64,000 bases of DNA, taken from contig JAQBNS010000048.1 in assembly GCA_028288405.1 (NCBI GenBank), forward strand, positions 1-64,000, in the 5' to 3' direction. Position 1 is the first letter of the stretch. Each line of letters starts with the position of its first letter. Positions 1 to 64,000 of the stretch are shown here, piece by piece. This stretch comes from Chitinophagaceae bacterium (GTDB lineage Bacteria; Bacteroidota; Bacteroidia; Cytophagales; Cytophagaceae). The position numbers and the translations under genes are program-made. The notes beneath the pieces were generated by a model. The model ran no database searches and was not told the origin of the DNA. It worked only from the letters and a program-made list of their open reading frames with translations.

Positions 1-1
1 A

Positions 2-616
2 GTAGTAAAGCCGGTACTCGAGTTCAAATCTGTGGCGATGGAATCGCTGTATAGAAATTGCGGCAACAAAATGTCCATTAAAGTTCCTGCACTTGGTGCT
101 TACTATCATCCGGAGTTCGTATCGGAAGGAGGAGTATTGAAAAAGTTAGACGGTCAGGGAACGGTAACCATACAACCACAAGGGGCTTCTGTGAATGTGA
201 AGGTCATGAATCAGGGACAATTTATCGGAGAGAGAAAGTTCAAAGTAAAATTAATTCCTCTTCCTAAAATAGAAGTAAAAGTAAACAACAGAATCATCAA
301 TCCTTTTCCAGGTCCAGAAGCTGTAAGTGTAAGAAGTATATCGGTGAAGGTCATTGCGGATGAGACCTTTAAAAATGAACAACCGGAAGATGCTACCTAT
401 GAAATCGTGGAATGGAAGCTCACTGTAGGAAGAGCAAAAAACAGTCCCTTCAAACAATCGATGCACACTCCCGTATTTAGTGTCAACGCAGCGACAGACC
501 TAAGACCCAACGATAAAATTTTAATAGAAGTAATGAAAGTAAGAAGAAAAAATTACTTAGGTCAATGGGAAGAGGTGAATATGCCTAACACACCTGTTAT
601 CATACCTCTGAATTAA
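2..616 (+). CDS. GldM-like protein, C-terminal part (cut by window edge)
   Basis: The reading frame is open from base 2, so the gene begins outside the window; the first internal ATG at 32 is not a natural start. The visible 204 residues resemble the C-terminal beta-rich domains of GldM/PorM, the periplasm-spanning shaft of the type IX secretion and gliding motor. The pattern includes a KPVLEFKS opening, a SIKVPALG strand, a repeated extracytoplasmic fold with KVKLIPLPKIEVKVN, and a final strand-rich domain ending in PVIIPLN. In classical T9SS operons gldN follows gldM. Here the next gene is an M20 peptidase after a terminator, so this may be a stand-alone paralogue rather than the motor copy. 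Family assignment is moderate because the N-terminal transmembrane helix is not visible. Confidence 0.6.
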   Translation, partial: VVKPVLEFKSVAMESLYRNCGNKMSIKVPALGAYYHPEFVSEGGVLKKLDGQGTVTIQPQGASVNVKVMNQGQFIGERKFKVKLIPLPKIEVKVNNRIINPFPGPEAVSVRSISVKVIADETFKNEQPEDATYEIVEWKLTVGRAKNSPFKQSMHTPVFSVNAATDLRPNDKILIEVMKVRRKNYLGQWEEVNMPNTPVIIPLN

Positions 617-624
617 TAGAAAGG

Positions 625-658
625 AAGCCGGTTGTAATTAAAAACAATCGGCTTTTTT
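625..658 (+). terminator. Rho-independent terminator after GldM-like gene
   Basis: A 10-bp stem (AAGCCGGTTG at 625-634 against CAATCGGCTT at 645-654, one G-U pair) is followed by a run of T. It lies 8 bases after the stop codon at 616 and separates this gene from the peptidase downstream. Confidence 0.85.
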
Positions 659-705
659 ATTCCTTATGAATCTTCTATATTAACTGACCCTTAGTAAATG
701 TAGAG

Positions 706-2115
706 ATGCAAAAATATACCTTTTCGATTGTAGTGATGTTGGCATGGTGCAGTGCAACGGTATTTGCGCAGGAAAGAACCGATGTTTTGCCTGAGCGCCT
801 TCTCTCTCAATTGATACAAGTTCCTTCTATCAGCGGTAATGAAAAGGAAGTGGCAGGTATGATTTACGAAGAAGCCAGTAAATATCCCTTTCATTTGTAT
901 TGGTTCAATGGCGCGGATACCGCATGGAATCTTTGTGTGTCGCTTTATCCATTGGAATCAGGAAAACCGAATGTTGTATTTTTAAATCACCTCGATGTCG
1001 TTCCTCCCGGTGATGAGGAAGCATGGACAAAGCCTCCTTTTTCCGGAACTATTGAAGACGGTAAAGTCTATGGCCGCGGATCTATTGATTGCAAAGGATT
1101 AGCGGTGATGCAGCTTTACGCCTTGATGGCTTTTAAAGACAGCATCAAAACAGCAGATCTTTCACACAACTATTCCATCCTCTTTGTATCCGGTGAAGAA
1201 TCCGGCGGAGACCGAGGAACAAGTTATGTAGTGAGTAAGCATTTTGATTTATTAAATCCGGTAGTGGTATTTGGAGAAGGTGGTTCGGGAATCAGTAATC
1301 CTTTGGAAGGCATTATGTCTCCTGATTTGTATGGTGTTTCTCTGGCTGAAAAATCGGCGCTATGGTTGCAACTGGAAGTAGAACAGAAGTCTTCCGGACA
1401 CGGAGCTGTGCCTCCTTCTTTATATGCCAATAAAAGATTGATCCGCTACCTGACCCGTTTAATGGATCAACCGAGACAACCGAGTTTTGATCCTTTGACA
1501 TTGGACATGTTCAAAAGCATGGGAAACTACATTGGTGGTACCAGAGGTTTTTTTGTGAAACATGTAAACTGGATGATACTATGGCCTTTTGTCAAAAAGT
1601 ATTTTGAGGAAGGTGAAATCTTTCATCCCTTTGTTTACAATACATTTGTAATCACTCAGCTCTCCAGCGGACAAAGTGTGAAAAATCAAATTGGTAATAA
1701 AGCCATTGCGGTGCTCGATTGTCGCTTGCTACCTGGGGAGGAAACAGAAAAGTTTATCAATAAACTCCGACGCCTCTCCAACCAAAAATTGAAAATTAAA
1801 ATCCTGGAAGCCAGTCCTGCCTCCAAGCCTTCTCCCCGAACAGAGTATTACGAGGCGTTTGCTAAAGCCGTTCATCAGCAAAACCCTAAGGGAACAGTCA
1901 TTCCCTATTTATTCCCGGCAAGTACAGACAATAATATTTTTAGAGTGAAGGGAGTGCCTGTCTACGGTTGTATACCGGCTGTGTTTACACAAGATGAAAT
2001 TTCGTCTGTACACAATGTAGACGAACAGCTTCGCATTTCTTCTTTATATGAAGGAATCAATGTGTACACGAAATTGTGTTTTAATATCAAGGATATTGTT
2101 GTAAAGCCTAAGTAA
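706..2115 (+). CDS. Secreted M20-family metallopeptidase (carboxypeptidase S-like)
   Basis: This is a predicted dizinc exopeptidase of the M20/M25/M40 family that trims dipeptides or releases C-terminal residues. It starts with a signal peptide (residues 1-21, ending VFA before QE), so it acts in the periplasm or at the cell surface. The metal-site motifs are in the expected order: NHLDVVPP near residue 94 (His and Asp ligands), GRGSIDCKG near 123-131 (bridging Asp), GEESGG near 162-167 (general-base Glu plus ligand), and a late HNVDE (final His ligand). The insertion between the halves is the usual dimerisation domain. At 469 residues it has normal length. It stands alone between a terminator and a convergent gene pair. 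The substrate cannot be deduced. Confidence 0.85.
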   Translation: MQKYTFSIVVMLAWCSATVFAQERTDVLPERLLSQLIQVPSISGNEKEVAGMIYEEASKYPFHLYWFNGADTAWNLCVSLYPLESGKPNVVFLNHLDVVPPGDEEAWTKPPFSGTIEDGKVYGRGSIDCKGLAVMQLYALMAFKDSIKTADLSHNYSILFVSGEESGGDRGTSYVVSKHFDLLNPVVVFGEGGSGISNPLEGIMSPDLYGVSLAEKSALWLQLEVEQKSSGHGAVPPSLYANKRLIRYLTRLMDQPRQPSFDPLTLDMFKSMGNYIGGTRGFFVKHVNWMILWPFVKKYFEEGEIFHPFVYNTFVITQLSSGQSVKNQIGNKAIAVLDCRLLPGEETEKFINKLRRLSNQKLKIKILEASPASKPSPRTEYYEAFAKAVHQQNPKGTVIPYLFPASTDNNIFRVKGVPVYGCIPAVFTQDEISSVHNVDEQLRISSLYEGINVYTKLCFNIKDIVVKPK

Positions 2116-2134
2116 GACATCCAATAGAACGAGG

Positions 2135-3106
2135 CTAGATTTTCTTGGGGTTGTCCGCTTTTTTGTTTCTAAAAAAATTCTTGTGAATAGACAAGAAGTA
2201 CATCGGGTAAAAATGTAAATACGATTGATTAAAAATAGGACTGGCCACACCCATCTCTACACGTGTCGTAGAATAAAAGATCAACTGAATGGATGGTCTG
2301 ACTTCTGTATAACCGCCGGCTTGTAAACTGTTGTAAATGTATTTGTCAGCATTTTGATAAACATCAAATGAGTAAGGTTGTCCATTTACAGTCATCGTTG
2401 CCTTATCATAATTGGCGCTAATGAATTCTACATATAGGTTTACATTCAAATTGCTGTAACTGGAATAAGCAGTTGGAATAAGTCTATAGCCAAAAGATAG
2501 ATTCAGGTAACGACAATTGCCCGACTTAAAACTATAGCCTTGACTTTCATCTTTGTATTTAAAAGGGAAAAGATAACCATTGGTTAAGGATACTGCAAAA
2601 CGCTTGATCAATAATGTAGCAATCCATGAACCGTCTACTCCGGAGTTATCACCCAGCCTAGGCTCTGCACCATCATGGGGAATAAAAGATTTTGCCGCCG
2701 CACCCATGACAGCCATTCTAAAATGCCGCTGATGACCATCGAGGTTCAAGAACTTATATTTTAAGGAAGCGACGAGACCTTCTACCTGGTAAGGGTTTTG
2801 CTGAAAAGTTTTTTGATGATGTTTCTGAAAGTAATAACTGAGGTCAGCCGGGAATTTTTTTAAATGATGATTGGAACCTGTTATAGAAATGCCTGCAGTC
2901 AATTTTTCGGTGATGCCATATATGAGTCTTACTCCTCCATAATTTCTGGCGCGCTGTGAGGGAAGTTCTTTATAGTTTTCATAAGTAAACCGAACGGCCG
3001 GTACACCTTTGGCTTGCGTACTGGCTGCTTCTGCGTAGGGATAAAGTTCTTGTGCCTTTGCAGAAACAGTCCAAAAGATGAGCGCTATAAAAAGTAAACG
3101 AATCAC
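2135..3106 (-). CDS. Predicted outer-membrane beta-barrel protein paired with an HMA-domain protein
   Basis: I chose a GTG start at 3106-3104. It gives MIRLLFIALIFWTVSAKAQ, a clean signal peptide, and overlaps the stop of the upstream gene as GTGA. The longer ATG-initiated frame reaching 3181 would prepend 25 charged residues before the signal and overlap the neighbour by 79 bases, so it is unlikely. The mature protein (about 305 residues) is rich in alternating aromatic and polar strands (for example LNLSFGYRLIP, PSIQLIFYSTTRVEMGV) and ends in a Phe-rich tail, typical of Bacteroidota outer-membrane barrels. No named domain is recognised. Translational coupling to the metal-binding gene upstream suggests a shared role in metal handling, which is inference. 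Confidence 0.65.
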   Translation of the reverse strand: MIRLLFIALIFWTVSAKAQELYPYAEAASTQAKGVPAVRFTYENYKELPSQRARNYGGVRLIYGITEKLTAGISITGSNHHLKKFPADLSYYFQKHHQKTFQQNPYQVEGLVASLKYKFLNLDGHQRHFRMAVMGAAAKSFIPHDGAEPRLGDNSGVDGSWIATLLIKRFAVSLTNGYLFPFKYKDESQGYSFKSGNCRYLNLSFGYRLIPTAYSSYSNLNVNLYVEFISANYDKATMTVNGQPYSFDVYQNADKYIYNSLQAGGYTEVRPSIQLIFYSTTRVEMGVASPIFNQSYLHFYPMYFLSIHKNFFRNKKADNPKKI

Positions 3107-3627
3107 AACGTTACATGATAAAGGTTTTCGGCATCGGCCTTTGTTTTTCCATTCAAACTTTCTTTGATCATAGGCTCCCAAAAGGAATACGCTTTTTTAC
3201 GAAGGTATTTTTTATCAATGAATTTTAAAGTGGTTTTTCCGTTCAATACCAACTGAGCCGGTTTAAGAAATTGATAATGGAAACCGTCGTAGGAGAAAAT
3301 AAATTGATCCGAAACTTCTTGTTCATTAAAAATGAAATCAGCTTCTGTATAACCTACAGAAAAGCCTGCCTTGTAAACCGCTTCTACCACTTGCCGGATA
3401 TTTACTTTTTGGCCTGTTTTGAACAGGATGATAGCAATATTGGTGTTTAAATTCAAAGTTGCTTTTTCTACAAAGGGCAAACGTTCCAGTTCAGTTTGCA
3501 CAGCGTATGAACACATCGAACAAGTTAACCCGTTTATTCCCAGAGTGGCAGATATAAATTGAGCCTTTGAAACAACCGGGAAAAAGCAGAATAATCCTAA
3601 AATAAATCTGAAAAAGAATGAATACAT
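3103..3627 (-). CDS. Secreted heavy-metal-associated (HMA) domain protein
   Basis: After a signal peptide (about residues 1-23, ending SKAQ) comes a ferredoxin-like HMA domain (about residues 26-92). It carries the metal-binding loop GLTCSMC, with Cys36 and Cys39 as the CxxC pair, followed by the typical helix and KATLNLNTNIAIILF strand. The remaining 80 residues have no recognised domain and include FIFSYDGFHYQFLKPAQLVL. HMA domains usually bind Cu(I), Zn or similar soft metals in chaperones and P-type ATPases; here the domain is exported. The stop codon overlaps the GTG start of the barrel gene, so the two are translationally coupled. It may deliver or sense metal at the barrel. The metal is unknown. 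Confidence 0.75.
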   Translation of the reverse strand: MYSFFFRFILGLFCFFPVVSKAQFISATLGINGLTCSMCSYAVQTELERLPFVEKATLNLNTNIAIILFKTGQKVNIRQVVEAVYKAGFSVGYTEADFIFNEQEVSDQFIFSYDGFHYQFLKPAQLVLNGKTTLKFIDKKYLRKKAYSFWEPMIKESLNGKTKADAENLYHVTL

Positions 3628-3794
3628 TAAACTATTAAAAGAAGTTATACTCTAAGAACGACAAGAATTCCTATCATTATAGACAAAACGAAATAATTGC
3701 CTTTAGGAATATAGTTCAGATGGCAAAGTAAGCCTAATGAAGTAAGCTTTTAAAATACCTCAACAACTATTTTAATAAACGTAAAAACAGTTTT

Positions 3795-4799
3795 ATGAAG
3801 AAGAAATGGATGTCTGTTCTCACCGTATTGGTTATGGGAACGTTGCTTTTCACTGCTTGTAAAAAACAAGATGAAGTAGCACCAACAAATAAAGGAGAGC
3901 AGGCAGATGATGCATCTGCAAGAAATGAACTGGATCGTGCGCAGGATGATATCGAATCAGTTTATAATTCCGATCAATACGCAGGTAATCAAAGAGCTTC
4001 TGCTGTTGTATTGCCTTGTGGTAGTGTAACTTTAAATACAAACAACTATACTATAAACTATAATGGTGTAAACTGTGGTTCCCGTGTATTAAGCGGTTCT
4101 ATCAGCGTAACGCTAGTTAGCGGAACAAAATTCTCGGATGCCAATGCTAAATTGCAAATCGTTTTCAATAATTATAAGGTACACTATAATGCTTCCGGCG
4201 AAGAGATTGTTTACAATGGTACTACATACATTACCAATTTAACGGGAGGAACATTGGCTAGTTTGTTTACTACCACTCCCGGAACAGTTGCTCATAAGAC
4301 ACGTGGTACATTGACATTGACTTATGATACGACAGGCACTGGAGGATCTACCTTCTCAAGAACCTGGAACTTGTTCCGTAAGAAAACATTTACTTCTAAT
4401 GGTACAGCTACCGGAATCTCCTTAAAGTTTGAAGGAGATACTACAATTGCTGCCGATACTTATCTGCCGGGTACTTATGATGCAGTAAGTGAGTACGGTA
4501 CAGACGTTGACAATAGAAGATTCATTCACACCATTCCTACTCCTTTTGTATGGAGCAACTGTGGAACAAGTTATAGTGGTCCATACATATTGAAAACAGG
4601 AAGAGTGGAGCATACGGCATTTAGCGATGATCACAATTACAAGTACCAATTCTCCGCAACAGCCGGTTATCGAACAGATGGAACAAATAACATATTGGAT
4701 CAGTCTTGTGCATCTAATGGTTACCTGCTTAATATTACTGCCACAGTAGTAGCAACAAGCACAAAGTTTGTGGACTACTCTGTTTTCCAACAGTATTAG
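3795..4799 (+). CDS. Hypothetical lipoprotein
   Basis: The N-terminus MKKKWMSVLTVLVMGTLLFTAC is a lipoprotein signal with the acylated Cys at residue 22, so the protein is membrane-anchored. The first 50 mature residues are charged (KKQDEVAP, ELDRAQDDIESVYN), like a flexible linker with a short helix. The rest is Ser/Thr/Gly-rich beta structure with paired Cys residues (VLPCGSVTLN, NGVNCGSRV, WSNCGTSY, LDQSCASNG) that could form disulfides in the envelope. The C-terminal half alternates strands around TLTYDTTGTGGSTFSRTWN. I do not recognise a family. The gene is monocistronic: a terminator follows within 25 bases and no close partner precedes it on this strand. Confidence 0.75.
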   Translation: MKKKWMSVLTVLVMGTLLFTACKKQDEVAPTNKGEQADDASARNELDRAQDDIESVYNSDQYAGNQRASAVVLPCGSVTLNTNNYTINYNGVNCGSRVLSGSISVTLVSGTKFSDANAKLQIVFNNYKVHYNASGEEIVYNGTTYITNLTGGTLASLFTTTPGTVAHKTRGTLTLTYDTTGTGGSTFSRTWNLFRKKTFTSNGTATGISLKFEGDTTIAADTYLPGTYDAVSEYGTDVDNRRFIHTIPTPFVWSNCGTSYSGPYILKTGRVEHTAFSDDHNYKYQFSATAGYRTDGTNNILDQSCASNGYLLNITATVVATSTKFVDYSVFQQY

Positions 4800-4823
4800 A
4801 AACGAACGGTTTATAAGATCAAT

Positions 4824-4857
4824 AAAAAGGTCTGCTTCTTATGAGGCAGACCTTTTT
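4824..4857 (+). terminator. Strong bidirectional-looking terminator
   Basis: A perfect 12-bp stem (AAAAAGGTCTGC at 4824-4835, GCAGACCTTTTT at 4846-4857) with a 10-base loop lies 24 bases after the lipoprotein stop. A/T runs on both sides allow function on either strand. Confidence 0.9.
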
Positions 4858-4872
4858 ATTGATACCATCCTT

Positions 4873-4995
4873 CTGACCCCTAACCCCTAAAGGGGAATTT
4901 GTATGATGAAACAAAGAAGCTCTTCGCATATACTATGCGAAGAGCTTCTTTGTTTAGTAAAAATTAAAGTCCCTTTAGGGATTTAGGGTTAATCA
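4873..4995. repeat. Nested palindromic repeat, family A copy 1
   Basis: The outer arms are CTGACCCCTAACCCC at 4873 and its imperfect inverse ending near 4995; each arm contains a small self-complementary core (CCCCTAAAGGGG; CCCTTTAGGG). The centre is a perfect 22-bp stem (4909-4930 with 4934-4955) with a 3-base loop, built around AAGCTCTTCGCATA. The copy sits between the convergent ends of the lipoprotein and lspA genes. Two more copies occur at 45947-46072 and 46503-46632. It carries no ORF. Confidence 0.85.
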
Positions 4996-5003
4996 GCTTG
5001 AGT

Positions 5004-5606
5004 TTATTGTGCCGCTATTTCCTTATTCGAGTCATCCTTAAAGAACTTGCGTTGGTAAATGATAATCCAAATCACACCTATAAATATGCTGGCATCAGCT
5101 ACATTGAATACCGGCCATAAAGGATAATAAGCACCGCCTATCAAAGGCACCCAATCCGGTATAAGGCAATTGCATAGATCGATAAAAAACATATCGATTA
5201 CTTTTCCATGAAACCATGGAGTAGGGGCATCATAAGGAGCGTTGTTTAAAAGAACACCGTAGAAAGTACTGTCTACTACATTTCCGATAGCACCACCTAA
5301 AATTAATGCGATACTCCAAAGTAAACCGTCAGGTAATTTTTTCAAAATCAATTGGTGCAGATACCAGGCAATACCGCCACAGGCGATGATTCTGAATACT
5401 GTGAGCAACAACTTACCATAATCACCGGCAATGCTGATCCCGAAAGCCATGCCTGCGTTGGTAATGTAATTTAGCTTGAACCAGTCTCCGAATATTTTTA
5501 TTTCATATCCTTCAAATGGGAATGTATAGAATACATACAACTTGACCGCCTGGTCCAACAGGATGACAAACAAGGTGGCTAAAAAATACTTATAAGTTTT
5601 CATCAA
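5004..5606 (-). CDS. lspA: Lipoprotein signal peptidase II
   Basis: LspA is the inner-membrane aspartyl protease that removes signal peptides from diacylglyceryl-modified prolipoproteins. Four hydrophobic helices are visible. The family signatures are present: NYITNAGMAFGI (residues 46-57), GGAIGNVVD (104-112), GKVIDM with catalytic Asp138, and FNVADAS with catalytic Asp171. The loop between the third helix and the Asp138 motif is long and typical of Bacteroidota versions; total length is 200 residues. It lies 69 bases after ileS on the same strand, the common ileS-lspA arrangement, and is probably the last gene of the RND-ileS-lspA operon. The many lipoproteins in this window are substrates for it. 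Confidence 0.95.
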   Translation of the reverse strand: MMKTYKYFLATLFVILLDQAVKLYVFYTFPFEGYEIKIFGDWFKLNYITNAGMAFGISIAGDYGKLLLTVFRIIACGGIAWYLHQLILKKLPDGLLWSIALILGGAIGNVVDSTFYGVLLNNAPYDAPTPWFHGKVIDMFFIDLCNCLIPDWVPLIGGAYYPLWPVFNVADASIFIGVIWIIIYQRKFFKDDSNKEIAAQ

Positions 5607-5675
5607 GGTTTTTGTAAGGAGTAAGAACTAGAATAAGTGAAGAACGTGCAACGCGACACTTATTCCTTTAATAGT

Positions 5676-8600
5676 TTATTGAACTTCTATTTTGACCATC
5701 AGTGATTGTTCATCCATTTCTACAGCGGTAGCGCCAATCACGTTTTCCAGAAGCTCTAAGGTCAATGCTTGTGTTTCTTCGCAGATGTATTCCTTGTTGC
5801 TCATCAAAGCGGAATTGATGAGTTCGTCAGATTTTTGAATGGTTATTTTAATTTTATCCTGCACATCCAGACCTAAGTCTTTGCGAAGATTCTGAACACG
5901 GTTTACAACATCGCGTGCAATACCTTCCTGACGCAGTTCATCGGTAAGGTTGATGTCTAACGCTACTGTTACATTTCCTTCCGAAGCCACAGACCAGCCT
6001 GGAATATCCTGAGAGCGAATCTCGACATCTTCCAATGTGATGTTAATGGTTGTACCATCCGCCAATACTAGTTTATAGCTATTATTGGTTTCTAAAGCCA
6101 GGATGTCTTTTTCCTGCATGGCCTGAATTGCATTACCCAGTTCTTTCAGTTTGGCTCCGTATTCTTTACCAAGCTTTTTAAAATTTGGTTTGATGCTTTT
6201 TACAATCACACCGGAAGTGTCTTCGATGTATTCTAGTGTTTTAATATTTACTTCCGATAAGATCAGGCTTTCAACGGCCTGTACACGACGTTTCATTTGT
6301 TCGTTTAGAATAGGAAGCAAAGCACGAGTAAGAGGTTGTCTTACTTTGATGTTACTGGCTTTACGCAGGGAGTGGATCAAAGAAGAAATACGTTGAGCGA
6401 GGTTCATGCGCTCTTCCAGTTCTGCATCGATGTGTGCAGTATTCGCTACCGGGAATAGAGACAAGTGAACAGAAGCAGCAGCTGATTTGCCGGTCACTTC
6501 ATTCAAGTCACGGAATAATTTCTCTGTATAGAACGGAGCAATCGGAGCGCTGAGGCGAGCGATGGTTTCCAAACAAGTATATAAGGTTTGATAAGCAGCT
6601 TGCTTGTCTTCGTTGTATTCTCCTTTCCAGAATCTTTTTCTATTGAGACGAACATACCAGTTACTCAATTCATCCATGACGAAGTCCTGGATTTCACGAG
6701 CTGCACGGGTTGGTTCGTAATCGGTATAAGCCTTGTCAACATTAATGATCAAGGTATTCAAACGAGAAATAATCCAGCGATCACTTTCTGTGCGTTTTGC
6801 TAAAGGAATCTCCGCTTCGCTGAAAGTGAAACCATCCAAGTTGGAATACAGAGCGAAGAAGGAGTAGGTGTTTTGCAGCGTACCCAAGAAACGGCGCTGT
6901 ACTTCGGCTACCCCTTCGATATTGAATTTCAGGTTATCCCAGGGCGGTGCATTGACGATCATGTACCAGCGGGTAGCATCTGGTCCGTATTTAGCGATGG
7001 TTTCAAACGGATTGATCGCATTGCCCAATCGCTTGGACATCTTGTTGCCGTTTTTATCCAATACCAATCCGTTGGCAATGACATTTTTGAAAGCGACTTT
7101 ATCAAACAACATCACCGAGATGGCGTGTAGTGTAAAGAACCAACCGCGTGTTTGATCGACTCCTTCTGCGATGAAATCAGCAGGGAAGTTGTTGGAGAAT
7201 ATGTCCTGGTTTTCAAACGGGTAATGCCACTGTGCGTAAGGCATGGCACCGGAATCAAACCATACGTCGATCAAATCTTTTTCACGAAACATCGGTTTCC
7301 CGCTGTCAGAGAGCAATACGATATCGTCAACGTAAGGACGGTGTAAGTCTTCAATAGAATCAGGATTTTTGATTCCTGCTTCACGTGCTTTATCTAATTC
7401 TTGTTCGAGCTCGGCAATAGAACCGATGCATTTTTCTTCTTTACCGTCTTCTGTTCTCCAGATCGGAAGAGGAGTTCCCCAATAACGGGAACGAGATAAA
7501 TTCCAGTCGATCAGGTTTTCCAACCAGTTGCCAAATCGTCCGGTACCGGTAGATTCAGGTTTCCAATTGATGGTTTTATTTAATTCTACCATGCGGTCCT
7601 TAACGGCCGTGGTACGGATGAACCAGGAATCCAGCGGGTAGTAGAGTACAGGCTTATCTGTTCTCCAGCAGTGCGGATAACTGTGTTCGTATTTTTCTAC
7701 TTTGAAGGCTTTGTTCTCTTCTTTCAGTTTGATCGAAATACGTTCGTCTACTGAAAGGTATTTTTCACGCACTTGTTTTTTGCGTTCTGCTTCCAACTCT
7801 GCTTCTGTGTAGTAAGCTTCCTTCACATATTCCAAGGCGAAGTCCGTTACCTCTTTCACAAAACGACCACGTTTATCTACCAAAGGCAATTCGTTTCCTT
7901 CGTCATCCAGTACGGTGATGGCAGGAATACCTGCTTGTTTGGCAACGCGAGCATCGTCTGCACCGAAGGTTGGAGCAATGTGTACGATACCGGTACCATC
8001 TTCCGTACTCACAAAGTCACCGGCAATGACGCGGAAAGCAGGAGCAGTCGGTTTTACGTAAGGCATCAACTGTTCGTACTTGATACCAACCAATTCTTTG
8101 CCTTTGAATTCTTGTAGTGCTTTACCGTCGAACTTACCGGCTTTAGGGTTTTTGAAAAAATGTTTTAATTTTTCATCCAAGAACACTTCGAACTTTTGTG
8201 TTTTGCTTGCTTCGTCTTTTGCAAATTCTTTTTCAAGCGCTGTACGATCTACGAGCAGTTCGTATCCATAATTATAAACTTTGCCTAAAACAGTAAGTGG
8301 TTCATGCGTTTCCAGTTGAATATATTTTCCTACCAGGTCTTTAGCCAATATAACATTGACACGAACATGAGTATATGGGTTTACCGTCTCTACCATTAAG
8401 TAAGTGATGTTTTCACCTACAGCTAATGCACTGTTAGAAGGAAGTGTCCATGGAGTAGTTGTCCAAGCTAAGAAGTAAACATCGTCATCTACTGCCCATT
8501 GATCACTGACTGCTTTAAACTGTGCTACTGCACTGGTATCTTTGACGTCTTTGTAACAACCCGGTTGGTTCAACTCGTGAGAGCTCAAGCCTGTGCCTGC

Positions 8601-9155
8601 TGCAGGAGAGTATGGTTGTATCGTATAACCTTTGTAAAGAAAATCTTTTTTGTACAGTTCTTTCAACAAGAACCAAAGCGACTCAATGTATTTGCGATCG
8701 AATGTAATGTATGGATCTTTCAGGTCTACCCAATAGCCCATCTTCTCCGTTAAGTCATCCCATTCGCCTTTGAACTTCATGACCGCCTCGCGGCATTTGG
8801 CATTGTATTCTTCTACGGTGATTTTTTTGCCGATGTCTTCTTTGGTAATGCCCAGTTCTTTCTCTACTTGCAGTTCTACCGGTAAGCCGTGTGTATCCCA
8901 GCCGCCTTTACGTTTTACCTGAAAGCCTTTCATTGTTTTGTAACGGCAGAAAACGTCTTTCACCGCACGTGCCATCACGTGGTGAATGCCGGGAGTTCCG
9001 TTAGCGGACGGTGGTCCTTCGTAAAAAGTAAAAGAAGGAGCTCCTTCTCTTTCCGAAATGGATTGCTCAAAAATATTTTCTTTTTTCCAGTAAGCTAATA
9101 TTTCTTGTCCTACTGCTGCAAGGTCAAGTCCTTTGTGTTCGGTGTATTTTTTCAC
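5676..9155 (-). CDS. ileS: Isoleucyl-tRNA synthetase, type-2-like with altered HIGH motif
   Basis: This class I synthetase charges tRNA-Ile. The start is GTG (9155-9153), whose GTGA overlaps the stop of the RND gene. At 1,159 residues it is longer than the E. coli type-1 enzyme and resembles the IleRS2/eukaryote-like branch. The Rossmann signature reads GTPGIHH (residues 53-59), so the canonical H-x-G-H is replaced by GIHH. GWDTHGLPVE and the KMSKR loop (about residues 704-708) are intact. The CP1 editing domain follows the first motif, and the C-terminal third is the anticodon-binding region. IleRS2 enzymes are known for mupirocin resistance, and the GxHH variant has been linked to very high resistance. 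It is the only ileS seen in this window. Confidence 0.96.
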   Translation of the reverse strand: MKKYTEHKGLDLAAVGQEILAYWKKENIFEQSISEREGAPSFTFYEGPPSANGTPGIHHVMARAVKDVFCRYKTMKGFQVKRKGGWDTHGLPVELQVEKELGITKEDIGKKITVEEYNAKCREAVMKFKGEWDDLTEKMGYWVDLKDPYITFDRKYIESLWFLLKELYKKDFLYKGYTIQPYSPAAGTGLSSHELNQPGCYKDVKDTSAVAQFKAVSDQWAVDDDVYFLAWTTTPWTLPSNSALAVGENITYLMVETVNPYTHVRVNVILAKDLVGKYIQLETHEPLTVLGKVYNYGYELLVDRTALEKEFAKDEASKTQKFEVFLDEKLKHFFKNPKAGKFDGKALQEFKGKELVGIKYEQLMPYVKPTAPAFRVIAGDFVSTEDGTGIVHIAPTFGADDARVAKQAGIPAITVLDDEGNELPLVDKRGRFVKEVTDFALEYVKEAYYTEAELEAERKKQVREKYLSVDERISIKLKEENKAFKVEKYEHSYPHCWRTDKPVLYYPLDSWFIRTTAVKDRMVELNKTINWKPESTGTGRFGNWLENLIDWNLSRSRYWGTPLPIWRTEDGKEEKCIGSIAELEQELDKAREAGIKNPDSIEDLHRPYVDDIVLLSDSGKPMFREKDLIDVWFDSGAMPYAQWHYPFENQDIFSNNFPADFIAEGVDQTRGWFFTLHAISVMLFDKVAFKNVIANGLVLDKNGNKMSKRLGNAINPFETIAKYGPDATRWYMIVNAPPWDNLKFNIEGVAEVQRRFLGTLQNTYSFFALYSNLDGFTFSEAEIPLAKRTESDRWIISRLNTLIINVDKAYTDYEPTRAAREIQDFVMDELSNWYVRLNRKRFWKGEYNEDKQAAYQTLYTCLETIARLSAPIAPFYTEKLFRDLNEVTGKSAAASVHLSLFPVANTAHIDAELEERMNLAQRISSLIHSLRKASNIKVRQPLTRALLPILNEQMKRRVQAVESLILSEVNIKTLEYIEDTSGVIVKSIKPNFKKLGKEYGAKLKELGNAIQAMQEKDILALETNNSYKLVLADGTTINITLEDVEIRSQDIPGWSVASEGNVTVALDINLTDELRQEGIARDVVNRVQNLRKDLGLDVQDKIKITIQKSDELINSALMSNKEYICEETQALTLELLENVIGATAVEMDEQSLMVKIEVQ

Positions 9156-11581
9156 GTTGTTTCAGGAGTGCTTTCTTCCACTCTTTTATCTAATTTACCT
9201 AAGTCCAATTCTTCATCGTCTTCTTCCGAATGATGAAAATGACCTCTGTCTCTTAATTGTACAATAGAAAACAAATTTCTCTTATCGCCTGGACTAGCTG
9301 ATAAAATGAGTGCCGGCAATAAAATCAGATTGGTAAACATCGCCCAAAATAAGGTAATGGATGTCAATACACCCAAGGCAATGGTTCCACCGAAATCGGA
9401 GAAAGAGAAAATAACAAAACCACTGAACAACACGATGGAAGTATAAATCATACTTACCCCCGATTCTTCTAAAGTCATGACAATCGCCTTCAGCACATTC
9501 TTATTCATTTTCAACTCCTGTTTGTATTTGCTCAGGAAGTGTATGGTACTATCGATCGAGATACCAAAAGAGATTCCGAATATCAAAGCTGTACTTGGCT
9601 TCAGCGGGATATTGAATAAGCCCATGATACCTGCAGTGATCACCATCGGAATGATGTTAGGGATCATAGAGATGATGACCATTTTAAAATTGAAGTAGAT
9701 CATTGCCATCATCAATGAAATAAGGATCACGGCATACAACAAACTTTCAGATAAATCATGGATGAGGTATTGGTTGCCTTTCAGGTAAAGTAAAGTACTT
9801 CCTGTCAAGTGAACTTTGACTGTACTATCCCCTTCGAAGATCTCTTTCGCTTTTACTTCGATGTTGCGGTTCACCAATTCATTGGTTTCTGCTGTACCCA
9901 AATCCGCTACTTTGCAACTGAAGCGTGCTGTCTTGCCTTCATCGTCTACGAAAGAACGCAAAAGAGAAGAAGTACCGGAAGTGTCTTTGCTCAAGTACTT
10001 AGCTAAGAAGACACGTTCCTGATTACTGGGTAAAGCGTAGAATGCAGGATCTCCACCGTAGAAAGCTTGTCTGGCGCCTTTCACCATGTTCACGACAGAA
10101 ATCGGGGCAGATACATTATTGAGTGAAGAAATGTAGGTTTGGAACTCTTCCAGTTTTTTTAAATTCTTCGGATTGGATACGGCTTTCTTTTTATTGAAGT
10201 CCACTACAATCTCCAATGGCATGATTCCTTTGAAATGTTGTTCAAAGAAAGCAAGATCAGTTTTTACGTTACTTCGTGATGGAAGGTCATCGACCATGTG
10301 TGAAGTCACATAGATGCGGGAGATGCCATAAAAAGAAATAGCCAATATCACGACTGTTACAATATAGATCACCGGACGGTGACGGATCACGAGGAATTCC
10401 AGAATGTGATTGACTTTTCTTAGGAATCGCAGGTCAAGGTGTTTAAGCTGCTTATCATTAGGTGCCGGTAGAAAAGAAAATAAAATCGGAATCACGATAA
10501 TAGAAATTAGGAATGTCGCAATGCTGAGTAAGCCGGCAACCAAACCGAATTCTTTGATGATGATGATGTTCGTAGTATACAATACAAAGAAACCAACGGC
10601 TGTGTTGATGTTGGTCATGAAAGTCAGGAAGCCGATCTTTTCAATGACACGGCTCAAGGCTTTGATTTTATTCTGGTGCCTGCGTATTTCCTGATGGTAC
10701 TTATTGTACATGTAAATACAATTGGGAATACTCAATACAATGATCAATGCCGGCAACATCGCGGTGAGCAAGGTCATCTTATAACCGAGCAACACAATCG
10801 TACCCATGGTCCAGACTACCGTGATACCTATAACTGCAAAGGTAAATAGCACAGCGAATAAAGAACGGAAGAATAAAAACAAGATGATGGAAGTAACAAT
10901 AGCGGCTAGTGCCATGAACAATCCGAACTCCGCCTTTACTTCTCTTGACATGACCGTACGCACATAAGGCAAACCGGCATAATGCACTTTTACACCGATT
11001 TCATTGGCGTAATGAGTATTGGTGTTTATGATCTTTTCAATGATACCTTGTCTGCGGACAGAGTTCAGGTCTTCTTTTTTAATGGCAATGGCAAGAATTG
11101 TAGCGTTGGTGTTTTGATTCATGATCAATCCTTCGTACATCTTCTGGTCCTTGGCCAAGGTCATGATGCTGTCCAGCTCGGCTTGTGTTTGCGGTACCTT
11201 GTCATAAAGCGGAACAAGGACAAATTTATTATTGACCGTGTCTTTTCTTAAAATCTTGAGTGTAGGAATACTGATGATCTGGTTGATACCCGCACTGGAT
11301 TCTATGTTGCGGCAGATAGAGTCTAGTCTTTGGAAATTTTTCAGTTCAAAAAGTTTCTTATCCTGATAACCGACTAAGAAAAGATTACCGTCTTCACCAA
11401 ATTGTTTTTGAAAAGTTTTGAAGTAGAGAAAATCAGGATCGTCCTGTGGCACCACGGCAAGAAAATCATAAGTGATTTCTGTACGCGTAGCGTGGTAACC
11501 CATAAAGGCTGTAATTCCTGCCGTGATCAGCAGAAGGTATAACCTACTTTTAAGAATGAAGGATGCTATATTATGCCACAT
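9152..11581 (-). CDS. RND/MMPL-superfamily transporter
   Basis: This 809-residue polytopic protein has the RND layout: an N-terminal helix, a periplasmic domain beginning TEITYDFLAVVPQDDPDFLYF, a block of about six helices (residues about 215-385), a second helix and periplasmic domain (VTSHMVDDLPSRSNVKTDLAFF), and a second block of helices (about 610-770) with GISFGISIDSTIHFLSKYK. The two-fold repeat and the D-x-P-x-x pattern after helix 1 match MMPL/SecD-like lipid or hydrophobe exporters rather than AcrB, which is longer. The tail is strongly acidic (EEDDEELDLG). It is the first gene of the operon with ileS (GTGA overlap) and lspA. The cargo is unknown. Confidence 0.85.
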   Translation of the reverse strand: MWHNIASFILKSRLYLLLITAGITAFMGYHATRTEITYDFLAVVPQDDPDFLYFKTFQKQFGEDGNLFLVGYQDKKLFELKNFQRLDSICRNIESSAGINQIISIPTLKILRKDTVNNKFVLVPLYDKVPQTQAELDSIMTLAKDQKMYEGLIMNQNTNATILAIAIKKEDLNSVRRQGIIEKIINTNTHYANEIGVKVHYAGLPYVRTVMSREVKAEFGLFMALAAIVTSIILFLFFRSLFAVLFTFAVIGITVVWTMGTIVLLGYKMTLLTAMLPALIIVLSIPNCIYMYNKYHQEIRRHQNKIKALSRVIEKIGFLTFMTNINTAVGFFVLYTTNIIIIKEFGLVAGLLSIATFLISIIVIPILFSFLPAPNDKQLKHLDLRFLRKVNHILEFLVIRHRPVIYIVTVVILAISFYGISRIYVTSHMVDDLPSRSNVKTDLAFFEQHFKGIMPLEIVVDFNKKKAVSNPKNLKKLEEFQTYISSLNNVSAPISVVNMVKGARQAFYGGDPAFYALPSNQERVFLAKYLSKDTSGTSSLLRSFVDDEGKTARFSCKVADLGTAETNELVNRNIEVKAKEIFEGDSTVKVHLTGSTLLYLKGNQYLIHDLSESLLYAVILISLMMAMIYFNFKMVIISMIPNIIPMVITAGIMGLFNIPLKPSTALIFGISFGISIDSTIHFLSKYKQELKMNKNVLKAIVMTLEESGVSMIYTSIVLFSGFVIFSFSDFGGTIALGVLTSITLFWAMFTNLILLPALILSASPGDKRNLFSIVQLRDRGHFHHSEEDDEELDLGKLDKRVEESTPETT

Positions 11582-11814
11582 AATGAATCGTGGTTAAGGC
11601 TGTTTAAATCCCAAACAACAAATCCCAAATTCCAACTAAATCAAAAACAACAATAGCCAGATGCTTGTTGAATGATTTGTTATTTATCATTTGGTGCTTA
11701 TCATTTAATCCTGATAACAGATCAGCCTGTTTATTATCCAGGACAATCATAGCAATCATAGTCGGGGGGTCAAAAATAGTGAATTTTAATGGTTTGCGAA
11801 GAAAAAAAGAGGAT

Positions 11815-12735
11815 TTAGAAGTAATTTCTTTTTCGCTTCAAAGGGTCTTGTTTGATGAGGCGAGCCATTGCTTTGTACAACTCAGGTAAGGCATCATAAA
11901 AGCCTTGAGGTTGTTCAAAAAACTGCTCTATGCATACCGCAAAAAATTCTTGTCGATTGGTACCCGCATAAGAACGTATAAAAGAAGGTTTTCCTGCACG
12001 TATGTTATCATACTCCGTTTCTGCCACATGATTCCAAACGGTTAAGTCTGTCTCTTTTAGAAAATGGTACTCGTCACCGGGAATCGCATCTTCCAGACGT
12101 AAAGCATGTGCAATCTCGTGCAAACCAACATTATAACCATCATCTGAAATCTTAAAACCTTCCAGAAAATCTGCCCAGGATAATACGATGACACCGGATG
12201 CATTGACTTCTCCTTTATGATAATGTCCGGTGTACTTAGAGTAATAGGCTTTAGGGAAAATGATGATTTTGTCGAAGTCTTCAAATGTGATGAATTCAAA
12301 ACCGAAACCGATCTGAGCAATCGTAGCGGCAATGAGTATTTTCATGCGGTCTGTGACTACCAAATCCTTACGGCCCATAAACTCTTTGTTTTGAGTCAGG
12401 TAAGATACTCTGTATTCAAACTCCTTGCGCTCGGCAATTGTTAAAGTTTTATAAAAATCAAAATCAACCAGAATGGCCTTTTGCTGTATGGTAAGCGCAG
12501 GAGGTTTTTTTAATGCTCGAAAAGAGAAATAGAGAATAACTACAAGCAATGCAACACCGATCATGATAGCGATGTTTCCGCCAGAAAGTACAATCAGAAA
12601 AAGCAATGCAATTCCTCCTAAGAAGCCAATGGCAGAGTATTGATTAGTAGACATCCAATTAAGATAAGGAAAAGTGGGATTCTTTAATAAATAATGGGAC
12701 AGATAATTTTTATAGGCTTCGATGATGGAATGCAA
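11815..12735 (-). CDS. MtfA/M90-family zinc peptidase-like membrane protein
   Basis: Two N-terminal hydrophobic segments (about residues 30-70, YSAIGFLGGIALLFLIVLSG and following) precede a soluble domain with the zinc-peptidase motif HEIAH (in VGLHEIAHALRLEDA, about residues 203-217) and downstream EFFAVCIEQFFEQP, whose Glu is the likely third ligand. This matches the MtfA family (peptidase M90). In E. coli, MtfA binds the sugar-system repressor Mlc and has aminopeptidase activity. The membrane anchor is common in Bacteroidota members, so the E. coli role should not be assumed. The gene ends 233 bases before the start of the RND operon on the same strand, an interval holding only AT-rich sequence with a possible minus-strand -7 box at 11771-11778. 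Confidence 0.8.
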   Translation of the reverse strand: MHSIIEAYKNYLSHYLLKNPTFPYLNWMSTNQYSAIGFLGGIALLFLIVLSGGNIAIMIGVALLVVILYFSFRALKKPPALTIQQKAILVDFDFYKTLTIAERKEFEYRVSYLTQNKEFMGRKDLVVTDRMKILIAATIAQIGFGFEFITFEDFDKIIIFPKAYYSKYTGHYHKGEVNASGVIVLSWADFLEGFKISDDGYNVGLHEIAHALRLEDAIPGDEYHFLKETDLTVWNHVAETEYDNIRAGKPSFIRSYAGTNRQEFFAVCIEQFFEQPQGFYDALPELYKAMARLIKQDPLKRKRNYF

Positions 12736-12747
12736 TATTAAAAATGA

Positions 12748-12861
12748 GGGCGTGTCCCTTCGGGTCGGGCTATCCGCTGCAAGTCCTCGCTCGAATCCAT
12801 CAATCCATCCTATTACATACCTTCATGCTCGCTGTGGGCTTTCCGCTTCTATCCCTCACGC
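12748..12861. repeat. Structured dispersed repeat, family B copy 1
   Basis: This 114-base element begins GGGCGTGTCCC and ends ATCCCTCACGC, so its termini can pair (GCGTG with CACGC). It contains two similar internal blocks, GGGCTATCCGCT and GGGCTTTCCGCT. The ends are nearly identical to the copy at 29123-29235 while the middle 35 bases differ. A third, more divergent copy lies at 48419-48543. This copy is between the glyS terminator and the start of the MtfA-like gene. It is GC-rich relative to its surroundings. Confidence 0.85.
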
Positions 12862-12884
12862 AGCAGCTTACTATCCAAAATAAG

Positions 12885-12910
12885 AAAAAAAGCCTGGCAC
12901 AAACCAGGCT
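12885..12910 (-). terminator. glyS terminator
   Basis: Read on the minus strand, AGCCTGG and CCAGGCT form a 7-bp stem with a 6-base loop, followed by seven T. It lies 9 bases after the glyS stop. Confidence 0.85.
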
Positions 12911-12918
12911 TCTAATGA

Positions 12919-14403
12919 TTACATCAATTTTTCCAATATTCTTTTCAGAGAAACAGCTTCTCCGATTTTTTCTCTCAAAGCAGCAATCGGCACACGTTCC
13001 TGCTCCATCGTATCGCGGTGGCGTATGGTTACGGTATTGTCTTCTAAGGTTTGATGATCGACGGCTACGCAGAATGGAGTACCGATCAAGTCGTTTCTAG
13101 TATAACGTTTACCGATAGCATCTTTCTCTTCATAGGTTACATTGAAATCAAACTTCAAGGACTCGTAGATTTCACGGGCCTTCTCCGCTAAACCATCTTT
13201 CTTCATTAAAGGTAGAATGGCTAATTTTACCGGTGCCAGAGCAGGATGCAGTTTTAAGTAAGTACGTGTTTTGGCATCTTCTCCTTCACCTGTAGTTTCT
13301 TCTGTAAAGGCATTACAAAGCACGGCTAAGAAGGAGCGGTCGGCACCTACAGAGGTTTCTACTACAAAAGGAATATAATTTTGATTGATCTCAGGATCGA
13401 AGTATTGTTGTTTCTTCTTCGATAATTCCTGATGGCTTTTTAAGTCAAAATCTGTTCTGGAGTGTATACCTTCTATTTCTTTGAAACCAAAAGGAAACTC
13501 AAACTCTATGTCTACCGCTGCATTGGCGTAGTGAGCCAGTTTTTCGTGGTCGTGAAATTTCAATTTGGAAGCCGGAATACCGATGGCCTGGTGCCATTTC
13601 ATGCGGGCCTCTTTCCAGCTGTTGTACCATTTCATTTCTTCTCCCGGGCGAACAAAAAATTGCATTTCCATTTGTTCAAACTCTCTCATACGGAAAGTAA
13701 ACTGTCTGGCTACAATCTCGTTACGGAATGCTTTACCGATTTGAGCGATGCCAAAAGGAATCTTCATACGGCCTGTTTTCTGTACGTTCAGGAAGTTGAC
13801 GAAAATACCTTGAGCGGTTTCTGGTCGTAGGTAAATAGTGCTGGCGTCTTCTGCTACAGATCCTACCTGCGTAGAGAACATCAAATTGAATTGACGAACT
13901 TCCGTCCAGTTGGCCGTTTTTGAAACGGGACAAACAATTTTTTCATTGATGATCAATTCCTGTACACCTTTCAAATCTTCGGCTTCCAATAAACGGGCAA
14001 GCTTCTGTACCAATACTTTCGCTTCTTCTACCAGGCCTTTGCCTTCCATCTCTGCTGCTCTTTCCTCGATCAATACGTCAGCGCGGTAACGCTTCTGTGA
14101 ATCTTTGTTATCGATCATCGGATCGCTGAAGTTGTCGATGTGCCCCGACGCTTTCCAGGTTAAGGGATGCATGAAAATCGCTGCATCAAGACCAACGATA
14201 TTATCGTGAAGCTGAGTCATGGCTTTATACCATGCCTGTTTGATGTTGTTTTTCAATTCGACACCGTTTTGACCGTAGTCGTAAACGGCTTGCAACCCGT
14301 CGTAGATTTCGCTGGAAGGAAATACAAACCCGTATTCTTTGGCGTGGGATACCACTTTTTTGAATACGTTATTGTCTACCGGGGCTGATACTTTGTTTTC
14401 CAT
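12919..14403 (-). CDS. glyS: Glycyl-tRNA synthetase, dimeric class II type
   Basis: This is the alpha2-type enzyme also found in archaea and eukaryotes, which charges tRNA-Gly. The class II motifs are visible: motif 1 region HPLTWKASGHIDNFSDPM (about residues 79-96), motif 2 around ARQFTFRMREFEQMEMQFF with the preceding LRPETAQGIFVNF that contacts glycine, and a motif 3-type arginine near SVGADRSFLAVL. The C-terminal anticodon-binding domain (VKLAILPLMKKDGLAEKA onward) is complete. At 494 residues length is usual. The protein starts MENKVSAPVDNN. The gene is monocistronic with its own terminator, divergent from hemH. Confidence 0.96.
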   Translation of the reverse strand: MENKVSAPVDNNVFKKVVSHAKEYGFVFPSSEIYDGLQAVYDYGQNGVELKNNIKQAWYKAMTQLHDNIVGLDAAIFMHPLTWKASGHIDNFSDPMIDNKDSQKRYRADVLIEERAAEMEGKGLVEEAKVLVQKLARLLEAEDLKGVQELIINEKIVCPVSKTANWTEVRQFNLMFSTQVGSVAEDASTIYLRPETAQGIFVNFLNVQKTGRMKIPFGIAQIGKAFRNEIVARQFTFRMREFEQMEMQFFVRPGEEMKWYNSWKEARMKWHQAIGIPASKLKFHDHEKLAHYANAAVDIEFEFPFGFKEIEGIHSRTDFDLKSHQELSKKKQQYFDPEINQNYIPFVVETSVGADRSFLAVLCNAFTEETTGEGEDAKTRTYLKLHPALAPVKLAILPLMKKDGLAEKAREIYESLKFDFNVTYEEKDAIGKRYTRNDLIGTPFCVAVDHQTLEDNTVTIRHRDTMEQERVPIAALREKIGEAVSLKRILEKLM

Positions 14404-14443
14404 AGGTAATATTATTGAAGACCTTGAGTCAACATTTCAAGGT

Positions 14444-14460
14444 TAGTTTTGTTAAGTTTG
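14444..14460 (+). promoter_or_regulatory. Candidate hemH promoter -7 boxes
   Basis: Two overlapping matches to the Bacteroidota -7 consensus TAnnTTTG occur: TAGTTTTG at 14444-14451 and TAAGTTTG at 14453-14460, 19 bases before the hemH ATG. A possible upstream TTG lies at 14424-14426, but its spacing suits only the first box. Confidence 0.4.
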
Positions 14461-14478
14461 CAAATTAAATAAGTTTAA

Positions 14479-15507
14479 ATGGTTTCCCACAAAAAATTAC
14501 ATAAAACAGGAGTCCTTTTGATCAACTTAGGTACTCCGGACAGTCCATCGGTCCCTGATGTTCGCAAATACCTGAAGGAATTCCTGATGGACAGACGTGT
14601 GATTGACATCCCAGTCTACAAACGCTGGCCATTGATTAACCTGATCATTGCACCTTTTCGAGCACCCAAGTCTGCTAAAGTATACAACAACGTTTGGATG
14701 AAAGAAGGCTCGCCTTTGCTTGTATATAGTCAAAGAGCCAAAGCCTTATTGGCAAAATCTTTAGGGGATGATTATGAAGTGGAACTGGCCATGCGTTACC
14801 AAAGTCCTTCTATAGAGAGTATAGTCAATAAATGGCAACGCGCAGGATTGGCTAAGCTAATTGTTATTCCTCTTTTCCCTCAATATGCTTCGGCCTCTAC
14901 AGGTTCTGCTACAGAAGAGCTGCTGCGTGTCATTCAGCAATGGGAAGTAATTCCCGAGCTCCAGGTCGTAGAGAATTTTTGTGATCATCCTTTGTTTATC
15001 AAAGCCTTTGCTGAGTTAGGGCAGCAATACATGCAACAGCAAACGTTTGATCATGTTGTGTTTTCTTACCATGGTCTTCCCGAGCGTCAAATCCTGAAGG
15101 CCAGCGTAGACAATTATTGTAAACTCGGAGACTGTTGTTCTGTTTACCATTCTAAAAATAAATATTGTTACCGCGCCCAATGTTTTGAAACCACTCGTTT
15201 GTTGGCAGAGCAATTGGGTTTAACGAAAGATCAATATACCGTTTGTTTTCAATCACGTCTCGGAAAAACCCCATGGATCAAGCCTTACGCAGATGAAGTG
15301 ATTCCTGATTTAGCACAGAAAGGGAAAAAGAAGATCTTGTTTTTCTCTCCCTCATTTGTTGCCGATTGCCTGGAAACGATAGAAGAAGGAGGAGAAGAGT
15401 ATAAGGATTTATTCTTGCATGCCGGTGGTGAACACTGGCAGCTAGTGGAGAGTTTGAATACTTCAGAGACTTGGATTGAGTGCTTAAAAGAATTAGTGAA
15501 GAGCTAG
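14479..15507 (+). CDS. hemH: Ferrochelatase
   Basis: HemH inserts ferrous iron into protoporphyrin IX in the last step of protoheme synthesis. Signatures include GVLLINLGTPDSPSVPDVRKYL near the N-terminus, the catalytic FSYHGLPERQ with His198, YRAQCFETTRLLAEQLGL, FQSRLGKTPWIKPY, and SPSFVADCLETIEE with the acidic second metal site. At 342 residues it has the usual bacterial length. Short Cys-containing stretches (NYCKLGDCCSVYHSKNKYC) follow the catalytic loop; some ferrochelatases carry an Fe-S cluster but this spacing alone does not prove one. It is a single gene, divergent from glyS and ended by a long hairpin that begins immediately after the stop. Confidence 0.96.
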   Translation: MVSHKKLHKTGVLLINLGTPDSPSVPDVRKYLKEFLMDRRVIDIPVYKRWPLINLIIAPFRAPKSAKVYNNVWMKEGSPLLVYSQRAKALLAKSLGDDYEVELAMRYQSPSIESIVNKWQRAGLAKLIVIPLFPQYASASTGSATEELLRVIQQWEVIPELQVVENFCDHPLFIKAFAELGQQYMQQQTFDHVVFSYHGLPERQILKASVDNYCKLGDCCSVYHSKNKYCYRAQCFETTRLLAEQLGLTKDQYTVCFQSRLGKTPWIKPYADEVIPDLAQKGKKKILFFSPSFVADCLETIEEGGEEYKDLFLHAGGEHWQLVESLNTSETWIECLKELVKS

Positions 15508-15545
15508 GAGCAAGGAGGTACGATTGATTTCGTACCTCCTTGCTC
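15508..15545. terminator. Long hairpin between convergent hemH and YcxB-like genes
   Basis: GAGCAAGGAGGTACGA at 15508-15523 pairs perfectly with the inverse at 15530-15545, giving a 16-bp stem. It starts on the base after the hemH stop and ends 15 bases before the stop of the opposing gene. No long T-run follows, so it may act as a folding barrier or be a dispersed palindrome rather than a classical terminator. Confidence 0.6.
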
Positions 15546-15560
15546 TTTGCTCGTACCTGT

Positions 15561-16043
15561 TTATTGCGCCAAGTAATTCTTCCGCTGCAAAATCGTCTCT
15601 AAAAATCTAATCTCATGATCTCCATTGAAAATACGGAACGGCAGGTAAATGAATTGACCTTTACCAATGATCAATAAGAAGTGGTCCTTATTTTTCTGCG
15701 CACTTTTAATCATTTCCCATTTCAGCGGACTGCCTTGTCTTTCGTTGAGTTTGATCATGATCTGGCGGCTGTCGATTTCATAACTCAGGCGCTGAAACAT
15801 GATTTTGTTTTGTTCCAATTGCGTCACACCGGTAAATTGAATCAACCAGAATAAGACATAACCAATTGCTATAGCCAAAGCAGGAAAGATAAACCAAGCC
15901 CACAAAGAAGGCCAGATAAAGGTCATCGCTGCAATAGCGATGGGTAGAGCGGAATACCACCATTGTTTTTTAAGCAGCCCGAATAAGGCAGACTTTACAT
16001 AGGTGTTTTTAGGTAATTGATACTTTTTGGTTTTGATAATCAT
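15561..16043 (-). CDS. YcxB-like membrane protein
   Basis: This 160-residue protein has a short N-terminal cytoplasmic stretch (MIIKTKKYQLPKNTYVKSAL), two adjacent transmembrane segments (about residues 30-72, WWYSALPIAIAAMTFIWPS and FIFPALAIAIGYVLFWLI), and a C-terminal domain of about 85 residues with the pattern LEWEMIKSAQKNKDHFLLI-like followed by a hydrophobic IYLPFRIF. This layout matches the YcxB-like family, whose function is unknown. It is followed on the same strand 15 bases before its start by nadC's stop, so it may be co-transcribed with nadC. Confidence 0.65.
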   Translation of the reverse strand: MIIKTKKYQLPKNTYVKSALFGLLKKQWWYSALPIAIAAMTFIWPSLWAWFIFPALAIAIGYVLFWLIQFTGVTQLEQNKIMFQRLSYEIDSRQIMIKLNERQGSPLKWEMIKSAQKNKDHFLLIIGKGQFIYLPFRIFNGDHEIRFLETILQRKNYLAQ

Positions 16044-16058
16044 CGTACTATTTATAAT

Positions 16059-16925
16059 CTAATATGCTTTCAAACTTAAGTCTAAACTTTTGGCGCTATG
16101 CGTCAGGGCTCCCACTGATATATAATCCACTCCGCATAAAGCCACTTCCCGAATGGTAGCTTCCGTAATTCCCCCAGAAGCTTCTGTTTCTGTTTGTTTT
16201 CCGATCAGTTTTACCGCTTCTTTCATCATTTCCGGAGCCATATTATCCAGCATGATGCGTTTTATACCTCCTTCAATCAATGCTTCCTTTACTTCTTCTA
16301 AAGATCTAGTTTCTAATTCTATATCCAGAGAAAGACCTGTGCTTTTCAAGTAATTTTTAGCCGCTTTCAAGGCTTTGGTTACTCCTCCGGCATAATCCAC
16401 ATGATTGTCCTTGAGCAGGATCATGTCGAACAAACCATAACGATGATTTACCCCTCCCCCAATCTTCACCGCCCATTTTTCCGGGAGGCGAAAGTTAGGT
16501 GTTGTTTTGCGAGTATCCAACAAGCGGGCACCTGTTCCTTCAATCAGTGTATTGAGTTGTTGAGTATAAGTAGCAATGCCGCTCATGCGCTGCATGCAAT
16601 TCAATACCAATCGCTCTGCTTTTAAAATGGAATGCACTGAGCCTTGTACGGTGAGTACAATATCGCCTTTATTCATCCACTGTCCGTCTTTCATCAGGAA
16701 CTCTACTTGAAGAGCAGAATCCACTGCAGTAAAAATGTGCTGAGCCAATTCTACTCCGGCTAAGAGACCTTCGTCTTTAACCAGCAATCGTGCTCTGTTG
16801 GTAGTTCCGGCAGCAATAGAAGAAAGGGAAGTATGATCTCCGGAACCAACATCCTCCAGAAGAGCTTGTTGGATAAAAGCAGAAATATGTGAAGGATGCA
16901 GGTAGTCGTACACGGGCACAAACAT
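16059..16925 (-). CDS. nadC: Nicotinate-nucleotide pyrophosphorylase (quinolinate phosphoribosyltransferase)
   Basis: NadC converts quinolinate and PRPP to nicotinate mononucleotide in de novo NAD synthesis. Recognisable motifs are EDVGSGDHTS near the N-terminus, LLDTRKTTPNFR (quinolinate and PRPP binding), VKIGGGVNHRYGLFDMILLKDNH, IMLDNMAPEMM, and ASGGITEATIREVALCGVDYISVGALTHS at the C-terminal phosphate site. At 288 residues it has normal length. The ATG at 16925 follows directly after the T-tract of a terminator-like hairpin (16926-16957), leaving no room for a conventional ribosome site. The DUF4783 gene lies upstream on the same strand, a pairing often seen in Bacteroidota. Confidence 0.95.
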   Translation of the reverse strand: MFVPVYDYLHPSHISAFIQQALLEDVGSGDHTSLSSIAAGTTNRARLLVKDEGLLAGVELAQHIFTAVDSALQVEFLMKDGQWMNKGDIVLTVQGSVHSILKAERLVLNCMQRMSGIATYTQQLNTLIEGTGARLLDTRKTTPNFRLPEKWAVKIGGGVNHRYGLFDMILLKDNHVDYAGGVTKALKAAKNYLKSTGLSLDIELETRSLEEVKEALIEGGIKRIMLDNMAPEMMKEAVKLIGKQTETEASGGITEATIREVALCGVDYISVGALTHSAKSLDLSLKAY

Positions 16926-16957
16926 AAAAAAAAGCCCTGATTTAATTCAGGGCTTTT
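16926..16957 (-). terminator. Terminator-like hairpin abutting the nadC start
   Basis: On the minus strand AAAAGCCCTGA (16957-16947) pairs with TCAGGGC followed by eight T (16940-16926), with a 6-base loop. The last T is immediately next to the nadC ATG. It lies 44 bases after the DUF4783 stop. Confidence 0.85.
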
Positions 16958-17001
16958 CGAGAGAAATTAATCGCTTTTAAATCTAGTTCCTGCTAAAACT
17001 A

Positions 17002-17412
17002 TTACTTTTCAAATACAATGGAATCTACCGAATAAACACCCTTGGTCGGTTTAATGACCATGGTGACTCTGTATTTTCCGCCACTATATAAGTACTCACC
17101 GATGACGAATTTAAAATCTTCACGGTCAAGGACCTTATGAACATATTTAAAATCTACGGGAGGATATTTCTTCATGAAATCGCGCAACACAAACTCTGCC
17201 TGTGTTTTGCTGTAGTTGCTGCCTTCCTGATCAGGAAGAGTCACTTCTACGATGTCGTGAAAATCACTTACCAATTCCTTTGAATTACCTGATTTAAGGC
17301 TGATTTTCAGCTTCTCAATCACAGCATCGGCATTCTGACTTTGGGCCAGTGCTATGCTAATAACACCGACACTTAATACAAAACTTAAAAGGTACGGTTG
17401 AAGGTTTTTCAC
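17002..17412 (-). CDS. DUF4783 domain secreted protein
   Basis: This 136-residue protein has a signal peptide (residues about 1-23, ending ALAQ) and one small alpha/beta domain of the NTF2-like type: helix ADAVIEKLKISLKSGNSKELVSDF, strand IVEVTLPDQEGSNYSKTQAEFVLRDFM, then three strands including YKVTMVIKP-like segments ending in VYSVDSIVFEK. The pattern matches DUF4783, which is common in Bacteroidota and frequently adjacent to nadC. The function is unknown. A terminator-like hairpin follows its stop and runs into the nadC start. Confidence 0.8.
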   Translation of the reverse strand: MKNLQPYLLSFVLSVGVISIALAQSQNADAVIEKLKISLKSGNSKELVSDFHDIVEVTLPDQEGSNYSKTQAEFVLRDFMKKYPPVDFKYVHKVLDREDFKFVIGEYLYSGGKYRVTMVIKPTKGVYSVDSIVFEK

Positions 17413-17550
17413 TATCTACTCGTTTTCCCGACAACAACAGCGAAAATCATGCCATATAAGCGTTTTTCACCGATTAAAAATTAATCGACTGACAACTAAC
17501 CATTTAAAAAAACGTGTTCAAAATCAACTTCAATAACAAAGCTGAAAGAT

Positions 17551-17558
17551 TATATTTG
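17551..17558 (+). promoter_or_regulatory. Promoter -7 box placing gpmI transcript at its start codon
   Basis: TATATTTG matches the Bacteroidota TAnnTTTG box. Only four bases separate it from the gpmI ATG at 17563, so transcription would begin at or next to the start codon. No clear -33 TTTG is seen at the right distance. Confidence 0.45.
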
Positions 17559-17562
17559 CGCT

Positions 17563-19083
17563 ATGAATAAGAAGGTATTACTAATGATTTTAGATGGTTG
17601 GGGTATTGGAACAAACCCGGCCGTATCTGCCATTGCACAGGCAAAAACAGCATTCATCGACGGATTGTATTCCAAATACCCGCACAGCAAACTGGAAGCA
17701 TCTGGTTTAGCCGTAGGTTTACCGGAAGGACAAATGGGCAACTCTGAAGTGGGACACATGAACATTGGCGCGGGCCGTGTGGTGTATCAGGATTTGGTAA
17801 AAATCAATCTTGCTGTAAAAGAAGGTACACTAGCAAACGAGAAAGAATTAAAAGCAGCATTTGATTACGCAAAGACCAATAATAAAAAGGTGCACTTGAT
17901 CGGATTGGTTTCCGATGGTGGTGTTCACTCTCATACAGAACATTTGAAGGGCCTCACGACTATCGCCAAGCAAGCAGGCGTGAAGGATCTATTGATACAT
18001 GCTTTTACAGACGGTAGAGATACAGATCCTAAAGGCGGTTATGATTATTTGAAAGATCTTCAAGCGCATCTTGATAAAACGACGGGTAAGATTGCTACTG
18101 TCATTGGACGTTATTACGCCATGGACCGTGACAACCGCTGGGAGCGCGTGAAGTTGGCTTATGACTTAATGGTTAAAGGTGTTGGAGAGAAATCTACAGA
18201 TGCTCTGGCTAGTGTGAAAGCTTCTTATGCTGCAGACGTAACCGATGAGTTCATTAAGCCTGTGGTCATCACCGATGCAGAAGGTAAAGCATTAGGTTTG
18301 ATCGAAGAAGGAGATGTCGTGATTTGTTTCAACTTCAGAACAGACAGAGGTCGTGAGATTACGATTGCGTTGACGCAAAAAGATTTTCCTGAACAGGACA
18401 TGAAAAAATTATCGTTGTACTATGTCACCATGACTAACTATGACAACACGTTCAGCAATGTTCATGTGATTTTTGATAAGGACAATCTGAACAATACATT
18501 AGGAGAAGTTTTGGCGAAAGCGGGTAAAAAGCAAATCCGTATTGCAGAGACAGAAAAATATCCGCACGTCACGTTCTTCTTCTCCGGAGGTCGCGAGCAG
18601 CCGTTTGAAGGAGAGAAAAGACTATTGTGTCCTTCTCCTAAAGTAGCAACATACGATTTGCAACCGGAGATGAGTGCCATGGACATTCGTGATAAAATTA
18701 TTCCTGAACTAAAAACAAAGGAACCTGATTTCATTGTATTGAACTTTGCAAACCCTGATATGGTGGGTCATACAGGCGTTTTCGAGGCAGCGATAAAAGC
18801 AGTTGAAACAGTAAATGATTGCGCTGAAGCGGTTGTTAATGTTGCGCTAGAGAATGGTTATACCAGCATTATCATTGCTGATCACGGTAATGCAGACATG
18901 ATGATCAACGAAGACGGTACACCGAATACTGCTCACACCACCAACTTGGTCCCATGCATCCTGGTTGATGCAGATTACAAGGGCACCATTAAAGATGGTA
19001 AGTTAGGAGATCTTGCACCTACCATTTTAAAATTGATAGGTGTTGCTCAGCCTGCTGATATGGGAGGCGTTTCGTTGATCTAA
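17563..19083 (+). CDS. gpmI: Phosphoglycerate mutase, cofactor-independent
   Basis: GpmI interconverts 3- and 2-phosphoglycerate in glycolysis using two manganese ions and a phosphoserine intermediate. The start LLMILDGWGIG holds the metal ligand Asp11; GQMGNSEVGHMNIGAGR contains the catalytic Ser61. FTDGRDTDP, GRYYAMDRDNRWERV and NFRTDRGREIT follow in order, and IIADHGNADMM closes the alkaline-phosphatase-like domain. The 506-residue length is standard. It is followed after four bases by purK, so glycolysis and purine genes share a transcript here. A -7 promoter box sits unusually close to the ATG. Confidence 0.96.
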   Translation: MNKKVLLMILDGWGIGTNPAVSAIAQAKTAFIDGLYSKYPHSKLEASGLAVGLPEGQMGNSEVGHMNIGAGRVVYQDLVKINLAVKEGTLANEKELKAAFDYAKTNNKKVHLIGLVSDGGVHSHTEHLKGLTTIAKQAGVKDLLIHAFTDGRDTDPKGGYDYLKDLQAHLDKTTGKIATVIGRYYAMDRDNRWERVKLAYDLMVKGVGEKSTDALASVKASYAADVTDEFIKPVVITDAEGKALGLIEEGDVVICFNFRTDRGREITIALTQKDFPEQDMKKLSLYYVTMTNYDNTFSNVHVIFDKDNLNNTLGEVLAKAGKKQIRIAETEKYPHVTFFFSGGREQPFEGEKRLLCPSPKVATYDLQPEMSAMDIRDKIIPELKTKEPDFIVLNFANPDMVGHTGVFEAAIKAVETVNDCAEAVVNVALENGYTSIIIADHGNADMMINEDGTPNTAHTTNLVPCILVDADYKGTIKDGKLGDLAPTILKLIGVAQPADMGGVSLI

Positions 19084-19087
19084 TAAC

Positions 19088-20224
19088 ATGGCAAAAGGAA
19101 TCAATCAAGCGGTAGGTGTTTTAGGAGGAGGTCAGTTGGGCCGTATGCTGATCCAGTCTGCCATAGACTTTAACCTCGACCTTTCGGTGATGGATCCGGA
19201 TGGAGATGCACCGTGTAAAGCTTTTACAAAGAAGTTTACGCAAGGATCCTTGCAGGATGAACAAGCGATTTTGAATTGGGCCAAAGATCTTGATCTGATT
19301 ACCATAGAGATCGAACACGTGAATATTGAAGCCTTGAAGAAATTAGAGCAAGCGGGCAAAAAGGTTTATCCTCAGCCTCAAGTGTTGGAAATTATTCAGG
19401 ATAAAAGAAAGCAGAAAGAATTTTACCGCAGCAAAGGGTTACCTACTGCGCCCTTTGTCTTACTGAATAACAAAGAAGAAATCGCGCAGCATGCTCATTT
19501 GCTACCGGGTTTTCAGAAGTTAGGTAAAGACGGTTATGATGGCAGGGGTGTACAGCGCATTGCTACATTGGAAGATATCAGCAAAGGATTTGACAAAGAG
19601 AGTTTGCTGGAACAAGCAATTCCTTTTGAGAAAGAATTGGCTGTTATTGTAGCCCGCAACGAACAAGGAGAAGTAACAACCTTTCCGGTAGTGGAAATGG
19701 TTTTTAATCCGGTTCACAATCTGGTGGAATACTTATTTGCTCCGGCAGATATTTCTCCAGCCATTGCTGCGAAAGCAGATGCCTTAGCAAAGGATGTGAT
19801 CAACGCTTTCGGAATGGTTGGATTATTAGCGGTGGAATTATTCTTAACAAAAGAAGGAGAAGTGCTGATTAATGAAGTTGCTCCTCGTCCCCATAATAGC
19901 GGGCACCAGACGATTGAGGCGAATGATACGTCTCAGTACGAACAACATCTGCGTGCTATTTTAGGATTACCATTGGGTTCGACGCGTACGTTAAGTCCAT
20001 CCGCCATGGTCAACTTATTGGGTGAGGATGGATATTCAGGAGATGTGATCTATGAAGGATTAGAAGAAGCATTAAAACTAGAAGGCGTTCATGTGCATTT
20101 TTATGGAAAGAAAACAACAAAGCCTTTCCGTAAAATGGGTCATGTTACTATCTTGGATCAGAATCTTAGCACATTAAAAGATAAAGCGAAAGCGGTAAAA
20201 TCATGGCTGAAAATAAAAGCGTAA
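19088..20224 (+). CDS. purK: 5-(carboxyamino)imidazole ribonucleotide synthase
   Basis: PurK is an ATP-grasp enzyme that carboxylates AIR to N5-CAIR in purine synthesis. GVLGGGQLGRMLIQSAIDF is the N-terminal Rossmann-like motif. ATP-grasp features follow: LGKDGYDGRGVQRIAT (phosphate-binding loop), LLEQAIPFEKELAVIVARN, the lid and metal region LINEVAPRPHNSGHQTIEA with catalytic Glu and Asn, and QYEQHLRAILGLPLGS. The 378-residue length is normal. Its last 22 bases overlap purE in another frame, implying translational coupling of the two-step CAIR pathway. Confidence 0.95.
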   Translation: MAKGINQAVGVLGGGQLGRMLIQSAIDFNLDLSVMDPDGDAPCKAFTKKFTQGSLQDEQAILNWAKDLDLITIEIEHVNIEALKKLEQAGKKVYPQPQVLEIIQDKRKQKEFYRSKGLPTAPFVLLNNKEEIAQHAHLLPGFQKLGKDGYDGRGVQRIATLEDISKGFDKESLLEQAIPFEKELAVIVARNEQGEVTTFPVVEMVFNPVHNLVEYLFAPADISPAIAAKADALAKDVINAFGMVGLLAVELFLTKEGEVLINEVAPRPHNSGHQTIEANDTSQYEQHLRAILGLPLGSTRTLSPSAMVNLLGEDGYSGDVIYEGLEEALKLEGVHVHFYGKKTTKPFRKMGHVTILDQNLSTLKDKAKAVKSWLKIKA

Positions 20225-20730
20225 CACCTGTAGTCGGCATCATCATGGGTAGCCAGTCTGATCTAAAGATCATGTCTGCCGCTGCAAAAGTGTTGGAAAA
20301 CTTTCAAGTACCGTTTGAATTGACCATTGTTTCTGCACACCGCACACCTCACAGGATGTTGGAGTATGCAGAAGGTGCCGCAAAGAAAGGAATTAAAGTC
20401 ATCATCGCCGGAGCTGGCGGGGCGGCACACTTACCGGGCATGGTAGCATCGTTAACCACACTACCTGTTATTGGTGTTCCTGTGAAATCATCTAATTCTA
20501 TTGATGGTTGGGATTCTGTACTTTCTATTTTACAAATGCCGGGCGGTGTACCGGTAGCTACAGTAGCGCTTGATGGCGCTCAGAATGCAGGTATCCTAGC
20601 GGTACAGATTCTAGCTTCACACGACGATGCGTTGGCAAAAAAGATGCAGGCGTTTAAGGAAGAATTGAAATCAAAAGTATTGAAATCAGTGGAAGATATC
20701 GCTAAAGAAGGGTATCAAAAATTTGTATAG
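20203..20730 (+). CDS. purE: N5-CAIR mutase (class I PurE)
   Basis: PurE converts N5-CAIR to CAIR. GIIMGSQSDLKIM holds the Ser-Asp active-site pair, then SAHRTPHRM with the catalytic His, IIAGAGGAAHLPGMVAS and GVPVKSSNSIDGWDSVLSILQMPGGVPVATVA. The presence of PurK next to it confirms the class I (mutase) type. At 175 residues it is a typical small octameric enzyme. The ATG lies inside the purK end (22-base overlap). Confidence 0.95.
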   Translation: MAENKSVTPVVGIIMGSQSDLKIMSAAAKVLENFQVPFELTIVSAHRTPHRMLEYAEGAAKKGIKVIIAGAGGAAHLPGMVASLTTLPVIGVPVKSSNSIDGWDSVLSILQMPGGVPVATVALDGAQNAGILAVQILASHDDALAKKMQAFKEELKSKVLKSVEDIAKEGYQKFV

Positions 20731-21099
20731 ATTGACAGAAAAGAATTTCTTTTATGATTAAACTACTTCTTATTGGGGGTGTCCATGTCAAGCAATCAAC
20801 TAAAGGAAGATTTCGAGACCCATCAATTTTGAATTAAAATAGTGTAAATCAAATATTTGACTCTCGTTACCAGCAGACAGCAAAGGTTTTTTATTGGTTA
20901 ATGAGACTTTAGATATGGAAGACATAAAATTGATTATATTGAGATTTGAAAAAGATCTGAATTGATGAGAATAACAATGCTTTCTTTCAACGAGGTACAG
21001 CTACTCATTAGAAAACATCTTAATTAATTCATAGTAAAAAGCATTTGGTAAATCATCTTGTTGCCGAAGGATTGATTGCCACTAAAACAAAAGAGTATT
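20731..21099. other. 369-base intergenic region without a recognised gene
   Basis: Between purE and the TerC gene there is no ORF of useful length on either strand. The segment is AT-rich with many stops. A few short frames read like gene debris (for example KHLVNHLVAEGLIATKTKEYY around 21041), but they are broken and no homologue is recognised. There is no clear terminator after purE and no convincing promoter match, so transcription through this region is unresolved. Confidence 0.5.
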
Positions 21100-21834
21100 A
21101 TGTTGGAGCCGTTAATGTCGGTGGATGGGTTGATCAGTTTGATGACCCTTGCGATGTTGGAAGTAATTTTGGGAATTGATAATGTTATCTTCATCTCTAT
21201 TATTTCCGACCGTGTAGAGAAAGAAGAACAAAACAAAGCAAGAATTTTGGGTCTTCTCCTGGCTTTAGGAGTAAGAATTATCTTGTTGATTTTTATGTCT
21301 TACCTGGCGCATTTTAAAACAGATGTTGCCGTGTTGTTCGGGCATCACTTTACCGTGCGCGATCTGGTCCTTATTGCCGGTGGTGTATTCTTGGTTTATA
21401 AAAGCACCAATGAAATTCATGAAAAACTAGAAGGTGATGAAGAAGAAAAGCAAAGTTCTAAGAAGTTAGCACTTTGGAATGCTATTGTTCAAATTATTCT
21501 GATTGACATTGTATTCTCTTTCGATTCTATACTCACAGCCATAGGACTTACAGACCATGTGATCATCATGATTATCGCGATGGCTGCGGCGATGGTAGTG
21601 ATGATGGTATTTTCAAAAGCGATCAGTTCGTTTATCAACGAACATCCTACCGTGAAGATGTTGGCTCTGTCATTCCTGATTATGATCGGAGTGTTTCTGA
21701 TTATTGAAGCGTTCCACTATGATATACCGAAGGGTTATATCTATTTTTCTATGTTCTTCTCTTTGACTGTAGAAGTGCTTAATCTTTTGGTTAAAAAGAG
21801 AAATAAAGCAAAAAAGCTAAAGAAGAATCAGTAA
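21100..21834 (+). CDS. TerC-family integral membrane protein
   Basis: TerC proteins are polytopic membrane proteins linked to tellurite resistance and, in several bacteria, to manganese export. I use the ATG at 21100 (MLEPLMSVDGLISLMT) rather than an upstream TTG at 21076. Conserved features are the acidic membrane motif LGIDNVIFISIISDRV in the first half and its repeat IVFSFDSILTAIGL in the second half; Asp and Asn residues in these likely bind cation. About seven transmembrane segments are visible, with a charged cytosolic loop (EKLEGDEEEKQSSKK). The C-terminus is Lys-rich. The aldose epimerase gene begins 3 bases after the stop. Confidence 0.9.
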   Translation: MLEPLMSVDGLISLMTLAMLEVILGIDNVIFISIISDRVEKEEQNKARILGLLLALGVRIILLIFMSYLAHFKTDVAVLFGHHFTVRDLVLIAGGVFLVYKSTNEIHEKLEGDEEEKQSSKKLALWNAIVQIILIDIVFSFDSILTAIGLTDHVIIMIIAMAAAMVVMMVFSKAISSFINEHPTVKMLALSFLIMIGVFLIIEAFHYDIPKGYIYFSMFFSLTVEVLNLLVKKRNKAKKLKKNQ

Positions 21835-21837
21835 AGC

Positions 21838-22707
21838 ATGGTGTATTTGAAAAACGATTTTCTTGAAGTGGAGATCGATACGAAGGGAGCAGAAGTCAAG
21901 AGAATATACCACCGTCAATTTCAACTCGATTACCTGTGGAACGGCGATGCTGCTTATTGGAACAGGAGCTCTCCGGTTTTGTTTCCCATTGTTGGCAAAG
22001 TAAAAGACAACACGTATACGTATAAAGATCAACCGTATCACTTGACGCAACATGGCTTTGCACGTGATACAGATTTCATATTAGAATCTTCCACGGCAAC
22101 AGCAGCCGTATTTACTCTTTCTTCTAATCCCAAAACCCTCGCGGTTTATCCTTTCGAGTTTAAATTATACATTACCTATACCCTTTCCGAAGCCCGGTTA
22201 ACTGTGGCTTACAAGGTGATGCATAGTGAAGAAGGAGAACTGTTGTTTTCCATCGGCGCACATCCTGGTTTTCTTTGTCCTTTGGAAGCAGGACTTTCTT
22301 TCGAAGATTATCAATTGACTTTTGAAAAAGAAGAAAACACGCCGCGCTTGTTATTGGGTTCTTCAGGTGTTTCGAGGAAAACGGAAACTGTATTTGTGTC
22401 CGATTCGAATGTGATTCCATTGGATTATAATTTATTCGGAGCCAAAGACGCTATTATTTTTAAAGACCTACAGTCAACCTTTATGACCTTGAGCAGTTCT
22501 AAAGGCAGTCATGGTTTGCATTTTCATTTTACAGGCTTTCCTTATATGGGCATCTGGACAAAACCGGGTCCTTTTCTTTGCATAGAACCTTGGTTTGGTA
22601 TCGCTGATTTTGAAGATGCTAATGGCAAATTGGAGCATAAGGAAGGCATCATCCGCTTAAGCTCAGGAAAAGCCTTTCAGGCGGCATATAGCATGGAGTT
22701 TTTTTAA
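21838..22707 (+). CDS. Aldose 1-epimerase family protein
   Basis: This cytoplasmic protein has the galactose mutarotase-like beta-sandwich pattern. YWNRSSPVLFPIVGKVKDNTY is an early active-site strand pair, followed by LTQHGFARDTDF (substrate-binding His), FSIGAHPGFLCPL with the second His, and CIEPWFGIADF with the catalytic Glu. The spacing and FPIVGK segment resemble the LACX-like subgroup of unknown sugar specificity, not the well-studied GalM. At 289 residues it is complete. It starts 3 bases after the TerC gene, so both are probably on one transcript, although no functional link is obvious. Confidence 0.85.
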   Translation: MVYLKNDFLEVEIDTKGAEVKRIYHRQFQLDYLWNGDAAYWNRSSPVLFPIVGKVKDNTYTYKDQPYHLTQHGFARDTDFILESSTATAAVFTLSSNPKTLAVYPFEFKLYITYTLSEARLTVAYKVMHSEEGELLFSIGAHPGFLCPLEAGLSFEDYQLTFEKEENTPRLLLGSSGVSRKTETVFVSDSNVIPLDYNLFGAKDAIIFKDLQSTFMTLSSSKGSHGLHFHFTGFPYMGIWTKPGPFLCIEPWFGIADFEDANGKLEHKEGIIRLSSGKAFQAAYSMEFF

Positions 22708-22754
22708 AGCAATCGCTGACTATTCTAAAATACCTCAACTTAATCCAAATTTCA

Positions 22755-22786
22755 TTTGTTCCTTTAAGCTACCGGCCTTACCTTTG
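22755..22786 (+). promoter_or_regulatory. Promoter of feoAB
   Basis: TTTG at 22755-22758 and TACCTTTG at 22779-22786 match the Bacteroidota -33 and -7 elements exactly, with 20 bases between them. The predicted transcript starts near 22793, giving a leader of about 14 bases before the feoA ATG. Confidence 0.7.
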
Positions 22787-22806
22787 TTTTGAATCATTCT
22801 AAATAA

Positions 22807-23040
22807 ATGACCAAAATCCAAAAAAGTGTTGCGGACTTGAAGCCTGGGGAAAAAGGAACAGTATGCTGTTTTAAGGATGAGATCATGTCCTTGAAATTTT
22901 TGGAAATGGGTTGCCTTCCGGGCAGTGAAGTAGAATTGTCTCATAAGGCTCCATTCGGAGATCCTATATGTATTCGGGTGGGCGGTTATGCTTTGTCTAT
23001 GCGATTAAAAGAAGCGGCTACCATTATGCTGATCGAATAA
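22807..23040 (+). CDS. feoA: Ferrous iron transport protein A
   Basis: FeoA is a small SH3-like cytosolic protein that supports FeoB in ferrous iron uptake. The 77 residues contain the family pattern SVADLKPGEKGTV, a central FLEMGCLPGSEVEL strand-turn-strand, APFGDPICIRVGGYALSMRLKEA, and a hydrophobic end. The gene has a strong promoter match upstream and is separated from feoB by four bases. Confidence 0.93.
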   Translation: MTKIQKSVADLKPGEKGTVCCFKDEIMSLKFLEMGCLPGSEVELSHKAPFGDPICIRVGGYALSMRLKEAATIMLIE

Positions 23041-23044
23041 ACGT

Positions 23045-25165
23045 ATGGCTCCTTCTTCTCTTTTAAAAGCAGCGTTAATCGGAAATCCCAATTCGGGTAA
23101 GACCTCTTTATTTAATCAGCTGACAGGATTAAATCAGAAGATTGGCAATTTCCCGGGTGTTACTGTAGATAAGAAAACAGGCATCAGTAAGTTAACGAGT
23201 AACCAACAAGCGGAGATCGTAGATTTACCGGGTACTTACAGCTTGTATCCAAAGTCGGCAGACGAGCAAGTGGTCATGGATTATTTATTTGATGCATTTC
23301 TCAAAGCAACACCTGATTTTTTAATTGTTGTTATTGACGCCTCCACACTTGAACGAAACCTTTTACTTTTTACACAAGTCAGAGACCTGGGCTTTCCTGT
23401 AATATTGGCATTGAACATGCTGGACTTAGCAGAAAGGGACGGCAAAAAAATTGATATTCCTAAACTCATTAATAAGCTGCATGTTCCTGTAGTGCCTGTG
23501 AATGCAAGAACCGGAGAGGGAATAGAACAAATTAGATTTGCCATGGCTTGTCCGGTACATAATCCTCCGGAACAATACCTTAAGCCGATGGAGCTTGCTC
23601 CTGCTGTTGTTGCTGCGATTAAAAAGCACATGAAAATCGACAATGATTACATGGCCTTGTTGCTTGCCCATCAGTATGAAGGTATGCTAAGCTTGAGTGC
23701 TTATGATAAAGCAGCCATTGACAGCATTGTTAAAGAAAACAAATTTCAATCCACGGGTATACAATCGTCAGAAACATTAAAACGTTATGACCTCATTCGT
23801 AAAATCATCAAGGATACCATCTCTATACCCGTTGTATCTACAGAGAAAGGACGTTGGTCGGAACGTATAGATAAAGTGCTTACTCATAAAATATACGGTT
23901 TCGCAATTTTCTTTTTAGTGCTCTTTGTTATGTTCCAAGCCATTTTTGCCTGGGCACAATACCCCATGGATCTGATCGATGGCTTGATGGGATTTCTAAA
24001 AGAAGTTGTCCATAACATCTTACCGGAAGGTTCATTGACGGATCTCTTGACAGAGGGACTCATAGCCGGTCTTGGAGGCGTATTAATTTTTATTCCTCAG
24101 ATCGCCATACTCTTTGGCTTCATCGCCGTGTTGGAAGAAACAGGTTACATGTCACGCGTCATGTACATCATGGATAAAGTGATGCGACAATTTGGTTTGA
24201 GTGGGAAAAGTGTAGTACCGCTCATTTCAGGTGTGGCTTGCGCGGTACCGGCCATCATGGCTACAAGAAGCATTGACAATTGGAAGGAACGATTGATTAC
24301 TATTTTTGTAACACCGTTTATGAGTTGCTCGGCTCGTATCCCTGTATACACCGTACTGATAGCGCTTGTCATTCCTTCAAAAAACATATTCGGAGTATTC
24401 AACTTGCAGGGCATTGTTATGATGGCATTATACCTGTTGGGTTTCTTAGCCGCAATTTTATCTGCGTTAGTGTTACACTGGATTTTGCGTTCAAAAGAAA
24501 GAGGCTATTTCATTATGGAACTTCCTTCTTATAAAATGCCTCGTTGGACAAATGTTGGACTCGCTATTGTTGAAAAGGTAAAGGCATTTGTATTTGAAGC
24601 TGGAAAAGTGATCCTTGCTATATCCATCGTCTTATGGGTGTTGGCAACCTATGGTCCTAAAGAGGGTATGCAGCAAGCGAAGATAGAGGGACAGAAAGAA
24701 GCATTGGCTAAAGGGTATAGTCCAGCTGAAACGGAGAATTATATTTCCTCGAAAAAACTGGAAGCTTCCTATGCCGGTCATTTTGGTAAGTTCATCGAGC
24801 CTGGCATAAGACCATTGGGTTTTGATTGGAAAATAGGTATTGCATTAATCACCTCTTTTGCTGCCAGAGAAGTCTTCATTGGTACGATGGCGACCATATA
24901 CAGCATTGGTGATCAGGCAGAGGAAACGGATTCTGTAGTAGAGAAAATGAGAAATGAAAAAGATCCCCAGACCGGAGCAGCGTTTTATAATATAGCCCGT
25001 TCTTTATCACTGCTTGTATTTTATGTATTTGCTATGCAATGCATGAGCACGCTGGCTGTGGTCTATAGAGAAACTAAAACCTGGAAATGGCCCATTATAC
25101 AATTTGTATTCATGACGGCGGTTGCGTATGTTTCCAGTTTTGTTGTTTACTCATTTTTTGAGTAA
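23045..25165 (+). CDS. feoB: Ferrous iron transporter B
   Basis: FeoB is the GTP-dependent inner-membrane Fe(II) importer. The N-terminal G domain has G1 GNPNSGKTS (residues 13-21), G2-region NFPGVTVDKKTG, G3 DLPGTYS and G4 NMLD, followed by the helical linker and then the membrane region from about residue 280. The two Gate motifs with conserved Cys are visible: SGVACAVPAIMATRS and the second around ITSFAAREVFIGTMATIY. A soluble loop (KEGMQQAKIEGQKEALAKGY) interrupts the membrane domain. At 706 residues it is complete; the last 15 bases overlap the convergent DUF1003 gene. Confidence 0.96.
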   Translation: MAPSSLLKAALIGNPNSGKTSLFNQLTGLNQKIGNFPGVTVDKKTGISKLTSNQQAEIVDLPGTYSLYPKSADEQVVMDYLFDAFLKATPDFLIVVIDASTLERNLLLFTQVRDLGFPVILALNMLDLAERDGKKIDIPKLINKLHVPVVPVNARTGEGIEQIRFAMACPVHNPPEQYLKPMELAPAVVAAIKKHMKIDNDYMALLLAHQYEGMLSLSAYDKAAIDSIVKENKFQSTGIQSSETLKRYDLIRKIIKDTISIPVVSTEKGRWSERIDKVLTHKIYGFAIFFLVLFVMFQAIFAWAQYPMDLIDGLMGFLKEVVHNILPEGSLTDLLTEGLIAGLGGVLIFIPQIAILFGFIAVLEETGYMSRVMYIMDKVMRQFGLSGKSVVPLISGVACAVPAIMATRSIDNWKERLITIFVTPFMSCSARIPVYTVLIALVIPSKNIFGVFNLQGIVMMALYLLGFLAAILSALVLHWILRSKERGYFIMELPSYKMPRWTNVGLAIVEKVKAFVFEAGKVILAISIVLWVLATYGPKEGMQQAKIEGQKEALAKGYSPAETENYISSKKLEASYAGHFGKFIEPGIRPLGFDWKIGIALITSFAAREVFIGTMATIYSIGDQAEETDSVVEKMRNEKDPQTGAAFYNIARSLSLLVFYVFAMQCMSTLAVVYRETKTWKWPIIQFVFMTAVAYVSSFVVYSFFE

Positions 25166-25855
25166 AGCAATTTGATTCAAAATATCTTCCATGTAATCCG
25201 CTTGTACTTCCTGCATTTCAGTGAGTCGTTGATTTTGATGAATGATCAGGTGATCCATTTTTTCATCGAGTAAACGAATTTCTAATTCTGCTTTTAAATT
25301 AATTTGATAGTCGTGAAGATTTCTCAAACGATCTTTTTCTTCCTGTCTGTTTTGACTCATCATGATGATAGGTGCTTGTATAGAAGCGAGACAAGACAAG
25401 ATCAGGTTGAGCAAGATAAATGGATAGGGATCGAATGATTCGAAAACCAAGAGGACAACATTGGCTGTAATCCAGAAAAACATGAAGCTAAAGAAAGCAA
25501 TGATAAAAGCCCAGCTGCCACCAAACGTCGCAACTCTATCGGCCAGGCGCTGACCCAAGCTCAGGTCTTTATCAGAGACTTCTTCCAAGGCATGTGACAA
25601 GAACTCCTGGTCCTTGATGGAATCGACGACTTCCTGTTCCAGTGAATTGAGTTCTCCCAATTCCTGCTTCACGATTTTCTCTATGTATTTCTTTCTATAC
25701 TTATTGAGTTCTTCTAATGAAACATAGCTGTCTTCATTGAATTCGGGATGCTCTTCTTGAATCAAATCGAAAATGCTTTTTCTGATTAAGTCTCCTTTGT
25801 AGGCATCTTTAGGATCTACATTTTTACCGCTCAGTGCGCAAGTGATGGTTTTCAT
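25151..25855 (-). CDS. DUF1003 domain membrane protein
   Basis: The N-terminal 90 residues are soluble and charged, beginning MKTITCALSGKNVDPKDA with a SLEELNKYRKKYIEKIV helix. The DUF1003 core follows: LGQRLADRVATFGGSWAFIIAFFSFMFFWITANVV (first helix) and DPYPFILLNLILSCLASIQAPIIMMSQNRQ (second helix with its characteristic turn), then a coiled-coil tail with RLLDEKMDHLIIHQNQRLTEMQ. DUF1003 proteins are widespread and functionally undefined. The gene is convergent with feoB, overlapping it by 15 bases; no iron link is implied. Confidence 0.9.
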   Translation of the reverse strand: MKTITCALSGKNVDPKDAYKGDLIRKSIFDLIQEEHPEFNEDSYVSLEELNKYRKKYIEKIVKQELGELNSLEQEVVDSIKDQEFLSHALEEVSDKDLSLGQRLADRVATFGGSWAFIIAFFSFMFFWITANVVLLVFESFDPYPFILLNLILSCLASIQAPIIMMSQNRQEEKDRLRNLHDYQINLKAELEIRLLDEKMDHLIIHQNQRLTEMQEVQADYMEDILNQIALLKK

Positions 25856-25951
25856 AGGTTGTGAATTAATATTACAATAGACTGCAATTGAGTCAATTCA
25901 CTCGAATATAAATCTTTTTTGGCAACTCTTTTTTTATCCACAATTAGCCTC

Positions 25952-25959
25952 TACATTTG
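25952..25959 (+). promoter_or_regulatory. Promoter -7 box next to the Cys-rich protein start
   Basis: TACATTTG matches TAnnTTTG and ends five bases before the ATG at 25965, so the transcript would begin at or beside the start codon. No -33 TTTG is found at the usual distance. Confidence 0.45.
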
Positions 25960-25964
25960 TAGTC

Positions 25965-26348
25965 ATGGCAAGAATTGCTCTTTTCCTTCTATGCTTCACT
26001 ATTTTATTCCAGTCTGTTCAACGGACCTGGATCGTGGCATCTTGGAAAATGAATCAATCTTACATCGCATCGACATTGTGTGAAAACAGGATGGAGAAAA
26101 AATCTTGTTGTGCCGGTAGCTGTTACCTCAACAAGCAACTCAAAGAAAACGAAGAGAAACAAGAAGCTACTCCGTTGAATGAAAAGCAACGGGTGGAGTA
26201 TGTATCGGATCTTTTTTTAACAGCATTCTCTTTCCTTAATGTTTCTTCTTATACCATTACTAAGACATTCCAAACGATTCTGGTAGAGGGACAACCCAAC
26301 AATTTTGCGGGGAGTATTTTTCACCCGCCTTCTTTAATAGCAGGATAA
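25965..26348 (+). CDS. Small Cys-rich membrane or exported protein of a putative copper locus
   Basis: This 127-residue protein starts with a hydrophobic helix (ALFLLCFTILFQSV) that may be a signal or anchor. Cys residues follow at 39, 48, 49 and 53 in LCENRMEKKSCCAGSCYL, then a charged KQLKENEEKQE segment and an unremarkable C-terminus with a second hydrophobic stretch (FLTAFSFLNVSSYTI). Short proteins with a C-x-n-CC-x3-C cluster of this kind are found beside MbnP-like genes in Bacteroidota, which suggests soft-metal, probably copper, binding. No enzymatic motif is seen. The gene is 80 bases upstream of the MbnP-like lipoprotein gene. Confidence 0.65.
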   Translation: MARIALFLLCFTILFQSVQRTWIVASWKMNQSYIASTLCENRMEKKSCCAGSCYLNKQLKENEEKQEATPLNEKQRVEYVSDLFLTAFSFLNVSSYTITKTFQTILVEGQPNNFAGSIFHPPSLIAG

Positions 26349-26428
26349 TATTTTTGAACAGCAAGCTTGTGACTTTTATGTTACGTGTAATTACTGTTCG
26401 TTATTCTTACTATTTATTTTATTAAATC

Positions 26429-27217
26429 ATGAAAAAAATTATTGTAGGTAGCATGCTGCTGGCATTTGCTACATTTATTTCCGCTTGTAAAACGGCAAGT
26501 GATGATCCTGTACCAGCGCAGGGAAAAGGCTCCGTACACATTGAATTTGACAACCAATTTGAACAGGACCCCTTAGATCCTGAACAATATATGCCTCTTA
26601 TCTTCACGACAGAAACCTATAGTAACAATGCCGGTGAAGAGTATACCATTACTGCTTTTAAGTATTATATCTCGAATATAAAATTAAAAAAAGCAGACGG
26701 CACAGTGCATGTAGATTCTAATAGTTATTACCTTATTGACGCTTCTTCATCAGACGCAGTGATTACGCTCAGCAAAGTTCCTGTCGGCAACTACACTTCA
26801 ATGAGTTATATTATTGGGATAGATAGTTTGCAAAATGAAACGACCGGTCAGACGGGTGCCTTGGATCGTACGAACGGCATGTGGGATGTAACGTCCGAGA
26901 GTTATCTTTCGCTATTGTTAGAAGGCACATCTCCTCAATCTACCGAAACCGGTCATGCTATTAAGTATCACATTGGTGGCTATAAGAATTCCAATCATAC
27001 CAATACGTTGCGCACGGTACAACATAATTTTGGTGAATATGTCTTGCAGGTTAGAGAAATCGGAACACCTCAAGTTCATCTGGCGGTGCAAGCAGCAAAA
27101 GTAGCGAAGAATATAACTTTTGCCACTACGCCGATAATAGATAGCCCGGGTACTGCTGCAGTTAACATTTCAGCGTCTTACGCTAACATGATTATTTTCG
27201 AACACATTCATAATTAA
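26429..27217 (+). CDS. MbnP-like copper-associated lipoprotein
   Basis: A lipoprotein signal (MKKIIVGSMLLAFATFISAC, lipidated Cys20) precedes a domain matching the MbnP family. It begins VHIEFDNQFEQDPL, continues with ITAFKYYISNIKLKKADGTV, a YYLIDASSSD strand, VPVGNYTSMSYIIGIDS, GHAIKYHIGGY, and a His-ending FEHIHN. MbnP proteins bind copper or assist methanobactin-related copper uptake in methanotrophs; in Bacteroidota they occur in copper-handling loci without methanobactin. His residues in the C-terminal half (GTPQVHLAVQ, FEHIHN) could bind metal. It is 3 bases upstream of a predicted outer-membrane protein gene. Confidence 0.8.
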   Translation: MKKIIVGSMLLAFATFISACKTASDDPVPAQGKGSVHIEFDNQFEQDPLDPEQYMPLIFTTETYSNNAGEEYTITAFKYYISNIKLKKADGTVHVDSNSYYLIDASSSDAVITLSKVPVGNYTSMSYIIGIDSLQNETTGQTGALDRTNGMWDVTSESYLSLLLEGTSPQSTETGHAIKYHIGGYKNSNHTNTLRTVQHNFGEYVLQVREIGTPQVHLAVQAAKVAKNITFATTPIIDSPGTAAVNISASYANMIIFEHIHN

Positions 27218-27220
27218 GAA

Positions 27221-28138
27221 ATGAATATAAAATCCTTACTTTTATTCTTACTTCTCACAACAACATTCTTGCCCGATGTTCAGGCTTGTAGTATTTGTGG
27301 TTGTGCCAGCGGAGCCAATTACAATGGCATCTTACCTCAATACCGTAAGAACATTATCGCCTTCAGAAATCGTTACCGGGCCTTTGACCAATCTGTTAAA
27401 CAAAATGGCACTTACCTGAATAGCACATACACTTATAGCTCCTATGAATTATGGGGAAGAATTTATTTGAAAGACAGAATACAGTTTTTCTTTTCATTAC
27501 CCTATTCTGTAAACACGCTAAATGATAAAGATGGACAATCAACGCTATCCGGTATTAATGATTTGTCGGTACAAGTAAATTATAATCTCATCAATACTAC
27601 GTTTGATACTAATCGCGTACACACTGTTCAGCATAACTTGTTGATTGGAGGAGGAGTAAAACTGCCCACAGGCAAGTATCAACAAAGAAATAAACAGGAT
27701 GTGATGTACCAGGAAAATTTTCAAACCGGGAGTGGTGCATTCAGTTATTTAGGTTCTATCATTTATAACGTGCGTTACCGCAAAATGGGATTGAATGCGG
27801 ATATCAATTATATTTATAATACAGCAAATGAATTGAAATATGCTTTTGGTAACCAATTCACGGCTTCTCTGGGAGCATTTGCCTGGTTGAAGAAGGGAGA
27901 GTTTTCATTCCTACCGAATACGGGTGTGTTTTATGAAAAGCTGGATAGAGATATTAGAAATGGAGTTTACAATACGCTTTCAGGCGGTTATGCTTTAAAT
28001 TATAACCTTGGTACGGATGTTTATTATAAGAATGTATTTGTCGGAGCGACTTTTCAGACGCCTGTCGTACAAGAAATCGGAAGCGATCAGATCAAGTACA
28101 AGGCAAAGTATATGATCAATGTGGGATTCTTGTTTTAA
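27221..28138 (+). CDS. Outer-membrane protein with CSICGC metal motif
   Basis: After a signal peptide (about residues 1-22) the mature N-terminus carries ACSICGCASGANYNG with Cys23, Cys26 and Cys28, a likely metal-binding or lipidation-free Cys cluster at the exposed end. The rest is a strand-rich barrel: KNIIAFRNRYRAFD, YELWGRIYLKDRIQFFFSLPYSV, NLLIGGGVKLPTGKYQQR, ending INVGFLF with an outer-membrane-style terminal Phe. It resembles Bacteroidota transporter-like proteins found with MbnP. Together with the two preceding genes it forms a three-gene locus predicted to handle copper at the cell surface. The transport direction is unknown. Confidence 0.7.
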   Translation: MNIKSLLLFLLLTTTFLPDVQACSICGCASGANYNGILPQYRKNIIAFRNRYRAFDQSVKQNGTYLNSTYTYSSYELWGRIYLKDRIQFFFSLPYSVNTLNDKDGQSTLSGINDLSVQVNYNLINTTFDTNRVHTVQHNLLIGGGVKLPTGKYQQRNKQDVMYQENFQTGSGAFSYLGSIIYNVRYRKMGLNADINYIYNTANELKYAFGNQFTASLGAFAWLKKGEFSFLPNTGVFYEKLDRDIRNGVYNTLSGGYALNYNLGTDVYYKNVFVGATFQTPVVQEIGSDQIKYKAKYMINVGFLF

Positions 28139-28234
28139 GTTATCCGAACGGTAGATAAACTCCAGCTCTTAGTCTATTTTAAGCCCTCGTTTGTATATTC
28201 TATAATTTAGGGATGATAGATAAAGTTATATTGA

Positions 28235-29020
28235 ATGGCTTTAATTGCTGTCAATATGATTGAACCAAAAGTATCCGTCATTTTAATTACTTATAATGAA
28301 GAGGAAAACATCGATAGCTGTTTATCTTCTGTAGCATGGGCTAATGAGGTTATCATGGTGGATAGCCATAGTAAAGACGAGACAGTTGCTATTGCACAGT
28401 CTTATCCCAACTGCACAGTAATTTCTTCTTCATGGAAAGGATTTGTTGCCGCCAAACAATTGGCGCTTGATCATACCAATAATGACTGGGTGCTTTGGAT
28501 CGATGCGGATGAGCGGGTGACTCCAGAGCTTCAGTATGAAATGTTGTATTGGCTAAAGTTACCAAGAGACTTTGTAGCGTTTGATATTCCCCGTAAAACA
28601 TTCTTCATGAATCAATGGATCAAGCCTTGGTATCCGGGACGGGTGGTGCGTTTGTTCAATAAGCATTATTGTACCTTCAATAAGAATATTCTTCATGAGA
28701 GTTTAGAAATAAAAGACGTGCAGAAATTGGGTCATCTGAAGTATGATTTGCTGCATTACAGCTACAATTCGCTTAATCAGTATTTTTCTAAAATGAACAT
28801 GTATGGAAAATACGGAGCGGAAGAAATGGTTCGAAAAGAGAAAAAATTTCAATCTTGGAAATTATTACTTAATCCATTTTCCACCTTTATTCAATTTTAC
28901 TTTTTCAAAAAAGGCTTCTTACTTGGGAAATCAGGATTGATACTGGCTGTAGGAAGTGCGTATTCAAATTTCATTAAATATGCCAACTTCTATTATTTAG
29001 CAAAAAATAAAAACTTTTAA
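28235..29020 (+). CDS. Family 2 glycosyltransferase (LPS core type)
   Basis: This GT-A fold enzyme transfers a sugar from a nucleotide donor, most likely in lipopolysaccharide core or surface-glycan assembly. The N-terminal nucleotide-binding motif is VSVILITYNEEENIDSCLSS, followed by MVDSHSKDETVAIA and the metal-binding WIDADERVTPEL (DxD type). The middle contains FFMNQWIKPWYPGRVVRLF and HESLE, typical of WaaE/KdtX-like beta-glycosyltransferases. The C-terminus has a hydrophobic helix (LLLNPFSTFIQFYFFKKGF), perhaps a membrane association segment. The start at 28235 could also be the ATG at 28256, just before EPKVSVILITY. A terminator follows. Confidence 0.88.
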   Translation: MALIAVNMIEPKVSVILITYNEEENIDSCLSSVAWANEVIMVDSHSKDETVAIAQSYPNCTVISSSWKGFVAAKQLALDHTNNDWVLWIDADERVTPELQYEMLYWLKLPRDFVAFDIPRKTFFMNQWIKPWYPGRVVRLFNKHYCTFNKNILHESLEIKDVQKLGHLKYDLLHYSYNSLNQYFSKMNMYGKYGAEEMVRKEKKFQSWKLLLNPFSTFIQFYFFKKGFLLGKSGLILAVGSAYSNFIKYANFYYLAKNKNF

Positions 29021-29037
29021 ATGGTGATTGATTAATG

Positions 29038-29070
29038 AAAAAACGACTGTCCGAAAGGGCAGTCGTTTTT
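29038..29070 (+). terminator. Terminator after the glycosyltransferase gene
   Basis: AAAACGACTG and CAGTCGTTTT form a stem extended by a CC-GG pair around a GAAA tetraloop with one bulge, flanked by A and T runs. It starts 18 bases after the stop. Confidence 0.85.
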
Positions 29071-29122
29071 GTTTTGAAGAATATTTTTTTAAGATAAAGG
29101 GATAGTATGTTAAAGTAGTTTT

Positions 29123-29235
29123 GGGCGTGCCCCTTCCGGTCGGGCTATCCGCTACAAGTCCTCGCTCGGTTCTTATTGGCTAGCATTACCAAACGCAGTG
29201 CCTCGCTGTGGGCTTTCCGCTTCTATCCCTCACGC
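29123..29235. repeat. Structured dispersed repeat, family B copy 2
   Basis: The element begins GGGCGTGCCCC and ends ATCCCTCACGC with pairing termini. It keeps GGGCTATCCGCT, CAAGTCCTCGCTCG and GCTGTGGGCTTTCCGCTTC from copy 1 but has an unrelated middle. It lies between convergent genes and ends three bases before the stop of the FAD/Fe-S gene. Confidence 0.85.
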
Positions 29236-29238
29236 AAA

Positions 29239-32160
29239 TTAAACCAAAGCATCATACAATACCTCCAGCGTATGCTGAGCGGTACGTCCTGTACCATCTT
29301 TGATCTGATGGCGGCAGCTAGTGCCCGGTGCAGCGATGATGGTGTCTTCACTGCTGTTTCTAACGGCTGGGAATAAAATCAACTCCCCGACTTTCATAGA
29401 TACATCAAAATGTTCTGCTTCATATCCGAAGCTACCGGCCATACCACAGCATCCGGAAGGTATTACTTCCACTTTGTAATTGGCGGGTATAGAAAGTAAT
29501 TTCTGCGAGAAGCTCACAGAAGACAAAGCCTTTTGATGACAATGGCCATGAAGCTTTACATTTTTAGCCACTGTCGTAAAGGCAGAAGCTTTTATTCTTC
29601 CGGCATCCAATTCATTGGCAATGAACTCATCGATCATGAAACAGCTTTTCGCTAATTGACGTGCCGCTTCCTGTTCTGATTTTTCTACAAGGACCGGATA
29701 TTCATCTCTGAACCCAAGGATTGCAGAGGGTTCTATACCGATCAAAGGTTTGTTGGGTCCGATGATGTTTTTGAAAGTTGCCACGTTTGCCTGTGCAATT
29801 TTCTGTGCTTTTTTCACTAAGCCTTTAGACAAAAACGTACGACCACTTTCCTGATGGTCCACAAACTCTACCGTATAGCCCAGGCGGGTCAAAAGTCTCA
29901 CGGCTTTCTCACCGATGTGTGCCTCATTGTAATTGCTGTATTCATCGCAGAACAATACTACTCCTCCTATTGGATTTTTCGGCTGCAAAGCGCTCAGGTT
30001 CTTCTTCGCCCAGGCGCGCAAGGTTTGCTTGCTCATGGCCGGCAATGGTCTTGAAGTAGCAATGCCCAATACTTTTTTCAGGATTGTTCCCGTCACGGCA
30101 TTCTTCATGACAAAGTTCGCCAGACCAGGCCAGTTGCTGTTGATGGCATTGGCTTGCGTAAAGTGCGCGATGGCCCAAGAGCGGAATGGAATACCATTGC
30201 TTTCGTAGTATTGTTGTTGAAACTCCGCTTTTAGTTTTGTTACGTCCACGTTAGAAGGACATTCGGATCGACAACCTTTGCAAGACAAACACAAGTCCAT
30301 CACTTCTTTGATTTCTTTGTGGTCAAACTTATTGACTTTTGTAGAACGCGTTAAAAACTCACGCAAGATGTTAGCACGTGCACGTGTGGTGTCTTTTTCG
30401 TTTCTGGTGGCCATGTAACTTGGGCACATCGTACCACCGATGATGTGAGACTTACGACAATCTCCCGCACCGTTGCATTGCTCGGCCATACGAACAATAC
30501 CCAGAGAAGAAGAGAAATCAAAAGTTGTTTTGATATCCGGTGTCACCTGATTCGGTTCGTAGCGCAAGAACTGATTCATTGGCGCTGCGTTCACAATTTT
30601 GCCAGGATTCAGAATGTGATTGGGATCCCAGTTATTTTTGAGGTCTACGATCAGTTGGTAGTTTTTCTCTCCAATCATCTTTTTGATGAAAGGTGCACGT
30701 ACCCTACCGTCTCCATGTTCGCCACTGAGAGAGCCGTTGTATTTTTTAACAAGCGTTGCTACTTCGTCCGTAATCGTAAAGAACAAGTCCCTGTCTTTTT
30801 GAGTTTTTAAATCCAGAACAGGACGTAAGTGAATTTCTCCATCGCCGATGTGTGCATAGAATACACATTGCATATCGTATTTAGTCAGGATCGCCTGGAA
30901 CTCATCGATGTATGCCGGTTGGTCCTGAGGATCTACAGCAGTATCTTCAATACAGGGTACACCTTTACGATCGCCGGGTACATTGCTCAATAGGCCAAGA
31001 CCTGCTTTACGCAAAGACCATACTTTGTTGATGTCGTTACCGAACAAAACCGGGAAGTGATAACCGTAACCATGGGCACGCATATCGGCTTCCATGTCTG
31101 CGGTAAGCTTGGCAATTTCTTCTTTAGAAGTACGTGCAAATTCTACTACCAACAAAGCGGCAGGATCACCTTGGACAAAGAAACGGTTTTTAGATTGTTC
31201 GATGTTGCTCTTGGTGCATTGCAAAATCACATCATCCAGCAACTCTACTGCTCCCGGCTTATATTTCAAGGCAATGATGTTTGCTCTGGTAGCTTCTGAA
31301 ATACTGTTTAAGTGTACAGCTACTACCGCTTTTTCTTTCGGAGGAAGATCAATCAGATTAAGTTTGATCTCATCCATGAACATCAATGTTCCTTCAGATC
31401 CTGTGATCAGTTTACAGAAATTGAAAGACTCTTTCGTATTCGTGAAAGGAGTAGTCTCCAGCAATTCATCAATCGCATATCCTGTATTTCTTCTTCGGAT
31501 AGAACGTTTAGGAAATTCCTTGCGGATTTCTGCCGCACGCCCTGCATCAGACAGGACATTCTTGGTGTAATTGTACAGCTTGCTTTCCAGGCTTGATCCC
31601 TGGCATTTGGCTTCGAACTCTTCGGGACTTAAGTCATGAAAATGGACGTAACTCCCGTCGCTTAGAAAGCCTTTGATCTCCCTCACGTGATCACGTGTGG
31701 TGCCGTAGATCACAGAGTGAGAACCGCAAGAGTTATTGCCCACCATCCCACCAATCATACAACGGTTAGAGGTAGACGTTTCCGGTGCAAAGAAAAGACC
31801 GTGTGGTTCGAGTATTTTATTCAACTCATCCAACACGATACCTGGCTGTACACGGATCCATTTTTCGGCAACATTCAGTTCCAGAATATTGGTAAAGTAT
31901 TTTGATACGTCCACGACGATGCCTTTGCCTACTACTTGTCCCGCAAGGGAAGTACCGGCAGTACGAGGGATCAACGATGTTTTATATTTATTGGCAAACG
32001 AAATAAGCTTGGAGATATCGGAGGATGATTTCGGTCTTGCAACCGCTAAAGGAAGTTCACGATAGGCTGATGCATCTGTGGCATACAGCGTGCGAAGGGT
32101 GGTGTCGGTAAACAAATCGCCCTCCAGCTCTTTTTTCAGTAATTCTAGTTGTGCCAACAT
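29239..32160 (-). CDS. Fused FAD-binding and Fe-S oxidoreductase (GlcD/GlcF-like)
   Basis: This 973-residue soluble enzyme joins a PCMH-type FAD dehydrogenase to an Fe-S module, like YdiJ and the D-2-hydroxyacid dehydrogenases. The FAD half contains PRTAGTSLAGQVVGKGIVVDVS and SNRCMIGGMVGNNSCGSHS (flavin site), then GSEGTLMFMDEI and GEHGDGRVRAPF with HPGKI-like NPGKIVN. The Fe-S half has two cluster motifs: QCNGAGDCRKSHIIGGTMCPSY (about residue 545) and LCLSCKGCRSECPSNVDV, then a CCG domain ending VIPSGCCGMAGSFGYE. It probably oxidises a 2-hydroxy acid such as D-lactate or 2-hydroxyglutarate and passes electrons onward. It is a single gene with a plausible -7 box at 32200-32207. Confidence 0.9.
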   Translation of the reverse strand: MLAQLELLKKELEGDLFTDTTLRTLYATDASAYRELPLAVARPKSSSDISKLISFANKYKTSLIPRTAGTSLAGQVVGKGIVVDVSKYFTNILELNVAEKWIRVQPGIVLDELNKILEPHGLFFAPETSTSNRCMIGGMVGNNSCGSHSVIYGTTRDHVREIKGFLSDGSYVHFHDLSPEEFEAKCQGSSLESKLYNYTKNVLSDAGRAAEIRKEFPKRSIRRRNTGYAIDELLETTPFTNTKESFNFCKLITGSEGTLMFMDEIKLNLIDLPPKEKAVVAVHLNSISEATRANIIALKYKPGAVELLDDVILQCTKSNIEQSKNRFFVQGDPAALLVVEFARTSKEEIAKLTADMEADMRAHGYGYHFPVLFGNDINKVWSLRKAGLGLLSNVPGDRKGVPCIEDTAVDPQDQPAYIDEFQAILTKYDMQCVFYAHIGDGEIHLRPVLDLKTQKDRDLFFTITDEVATLVKKYNGSLSGEHGDGRVRAPFIKKMIGEKNYQLIVDLKNNWDPNHILNPGKIVNAAPMNQFLRYEPNQVTPDIKTTFDFSSSLGIVRMAEQCNGAGDCRKSHIIGGTMCPSYMATRNEKDTTRARANILREFLTRSTKVNKFDHKEIKEVMDLCLSCKGCRSECPSNVDVTKLKAEFQQQYYESNGIPFRSWAIAHFTQANAINSNWPGLANFVMKNAVTGTILKKVLGIATSRPLPAMSKQTLRAWAKKNLSALQPKNPIGGVVLFCDEYSNYNEAHIGEKAVRLLTRLGYTVEFVDHQESGRTFLSKGLVKKAQKIAQANVATFKNIIGPNKPLIGIEPSAILGFRDEYPVLVEKSEQEAARQLAKSCFMIDEFIANELDAGRIKASAFTTVAKNVKLHGHCHQKALSSVSFSQKLLSIPANYKVEVIPSGCCGMAGSFGYEAEHFDVSMKVGELILFPAVRNSSEDTIIAAPGTSCRHQIKDGTGRTAQHTLEVLYDALV

Positions 32161-32315
32161 GTAAATTGAAATGGGAGATTGGGTGAATTATAGGTTATAC
32201 AAAATTACATTGAATTGTTGTGAAAAGAGCATTCTTTACCAAAAAAGGTATGTACTCCTGTAAGCGATTGCTATATTTAAGCGATGAAACAATTGGCTGC
32301 TTTTTACGTAAGAAA

Positions 32316-33182
32316 ATGATTATGAGAATCAAAATCGGCGGACCAGTCCTCTTAGTAACCCTTTTTTTATCGCCTCTGTTCCTTCAAGCTCAGACAAAAT
32401 CGTTTGGATTAAAGCTAAACCCAAGTTTAGGGTTTATGCGCTCTTCACATTTGAAGCAGGCTTCCCATGAAATACAGTCTAATTATCCAGGTATAAAAGA
32501 ATACGATATTCGTTCCAAAGCAGGCTTCCAATTTGGTATCGGTGCATTTTACCAGTATGAAATCAATGAGAAGTTTACCGTATTTACTGATCCGACCTTC
32601 AACTATTTCAGGTCTACTTTTACTCAAAATATGGTAGGAGAAAACTTTATGTCGGGTGGTGAAGAGCAGCAAGTAACGGTGCGTTCTACGGCTAAAGTGA
32701 AATACTTTTACGCCAACATTCCTATCATGGTGAAGTACGAAATACTACCTTATCAGCGTGTATTCCTTTCCGGGGGATTTGCCGTGAACATCAATACAGG
32801 CGCTAAGATTGTAGCAGATGAAGACTCTGTAGTAAATGTAATCGTGGATGGTGAAATCGATCAAACCAGAGTAAAAAATCACAGCAGTCAAGCAAGGATT
32901 GACAAGTTTTCACCTGTTTCGGTGAATCTAAATTTGGGTATTGGAAAAAGCTTTTTGATGGGACGTTACTATAACCTGGATATAGAATTGAGGTATCAGT
33001 TTCCGCTTACGAGTTCCGGCTTTTATACTACCGATCAGCAGTACCAAGCTCAGACAGGAATCAATAACATCTTTGGTCAAACCGGTAAAGAAAATTTAGA
33101 GGCCTCATCCGGTAAGAGCCTTAATAATTTCAGGTCAAGTGTAATCAGTCTGGCTATCAGATATGTACTTTGGTCTAAATAG
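32316..33182 (+). CDS. Outer-membrane beta-barrel protein
   Basis: I place the start at the ATG at 32316, or the one at 32322, which gives a signal peptide ending FLQAQ. An upstream GTG at 32220 would add 32 residues before the signal and is unlikely. The mature chain has the eight-strand barrel pattern of PorT/OmpW-like proteins: FGLKLNPSLGFMRSS, FQFGIGAFYQYEINEKFTVFTDP, KYFYANIPIMVKYEILP, RVFLSGGFAVNINTG, NLDIELRYQFPLTSSGFY, and a final SLAIRYVLWSK strand. Size is about 265 mature residues. No partner gene is adjacent; the function is unknown. Confidence 0.75.
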   Translation: MIMRIKIGGPVLLVTLFLSPLFLQAQTKSFGLKLNPSLGFMRSSHLKQASHEIQSNYPGIKEYDIRSKAGFQFGIGAFYQYEINEKFTVFTDPTFNYFRSTFTQNMVGENFMSGGEEQQVTVRSTAKVKYFYANIPIMVKYEILPYQRVFLSGGFAVNINTGAKIVADEDSVVNVIVDGEIDQTRVKNHSSQARIDKFSPVSVNLNLGIGKSFLMGRYYNLDIELRYQFPLTSSGFYTTDQQYQAQTGINNIFGQTGKENLEASSGKSLNNFRSSVISLAIRYVLWSK

Positions 33183-33221
33183 TCTTTGGAACTTCATTTT
33201 TAGGGCTTTAGTGCCAACAGA

Positions 33222-33249
33222 TTTGATCCAGATTTCTCCAATATGTTTG
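33222..33249 (+). promoter_or_regulatory. Candidate promoter of the SulP gene
   Basis: TATGTTTG at 33242-33249 matches the -7 box and lies 23 bases before the ATG. A TTTG at 33222-33225 is 16 bases upstream, a little short for a -33 element. Confidence 0.4.
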
Positions 33250-33272
33250 TGTGATAAGATTTAAAAGATCGC

Positions 33273-35474
33273 ATGGCCACAAACGCAATTCATGAAGACG
33301 GCATAGATGGACTGAAGCAGAACTGGAAACAGGATATGCTTTCCGGTTTTCTAGTCTTTTTGATAGCGCTTCCTTTGTGTTTAAGTGTATCCTCAGCCAG
33401 CGGATTTCCTCCCATATCGGGTATTTTCACAGCGATCATAGGCGGTCTTTTAGTGTCATTTATTGGTGGTGCCAATGTGGCGATTAAGGGACCAGCCGCA
33501 GGCCTTATCGTTATTGCCATTGGTGCAGTAACAGAATTGGGAGCAGAAAGCACAGATCCCATGAGAGGGTATGAGCTGACACTGGCAGCCATTGTTATTT
33601 CAGGTATTTTCCAATCCTTACTAGGTATCCTGCGAGCGGGTTCGTTGAGTGATTTCTTCCCTACCTCTGCTGTATTGGGTATGCTTTCCTCTATCGGTAT
33701 CATTATTTTTGCTAAACAAGCGCATGTCGCTTTAGGTGTGAAGCTGGATGATAAAGATCCTTTAGCTTTGCTTGCGGAAATTCCTCACAGCATAGCTACC
33801 ATGAATCCTGAAATTGCCATCATCGGTATTGTGAGTTTGATCATTCTCTTTACGCTTCCATTAGTAAAGAATAAGTATGCAAAAATGATTCCTGCTCCCA
33901 TGATTGTTGTTTTGATTGCGATTCCCTTAGGGTTTTATTTCGATCTGGATCATGATCATAAATACTTATTCCTTCATGATGAATATGAACTGGGACCTAA
34001 TTTCCTGGTCACTCTTCCAAGCAATGTTTTGGATGGTATGCACTACCCTAACTGGAGTGCTATTGGAACATGGGCCCTATGGAAATATGTCATTCTGTTT
34101 ACATTAGTTGGCAGCCTTGAATCTATATTGAGCAGCAAGGCAATCGATATTCTTGATCCATACAAGAGGAAGACAAAAATGAACAAGGATCTTATCGGTG
34201 TTGGCATTGGTAATACATTAGCTGGATTAATCGGTGCTTTGCCCATGATTTCTGAGATTGTTCGCAGCTCTGCTAACATCAATAACGGTGGTAGAACCAA
34301 ATGGTCCAACTTTTTTCATGGAGGATTCTTGTTGTTGTTTGTGGCCTTGCTTCCAGGTTTGATTCATCATATTCCATTAGCCGCTTTAGCGGCTATGCTG
34401 ATCTACACAGGCTATAGGTTGGCGTCGCCAAAAGTATTTAGAGAAACGTTAAAAGTAGGCATCGGACAATTGATTGTATTTGTGTTTACTATCCTTGTTA
34501 CTTTAGCAACGGAACTGATCATTGGTATTGTGGCCGGTATAGCGATGGAACTATTGATTCAACTGGTCAATGGAGTGAAAGTCAACTATTTGTTTAGCTC
34601 TGATGTGACCATTTCTTCTAAAGATAAAAACGAACATACACTTTCTGTAAACGGCGTGCTGACTTTCTCTAACTACCTTGGTTTGAAGAAAAAACTGGAT
34701 CAATTTACGCTGAATGACCGTTTGCAATTAGACTTGTCGCATGTTGAATATGTCGATCACACCGTAATGGAGCACTTGCATCATTTGGGTGAAGATTATC
34801 ATAGAGCAGGAGGAGAACTGAAGGTAATTGGTACAGAAAGATTGAAGCCGATGTCTGCTCATCCTTTGTCAGACCGCTCCTTGAGTAAGGATGCCATTCT
34901 AATAGAAAATCCTACTACAAGAGAAGATCAATTGAAATCTTTGGCTTCACAAATGAGTTTTACTTACCAGGATTTCTACAAAGACATCAAATCTAACTTT
35001 GGTAAGTTTAGCAAGGAACACAAAGTGATCAAATACGAAGGCAATATACTGAATAAGCAAATCGACGAAATAACCTATGCGGTTTCAGATCTTTCGATTG
35101 TATCAGGTGGGGATTTCAAAGCAGGCGTAAGTAATCTTACTGTATTGTCTGTTTCCAACTTGCATTATGGAGTCCCTTTGTTTACGATGAAAGAAGAAAG
35201 ATTCTTTGACAATGCATTTTTAAGTGACATCAACTTTGCTGATCATCCCAAGTTTTCTAAAACGTATAAATTAAATGGATTCAGCGAAACACAAGTAAGG
35301 GAATTCTTTACTAAGAATTTGATCACTTACTTCGAAAATCAGGACATCTATCACATTGAAAGCTTAGGATCAGAATTGATCATCTACAAACATGAAAAGG
35401 TGGCATCTACCGAAGAGATTAAATCAATGATTGCTTTCGCTAAAGGATTGGTTGATGTAATGGCTAAAAAATAA
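33273..35474 (+). CDS. SulP-family anion transporter with STAS and an extra C-terminal domain
   Basis: This 733-residue protein has a long hydrophobic domain (about residues 20-430) with SulP hallmarks: LSGFLVFLIALPLCLSVSSASGFPP, GGANVAIKGPAAGLIVIA, and the late TLVGSLESILSSKAID. It is followed by a STAS domain (about 440-530) with HTLSVNGVLTFSNYLGLKKKL and LDLSHVEYVDHTVMEHLH. SulP proteins move bicarbonate, sulfate or carboxylates; the substrate here is not determinable and no carbonic anhydrase is adjacent. The last 170 residues are not part of a standard SulP and contain AVSDLSIVSGGDFKAGVS, HPKFSKTYKLNGFSETQVREF and YFENQDIYHIESLGSELIIY. A strong terminator follows. Confidence 0.88.
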   Translation: MATNAIHEDGIDGLKQNWKQDMLSGFLVFLIALPLCLSVSSASGFPPISGIFTAIIGGLLVSFIGGANVAIKGPAAGLIVIAIGAVTELGAESTDPMRGYELTLAAIVISGIFQSLLGILRAGSLSDFFPTSAVLGMLSSIGIIIFAKQAHVALGVKLDDKDPLALLAEIPHSIATMNPEIAIIGIVSLIILFTLPLVKNKYAKMIPAPMIVVLIAIPLGFYFDLDHDHKYLFLHDEYELGPNFLVTLPSNVLDGMHYPNWSAIGTWALWKYVILFTLVGSLESILSSKAIDILDPYKRKTKMNKDLIGVGIGNTLAGLIGALPMISEIVRSSANINNGGRTKWSNFFHGGFLLLFVALLPGLIHHIPLAALAAMLIYTGYRLASPKVFRETLKVGIGQLIVFVFTILVTLATELIIGIVAGIAMELLIQLVNGVKVNYLFSSDVTISSKDKNEHTLSVNGVLTFSNYLGLKKKLDQFTLNDRLQLDLSHVEYVDHTVMEHLHHLGEDYHRAGGELKVIGTERLKPMSAHPLSDRSLSKDAILIENPTTREDQLKSLASQMSFTYQDFYKDIKSNFGKFSKEHKVIKYEGNILNKQIDEITYAVSDLSIVSGGDFKAGVSNLTVLSVSNLHYGVPLFTMKEERFFDNAFLSDINFADHPKFSKTYKLNGFSETQVREFFTKNLITYFENQDIYHIESLGSELIIYKHEKVASTEEIKSMIAFAKGLVDVMAKK

Positions 35475-35497
35475 AGATACAAGTCTCCGCTAAGTAA

Positions 35498-35527
35498 TGG
35501 CTTGCCGTAAGGGCAAGCCAATTTTTT
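35498..35527 (+). terminator. Terminator after the SulP gene
   Basis: TGGCTTGCC and GGCAAGCCA form a 9-bp stem with a 5-base loop, followed by six T. It begins 24 bases after the stop. Confidence 0.9.
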
Positions 35528-35575
35528 GCTCTATACTTTTACATCTTTTCTTATCTTCGTATTGAAATAAAGCCC

Positions 35576-36427
35576 ATGAAGACAATTGTTAAAATAGGAG
35601 GAGTACCAGAGCATTTCAATTACCCCTGGCATAAAGCGATAGAAGAAGGAAAGTTTATGGAACATGAGATTGATGTTCAGTGGTCCGATTATCCCGGAGG
35701 CACGGGGGCATTGGTGCAAGATCTCACAGATAAGAAATTGGATATGGCCGTTTTGCTTACAGAAGGAGCAGTAGCTGCTGCTTCCAGAGGTAGTAACTTT
35801 AAATTACTGCATTATACCGTAAAAAGTCCATTGGTATGGGGCATTCATACCGCTGCAAAGTCCAGCCTTCAACGGATTTCGGATATACCCGGCAAAACAT
35901 TTGCCATCAGCCGATTTGGCTCAGGATCACACTTGATGGCTATTGTGCAGGCGCTGTTAAATGACTGGCCATTGAATCATATGAACTGGTTGGAAGTAAA
36001 GAATTTGGATGGGGCTAAGAAAGCGCTACTGGCTAATGAAGCAGATGTGTTTTTATGGGAACGATTCATGACTAAGCCCTTTGTGGACGAAGGCTCTTTT
36101 CGTTTGTTGGGATTGTTGCCTACACCCTGGTCTTCCTTTGTACTGGTGGTTCGTGAAGATTTTTTAGCGGAACAGTCAGAAGTGGTACGAAAAATTTCTT
36201 CTGAATTACTAAGCGTTCAAAAGCATATTAAAGAAGACAACGAGCTAACGAATACATTAGCTGATCGGTATGGTTTGCAGCGTGAAGATGTATTGACGTG
36301 GCTCAATCAGACCACATGGGAACAGGAGAACGTTCTACCAGAGCAAGAGATAGAGCAAGTGAGTGATTGTCTTTTGCGTGCCGGTGTTTTGGAAAAAGTA
36401 CTGCCGGCAAGAAAGCTTATGGCATAA
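35576..36427 (+). CDS. Substrate-binding-fold protein without signal peptide (Ca3427/NMT1-like)
   Basis: The sequence follows a periplasmic binding protein type 2 fold: MKTIVKIGGVPEHFNYPWHKAIEEGKFMEHEIDVQW at the N-terminus, DLTDKKLDMAVLLTEGAVAAASRG, KTFAISRFGSGSHLMAIVQAL around the second lobe, and ALLANEADVFLWERFMTKPFV. It resembles the NMT1/THI5-like and fungal Ca3427-like proteins that bind small sulfur or pyrimidine ligands. It starts directly with the fold and has no export signal or lipobox, so it is expected in the cytoplasm. No ABC permease or ATPase gene is near. A start promoter-like TATCTTCG lies at 35552-35559. It may be an enzyme-like or sensor protein; function unknown. Confidence 0.75.
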   Translation: MKTIVKIGGVPEHFNYPWHKAIEEGKFMEHEIDVQWSDYPGGTGALVQDLTDKKLDMAVLLTEGAVAAASRGSNFKLLHYTVKSPLVWGIHTAAKSSLQRISDIPGKTFAISRFGSGSHLMAIVQALLNDWPLNHMNWLEVKNLDGAKKALLANEADVFLWERFMTKPFVDEGSFRLLGLLPTPWSSFVLVVREDFLAEQSEVVRKISSELLSVQKHIKEDNELTNTLADRYGLQREDVLTWLNQTTWEQENVLPEQEIEQVSDCLLRAGVLEKVLPARKLMA

Positions 36428-36458
36428 AAAAACCTTCCGCGAGCAGTCGCAGAAGGCT
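36426..36458 (-). terminator. Terminator of the small membrane protein gene
   Basis: On the minus strand CCTTCTGCG and CGCGGAAGG pair (one T-G) around a 6-base loop and are followed by T7. It overlaps the end of the opposite gene. Confidence 0.85.
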
Positions 36459-36481
36459 TTGTATGCTATATGGCTAAAGGA

Positions 36482-36679
36482 TTAGTAGCTATAAGGAGAT
36501 ACCATGATGTATTGGCCTGCCAATACCATCAATGATCCGATTACGATAACAACCGCGAATTTAGATTGTCCATTTTTACTGACTTTTCCATCAGTATCCT
36601 GCATCACGCTAGGTAATGAAAGCATACAGCCACCATAACAACCAATTAAAAAGCCGACGATAATCAATATTTCTCCCAT
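36482..36679 (-). CDS. Small two-helix membrane protein
   Basis: I start at the ATG at 36679 (MGEILIIVGFLIGCYGGCMLSLPSVMQ), which gives 65 residues. A longer frame to 36754 would add a basic 25-residue leader unlike the rest. Two transmembrane helices (about residues 2-25 and 39-60, KFAVVIVIGSLMVLAGQYIMV) are joined by a short loop DTDGKVSKNGQSK. No family is recognised. It has its own terminator, so it is probably an independent unit, divergent from the outer-membrane gene that starts 115 bases away. Confidence 0.6.
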   Translation of the reverse strand: MGEILIIVGFLIGCYGGCMLSLPSVMQDTDGKVSKNGQSKFAVVIVIGSLMVLAGQYIMVSPYSY

Positions 36680-36763
36680 AATATTCTGTTTTTGTATGGT
36701 GCGAATATAAATTACTCTTTTTAAGAAAGCTACTTTTCGGCATAAAAATGACATTATTTTGTA

Positions 36764-36771
36764 TATATTTG
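36764..36771 (+). promoter_or_regulatory. Promoter -7 box upstream of the low-complexity-tail protein
   Basis: TATATTTG matches TAnnTTTG, 22 bases before the ATG at 36794. No clear -33 element accompanies it. Confidence 0.45.
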
Positions 36772-36793
36772 AGAGAATTATAATTGTTATATC

Positions 36794-37807
36794 ATGCGTT
36801 TAAGGGTTCAGTTAGCTTTTATTTGTCTTGTAATTAGTGGCTTGTGTAATTATGGAAATGCTCAAGGCAAAAGACATCGTGAATATTCAGGTTTCTTTGA
36901 TTCATATTATTTCCGTGGTCCTATAACTTATACGGTAGGCCTGAATATGACGGCCTATAGAGGTGATTTGTCAACCGGCTTAATAGGCACCAACAGTTTG
37001 GGTTACGGCGTATCTATTGGTGCCAATTATAAAACATGGCCAAGGGTCGCATTCGGAGGAGAGTTTTCTTACTTCACTTTATCCGGAAAAGATTTTAATT
37101 CAACAAGGGCTATTTCTTTTACTTCTACCAACATGGAACTACTTGCTTATGGTCGGTTCTATTTTGTAGACGAGACCGTTCGTGTTGCTCCGGATCGTAA
37201 AAAAGAAAGGGATTTAGTTTTCTTCAAACCTTATTTTACAACAGGTATTGGCTTTTTACGCTATAGCCCCGTGAGTACTTCTTCGAACGCTACTGTAGAT
37301 TCGTTGAAGGTAGCGGAAGGCAAAACCCCGGGATATGGCCCCGTTATTCCTGTTGGTCTTGGTTTTTCGATATCCCATTCCCATCGCTTGAGTTTTGTAG
37401 TGGAAGCAACGTATCGATTTACGTTTACCGATCACTTGGATGATGTAAGTGCAAGAGGCAATTCACCAAAGAAAGACGGTTATGCCTTTGTGAGTTTCAA
37501 AGTTCAATACTGTCCGGGAGCACCGGCGAAGAAGAAAAAACAAAAGCTTGCTCCTCCTGAAAAGTACGATGGTCCGAAAGGAACAAAGACCTGGAAAAAT
37601 ACACCGAGAGAAACTCCGAAGCCTAAGAACAATTATTACCAGGAACCTGATACTACGGGTGGCGGGACTCCAGATGAACAAGGAGAACCCAATCCGGAGG
37701 AGAACACAGGAGAGGAGCAACAACAAGAGAATCCAAATCAGGAATCACAAGAAGAAGGACAACAGCCGGTAGAGCAGAAGGAAGAAGAAAGCGGTTGGGG
37801 TAAATAA
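36794..37807 (+). CDS. Outer-membrane barrel-like protein with acidic Gln/Pro tail
   Basis: A signal peptide (about residues 1-23, ending NAQ) precedes a barrel-like domain of about 210 residues: PITYTVGLNMTAYRGDLSTGL, YGVSIGANYKTWPRVAFGGEFSYFTLSGK, FKPYFTTGIGFLRYSP, and LSFVVEATYRFTFTDHLDDVS, a pattern common to Bacteroidota DUF6089-like proteins. After SFKVQYCPG comes a basic stretch (KKKKQK), then a long low-complexity tail from about residue 260 rich in Pro, Asn, Gln and Glu, ending GWGK. The tail may extend into the periplasm or bind the wall. The FMN/Fe-S protein gene follows 28 bases later. Confidence 0.7.
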   Translation: MRLRVQLAFICLVISGLCNYGNAQGKRHREYSGFFDSYYFRGPITYTVGLNMTAYRGDLSTGLIGTNSLGYGVSIGANYKTWPRVAFGGEFSYFTLSGKDFNSTRAISFTSTNMELLAYGRFYFVDETVRVAPDRKKERDLVFFKPYFTTGIGFLRYSPVSTSSNATVDSLKVAEGKTPGYGPVIPVGLGFSISHSHRLSFVVEATYRFTFTDHLDDVSARGNSPKKDGYAFVSFKVQYCPGAPAKKKKQKLAPPEKYDGPKGTKTWKNTPRETPKPKNNYYQEPDTTGGGTPDEQGEPNPEENTGEEQQQENPNQESQEEGQQPVEQKEEESGWGK

Positions 37808-37835
37808 GTTATAGCAGGACTCATCAAATAATTCT

Positions 37836-39395
37836 ATGATGAATTTTATACAATCGATTCCTTGGTGGGTTTATCCTTTAGTGGCGTTAGCACTGATTGC
37901 TGTAAAAGATATTTTCTTTAACAGAAGACATGCTATTAAGCATAATTTTCCGGTAGTCGGTCATCTCAGGTATTACCTGGAAAAAATAGGACCCGAGCTT
38001 CGTCAATACATTGTCTCCAACAACCGCGAGGAATTGCCCTTCAATAGAAGCCAACGTTCCTGGGTATACGCATCCTCTAAGAAGGAAAATAACTACCAGG
38101 GATTTGGTACAGATCAGGATCAGCATGCTCCTGGTTTTGTGTTTATCAATCCGGCGTTATTTTCTTATGCTGTAAAACCTTCTCATCCCAATTATAAAGA
38201 CCCTTACTTTTTGCCGTGTGCGAAGATTATGGGTTTATATAATAAAAGAAGAAAACCTTTCCGGCCTTATTCTATTCTTAACATCAGTGCCATGAGTTAC
38301 GGCTCGCTCTCTGCTAAGGCTGTGGAGTCCATGAACAAGGGCGCAATGAAAGCGGGTTGCTATCACAATACAGGAGAAGGAGGATTGGCTTCCCATCACT
38401 TGCATGGAGCAGATGTGATGCTGCAATTCGGTACAGGATATTTTGGTGTAAGAGATGACAATGGTAATTTCTCTATGGAGAAATTAAAGAAGGCGGTTGA
38501 AACGAATCCTGTGATCCGTTGTATAGAAATTAAATTATCGCAAGGCGCCAAACCGGGTAAAGGAGGTGTATTGCCTGCTGCTAAAGTAACACAAGAGATT
38601 GCTGACATTCGTCATATACCGGTTGGAAAAGATGCCTTATCACCGGCTTTCCATTCTTCTTTCTCTAATGTTTCGGAGTTGCTGAATTTTATAGAATCTA
38701 TCGCTGAAGAAACCGGATTACCGGTAGGATTTAAATCGGCGGTAGGTAAACTGGAAATGTGGGAAGAACTGGCAGACTTAATGGTGGCAACCGGTAAAGG
38801 TCCGGACTTCATAGCCATTGACGGCGGTGAGGGAGGTACGGGAGCTGCACCGCCAGCATTTGCCGATCACGTCTCATTGCCATTTGTGTATGCTTTTGCA
38901 AAAGTGTACCAAGTGTTTGCGCACAGAGGATTAACAGATCGTATAATATTCATAGCATCCGGTAAACTGGGCTTTCCTGCCAATGCACTCATGGCCTTTT
39001 CTATGGGAGCTGACATCATCCATGCGGCCAGAGAAGCAATGATGTCCATCGGCTGTATACAAGCTCAGGTATGTCATACCAATCGCTGTCCTGCCGGTGT
39101 AGCTACACAGAGCAAGTGGTTGCAAAACGGGATCGACGTACCGTTGAAGTCTGATCGTTTTTATAATTATGCCAAGAATTTCCGCAAAGAAGTGTTAGAA
39201 ATAACACATGCTTGCGGTTATGAGCATCCTTGCCAGATGGGGATGAACGACATTAACGTGAGTATGGGAGACAATAACCAGACGTCTACTTTACGTACCA
39301 ATTATAATTATGATAAAGTTCCTGTATCATTCAAAGGGATGGAATCATTGATTCAATGTGAATACCTCGGAGGTCCTGGTCCGGTTAAAAATTAA
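37836..39395 (+). CDS. FMN-binding glutamate synthase-family protein
   Basis: This 519-residue protein corresponds to the central FMN domain of glutamate synthase, without the amidotransferase and C-terminal beta-helix domains. An N-terminal helix (WWVYPLVALALIAVKDIFF) may anchor it to the membrane. The FMN and substrate motifs ILNISAMSYGSLSAKAVESMN, GEGGLASHH, CIEIKLSQGAKPGKGG and FIAIDGGEGGTGAAPPAF are intact. The [3Fe-4S] ligand pattern C-x5-C-x4-C is present in GCIQAQVCHTNRCPAG (about residues 404-418). It may perform a glutamate-synthase-like half reaction or another redox step; no small subunit is adjacent. Confidence 0.88.
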   Translation: MMNFIQSIPWWVYPLVALALIAVKDIFFNRRHAIKHNFPVVGHLRYYLEKIGPELRQYIVSNNREELPFNRSQRSWVYASSKKENNYQGFGTDQDQHAPGFVFINPALFSYAVKPSHPNYKDPYFLPCAKIMGLYNKRRKPFRPYSILNISAMSYGSLSAKAVESMNKGAMKAGCYHNTGEGGLASHHLHGADVMLQFGTGYFGVRDDNGNFSMEKLKKAVETNPVIRCIEIKLSQGAKPGKGGVLPAAKVTQEIADIRHIPVGKDALSPAFHSSFSNVSELLNFIESIAEETGLPVGFKSAVGKLEMWEELADLMVATGKGPDFIAIDGGEGGTGAAPPAFADHVSLPFVYAFAKVYQVFAHRGLTDRIIFIASGKLGFPANALMAFSMGADIIHAAREAMMSIGCIQAQVCHTNRCPAGVATQSKWLQNGIDVPLKSDRFYNYAKNFRKEVLEITHACGYEHPCQMGMNDINVSMGDNNQTSTLRTNYNYDKVPVSFKGMESLIQCEYLGGPGPVKN

Positions 39396-39406
39396 ATCTG
39401 TTCAAG

Positions 39407-41362
39407 GTGATTAGATTTTTCGTTATCTCATTTTTGTTGATTACCAACACTTGTTTTGCGGGTGATCAGATCGTACTCAATGGAAAAACATCTTACCTGA
39501 AGGTAACGGGTAGGATGATGGATATATACGAGGACAAAGAGGCGGATAAAACGTTTAAGCAAGTCTCAAGGTCTACTTCTAGTTACCTTTTTCATAATAA
39601 CACGTTTCAAGAACCTTTATTCTACAATACCAATGCCGTGTATTGGGTGCGCTTTCGATTGAGCAATCAGGACAGTACACACAATGTGTACCGTTGGATA
39701 CTGGAGTTAGAAGATTTGAATTTCAGTGAAGTGTCATTTTATCTAACCAAAGATGGTGTACATTATGACATTGCCAAGTCCGGGCTGGATTTTCCTTTTT
39801 ATGAACGTTCAGTCATTCACAAGAACAACCTATTCATGGTGGATGTACCCGGGGGAACTTCACATTATGCCTATTTGAAATTCAAAGTATCAAGACCGGT
39901 CAAAGGTTCCTTTGCGCTATGGGGATACCGCAATATGTTGGCGTTCTCCAATACAGAATATTTTATGTTGGCCTTGTTTTATGGTATCGCATTGGCCATG
40001 ATGCTCTACAACCTGTTTCTGTTTTTGACCATACGTGATGCGGCTTATATTTACTACGTAGGTTATATACTATCCATGGTGTTGTATACGTCTAGTCTGG
40101 ATGGCATCGGATTTCAATACCTGTGGTCGTCAGAACCTATCATCAATGATCATGTACAGCATGTATCCATTTTTAGTTTTCTTATTTTTGCTTTGCTGTA
40201 TTCACATAGTTTTCTAAAACCAATATTCAAAGCTTCGGCTTTGAATTGGGTATTTATTAGTGTCATTGTTTTTCGAACGGCAATCTTCATCGCTGGTTTA
40301 ACCATCTTTCCGGGATTATTGAATATTCCTTTCTTTGACATTTTGGCGATGCTGTTTATTTATGGTGTAGCCGTTTACGCGTTCTTTAGAGGGTATACTC
40401 CAGCACGATTCTTTATCCTGGCATTTACGATGTTGTTCATTGGATTTGCCATTACAAGCCTGGCAAGCATCGGTTTATTCAGAGGGATTGACTATTTGCA
40501 ATATGCTTTAAATGTAGGAGTGACTTGCGAAATGATTTTGTTGTCTTTGAGTTTGGCTGATCGTATCAAACTGCTTATGGAAGACCGTTCTCTGGCGCGT
40601 GAACAGGTCATCAATCAGCTGCAAGAAAAAGAGCAACTCAAAGACAAGCTCAATCGAATGCTGGAAGAAAAGGTGTTGGAGCGAACCAAAGAGTTGGAAG
40701 ATAAAAACAAACAGTTGGATAGTTTGATTTACAAATCCTCCCATGATTTGAAAGGTCCTTTAAAATCCATCATTGGCTTAACAACAGTAGGCAAGATGGA
40801 CGTGAAGGATCCGGCAGCAAGAGAATACTTTGATCACATCTTGTTGAGTACAAAGAGGCTCGATCGTGTACTGGCCGATCTTCTGGACATTACTAAAGTC
40901 AATGAGAATAAATTAAAACATGAGCGGGTGGATTTCTCGCATATCATCAAAGAGATCATACTGAGTTTTGAAAACATAGAGGGTTTTAAAGACATGAAAA
41001 TTGACATCCGCATTCAGCAGGAGAAAGATTTTTATGGAGATGAAAAAATGCTCTATTCTGTTTTTCAAAATATGATTGAGAACGCCTTTAAATACAGAGA
41101 TCCAAACAAGGATCCTTCGTCTTTGGACATCTCCATTATTTCAGATAAGCAGAAAACAAAAATAGAATTTAAGGACAACGGTCTGGGTATAGATGCGGAG
41201 TTGAAAGACAAAGTCTTCGATATGTTTTTCAAAGCCAATGAACAGTCATCCGGTACCGGTCTTGGTTTGTACTTGGTCAAGCTTTCTATCCAAAAAATGG
41301 GAGGCCATCTGTATTTGCACACGACAAAAGGAGAAGGTTCTTTATTTACAATAGTCTTTTAA
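39407..41362 (+). CDS. 7TMR-DISM sensor histidine kinase
   Basis: The start is GTG at 39407, giving a signal peptide (MIRFFVISFLLITNTCFAG). A periplasmic 7TMR-DISMED2-type sensor domain (about residues 25-170, VYWVRFRLSNQD, WILELEDLNFSEVSFYL) precedes seven transmembrane helices (about 180-400). A coiled coil (QLQEKEQLKDKLNRMLEEKVLERTKEL) links to a HisKA domain with SSHDLKGPLKSIIGL (phospho-His near residue 446) and an HATPase_c domain (NMIENAFKYRD N box, DNGLGI G1, GTGLGLYLVKLSIQKMGG G2). No response regulator is adjacent, so the partner is unknown. Carbohydrate ligands are common for DISMED2 domains. Confidence 0.92.
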   Translation: MIRFFVISFLLITNTCFAGDQIVLNGKTSYLKVTGRMMDIYEDKEADKTFKQVSRSTSSYLFHNNTFQEPLFYNTNAVYWVRFRLSNQDSTHNVYRWILELEDLNFSEVSFYLTKDGVHYDIAKSGLDFPFYERSVIHKNNLFMVDVPGGTSHYAYLKFKVSRPVKGSFALWGYRNMLAFSNTEYFMLALFYGIALAMMLYNLFLFLTIRDAAYIYYVGYILSMVLYTSSLDGIGFQYLWSSEPIINDHVQHVSIFSFLIFALLYSHSFLKPIFKASALNWVFISVIVFRTAIFIAGLTIFPGLLNIPFFDILAMLFIYGVAVYAFFRGYTPARFFILAFTMLFIGFAITSLASIGLFRGIDYLQYALNVGVTCEMILLSLSLADRIKLLMEDRSLAREQVINQLQEKEQLKDKLNRMLEEKVLERTKELEDKNKQLDSLIYKSSHDLKGPLKSIIGLTTVGKMDVKDPAAREYFDHILLSTKRLDRVLADLLDITKVNENKLKHERVDFSHIIKEIILSFENIEGFKDMKIDIRIQQEKDFYGDEKMLYSVFQNMIENAFKYRDPNKDPSSLDISIISDKQKTKIEFKDNGLGIDAELKDKVFDMFFKANEQSSGTGLGLYLVKLSIQKMGGHLYLHTTKGEGSLFTIVF

Positions 41363-41412
41363 TAATTCCGCTTTTTCAATAATTTGTAATCTATATAAAT
41401 CATCATACGTAC

Positions 41413-42075
41413 GTGAAAAATTTATCTTTAATTCTAAATGGTGTATTAGCAGTGGCAGTGGGAGTTTTATATTACTTGCACTTCTCTTGCGTGGGTTCTT
41501 GTACAGTTCCTAAAACAGCAGCAGTTACTGATTCACTTGGACAAACAGTAATAAGCGAAGAAGCTCTCGGAGATTCTGCCATGGCCTACATACCGGATAG
41601 TTTACCGCCTGCGGGAAATGTAGCCTTTTTGAATTTTGATGAGCTTACATCAAAGTACCAGTTTTACAAAGACGAAGTAAAAAAATTAGAAACAGATTTC
41701 AGAGCGAAGCAAAATGAATTGGTTACCCGCCAGAAGAAACTGGAGGAAGACTTCATGCGTTACCAACAACTCGCACCTTCTATGAACGAAGAAACCAGAG
41801 CCGGAAAAGAGCAGCAATTGGCGGCGGATGAAAAGAAATTGTATGAATTCAGAGATCAACTGGAAGGTTCATTTGCAAGCAGGGAAGCGGAATTTAACAA
41901 AGCCTTCCTGACAAGGCTGGACGGGTATTTCAGCAAGTTAGGCAAAGAAAAAAACTACGATTATGTTTTCGTTTATTCAAAAGGTGGTCCTTCTTACATT
42001 GTCTATGCGAATGACAAATTGAACATTACCAATTTCACTTTGCAAGGGCTTAACAGTCAATACAAGAAAAAATAA
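41413..42075 (+). CDS. OmpH/Skp-like periplasmic coiled-coil protein
   Basis: The start is GTG at 41413. The N-terminus has a hydrophobic helix (LSLILNGVLAVAVGVLYYL) with nearby Cys residues, probably an uncleaved anchor. After a linker, the Skp/OmpH core begins GNVAFLNFDELTSKYQFYKDEVKKLE and forms a long alpha-helical hairpin (about residues 90-185), closing with YDYVFVYSKGGPSYIVYANDKLNITNFTLQGLN. Skp-like proteins hold unfolded outer-membrane proteins in the periplasm; the long anchor differs from E. coli Skp. The TonB-CTD protein gene follows 7 bases later. A second, shorter relative is at 52299-52829. Confidence 0.85.
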   Translation: MKNLSLILNGVLAVAVGVLYYLHFSCVGSCTVPKTAAVTDSLGQTVISEEALGDSAMAYIPDSLPPAGNVAFLNFDELTSKYQFYKDEVKKLETDFRAKQNELVTRQKKLEEDFMRYQQLAPSMNEETRAGKEQQLAADEKKLYEFRDQLEGSFASREAEFNKAFLTRLDGYFSKLGKEKNYDYVFVYSKGGPSYIVYANDKLNITNFTLQGLNSQYKKK

Positions 42076-42082
42076 TTTCGCT

Positions 42083-42517
42083 ATGGCGCATCGACTCATT
42101 GCCTCCTTTTGCTTTCTCTGCTGCATGTTATCCGGCCTTTCTATAAAGGCGCAGGGATTTGTTATTGACTCTATGCGATATGGTCCTGATACGGTGTACA
42201 TATCACCGGATGTTTCAGCTTCCTTTCCAGGCGGCAAAGAGAGGATGTATGAATACATTGAGATTAAGTTTGATGCCTATGCGGATGGGATTGGAGTTGG
42301 AGGCGCTAAAGAAGGGACTATGGAAGTTAACTTTGTAGTGGAAGCTAACGGAAGAATAAAACATGTATTCATTGGGAATAGTATTTCCGTTGCATATGAT
42401 GAAGAAATGGTCAGGGCACTGATCTCTATGCCAAAATGGGAACCGGCTGTAGTGAACAATAGAAAAGTGAGATCGTTGCAAACATTACGTTATAAACTTA
42501 ATTTTTATCAACGCTAG
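42083..42517 (+). CDS. Secreted protein consisting of a TonB-type C-terminal domain
   Basis: A cleavable signal (MAHRLIASFCFLCCMLSGLSIKAQ) leads to about 120 residues matching the TonB C-terminal domain: ASFPGGKERMYEYIEIKF, EGTMEVNFVVEANGRIKHVFIGNS, then EEMVRALISMPKWEPAVVNNRKVRS and a final strand. TonB energises outer-membrane receptors through this domain, but here the usual N-terminal membrane helix and Pro-rich linker are absent, so it cannot couple to ExbBD in the usual way. It is probably a free periplasmic protein or one using another partner. Co-transcription with the OmpH-like gene upstream is likely. Confidence 0.75.
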   Translation: MAHRLIASFCFLCCMLSGLSIKAQGFVIDSMRYGPDTVYISPDVSASFPGGKERMYEYIEIKFDAYADGIGVGGAKEGTMEVNFVVEANGRIKHVFIGNSISVAYDEEMVRALISMPKWEPAVVNNRKVRSLQTLRYKLNFYQR

Positions 42518-42538
42518 TTCGAATAAAATATATGAAAT

Positions 42539-42573
42539 AAAAAAGCCCTGATGAATTTCATCAGGGCTTTTTT
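42539..42573. terminator. Bidirectional terminator between convergent genes
   Basis: AAAAAAGCCCTGATGA at 42539-42554 pairs perfectly with the inverse at 42558-42573. Poly-A and poly-T on both sides allow function for both the TonB-CTD gene and the peroxiredoxin gene. Confidence 0.9.
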
Positions 42574-42587
42574 ATTTATTCGATTAA

Positions 42588-43223
42588 TTACTTATTTGGT
42601 TGCGGCGTAGTACGCAAATAAGGTTTGATCTTCGTATAACCTTTTGGGAATTTTGCAGCAATCTCTTCGTCCTTGATGGCGGGAACGATGATCACATCTT
42701 CACCGTCTTTCCAGTTGGCTGGTGTTGCTACACTATAGTTGGCAGTCAATTGCAAAGAATCAATGACACGCAAAATCTCATCGAAGTTTCTACCTGTTGA
42801 AGCGGGATAAGTCAATGTCAATTTGATTTTTTTATCTGGTCCGATAACAAACACAGATCTTACGGTAAATTTCTCAGAAGCATTCGGGTGAATCATGTCA
42901 TACAGTTCCGCGATTTTTTTATCAGGATCTGCGATGATCGGAAAATTCACGTAAGTGTTTTGCGTTTCGTTGATGTCTTTGATCCATCCTTTGTGAGACT
43001 CCAATCCGTCTACACTGATCGCTAATACTTTTACGTTTCTTTTATCGAATTCACTTTTCAATTTTGATGTAGCTCCAAGTTCTGTAGTACAAACCGGAGT
43101 GTAGTCGGAAGGGTGTGAAAAAAGAAGCCCCCAGCTGTTGCCCAGCCATTCGTGGAAAGAAATAGTTCCTTCTGTTGTTTCTGCCGTAAAGTCCGGCGCG
43201 ATATCTCCTAAGCGTAATGACAT
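42588..43223 (-). CDS. 1-Cys peroxiredoxin (Prx6 type)
   Basis: This cytosolic peroxidase reduces hydrogen peroxide and organic peroxides. The peroxidatic Cys45 lies in DYTPVCTTELG, with Thr42 and a conserved Arg expected later in the fold. The chain continues with VLAISVDGLESHKGWIKDI and VRSVFVIGPDKKIKLTLTYPASTGRNFDEILRVIDSLQ and has the long C-terminal arm typical of Prx6 enzymes (NWKDGEDVIIVPAI, PKGYTKIKPYLRTT). The terminator at 42539 closes the gene. Confidence 0.93.
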   Translation of the reverse strand: MSLRLGDIAPDFTAETTEGTISFHEWLGNSWGLLFSHPSDYTPVCTTELGATSKLKSEFDKRNVKVLAISVDGLESHKGWIKDINETQNTYVNFPIIADPDKKIAELYDMIHPNASEKFTVRSVFVIGPDKKIKLTLTYPASTGRNFDEILRVIDSLQLTANYSVATPANWKDGEDVIIVPAIKDEEIAAKFPKGYTKIKPYLRTTPQPNK

Positions 43224-43313
43224 AGTCGTAAATGTTAAAGTGAATGTATCTATTGTTTAGCGAATAAATCGTGTGGAGGTAAAACTACATCCTGTTGTGA
43301 ATAGTTCAATGAA

Positions 43314-44801
43314 TTAGACAAAATAAATGTCTTGCGTACAGCCAAACTCGTCACAGACCTTGCAATTGAGTCTTCCCTTAAACAATTCGGGTTTTAAGAT
43401 GGATTTTTTCAGCAGCATACGCACGCATTCCTGGATACCTTCAATGATAGAAGGATGTGGATGAATCAATTCGGCCAATTCTTCAATGCCTTTGTCCATA
43501 GAAATCAACAAAGCCACCGCTTGTATAGCACTGGAAGCATGCACACCGACTGCACGCATCCCTAGAATTTTCATGTCGTCGTCGTCGGTTACTAAAATTT
43601 TAAAAAAACCATTGTTGACACGCATCGCGATGGCACGAGGAATCAGGTCATAATTCATGCTGGCTACACGGTAACGCAGACCTTTCTTCTGCGCCTGCAT
43701 TTCATTAATGCCTACACCGGCTACTTCAGGATTTAAAAACATGATGGTAGAAATATTATTCAATACCAGATCCTCAGACTTGTTACCAAAAATTTTCTCT
43801 ATTACATGTCGTCCTTCTACTTCTGCGACATTCACCAAAGCCACGTCAGCCGTGAGATCTCCGATGGCATAGATGTTAGGTATATTCGTTTGACCGTCTT
43901 GATTAACGATGCAGCCGTTGTTGACTTGTACACCGGTATTTTCCAAACCTAAGTTTTCTACATTAGGTACACGCCCGATAGAAACCAATGCTTTCTCTAC
44001 ACGGTGTATTTCTTTTCTGCCGTCTTTGTACTCTAACTCATACTCTACTTCACCGTCCACGATTTTCATCGAAGCGAGTTGTGCGTTATTGTGAATGACA
44101 ATTCCTTGTTTGGACATGTTCTTACTGATGTTGTCGGCCACATCGTAATCTTCAAAGGGAAGAATGCGATCTGCTTTATCAATAATAAAAACATTCGTAT
44201 AACCGAAGTTTGAGAAAATGGTTGCCCATTCGCAACCGATCACGCCGGCACCCAAGACCACCATGCTTTTAGGAAATTCTTTGAAAGACTCAATCCCATC
44301 ACTCGTCACAACAATTTTTTCATCAATCGGGAGGTGAGGAAGTTTACGAGGTCTGCTGCCGGTGGCAATGATCACATGTTCTGCGTAGATTGTTTCTACA
44401 CTTTGCCCGGATGTTACTTCTACTTCATTTGCATTCAAAAACTTAGCTGTTCCGTTCAGGTATACAAAGCGCTCCTGCTTTTTTTCCTGCAGGCGAAAAA
44501 CTTGTTCTTCGAGTTGAAACTTACGTATCCCTATTCCTTCCCAAACTTCGTTCAATATTTGTTGAAAAGATACATCAAAGGTCTGTCCTGTATGGTATTG
44601 TGCCATACGCTTGCGGACAGAAGAAATGTCTTTAGAAAGCTCCCAAAACGTTTTAGAGGACAAGGCACCATTGTACAATCCGGCGCCTCCAAGCTTGTTT
44701 TTTTCTATTAAAACTACCTTTTTATCAAAATCGAGAGCCCTCATAGCAGCTGCATATCCGGCGGGGCCTCCTCCAATGATACAAACATCAAAACGCTTCA
44801 T
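43314..44801 (-). CDS. Lipoamide-dehydrogenase-like flavoprotein lacking the redox disulfide
   Basis: The fold is that of class I pyridine-nucleotide disulfide reductases: FAD motif CIIGGGPAGYAAAMRA (residues 7-22), NADH motif MVVLGAGVIGCEWATIFSNFG, second FAD motif NIYAIGDLTADVALVN, and the dimer-interface LIHPHPSIIEGIQE retaining the His-Glu pair. At the place of the redox site GGTCLNVGCIPSK the sequence reads GGAGLYNGALSSK (residues 38-50), so both catalytic Cys are Gly41 and Ala46. The last 30 residues add CKVCDEFGC. It cannot do classical disulfide chemistry; a transhydrogenase, diaphorase or other electron-transfer role is possible. It is a single gene. Confidence 0.85.
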   Translation of the reverse strand: MKRFDVCIIGGGPAGYAAAMRALDFDKKVVLIEKNKLGGAGLYNGALSSKTFWELSKDISSVRKRMAQYHTGQTFDVSFQQILNEVWEGIGIRKFQLEEQVFRLQEKKQERFVYLNGTAKFLNANEVEVTSGQSVETIYAEHVIIATGSRPRKLPHLPIDEKIVVTSDGIESFKEFPKSMVVLGAGVIGCEWATIFSNFGYTNVFIIDKADRILPFEDYDVADNISKNMSKQGIVIHNNAQLASMKIVDGEVEYELEYKDGRKEIHRVEKALVSIGRVPNVENLGLENTGVQVNNGCIVNQDGQTNIPNIYAIGDLTADVALVNVAEVEGRHVIEKIFGNKSEDLVLNNISTIMFLNPEVAGVGINEMQAQKKGLRYRVASMNYDLIPRAIAMRVNNGFFKILVTDDDDMKILGMRAVGVHASSAIQAVALLISMDKGIEELAELIHPHPSIIEGIQECVRMLLKKSILKPELFKGRLNCKVCDEFGCTQDIYFV

Positions 44802-44889
44802 AGGTATGCAAAGTGGGGAATAATGTGCAATCCCAGTTTAATCATTTTTTAAGCAAAATCCTTCTGACTTTAAAAAGGAATTATTGCGA

Positions 44890-44920
44890 TTTGTTAAATT
44901 CATTTAAATACATTACTTTG
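44890..44920 (+). promoter_or_regulatory. Candidate promoter of the coiled-coil membrane protein gene
   Basis: TTTG at 44890-44893 and TTACTTTG at 44913-44920 are separated by 19 bases; the second differs from TAnnTTTG at one position. The predicted start lies about 20 bases before the ATG at 44946. Confidence 0.5.
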
Positions 44921-44945
44921 GTTTATCATTTTATTTTAACCCTTT

Positions 44946-45866
44946 ATGGCACAAAACCCAAATCAAAAATCAGGAGGAAAGAGCTCCATTTTTCTAATTA
45001 TCATCCTAGTTCTTTTAGGTGTAATTGGCTACCTGGTATACAACAAAATTGTTGACTCAGATAAAATTGAACAGCAAGGATCAGAAATTCTTGAATTGGG
45101 CGATAGTATACAAGCTAAGATTAAGGATTTAGAAGAACTACAAACGGCTTATGAAAGTCTTAAACTTCAAAACGAGGAGTTAGGTCAGAACAACGATAGC
45201 ATCAATGCTAAAATCAATGAACTGCAGGAATACATCAAACAAGTTAAAGCAGGCAATGCAAGCAAGATCAAAAACTTGAACAACATGATTGCCGGTTTGA
45301 ACAAAGATTTGGCAACAAAAGAACAAGAGATTATCTCTCTTCGTAAAGAGCGTGATTCTTTAGTTGTTCAGGTAGATACTTTGCAAAAAGAGAAAATTGT
45401 GATGAACGATAGTATCAATGCATTGCGCACCAATAGAACAGACCTGGAGCAAAAAGTAGCGATAGCTTCTGTTCTTAGGGCTGATAATATTAAGATTGTT
45501 GCGGTGAATGCGAAAGGCAAAGAATTCGATAAAGAAGAGTTCAAAAATAAGAACCTGGATAAATTGAAAGTTACGTTCACATTGGATGATAACAAAGTAG
45601 CTAGAAAGGATAAGAAACAAATGTTTATCCGTGTAATCGACGCATCAGGAAAAGTATTGTTTGATGTAGCAGACGGTGGTGGTTTCTTCGTATTGAACGG
45701 CAAAGAATCTCCATATACTTTGAAAGAAAGCATCTTGTTTGATAACACCAATCAACAAATCACTTTCGAATACAAGAAAGGATCTGAATATCCTTCAGGC
45801 GCATACACTGTAGAGCTTTATGGTGACGGCAACCTGATCGGTACTTCTTCTTTCAATGTGAAGTAA
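44946..45866 (+). CDS. Membrane-anchored coiled-coil protein
   Basis: A short basic N-terminus (MAQNPNQKSGGKSS) precedes one transmembrane helix (IFLIIILVLLGVIGYLVYN). Then follows a long coiled coil (about residues 40-180, with heptads such as IQAKIKDLEELQTAYESLKL and ATKEQEIISLRKERDSLV) and a C-terminal beta domain of about 120 residues (KLKVTFTLDDNKVARKDKKQMFIRVID, ending TVELYGDGNLIGTSSFNV) resembling an Ig-like sandwich. The coil would project into the periplasm. No named family is recognised; similar single-gene proteins are common in Bacteroidota. Confidence 0.8.
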   Translation: MAQNPNQKSGGKSSIFLIIILVLLGVIGYLVYNKIVDSDKIEQQGSEILELGDSIQAKIKDLEELQTAYESLKLQNEELGQNNDSINAKINELQEYIKQVKAGNASKIKNLNNMIAGLNKDLATKEQEIISLRKERDSLVVQVDTLQKEKIVMNDSINALRTNRTDLEQKVAIASVLRADNIKIVAVNAKGKEFDKEEFKNKNLDKLKVTFTLDDNKVARKDKKQMFIRVIDASGKVLFDVADGGGFFVLNGKESPYTLKESILFDNTNQQITFEYKKGSEYPSGAYTVELYGDGNLIGTSSFNVK

Positions 45867-45884
45867 TCACATAAGAATCTCTCT

Positions 45885-45921
45885 AAAAAAACCCTGTTCG
45901 AATTATCGGGCAGGGTTTTTT
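45885..45921 (+). terminator. Terminator of the coiled-coil protein gene
   Basis: AAAAAACCCTG and CAGGGTTTTTT pair perfectly around a 14-base loop, starting 18 bases after the stop. Confidence 0.85.
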
Positions 45922-45946
45922 ATTAAGAAGTTGTTACTTCATCTGT

Positions 45947-46072
45947 CTGACCCCTAATCCCCTGAAGGGGACTTAAGTTCTTACTAAACAAAAAAGCTCA
46001 TCGCATATACTGTGTGATGAGCTTTTTTGTTTTAAGCGAAAGCAAAGTCCCCTTCAGGGGATTAGGGGTCAG
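45947..46072. repeat. Nested palindromic repeat, family A copy 2
   Basis: The outer arms (45947-45974 and its inverse ending at 46072) match perfectly over 28 bases, beginning CTGACCCCTAATCCCC. Each arm holds a small core CCCCTGAAGGGG. The centre is a stem of 20 bp (45986-46005 with 46013-46032, one G-T) containing AAGCTCATCGCA. It lies between convergent gene ends, 18 bases after the VOC gene stop. Confidence 0.9.
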
Positions 46073-46089
46073 GAAGGATTGTATATAAC

Positions 46090-46479
46090 CTACACTTCGT
46101 ACAACTCCAGCGGCAATCCATCCGGATCAGCAAAGAAGGTAAACCGCTTCCCCGTATGTTCATCGATACGAATGGCTTCTGACTCGACGCCATGTTGTTT
46201 CAAATAAGTTCTGCCTTCTTCTATACTGCTGACTGCAAAAGCAAGGTGTCTTAGTCCCAAGGCCTCTGGCTGTGAAAGACGTTGTGGTGCATTGGAGAAA
46301 GAAAAAATTTCAATGATGTATTGGCCATTCAGTGCAAGATCCAGTTTGTACGAATCCCTTTCCTGGCGGTAGATTTCACGAACGATAGTGAAACCTAAAA
46401 CTTCCGTATAGAATTTTTTACTGCGCTCATAATCGGAACAGATGATGGCGATGTGGTGGATGGATTTTAGAATGTTCAT
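46090..46479 (-). CDS. VOC-family protein (GloA2/YaeR-like)
   Basis: This 129-residue metal-binding vicinal oxygen chelate protein has a duplicated beta-alpha-beta-beta-beta module: IHHIAIICSDYERSKKFYTEVLGF in the first half and LGLRHLAFAVSSIEEGRTYLKQHG in the second, with FTFFADPDGLPLELYE at the C-terminus carrying the last ligand Glu. The His of HHIAI, a Glu of IIEIFSF, the His of RHLAF and the terminal Glu form the expected metal site. The sequence is closest to YaeR/GloA2-like proteins of uncertain substrate. It is bracketed by two family A repeats, 24 bases before its ATG and 18 bases after its stop. Confidence 0.88.
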   Translation of the reverse strand: MNILKSIHHIAIICSDYERSKKFYTEVLGFTIVREIYRQERDSYKLDLALNGQYIIEIFSFSNAPQRLSQPEALGLRHLAFAVSSIEEGRTYLKQHGVESEAIRIDEHTGKRFTFFADPDGLPLELYEV

Positions 46480-46502
46480 CTTGACTTTTTATAAAATACT
46501 GT

Positions 46503-46632
46503 CTTGCCCCTAACCCCTAAAGGGGAATGGTGCATTGATATTTATGACTGTAAAGTAAAAAGAAAAAGCTCATTACAAAATTTATGTAATGAGCTTTTTT
46601 ATGAAAGTCCCCTTCAGGGGATTTAGGGGCTA
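46503..46632. repeat. Nested palindromic repeat, family A copy 3
   Basis: The left arm is CTTGCCCCTAACCCCTAAAG at 46503 onward and the right arm CCCCTTCAGGGGATTTAGGG ends near 46632. The central stem is 15 bp (46563-46577 with 46585-46599) built on AAAGCTCATTACA. It sits between the ABC-F stop and the VOC start, both on the minus strand. Confidence 0.85.
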
Positions 46633-46645
46633 GACAAGTTAAGCA

Positions 46646-48262
<1,617 letters not shown>

Positions 48263-48285
48263 TCAGGGAGAATAGAATCAGGGGA

Positions 48286-48293
48286 CAAAGGTA
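48286..48293 (-). promoter_or_regulatory. ABC-F promoter -7 box
   Basis: Read on the minus strand, TACCTTTG matches TAnnTTTG exactly and lies 27 bases upstream of the ABC-F ATG. No -33 element is evident. Confidence 0.5.
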
Positions 48294-48418
48294 TGGATTT
48301 TTTTGGTAAAGGCATAGTCTATAATGGAGTAAGTGCGTGTAAGTTAAGATTGTTAAGAGAAGGTTAAATTGGATTTTAAATAGAAGGAGGAAATGGGCCT
48401 CAAGCTTTATGTTGTTTT

Positions 48419-48543
48419 GGGTGTTGCCCCGCAAACAATTAATTGTTGTGAGTACAGCGGTAATGCTGGGCCGGGCTCTCGCTTCAAGTCCGCCCACGCG
48501 CTAAGGCCTGCCCACTTCGGGCTTTCCACTCGATCCCTAACAC
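48419..48543. repeat. Structured dispersed repeat, family B copy 3 (divergent)
   Basis: The element begins GGGTGTTGCCCC and ends ATCCCTAACAC, so its termini pair as GTGTT with AACAC, while copies 1 and 2 pair as GCGTG with CACGC. It retains CGGGCTCTCGCTTCAAGTCC and CGGGCTTTCCACTCGATCCC blocks and has an extra AT-rich palindrome (CAATTAATTG). It occupies the divergent region between the ABC-F and permease genes, about 90 bases before the permease ATG. Nothing else is recognised in this 372-base interval apart from the ABC-F -7 box. Confidence 0.75.
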
Positions 48544-48631
48544 AGGCAATAGGATATAGGATCTTCTGTAATAAAATCATCACTTTCTCCAAAAAATCAC
48601 TATTTTTAAAGTCGTACCCAAACAAAAAGCC

Positions 48632-50113
48632 ATGTCCAATTCATTTTTTAAAACAAAAAGCATTGAAAGCATCCTGAAAGAAAGCGATGAAGGTGCGAAG
48701 TTGAAGAAAAGCTTAACAGCCTTTAGTTTGATTTTACTGGGCGTAGGAGCGATTATTGGAGCAGGCCTGTTTTCACTAACCGGTATTGCGGCGGCGAATA
48801 ATGCGGGGCCTGCGGTTACTATATCTTTTATCATAGCGGCTTCGGGTTGTGCCTTTGCAGGTTTATGCTATGCAGAGTTTGCGTCTATGATACCCGTTGC
48901 CGGAAGTGCTTATACGTACTCTTATGCAACAATGGGAGAATTGATTGCCTGGACAATCGGTTGGGACTTGATTCTGGAATACGCTGTGGGTGCGGCAACT
49001 GTGGCAATCAGCTGGTCCAGGTATTTGATTAAATTGTTGGAGAAGTGGCATGTCGCTCATATTCCGTATCGTTGGATGATGTCACCGTTTGAGACGGTAA
49101 AGATTGATGGTGTAGAAGTGTCGGGGATCATGAACTTACCGGCGGTATTTATAACTGTTCTGATGTCATTGATCCTGATTAGAGGGATACAAGAATCGGC
49201 GAGATTCAATGCAGTAATTGTAGCGCTGAAGATCACGGTAGTTGTGGTGTTCATTGCTTTGGGCTGGAGCTACATTGACGAAGCCAATTATGCCAACTAC
49301 ATTCCGGCTAATACCGGTGCATTTGAAAACTTCGGCTGGACGGGTATTATGACCGGTGCTGCTGTTGTATTCTTTGCCTTTATTGGATTTGATGCGGTGT
49401 CTACCGCTGCACAGGAAGCGAAGAATCCCCAACGCGATATGCCGATTGGCATCATGGGTTCATTGATAGTGTGTACGATTTTGTATGTATTGTTTGCACA
49501 TGTGATGACGGGTTTGGAGAATTATCAAAATTTCAAAAACGAAGCCGCTCCTGTAGCCCTTGCTATTGCTGCTACTCCGTATGGTTTCATGCAAGAGTTG
49601 ATCATCATAGCTATTTTAGCGGGCTACTCTTCTGTTATACTTGTTCTTTTGCTGGGACAATCGCGTGTTTTCTTTTCGATGTCCAAAGACGGTCTGATTC
49701 CAAAGCTATTTTCTGATGTACATCCTAAATTTCAGACACCCTGGAAATCCAACTTATTGTTTGCTGTTCTGGTCAGTCTTTTCGCTGCATTTGTACCTGT
49801 ATCTATAGTGGGTGAAATGTGCAGCATTGGTACTTTGCTAGCCTTTGTGTTAGTATGCATTGGCATTTTAGTCCTTCGTAAAACACGTCCCGATCTACCA
49901 CGTGCGTTCAAAACACCATGGGTTCCTTTTGTTCCTATTATGGGTATTTTGGTTTGTTGCTACCTGATGTATGCCCTGCCACTTGATACCTGGATCCGTC
50001 TGTTTGCCTGGATGGCTGTGGGCTTTGTGGTGTATTTCGCTTATGGAAAGAAGAATAGTAAGTTAAATAAGAGTGGTTCTGAAAGCGGTCCTAATTCTAA
50101 CGTATTAGATTGA
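48632..50113 (+). CDS. APC-family amino acid permease (CAT/YfnA-like)
   Basis: The 493-residue protein has about twelve transmembrane segments. The first helix region GVGAIIGAGLFSLTGIAAANNAGPA is the broken helix that binds the amino-acid backbone, and GCAFAGLCYAEFASMIPVAGSAYTYSYATMGELIAWTIGWDLILEYAVG follows, a strong cationic-amino-acid-transporter-type pattern. FFAFIGFDAVSTAAQEAKNPQRDMPIGI is the sixth-helix signature. It probably imports amino acids with protons. The C-terminus is short and Ser/Asn-rich (KSGSESGPNSN-like). It lies about 90 bases downstream of a family B repeat and immediately upstream of a long hairpin. Confidence 0.9.
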   Translation: MSNSFFKTKSIESILKESDEGAKLKKSLTAFSLILLGVGAIIGAGLFSLTGIAAANNAGPAVTISFIIAASGCAFAGLCYAEFASMIPVAGSAYTYSYATMGELIAWTIGWDLILEYAVGAATVAISWSRYLIKLLEKWHVAHIPYRWMMSPFETVKIDGVEVSGIMNLPAVFITVLMSLILIRGIQESARFNAVIVALKITVVVVFIALGWSYIDEANYANYIPANTGAFENFGWTGIMTGAAVVFFAFIGFDAVSTAAQEAKNPQRDMPIGIMGSLIVCTILYVLFAHVMTGLENYQNFKNEAAPVALAIAATPYGFMQELIIIAILAGYSSVILVLLLGQSRVFFSMSKDGLIPKLFSDVHPKFQTPWKSNLLFAVLVSLFAAFVPVSIVGEMCSIGTLLAFVLVCIGILVLRKTRPDLPRAFKTPWVPFVPIMGILVCCYLMYALPLDTWIRLFAWMAVGFVVYFAYGKKNSKLNKSGSESGPNSNVLD

Positions 50114-50117
50114 TTTT

Positions 50118-50182
50118 GTGAAGGGTGAACAGTGAAGAGTAAGCAAACATTCACCGTTCACTCTTCACTGCTCACCCTTCAC
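50118..50182. repeat. Long palindrome with GTGAAGGGTGAAC-type text
   Basis: Arms of 23 bases (50118-50140 and 50160-50182) match with one mismatch around a 19-base loop. The arms are internally repetitive (GTGAAGGGTGAACAGTGAAG). It lies between the permease stop and the ArsC-like start on the same strand. Confidence 0.8.
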
Positions 50183-50200
50183 ATTATTACCCTTTCTAAC

Positions 50201-50557
50201 ATGTCCAACATCACTGTATACGGCATCAAAAACTGCGACACGGTAAAGAAATCCTTAACCTGGTTAACGGCGCATAAGATCGCCTTTGACTTTCACGATT
50301 ACAAAACTCAAAGCATCACGGAAAGTAAGCTGAAAGCCTGGTCTGCCCAGGTGGGTTGGGAAGTATTGCTCAATAAGAAAGGTACAACCTGGAGAAAGCT
50401 GGATGAAAAAACGCAGGCTTCTGTGACCAATGAAAAAGCTGCGATTGCTGTGATGATGGCAAACACCAGTATCATCAAACGACCGGTAATTGAGAAAAAG
50501 GATAAAATTGTTGCTGTGGGCTTTGATGAAAAGATATATGCGGAAACCGTGAAATAA
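50201..50557 (+). CDS. ArsC/YffB-family thioredoxin-like protein
   Basis: I start at the ATG at 50201 (MSNITVYGIKNCDTVKKSLTW), because the upstream extension to 50132 is just the palindrome translated. The 118 residues follow the ArsC/Spx thioredoxin-like fold: strand ITVYGIK, active-type Cys12 in NCDTVKKSLTWL, then a helical insertion, IKRPVIEKKDKIVAVGFDEKIY at the C-terminus with the cis-Pro turn (RPVI). There is only one Cys at the CxxC position. YffB-like members are of unclear function and need not be arsenate reductases. No ars gene is adjacent. Confidence 0.85.
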   Translation: MSNITVYGIKNCDTVKKSLTWLTAHKIAFDFHDYKTQSITESKLKAWSAQVGWEVLLNKKGTTWRKLDEKTQASVTNEKAAIAVMMANTSIIKRPVIEKKDKIVAVGFDEKIYAETVK

Positions 50558-50668
50558 AACACAAAGTTTTGCTTCCAATTTCAATTATCTTTTTATAAAA
50601 ACTCATTTTAATAGCACACTCAAAAATTACAAATTACTGATAATCAATTCATAGTTTGATATAAAAAA

Positions 50669-50686
50669 CAGATGTTTAAACATCTG
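50669..50686. other. Perfect 18-base palindrome
   Basis: CAGATGTTTAAACATCTG is a perfect palindrome in the 278-base region before the surface-protein operon. It could be a weak terminator of the ArsC-like gene or a dimeric regulator site. Confidence 0.5.
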
Positions 50687-50732
50687 CACTTTTCATTTAG
50701 AAAAGCATATTTTTTTATAAACTGATTTTTTT

Positions 50733-50740
50733 TAGATTTG
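50733..50740 (+). promoter_or_regulatory. Candidate promoter -7 box of the surface-protein operon
   Basis: TAGATTTG matches TAnnTTTG. It lies 95 bases before the first ATG, implying an AT-rich, T-run-containing leader of about 90 bases. A -33 TTTG is not obvious. Confidence 0.4.
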
Positions 50741-50835
50741 TACGTTCAGAGTTTTTGTTTGTTTTTTTACAACACAAGATTTTTGTTTTTAGAATACCTG
50801 GTCAATAATGTTTTTTACTTTTATTCATATTTAAA

Positions 50836-52299
50836 ATGAAGAGTTTTAAAATAGCTTTTATTACCCTACTCTTTTTTTTCGTTGTACAGCAATCACAGGC
50901 TCAATGTACGCTTACTGTTTCTAAAACAGATGTGACAACAAACGGAGGTGCAGATGGTACGGCTACTGCTCAAGTTAATGTAGCTTCTACCTATCAATGT
51001 TCGGCACCTGTTGCAAGTACAGAGACTTTAGCTTCTTGTACGCAAACGGTAAGCACTTCAGTTGATATTACAGTAGCAACGGGCACCAAGTATTGCATCA
51101 CCTCTTCTAATTTTACAAATGGCATTACATTGAATGGCGGAACGGTAGTTATTTACGGTCAGGCCACTCCTTCTTTTCTTACCTTTAATAGCGGAACAAT
51201 CATTGTATTGGGTACGGCTAACTTTTCCAACTTGGCTATCAATTCAAATGGGTCAACCTTTTATAATTATGGAACGACCAATGTCAGTAATGGATTAGCT
51301 ATTTATGGCAACTTGTACAATCACGGAGATTTTAACCTGAACACAGGGAATCTAAGTATCTCTTCCGCTGGAGCATTGGTTAATACTAAAAATTTGAAAG
51401 TATTGGTTGGAAGTCTTACCAATTACAATAGCATTACCAACGGCGGAACACTTTATGTAAAGACGGATTTTAATAATAATTCACCGGCTACTTTTACCAA
51501 TAACTGCCATTTCAATATTGATGGTTCGTACATCAACAATGGTTTGTTTAACAACTACGGTTCTATAAAACTTTCTACGGGTACAATGACCATAAATGGC
51601 GGAAGCACTTTCAAATCCTATGGTGGATCTGAAATCAGCACCGTCAATCTTTTACTTAATGGAAGTTCAACGGTTTCAGGATTGGGATCAGGTTGTTCCT
51701 TGATTAAAGTATCGTCCAACACGACATTGCAGTATGGTGTAAACTTATCCGGTAATGTTAGTATTTGTGATGCCAATGGTGTAGAGTCAAATGGCACTAC
51801 CAGTGCAGCACCTTTTTTCAATTGTACTTGTTCCGGGAGTTCTTCTAACAGCGGTTGTACTTATGCCTGGTTGAGTGGCACAACCACTTTTGCCACTACC
51901 TCTTCTGTTACTAGCTTGGTTGCCGGTACATATACAGTGAATGTTACATGTCCGGGTTGTTCTACGATTACACAACAGGTGATCATTCTTCAGCCTACAG
52001 CCTCGGGTGATTCTTATGTTTCTTTGAAACATAGTTTAGACGGCAACTATTATTTAGTATCGGATAGCAAATTGCATTTTAAGTTTGAAGAAGAGTATGC
52101 GATTCCAAGTGGGAGTACACTTGTCTATCGCGTCTACGATGATCAACGCGCACAAGTATCATTGGCTCCGTTAAATGCCAGCATTGGAGATAATAGATTT
52201 GATCTAAATGTTGCATCATTGACTTCCGGGAAGTACTATACTTTGGAAGTCTTGAATTCGAAAAAAGAAAAGTGGGTTTTAAGATTTAAGATAAAGTAA
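50836..52299 (+). CDS. Secreted beta-rich protein with a split SprB-like repeat
   Basis: After a signal peptide (residues 1-23, ending SQAQ) the chain starts CTLTVSKTDVTTNGGADGTA, the first half of a SprB-type repeat. About 290 residues follow that look like a parallel beta-helix: short Gly/Asn/Ser/Thr-rich turns such as GITLNGGTVVIYG, FNSGTIIVLGTANF, GSTFYNYGTTNVSNGLAIYGN, NTGNLSISSAGALVNT. The second half of the repeat then resumes near residue 341 with CTYAWLSGTTTFATTSSVTS and AGTYTVNVTCPGCST. A last 95-residue domain ends LEVLNSKKEKWVLRFKIK. It is the first gene of the operon; its stop overlaps the next ATG by one base. Confidence 0.8.
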   Translation: MKSFKIAFITLLFFFVVQQSQAQCTLTVSKTDVTTNGGADGTATAQVNVASTYQCSAPVASTETLASCTQTVSTSVDITVATGTKYCITSSNFTNGITLNGGTVVIYGQATPSFLTFNSGTIIVLGTANFSNLAINSNGSTFYNYGTTNVSNGLAIYGNLYNHGDFNLNTGNLSISSAGALVNTKNLKVLVGSLTNYNSITNGGTLYVKTDFNNNSPATFTNNCHFNIDGSYINNGLFNNYGSIKLSTGTMTINGGSTFKSYGGSEISTVNLLLNGSSTVSGLGSGCSLIKVSSNTTLQYGVNLSGNVSICDANGVESNGTTSAAPFFNCTCSGSSSNSGCTYAWLSGTTTFATTSSVTSLVAGTYTVNVTCPGCSTITQQVIILQPTASGDSYVSLKHSLDGNYYLVSDSKLHFKFEEEYAIPSGSTLVYRVYDDQRAQVSLAPLNASIGDNRFDLNVASLTSGKYYTLEVLNSKKEKWVLRFKIK

Positions 52300-52829
52300 T
52301 GAAAGAGAATAAAGGTTGGTTGGTGAGTGTATTGGTCATTGCGTTGATGGCTTTATCCATAAGTGTATGGAATTACTTTAATTCTCCAAAACTCGCATAT
52401 GTCAATAACAAACAATTATTTGCAGATTTTGTTTATAAAAAAGAATTAGAAAAGGAATTGACAAAGATCGAGCACATGAAAAAATCTGTGCTGGATAGTT
52501 TAAGGCTTGATCTGGAATTCAGAGCAGAGCAATTGGGCGGTAAGAAAAAAACGGAAGCGGAGGTTAGTCAATTTCGTACCTACGAGCAACAATACCTGTT
52601 TAAGGAAAAACAGTTTACTGAGACTTATGATAAGGTGGCCAAGGAATATACCGATCAGGTTTGGAAACAATTGAATCAATATGTAAAGGATTACGGACAG
52701 GCCCATTCCTACAACATGGTTTTCGGAACTACTAACAGCGGAGAAATCATGTATGCAGATGAAGCCGAAGATTTAACGGATGAAATATTGGAGTTTGCCA
52801 ATAGCCGATACCAAGGAAATCACAAGTAA
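52299..52829 (+). CDS. OmpH/Skp-like protein of the surface operon
   Basis: A membrane helix (GWLVSVLVIALMALSISVWNYF) at residues 5-26 anchors the protein. The OmpH-like core opens with KLAYVNNKQLFADFVYKKELEKELTKI, continues with a long alpha-helical hairpin (DLEFRAEQLGGKKKTEAEVSQF to AKEYTDQVWKQLNQYVKDYG), and closes with YNMVFGTTNSGEIMYADEAEDLTDEILEFAN. It is 176 residues, shorter than the OmpH-like protein at 41413. The TAATG overlap with the preceding gene and immediate abutting of the lipoprotein gene point to a dedicated periplasmic chaperone for the surface proteins downstream, which is inference. Confidence 0.8.
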   Translation: MKENKGWLVSVLVIALMALSISVWNYFNSPKLAYVNNKQLFADFVYKKELEKELTKIEHMKKSVLDSLRLDLEFRAEQLGGKKKTEAEVSQFRTYEQQYLFKEKQFTETYDKVAKEYTDQVWKQLNQYVKDYGQAHSYNMVFGTTNSGEIMYADEAEDLTDEILEFANSRYQGNHK

Positions 52830-53534
52830 ATGAAAACAGCTTTTTATTTTTTGATCCTGTGTGTTTGTTCTCTTCTTGCTTGTAGCACGAAGAATAATGA
52901 GTTGAATGAAATAAATCAACCACAAGAAAATGTTTTGACAGGTCTTTTTTCTACGCCACCTGAAGAACTTCTTCCGGCCGATTATATTCATTGGGTAGAA
53001 AATCCAGAACATGGCTTAGTGTGTAGTAACACCATAGATAATTATACCTATACAGCTTTTTACAAACCGTTAGACTACGTTGTATTAAAGGATCTGGACA
53101 GTGCTTCAGCGAATACTATGAATTTTAAAAAGCAACTGGGAGAGTATAGTGGACTGCAATATTACACGTTGACCATTGAACGTTCAGACGACGGTACGGA
53201 AGAATTATTACGATACGATCTCAATTCTACAGAGGATTATTTTGCTCGCATAGAGTATTATTCATTTAAGGTACAGCACGATGTTATCCTTTTAGAAGGC
53301 GAAGATACGCTGACCTGCCGCATGAGTCATTTTGAAAGGGCCTATGGGTTGCAATCTAAGGCCAAGATCATTTTAGGCTTTGAGAAACGAAAAGGAGATG
53401 TTTCAAAAATAGCTGAAACAACCAATTCTGATAAAACACTTGTTTTTTATGACCGGATATTTGGTGCCGGTATTGTTAAGCTTCGCATTGATAAATCAAT
53501 ATTGAATAGTATACCTAAATTAAAACTGGGTTAA
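52830..53534 (+). CDS. Lipoprotein of the surface operon
   Basis: A lipoprotein signal (MKTAFYFLILCVCSLLAC, acylated Cys18) precedes a Ser/Asn linker and a roughly 200-residue domain of mixed strands: ELLPADYIHWVENPEHGLVCSN, DNYTYTAFYKPLDYVVLKDLDSA, QYYTLTIERSDDGTEELLRYDL, and CRMSHFERAYGLQSKAKIILGFEK. The ATG begins one base after the upstream stop and the next gene begins two bases after its own stop. No family is recognised. Its position suggests an envelope-anchored partner that could tether or process the large secreted proteins. Confidence 0.75.
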   Translation: MKTAFYFLILCVCSLLACSTKNNELNEINQPQENVLTGLFSTPPEELLPADYIHWVENPEHGLVCSNTIDNYTYTAFYKPLDYVVLKDLDSASANTMNFKKQLGEYSGLQYYTLTIERSDDGTEELLRYDLNSTEDYFARIEYYSFKVQHDVILLEGEDTLTCRMSHFERAYGLQSKAKIILGFEKRKGDVSKIAETTNSDKTLVFYDRIFGAGIVKLRIDKSILNSIPKLKLG

Positions 53535-53535
53535 G

Positions 53536-56500
53536 ATGTTTTCATTAAAGAGAAAGTTGAAAGTGTACAAAGGCATCGCCATGGTGATGACCTTTATTTT
53601 TCTGTTAGAAGTTGTACTACCTGTTCCTGCAGCCTATGCCTTGACCGGCGGGCCAAGCCAACCGGAGGTTCAAAGTTTTGAACCGATAGGTACATCGGAA
53701 ATGGTGAATATGTTTTCCGGAGATTTCACCTATAATATTCCTTTGATGGACGTTGGAGGTTATCCCATCAATATTAGTTATAACGGTGGTGCTACCACAG
53801 ATGAAGAAGCCAGCTGGGTTGGCTTGGGATGGAACATTAATCCGGGAGTGATCAACCGTAACATGAGAAGCTTACCCGATGATTTCAATGGTGATGGAAT
53901 CATAAAAGAAAAAAACATGAGACCTAACATTACCTACGGTGTTCAAGTGGGTGGAGGTATACAAGTATTCGGACTTGATTTTCTTAAAATTAGCGGGGGC
54001 TTAGATTTTAACTATAACAATTACAACGGTGTTGGATTTGGAATTAGTTTTGAACCGAGTATCAGCGCCTCTAATTCGTCAGGTACATCCGCTACAGCCG
54101 GATTAGGCTTTAGTGCCAGTTCTGCGAATGGAGTAGATATTTCTCCGAGTGTAGGATTCTCAAGCAAAAGAGAGGAAGAAACAAAAAGAGACTATAATGT
54201 AGGTGGATCAATCGGATTATCCATCAATTCCAGAGAAGGTTTAAAGTCTCTTACCTTAGGAGGATCTGCTTCTCGAGGTGCAGATAAGAAAACGGGAAAA
54301 GGAGCATTTTCTAAGTCGGGTAGTTACACGTTTACATTTGCTACTCCGACTCATGCTCCGGCTGCAGAATTTCCAATGAGCAATCTCAGTGGTACTTTCA
54401 AATCTAATATTGGTGGAGAGATATTTGGTTTAGATGCTAATGCCTACCTAAACGGGTACTATTCCAGACAGCAATTGCTTACAAAAAGTAAAACATTCAG
54501 TGCATATGGTTATTTGTATTCTCACAACTTCAGGCATGGTTTGGAAGATCATGCGATGCATGACTTCAATAGAGAAAAAGATGAACCATTCAATAAAAAA
54601 TATTCAACCAATCTGGCACTGACCAATTACACCTATGATGTGTACAGTGTATCGGGTCAAGGTATTGGAGGGACTTATCGTCCTTACCGCAATGATATAG
54701 GTGTAGTGCACGATCCATTGACTGTAAGCTTAGGAGATGGCAGTATCAGTTTGGGGGGAGAAGTTGGATTGGGTAATGCGGTTCACTTCGGAACAGATTT
54801 AAATGTTGCTGTAACCGTCAGTAGAGACGGAAGCTGGCCTACTCTTGGCGGTGTAGACAGATTATTAGACTTCAGAGCAAGTGATGCCAGCAATCCTGCT
54901 TATGAACCGGTTTATTTCAAACAAGCAGGAGAATTAAATCCGAATGTGTCGAATGAGTTCTTAAATAATATTGGTGGATTTGAGCCTTATCGCATTAAAT
55001 TGAATCAAGTAGGATTGGATTATTATCCTTCTAAAAAATTAACCAACGGTCAGACTGATATTGATTTAAATAGCGGACCGGTATATAAATCCGATCGTCA
55101 GGCAAGGAATCAGAACATCAGTTTTCTTACTGCAGCAGAAGCACAAAACTTTGCGTTAGAAAAAGTTATTAAAGATTATAAGTTTAACGACCACAATTTA
55201 ACTACGACGGGTTATAGCACATATGATCCGGTAGCCAGAATTGACAATGACCGCAAGGCTCATCACTTGTCGGAAATTGCAGTGTTGCGACCGGATGGAG
55301 CGAGGTATTTTTATGGTATACCTGCCTACAATACCTATCAAAAGGAAGTCACTTTTTCTGTTGAAAGTTCGAGTCCAAATTGTGCAACGGGTTTGACCAG
55401 TTATAATCCGGATAATAACAATTCATCTAATAATGACCGTGGTCTCGACAATTATTTCGAGAGCAATACAATTCCGGGATATGCTCACTCTTTCATGCTG
55501 ACCACAGTGGCTTCTTCAGATTATGTAGATTTAACCGGCGATGGTCCTACGGATGACGATTTTGGTTCATACACTAAAATAAATTACAGCAGAATAGAAG
55601 GATATCAGTGGAGAGTGCCATTCCTGGAAAATACAGCTAACTATAATGAAGGCTTTAAGAGCACGAAGAATGACAATGAATTCACAGATGATAAAGCCAG
55701 TTATGTATACGGTAGAAAAGATTTGTGGTATGTGCATTCTATAGAAACGAGAACACATGTAGCCGAATTTATTCTGGAAGATCGTTTAGATGGTGTAGGA
55801 GTAAAAGGCGAGAACGGCGGTGCGGATGCCAATGCCAACAATAACCGTATGAAACGTTTGGTAAGAATAGAACTGTATTCCAAACCTGACAAAATTAAAA
55901 ATGGGGCGAATGCCACACCGATTAAAATAGTCAATTTTTCTTATGATTATTCTCTATGTACCGGTATTGAGAACACATTAGGCAATACTACTACAGGTAA
56001 AGGTAAACTCACGCTGAAGAGCATTTATTTTACTTATGGCAAATCCTTCAAAGGAAAGATGAATGCTTATAAGTTCAATTACGATTATAAAAATGCAAAC
56101 TTCAACTACAACATTAAAGGATACGACCGTTGGGGCAATTACAAACCTAATGACGGCACGCCTAATTGTTATGATACCGATAATATGGCGACTACGCCAC
56201 TCAGCACATCGGAGTACCCTTACGTAGATCAGGATACAACAAAGGCCAACCGCTATGCGAGAGCTTGGTGCATGAATGAAATACAGTTGCCTTCCGGAGG
56301 TAAGATTACAGTGGATTATGAAGCGGATGATTATGCTTATGTGCAGGATAGGGCCGCGATGCAGATGTTTAAGATTTCGGGTACGAGCAAGAGTCCGATT
56401 AGCAATTGGGACGGTACGTCTACCGGAGCGTCTACACCGATTAACAATAGTCCGTTGATGGAAGGAGGTAATGGTGCAAGTTATTCCTATGTATACTTCC

Positions 56501-59115
56501 AACTTCAAAATCCTATACCGGCAGGAACGAGTAAGGCTGCTGCAGACCATATCATCAGTAGGGATTACATTAAGAAAATGCCGAACATGTATTTCCGCTT
56601 CCTGGTGAATTTACAACAACCGGGCAAAGATCCGGCATATGAATATGTACCGGGTTATGTTTCTTTTAACAGCAATGATTCATACGGTGCAGTGGTGCCT
56701 ACTTCGGGAGACATTAAGTATGCGTATGTACGTATAAAAGGTACAGGAGTACAATTAGATGGCGGAGGAGATGAAGTCAATCCCATCAGTCTTGCGGCTT
56801 GGCAATTCAGCCGTTTGTATTTGCCTAAAATAGCGTTTAAACAACCTGATCCGTCCGATAAGTTAAGTTCACAAGCTCTTCAAGCGTTGGTATCAACCTT
56901 CACGGCTGTGCAGCAATTCATCGGAGGATTCAATCGTTGCATGCGCAATGAAGATTTCGGAAAACAATTTGTAAAAGAAAAATCATGGATTCGTTTATAC
57001 AATCCGATTGGTAAAAAATTAGGAGGAGGTCATCGTGTGAAACGGATTGTATTAAACGATCAGTGGAGCAGTCTTGCCGGACAATCTAATTATGAAAACA
57101 GTAAGTATGGTCAAGAGTATGACTACACTCAAACGATCACAGTAGAAGGAGAGCAAAGGGTAATCAGTAGCGGTGTTGCTGCTTATGAGCCTCTTCCGGG
57201 CGGAGATGAGAATGCGATGAGAACACCGATCTTCCAAACACAATCTTTATTGTTGGCCCCTTCCAATACCTATTATTTGGAAGAGCCTTTTGGAGAATCA
57301 TTTTTCCCTTCGGCTTCTGTGGGTTACAGTAAGGTTACTGTTAAAAATCTTCAGTTTAATAATGTAAAAGGAAATGCGACGGGTAAAGTGGTACACGAGT
57401 TTTATACGGCTAAAGATTTCCCAACGATTACCAAACGTACCGGTATTGACACAAGACCTTCAAAGGTCAACGATATTCTGAAGTTGTTTAAAATACAATT
57501 GTTCGATTACATGAATGTATCCCAGGGATATGTTGTGGAGTTAAACGACATGCACGGCAAACCGAAGGCAGATTGGGTATATCAGGAAGGCAATGACGCG
57601 GCCATTTCAGGAGTGGAATACCAATACAAAACCAATGCGAGCAGCACGGCTCCATACCTTCATACAACACAGACATTAAAAACCATTAAACTGGATAATA
57701 ATGTCAATGTGATGTCGAAGTATCCGGGAGACAACAATAAATTTATTTCTTCCAATCTGATGGGCGTCGATGTAGACGTAATAACGGACATGCGTTCATC
57801 GAGCAGCATTTCTGTCAGTGGTGGAGTGCAAGTCAATCTGGACATGTTCCTTACAGTAGCGGTTCCTATTTTCGTTCCGGATATTTTGCCTTCATTCAAT
57901 GCACAGGCAAAGGCTTTCAATACTGCTGTGATGACCAAAGTAATTAATCGTTATGGCGTCCTGGAAAAAACGATCGCACATGATCTGGGAGCTTCGGTGA
58001 CCACTAAAAATTTGTTATGGGATAAAGAAACAGGGGAAGTATTGTTGACAGAGACAACCAATCAGTTTGATGATCCTATATACAACTTCAACTATCCGGC
58101 GCACTGGACTTACGATCAAATGGGCTTGTCGTATAAGAATGTCGGTTTCACATTGAAAACTCCTGTTCTATTGACATCAGGTGTTAACAATGCTCCGCAA
58201 TATTTTACAAAGGGAGACGAATTGATGTTAATGTATATTGATCCTGCGGATAGAAAAGTGAAGTATAAACCTCAAGTGTATTCTGTACTTACTGTTGGAA
58301 GCAATAGTTTGTCTATAGTAGATCGTACCGGTCAGGCACCTGATTTGAGTCAATTATATATAATTAAAGTGCTTCGTTCCGGAAGAAGGAATTTGCAAAC
58401 CACTTCTGTTGGTACGGTAACTACTTTGGTGAATCCTATGGTGGATGTTGATGGAAACGGTTCCTTTGATCGTCTTGACTTCAATAAAATATTGAATGCA
58501 AGTGCTGTGGAATATAGTGAGTTCTGGAAAACATTCTGCGCAGATTGCGGATTCAATCCGGTTACTTCTCAAGCGGGGGCTTCTAACCCTTACCTAAATG
58601 GATTGCTTGGGCTGTGGAGACCAAATAGAAATTGGGTCTATCTTACTGAGCGCACACAAGCTGTAGCCAATAACAATACCAATATACGTAAAGACGGAGT
58701 TTACGCTTCTTATGTTCCGTTCTGGGCACCACCGGCTTCTTCGAAAGCAGGAGATTGGTCTGCACCGAATAAAGACAAATGGCAATTTGCCACGGAAGTT
58801 ACGGAGTTTAGTCCTTTCGGTTATGAAGTAGAAAACAGAGATGCCCTCGGTCGTTATTCTGCGGCAGTATACGGATACAACAATTCCTTTGCCGTAGCGA
58901 TTGGTAACAACGCACAATACAGAGAACTGGCTTTTGATAATTTTGAAGACTATGATTATGCAGGTTGTATCGCTGACCACTTCAGCTACAGGACCACTTC
59001 ACCTAGTGCAGCATGGGGCATAGATAATGGCAAATCTCACACAGGACGAAGAAGCTTGAGAGTAGCACCGAATCAAAGTGCGTTTACCAAAAAATACATT
59101 AACAATCAATATTAA
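53536..59115 (+). CDS. Giant secreted RHS-family-like shell protein
   Basis: After a long signal peptide (about residues 1-37, VYKGIAMVMTFIFLLEVVLPVPAAYA) the N-terminus has the Bacteroidota RHS-like module: EVQSFEPIGTSEMVNMFSGDFTYNIPLMDVGGYPINISYNGG followed by EASWVGLGWNINPGVINRNMR and DFNGDG. A Gly/Ser-rich barrel-like stretch (about 130-290) follows, then a very long beta-rich region with many YDY, NFSYDYS and DRWGNY-type repeats and large loops. The end (DNGKSHTGRRSLRVAPNQSAF) stops where related proteins usually continue. I see no YD-repeat core, conserved RHS core motif or C-terminal toxin. The 1,859-residue length is consistent with a secreted, cell-surface structural protein. Confidence 0.8.
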   Translation: MFSLKRKLKVYKGIAMVMTFIFLLEVVLPVPAAYALTGGPSQPEVQSFEPIGTSEMVNMFSGDFTYNIPLMDVGGYPINISYNGGATTDEEASWVGLGWNINPGVINRNMRSLPDDFNGDGIIKEKNMRPNITYGVQVGGGIQVFGLDFLKISGGLDFNYNNYNGVGFGISFEPSISASNSSGTSATAGLGFSASSANGVDISPSVGFSSKREEETKRDYNVGGSIGLSINSREGLKSLTLGGSASRGADKKTGKGAFSKSGSYTFTFATPTHAPAAEFPMSNLSGTFKSNIGGEIFGLDANAYLNGYYSRQQLLTKSKTFSAYGYLYSHNFRHGLEDHAMHDFNREKDEPFNKKYSTNLALTNYTYDVYSVSGQGIGGTYRPYRNDIGVVHDPLTVSLGDGSISLGGEVGLGNAVHFGTDLNVAVTVSRDGSWPTLGGVDRLLDFRASDASNPAYEPVYFKQAGELNPNVSNEFLNNIGGFEPYRIKLNQVGLDYYPSKKLTNGQTDIDLNSGPVYKSDRQARNQNISFLTAAEAQNFALEKVIKDYKFNDHNLTTTGYSTYDPVARIDNDRKAHHLSEIAVLRPDGARYFYGIPAYNTYQKEVTFSVESSSPNCATGLTSYNPDNNNSSNNDRGLDNYFESNTIPGYAHSFMLTTVASSDYVDLTGDGPTDDDFGSYTKINYSRIEGYQWRVPFLENTANYNEGFKSTKNDNEFTDDKASYVYGRKDLWYVHSIETRTHVAEFILEDRLDGVGVKGENGGADANANNNRMKRLVRIELYSKPDKIKNGANATPIKIVNFSYDYSLCTGIENTLGNTTTGKGKLTLKSIYFTYGKSFKGKMNAYKFNYDYKNANFNYNIKGYDRWGNYKPNDGTPNCYDTDNMATTPLSTSEYPYVDQDTTKANRYARAWCMNEIQLPSGGKITVDYEADDYAYVQDRAAMQMFKISGTSKSPISNWDGTSTGASTPINNSPLMEGGNGASYSYVYFQLQNPIPAGTSKAAADHIISRDYIKKMPNMYFRFLVNLQQPGKDPAYEYVPGYVSFNSNDSYGAVVPTSGDIKYAYVRIKGTGVQLDGGGDEVNPISLAAWQFSRLYLPKIAFKQPDPSDKLSSQALQALVSTFTAVQQFIGGFNRCMRNEDFGKQFVKEKSWIRLYNPIGKKLGGGHRVKRIVLNDQWSSLAGQSNYENSKYGQEYDYTQTITVEGEQRVISSGVAAYEPLPGGDENAMRTPIFQTQSLLLAPSNTYYLEEPFGESFFPSASVGYSKVTVKNLQFNNVKGNATGKVVHEFYTAKDFPTITKRTGIDTRPSKVNDILKLFKIQLFDYMNVSQGYVVELNDMHGKPKADWVYQEGNDAAISGVEYQYKTNASSTAPYLHTTQTLKTIKLDNNVNVMSKYPGDNNKFISSNLMGVDVDVITDMRSSSSISVSGGVQVNLDMFLTVAVPIFVPDILPSFNAQAKAFNTAVMTKVINRYGVLEKTIAHDLGASVTTKNLLWDKETGEVLLTETTNQFDDPIYNFNYPAHWTYDQMGLSYKNVGFTLKTPVLLTSGVNNAPQYFTKGDELMLMYIDPADRKVKYKPQVYSVLTVGSNSLSIVDRTGQAPDLSQLYIIKVLRSGRRNLQTTSVGTVTTLVNPMVDVDGNGSFDRLDFNKILNASAVEYSEFWKTFCADCGFNPVTSQAGASNPYLNGLLGLWRPNRNWVYLTERTQAVANNNTNIRKDGVYASYVPFWAPPASSKAGDWSAPNKDKWQFATEVTEFSPFGYEVENRDALGRYSAAVYGYNNSFAVAIGNNAQYRELAFDNFEDYDYAGCIADHFSYRTTSPSAAWGIDNGKSHTGRRSLRVAPNQSAFTKKYINNQY

Positions 59116-59126
59116 ATAGAACGGTA

Positions 59127-59582
59127 ATGAATAGAACTAGAAGTTTAATGCATTGGAGTGTTGTGATTTTTTTATTGGGATCATGTTCTTTTTCCTTTGC
59201 TCAAAATAGTCCGGGAAGAGTTTCGGCGCCGACTTGTTCCTTTTTGCTTTCTATGAGCGAAGTATCAACAACGACTGCGAATCTAAATGCTTCCTGCACA
59301 TTCGGTGTTACAGCTATTGATACGATCAACACGATAAAGATTGGTTTTGGAAGAACATCTTCGGTCATTGACCAGGATGCCGTAGTTTACCGGGTGATAA
59401 AAGAACAATCCGGTTATTTTCTGGTTGGCAACTCTCTGAAATTAGTCGTACTGAACGACAAAGCGACGGCACTGATTCCTGCAAGCATGCCGGCACACAC
59501 CTACAAAGGTAAATACCTTATTGTTGTGGCTACCGATAAAAGCGGCAATACATCACCAGTTCAATCTGTTTTAATTCAATAA
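59127..59582 (+). CDS. Small secreted protein of the surface operon
   Basis: The 151 residues begin with a signal peptide (MNRTRSLMHWSVVIFLLGSCSFSFAQ); a lipobox-like LLGSC is present but cleavage at FAQ is equally plausible. The mature part is a beta-sandwich with paired Cys (APTCSFLLSMSEV, LNASCTFGV), then NTIKIGFGRTSSVIDQDAVVYRV, YFLVGNSLKLVVLNDKATAL and a C-terminal YKGKYLIVVATDKSGNTSPVQSV, resembling an Ig or Fn3-type domain. It starts 11 bases after the RHS-like gene and precedes the giant adhesin by 32 bases. Function unknown; an accessory or cap subunit is possible. Confidence 0.7.
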   Translation: MNRTRSLMHWSVVIFLLGSCSFSFAQNSPGRVSAPTCSFLLSMSEVSTTTANLNASCTFGVTAIDTINTIKIGFGRTSSVIDQDAVVYRVIKEQSGYFLVGNSLKLVVLNDKATALIPASMPAHTYKGKYLIVVATDKSGNTSPVQSVLIQ

Positions 59583-59614
59583 ATTATTAATTCCTTTTTG
59601 GAAATTCATAAGCG

Positions 59615-62600
59615 ATGATGAAGATGCAAACGATTTTTAAATTTCTTTTTAGCGTATTTCTTCCAGTGACTTTATGTACGATGTCCTATGGACAAAGTAA
59701 CTTAAGCATTACGACCAGTTTTTCAGGTAATCTTACGGTATGTGAAACAGCCATCGGTTTTTCAGTGGCAGTGAAAAACACGTCTACTTCACAGACTGTA
59801 TACAATGCCGTTTTAAATCCTCACATGACTTCTGGTATGAAATACATAACAGGTACATTAGGAAGCAGTACCAATGATGTGACGCTGATCAATGTAAACA
59901 GCAGTTACAATCCCGATTTTGCATTGGGTACATTGGCACCGGGTGCTACGAAAACAGTAACGTTTCAAGCTAACGCGAATTGCTCAATCCTGGCTTCATT
60001 GGGTCAGAATACAGGAAACACAAGTAGTGCGCCGATTGTAAAAAATAATACGCAGGTTTCTTACACACTAATTCCTTCTTCTTCGTCCACTTCTTATTCA
60101 GAACTAGAGCTTAACGGATCCCCCAGCTACAATGTCTTATATGCGGATATCGATATAGCAAATGATCCTGCAACCGCTTCACAGCAGGGATTTATCGGCG
60201 ATGTGCTGACGCGTAAATTGAAAATAAGGAATACGGGATTTGGCAAGCTTTCCAAGATGACGTTGACTATTCAGTATCAGAATTATATTCAGAACAGCAG
60301 TGTCAAGATCAATGGTGTTACACTTACACCGACTACAAGTACGAATACCTATCTGGTAGTAACCATCACAGATTTTTCTGCGGCATCCAATGCTGTTTCT
60401 GGCAATGCTGGAAACGGGGATGCTTTCCTGGACAAAGATGAAGTATTTTATGTAGAGGATATTGTTAAAGTGATCAGTTGTACGCCGACGGTTCAGACGG
60501 ATTATAAGATCACGTGGGGATGTGACAATGCTATTTGTAATCCTATAAGCAATAATGCACAGGCAAGCAACTATGTGTTGGTTCCTCATGGTAATTCCAG
60601 TGTTTATTGGGATTTCGAAGGAAACCCTCAGTTGAGCCTTTGTAAAACAGCAACACAGGATGTTCCCTTGTCCATTTATAACAACGGATTAACCGGCAAT
60701 CCTCAGGCAGATCGTATCGTGGATCTGAATTTTACATTTTATTATAACTACAGTGCTTCCTCCGTTTCAAATTTCAAAATATGGAATAACAGCTCCAGCT
60801 CCTATGTGGCTTTACCTGCTTACCTGATGCAAGTTTATACCGGATCGAACTATATCGGTTTTCAAGATCTGTTGACTACAGATATTGATGGCCCCGGAGG
60901 ACTGGAAGATTTAGATCACGATGGTTTTTATGACGATGTATTGGGTAACGACCGTGTAAGATTATTTTTTACATACACACCGATATGCCAAAGTTCTTAC
61001 TCCAGTTGTACAGATTATCAAAATGGCTACATACAGGCAGGACCTAATTACAAGGACAACTGTTTGCAGTCGTATTATCCTCAATTGGCGAATGTACAGT
61101 TCTATTCTTATCCCGGTACTCAAAGCATCAAAGGACCGACAGATCTGGTCAACGGTCAGACAGGTTCGTATGAATTTTTAGTGAATAGAACGGCATCGTT
61201 CAGCGGATATTTTTCTGCGGACGGTTCAAACTCAGCTTTTACTTCCGTTATTGAGTTACCGACGGGTTATACGTATACAGGAAGCACGGTGACCTGGATA
61301 GATGCCGGAGGAACACAGTATCAATTCCCTGTAACGATCAGTGGCACCACGATGACTATTCAAGGTGGAAACTGGAATGGGAAATATAAAATGGACTTAA
61401 CGTTGAATTGCCCTACCACGGGTACTGTTGATCCTACCGGAACGTTGCAATGGAATATGTCCTGGAAATCAGACCCGACCTGTACATCATGTGATTTTGC
61501 TGTTGGTTGTACCAATAAATTAATTTACAACCATTGCCTTACTTGTGACGGTTATGCAACGACCAGTTTCTCTGTTGACCGGACAAGTATGGGTTATGTA
61601 AAACCTGCAGCAGGGCAATATTATTTTGAAAGAGACTTCAGGTTGCAACAAGTACATCGTTTGCGTTACCAGGATATTGTTGCTGCAAATCAGAAAGACA
61701 ATTACCGTTTGAATGCGGCATACGAATACGATACCTTATTGGCAACTGCCAAAGGCGCATTGTATAATAAGTCTTACAATAATGCGCATGTAGAAATCTA
61801 TTATACGGTACCTTTCTATCCGTCTTCATCAAGTCCTGAAGTGCTGGAAATTTTAGATGCATACTTTACGATTACTACTCCAGGCACTACACCTGTCGTT
61901 ACGGTCTGCCCTACAAGCGTAACACCTGTCATTACAAGATCTCCGGATAATAAAACATTTACCTATGACTTTGCTGTGCCTTCCTCTTGCAAAAGTAGCT
62001 TTGCTTCGGGAGATCAGATTGATTTGCAAGTAAGGTATAGAGTAAGAGGGAGAGGTCCTACCGGCATGAATACCGGCCAGAACGAGCTTACCAGTTTCCG
62101 TGCGAATCACTATGGCCTGAATGCATCTTCTGAAAAAGAAGATTGTCAAAGTTTTGGTGATGATATGACAATAGTTGTGCTGGGAACCTATGCTCAGACC
62201 TGGTATGCACCGATTACTTATAATGTCCAGTCCATGCCGATCAGTTATGCTATCTATGGCGGCGATGCGGATGATTTCCCAAATGAATTCAGGCCGTATG
62301 CAAAATTGAGAACGGCTACCTATACCCTGGCTCCTCATTACAGTTTTGCACCTGCTTCGATTACCAATGCCTGGGCAGGTAAATATTATGTAATAGGTCC
62401 GAACAACTACCCTCCTAAGTTTGACATCAATCCTCCGTCCCTTATATCAGGCAGCACGTACCAATGGACGAAAGGAGATGAGTGGCCTGTGTTTGCTAAC
62501 ACAGCGACGTCGAACAACAACATCTATGAATTCTTCACTTTCAATGTAAAGCGTGATTGTTTCGCTAACCCGACCAATACGAACATGGGCATTTCAATAA

Positions 62601-64000
62601 CCTATAGTTTGTTTGATTACACGGATAACCCGGCTTACATACAAATGACCTCAGGTTCGGTTAACGATGTGACATACGATGTCTCCACGGCAAACCTTAC
62701 CATTAACCCGGAATCCACACAAGAAGGAGTAAGCAGTCAGGTGAGCTGGCCTGTACAGATCTGTAATAATCAGGTACGAAACCCGCAGGGCGATGCGAAC
62801 AATACCTGGGTAGCCTTGGAACCAAGAGTTGGCAACATCACATTTACCTATGCGACAGATTTATCAAACAACTCACATATTCCAATCAGTAGTACCTACG
62901 GCACCAACAGTGTTTTGTATCAAATCGGGAACATTCCGGTGAATACCTGTAAAACCATTCAGGTCAATGCCTCTTACAATTCTTGTGTCAGTGATGTCGT
63001 AGATGCAATAGATATTTATGCCAACTGGAGCTTCTCCGGTTATCCGTCTAACAGGCAAGGCAGCGATTGCTTGAATCCTTTGCAGTCAAGTATTTTATAC
63101 CTGCGTTATAAAACGGCCAACTTACAGGAGACCATTGATAAACTGGGAGACCCCTTGCAAAATGTGTGTGAGCCTTTAGTCTACGAAATCGATTTATTGA
63201 GTTCGAAATATGCAGACATGGGAGACATACAAGTGACAGCTACTTTACCGGATGGTATTACTTATACCACGGGTTCTTTACTTACAGCATTGCCTGTAAG
63301 TCCAAACTTACCTTCTTATGCGCTCTTTGATGATGTACATTGTGGTAACATATCGAATAATATAGCAAGTTGGAATCTCTCAAACTGTTCTCCTCTTAAA
63401 GATCCTTCTAATACTAAAGGTTTCAATACAGGTAGTTTAGTAGGTAGTAGATTTATACAAAACAAATTATACATACAGCTTCCATTAAATCTTACCTGTG
63501 CGTATGATCCCAACGATCCTATCCTGTTTCATATTCATGGAACAACCAACTGCGGAGATCCTATTGATTTGTATTCACAACAAAAAATCAGAATCAATGG
63601 TCTGGATCCGTTGGATCAGATGGGGATCAGCATGACCTCCACTCCTTTTGATCAGGAGAACAACCAGTCTACAGTAACCATTGTTGTAACCAATACAGGA
63701 GAAACTGCGCTGGGCACCAATCTTCCAAGTGCTAAGCGTTACATGGCTTTCATCGTGCCTGCCGGCATTCAGCTGGTCACCAGCGGCATTACACCTTATG
63801 CACCGATCATTACGGAAAACTTGCCGGATGGCAGTACCAAATATTTATGGTTGCTTCCGGTCATTCAGCCGCATGCGAGTATCACATTTAGTTTCAAGAT
63901 CAAGAATGTAAACTTCAATACGAATTCTACACAACCTTGTGCTTCTTTCCGTGTGACCCTGAAAGCAGTGACAGAAATGCGTAATGCGCTCAACTGTGCG
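59615..64000 (+). CDS. Giant secreted adhesin-like protein, 3' end outside the window
   Basis: The frame is open from the ATG at 59615 to the right edge without a stop, giving at least 1,462 residues. It starts with a signal peptide (FKFLFSVFLPVTLCTMSYGQ), then Ig-like and DUF11-type beta domains marked by recurring FSVAVKNTSTSQTVYNAVL, KLKIRNTGFGKLSKMTL, DVPLSIYNNGL and TIVVVTNTGETALG motifs with paired Cys. Modules appear to repeat about every 250-300 residues. DUF11-type proteins in Bacteroidota are usually long surface or secreted adhesins exported by the T9SS, but the sorting domain would be past the edge. It probably forms the exposed product of the operon. Confidence 0.8.
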   Translation, partial: MMKMQTIFKFLFSVFLPVTLCTMSYGQSNLSITTSFSGNLTVCETAIGFSVAVKNTSTSQTVYNAVLNPHMTSGMKYITGTLGSSTNDVTLINVNSSYNPDFALGTLAPGATKTVTFQANANCSILASLGQNTGNTSSAPIVKNNTQVSYTLIPSSSSTSYSELELNGSPSYNVLYADIDIANDPATASQQGFIGDVLTRKLKIRNTGFGKLSKMTLTIQYQNYIQNSSVKINGVTLTPTTSTNTYLVVTITDFSAASNAVSGNAGNGDAFLDKDEVFYVEDIVKVISCTPTVQTDYKITWGCDNAICNPISNNAQASNYVLVPHGNSSVYWDFEGNPQLSLCKTATQDVPLSIYNNGLTGNPQADRIVDLNFTFYYNYSASSVSNFKIWNNSSSSYVALPAYLMQVYTGSNYIGFQDLLTTDIDGPGGLEDLDHDGFYDDVLGNDRVRLFFTYTPICQSSYSSCTDYQNGYIQAGPNYKDNCLQSYYPQLANVQFYSYPGTQSIKGPTDLVNGQTGSYEFLVNRTASFSGYFSADGSNSAFTSVIELPTGYTYTGSTVTWIDAGGTQYQFPVTISGTTMTIQGGNWNGKYKMDLTLNCPTTGTVDPTGTLQWNMSWKSDPTCTSCDFAVGCTNKLIYNHCLTCDGYATTSFSVDRTSMGYVKPAAGQYYFERDFRLQQVHRLRYQDIVAANQKDNYRLNAAYEYDTLLATAKGALYNKSYNNAHVEIYYTVPFYPSSSSPEVLEILDAYFTITTPGTTPVVTVCPTSVTPVITRSPDNKTFTYDFAVPSSCKSSFASGDQIDLQVRYRVRGRGPTGMNTGQNELTSFRANHYGLNASSEKEDCQSFGDDMTIVVLGTYAQTWYAPITYNVQSMPISYAIYGGDADDFPNEFRPYAKLRTATYTLAPHYSFAPASITNAWAGKYYVIGPNNYPPKFDINPPSLISGSTYQWTKGDEWPVFANTATSNNNIYEFFTFNVKRDCFANPTNTNMGISITYSLFDYTDNPAYIQMTSGSVNDVTYDVSTANLTINPESTQEGVSSQVSWPVQICNNQVRNPQGDANNTWVALEPRVGNITFTYATDLSNNSHIPISSTYGTNSVLYQIGNIPVNTCKTIQVNASYNSCVSDVVDAIDIYANWSFSGYPSNRQGSDCLNPLQSSILYLRYKTANLQETIDKLGDPLQNVCEPLVYEIDLLSSKYADMGDIQVTATLPDGITYTTGSLLTALPVSPNLPSYALFDDVHCGNISNNIASWNLSNCSPLKDPSNTKGFNTGSLVGSRFIQNKLYIQLPLNLTCAYDPNDPILFHIHGTTNCGDPIDLYSQQKIRINGLDPLDQMGISMTSTPFDQENNQSTVTIVVTNTGETALGTNLPSAKRYMAFIVPAGIQLVTSGITPYAPIITENLPDGSTKYLWLLPVIQPHASITFSFKIKNVNFNTNSTQPCASFRVTLKAVTEMRNALNCA

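Follow-up and report, generated by a model that had tools for sequence, protein, structure and literature searches.

A dispersed REPIN-like palindromic repeat with a putative bidirectional terminator as cargo and arms associated with DUF559 nucleases

REPINs and BIMEs are accompanied by RAYT transposases, and in these systems partner and palindrome co-diversify (Bertels and Rainey 2011, PMC3116915; PMC6006769). GTAG- and CGTC-tagged palindromic repeats form dimers with structured spacers and lie mostly between convergent or unidirectional genes (PMC3733652). VsrA, a DUF559 protein of Caulobacter, has been linked in vivo to DNA damage when cytosine methylation is missing, and the accessible part of its account makes no mention of palindromic repeats (PMC12907096). 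In the open-access literature, we found no paper that connects DUF559 to palindromic repeats (subscription papers and preprints lay outside this search). Here we describe three nested palindromes in a contig of a Chitinophagaceae bacterium (the window, i.e., the whole analysed stretch of 64,000 nucleotides), which are members of a dispersed repeat bearing a likely bidirectional stop signal for transcription.

Structure of the window copies and extent of the arm family

The three nested palindromes start at positions 4873, 45947 and 46503, where a sequence-only reading had placed copies with CCCCTAA-type arms, and fold far better than shuffled sequences on either strand (z of about -12 to -13, -16, and -8 to -10 for copies 1, 2, and 3), with 0 of 200 shuffles folding as well as the real copies. 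Their outer arms read CCCCTAA(A)T?CCCCTNAAGGGGA and its reverse complement. The consensus arm CTGTCTTRCCCCTAAATCCCCTRAAGGGGACTT is about 30 bp long and itself palindromic around CCCCTNAAGGGG. Between the arms lies a hairpin with at most 22 pairs (AAACAAAGAAGCTCATCGCATATA...TATGCGATGAGCTTCTTTGTTT). The features are as follows.

4873..4995, no strand: copy 1, entire element with its arms, spacers and hairpin; sequence, fold z -11.7/-13.2, ortholog in G001
4873..4899, + strand: copy 1, left arm (core CCCCTAAAGGGGA at 4884-4896); sequence, 13-mer matches
4909..4955, no strand: copy 1, interior hairpin of 22 pairs with 5' A-tract and 3' T-tract, proposed bidirectional intrinsic terminator
4967..4991, - strand: copy 1, right arm, slightly decayed; sequence
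45947..46075, no strand: copy 2, whole element; sequence, fold, ortholog in G001 with inverted interior
45947..45974, + strand: copy 2, left arm; sequence, 13-mer matches
45986..46032, no strand: copy 2, interior hairpin; fold, covariation, covariance model
46046..46075, - strand: copy 2, right arm; sequence, 13-mer matches
46503..46634, no strand: copy 3, whole element; sequence, fold, ortholog in G001
46503..46528, + strand: copy 3, left arm; sequence, 13-mer matches
46562..46600, no strand: copy 3, interior hairpin; fold, covariation, terminator-like on the - strand in the consensus scan
46604..46633, - strand: copy 3, right arm; sequence, 13-mer matches
4824..4857, + strand: ordinary terminator belonging to the + gene next to copy 1, outside the element; read from sequence
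45885..45921, + strand: ordinary terminator belonging to the + gene next to copy 2, outside the element; read from sequence
42531..42581, no strand: ordinary arm-free bidirectional terminator, built like the interior hairpin; model R1 score 36 bits

The central stem is longer than first described: in copy 1, whose hairpin scores 73.5 bits with the covariance model, positions 4909-4930 pair with 4934-4955, so that the A-tract and T-tract are part of the pairing and 22 pairs result. The stems had also been called fully paired, and the pairing does hold, with one G.T (G.U) pair in ATCGCA/TGTGAT. The placement at gene 3' ends, with two copies between convergent genes, is as the sequence-only reading had it. 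Copy 1 separates a plus-strand gene (3795-4799) from an lspA-like minus-strand gene (5004-5606), and copy 2 is flanked by the convergent genes 44946-45866 (+) and 46090-46479 (-), while copy 3 lies between two minus-strand genes, at the 3' end of 46646-48259 and upstream of 46090-46479. The window holds another repeat pair unrelated to the arms, at 12748-12862 and 29123-29236, 16.4 kb apart (GGGCGTGYCCCTTC.GGTCGGGCTATCCGCT..., CTCGCTGTGGGCTTTCCGCTTCTATCCCTCACGCA).

The 13-mer arm core CCCCTNAAGGGGA had 237 matches in the genome at up to one mismatch, compared to 7 for the reversed control pattern, and 10 matches in the window with two mismatches allowed (2.7 expected). Counts of the exact 13-mer were 107, 24, 75, and 141 for four species of this genus; elsewhere in the family and order, genomes had 0-7. 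The exact 25-mer arm is present in many other Bacteroidota, which rules out an origin of the arms specific to this genus. Inspection of about 62 elements that have a perfect arm, compiled from searches and fetched stretches and thus a sample rather than a full census, revealed that shared arms enclose several interior types, i.e., a terminator-like hairpin with a long A-tract/U-tract (17 in the sampled set of this genome), nested GTCCC palindromes, a one-sided CCAGCAAAA, and the types AGCAAGAGCAACA and CGCAGGGTC. The copies that had been set apart as 'Family A' are real and belong to the first type, of which three species of the genus have some 20 copies apiece; this type is one of several interiors within a larger family of arms rather than a family of its own. 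No Rfam family was matched.

Variants of the arm arrangement occur elsewhere. At about 1527-1575 of locus L017, a fused palindrome without interior (CTGTCTTACCCCTAAATCCCCTGAAGGGGATTTAGGGGTAAGACAG) probably derives from a deletion between two arms. In Larkinella and Spirosoma (L232, L234, L247, L278, L281), arm pairs are merely 41-50 bp apart, and these genomes mostly lack DUF559. The exact 25-mer arm is further found on several long contigs (L253, L260, L261, L292, L306) of a non-Bacteroidota MAG labelled Thiotrichaceae, reflecting either transfer between phyla or misbinning; a search for DUF559 in this arm-bearing MAG found none.

Covariation, inversion and placement of the interior hairpin

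Among the 17 copies of this genome, 89.6% of cells were paired, both sides had changed in 10 of 22 pairs, and 28 double-change cells were counted versus 11.9 in shuffles; the signal was lost when the partner was slid by 1-3 columns. The covariance model derived from these copies gave, on two strands, 59, 54, 29, and 66 matches in four genomes of the genus, equivalent to about 15-33 hairpins per genome, and its low-scoring matches include ordinary terminators. Orthologous copies (same flanking genes) carried 16 compensatory versus 12 single changes, as counted from twelve pairs per copy and excluding the misregistered pairs (3,59) and (4,31), which had inflated the compensatory count. The co-variation proposed from three copies is hence borne out among many copies of the genome as well as among orthologs, and placement is not random. 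In genome G001, the copy of site 4873 has lost its left arm and retains a perfect stem that differs from this genome by two double changes; the arms of G001 copies are generally more decayed (0.72 and 0.83 of consensus) and the stems still paired. Because the arms of G001 decay while the stems stay paired, these sequence comparisons favour, without proving, selection on the stem over a general correction of palindromes.

At several orthologous sites of these draft assemblies, the interior matches better when inverted, with collinear flanks. The clearest case is 45947, where the spacer GCTTTCGCTTAAAAC, found only at this locus among all fetched sequence, is on one side in this genome and on the other in G001. 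Such in-place inversion would result if recombination or template switching took place between the arms, and draft assembly error is a possible source too. The G003 sites orthologous to 45947 (L126) and 4873 (L143/L145) have the arms in place around a different interior, as if cargo had been swapped.

Armed copies of the hairpin type in this genome are mostly situated between convergent genes (13 of 16, none divergent), compared to 21 of 46 for the other interior types, and the genus shows the same location for 47 of 64 copies, orthologs included. On either strand, the stable stem is followed by a U-tract with about eight T among the 10 nt downstream of the GAGC box. At convergent sites the two sides are equally good (8.0 and 8.1 T of 10), whereas at tandem sites the side used by incoming transcription has 8.5 T of 10 versus 7.1 on the unused side (Wilcoxon p 0.012, 13 copies, some of them orthologous). 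Because of the common history of some ortholog pairs, the counts for placement and U-tracts are partly dependent. Copies reside at gene 3' ends genome-wide and genus-wide, the location of intrinsic terminators, and arm-free terminators of this genome (window 42531-42581) resemble the interior hairpin. The AT-rich stems count against a terminator, and a simple terminator scan over 44000-48000 detected the hairpin inside copy 3 and missed the one inside copy 2. The best reading is that the interior hairpin acts as a putative bidirectional intrinsic terminator. The barrier or terminator role suggested earlier is backed by 3'-end placement and by U-tract asymmetry at tandem sites, with termination itself inferred. 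Since the plus-strand genes beside 4873 and 45947 own ordinary terminators just upstream of the element, it would chiefly serve the minus-strand gene at these two sites and guard against read-through.

Candidate partner genes of the arms

The sequence-only reading had proposed looking for a TnpA-REP-type transposase. Such Y1_Tnp (RAYT) genes do exist (eight here and 30 across four genomes of the genus), but none of about 30 in the four genomes is flanked by these arms, the nearest case being one arm roughly 800 bp from a RAYT gene in L116. None of 117 arm-bearing loci (up to 8 kb) contained a RAYT gene. The elements share with REPINs an organisation in inverted pairs of short palindromes, a high copy number, and extragenic location, and the consensus arm CTGTCTTRCCCCTAAATCCCCTRAAGGGGACTT has no GTAG or CGTC tetranucleotide at the palindrome foot. 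RAYT genes carry palindromes of other kinds, and RAYT was rejected as partner. Several RAYT-like genes per genome have REP-type palindromes of their own (GGCGCAAG.. and ATAGAGC..GCTCGGG; L010-L016, L103-L121). Palindromes of the form CGCAGGGTC...GACCCTGCG flank two RAYT genes of the genus (L108, L116) and are also nested inside CCCCT-arm elements (L026, L027, L036, L056, L059).

In the loci inspected, arms spaced by 0.5-2.9 kb enclose mostly ordinary genes plus two DUF559 ORFs, and an autonomous transposon between them was rejected. DUF559 genes, rather than RAYT genes, go with the arms: they touch arms in 6 of 117 arm-selected loci and in three genomes of the genus. An intact DUF559 gene of G003 sits within an array of arms, one of which encodes its last residues, G001 has an intact gene with decayed arms, and this genome retains a 41-codon remnant between two arms. 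No DUF559 was found in G002, and arms thus persist without a detectable intact nuclease in this genome and G002, both incomplete drafts. In a phylum-wide draw, C-rich palindromes were located within 200 bp of 27 of 30 DUF559 domains, on both sides in 20, at a density of 5.2 per kb near DUF559 versus 0.19 far from it; palindromes of this kind accompanied one of 17 RAYTs and none of six control ORFs. Their sequence varies by lineage on one conserved plan, and one palindrome type is multicopy in some hosts. The nine nucleases with CCCCT-type palindromes cluster together in the phylogeny (support 90/77, recovered in 92% of bootstrap trees), and palindrome labels required 11 changes on the nuclease tree compared to 23 when shuffled. 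Nuclease clade matches palindrome type, and the partnership amounts to an association with co-diversification.

Palindrome-DUF559-palindrome units also occur in frame inside LeuRS, HsdR, HsdM, MetH, and Type ISP genes (L352, L355, L356, L358, L366, L372, L378, L350), where the domains are flanked by palindrome-derived linkers of the SPLPLGEGxGEG type; their presence inside unrelated genes implies mobility. The partner protein belongs to PF04480 (DUF559; Pfam E 7.7e-37) with invariant residues including D55, E66, and H72, and Foldseek related its fold to an endonuclease-like structure (3hrl, E 5.9e-8) and the homing endonuclease I-Bth0305I (PDB 3r3p, E 1.5e-4). The presence of DUF559 failed as a predictor of arms: 13 of 23 genomes with arms possess it, about the same share as 109 of 198 in the phylum as a whole. 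CCCCT-flanked DUF559 copies were found in five or six of the 13 arm-bearing genomes with DUF559, compared to one of 30 loci in the draw. The association of DUF559 with the arms is strong, and from it we infer a putative mobilisation by the nuclease.

Proposed mechanism, alternatives and relation to known systems

The joint explanation that we consider best, and rate as fairly probable, is a REPIN-like element with a two-way terminator as cargo and DUF559-linked C-rich arms mobilised in the manner of homing. Two palindromic arms of about 30 bp stand in inverted orientation around a cargo, here a perfect hairpin between an A-tract and a T-tract that could be read as an RNA terminator from either side, and copies would be retained where convergent genes, or the end of a tandem gene, gain from a stop. 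The arms are part of a general class of C-rich palindromes flanking DUF559 genes across Bacteroidota. The nuclease may cut or nick its own palindromes or DNA close to them, after which repair may copy the arm-bounded unit elsewhere, a homing-type partner taking the place of a RAYT.

Classical REPs or REPINs mobilised by a RAYT encoded in the same genome, the terminator hairpin being their spacer, would account for the inverted arm pairs, the extragenic 3'-end placement, and the high copy number, and RAYT genes are at hand; the lack of arms at the Y1_Tnp genes of the four genomes, which bear other palindromes, the lack of RAYT genes in the 117 arm-bearing loci, and the missing GTAG/CGTC foot make this improbable. 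That the elements are MITEs of a DDE-type insertion sequence, with the arms as terminal inverted repeats moved in trans by its transposase, we regard as very improbable: near-identical terminal repeats around variable interiors would fit, but inspected loci had no transposase ORF between arms, each arm is itself palindromic, which is unusual for terminal inverted repeats, and target duplications were not seen by eye. The arms are shared with DUF559-bearing units, and no DDE transposase was found with them in the loci inspected.

Two further alternatives concern parts of the preferred explanation. Paired change might be unselected, template switching or hairpin correction keeping the palindrome perfect in selfish repeats that are neutrally tolerated at gene ends. 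Correction of inverted repeats is a known mutational process, and the in-place inversions point to recombination or template switching acting on the element. Against this, which we judge unlikely, stand the one-sided, uncorrected decay of outer arms (as at the G001 copy of 4873 with its perfect stem), a convergent bias exceeding that of other interior types, and the U-tract asymmetry. DUF559 might also be a passenger, a homing-type nuclease that inserts in or beside pre-existing C-rich palindromes spread by other means, as the 10 of 23 arm-bearing genomes without DUF559 would allow; we find this doubtful given the agreement between nuclease phylogeny and palindrome type, the palindromes at 27 of 30 DUF559 loci, mostly on both sides, and the in-frame units within unrelated genes.

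Beyond the joint explanation of DUF559-linked arms with terminator cargo, we tentatively advance a wider and somewhat less certain reading: C-rich palindromes and DUF559 could constitute a second, RAYT-independent palindromic mobile system, in which the nuclease copies its own palindrome-bounded units, inserts in frame even in essential genes, and carries cargo such as a spreading bidirectional terminator. If true, DUF559, a widespread domain of unknown function, would gain a testable role as partner of dispersed palindromes, and repeats presumed to be RAYT-dependent would have another engine. A mobile repeat would deliver ready-made two-way terminators to gene ends, and selection on the stem would be separable from decay of the mobile arms.

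The elements resemble the REPIN/RAYT system in their inverted palindromic pairs, a copy number of about 100, an extragenic position near the 3' ends of genes, and a partner gene among the copies, and differ from it in the partner, here DUF559 (PD-(D/E)XK, Vsr-like) instead of an HUH enzyme, and in having C-rich palindromic arms without GTAG/CGTC foot around an interior with its own hairpin. Dimers, structured spacers, and gene-end placement are common to the GTAG/CGTC-tagged repeats, whereas the arm elements lack the tag tetranucleotide, are associated with DUF559, and have a terminator-like covarying hairpin as spacer. Bidirectional intrinsic terminators between convergent genes likewise consist of A-tract, stem, and T-tract but are unrelated stems, as opposed to the dispersed homologous copies inside repeat arms described here. 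VsrA of Caulobacter and the arm-linked nucleases are alike in the DUF559 domain. Vsr-like/EDxHD homing endonucleases such as I-Bth0305I, which has been described with a group I intron, have a catalytic fold like that of the DUF559 partner and, like the DUF559 units, are selfish genes inserted in host genes; the DUF559 gene differs in being bounded by palindromes that are also present in many copies without the gene.
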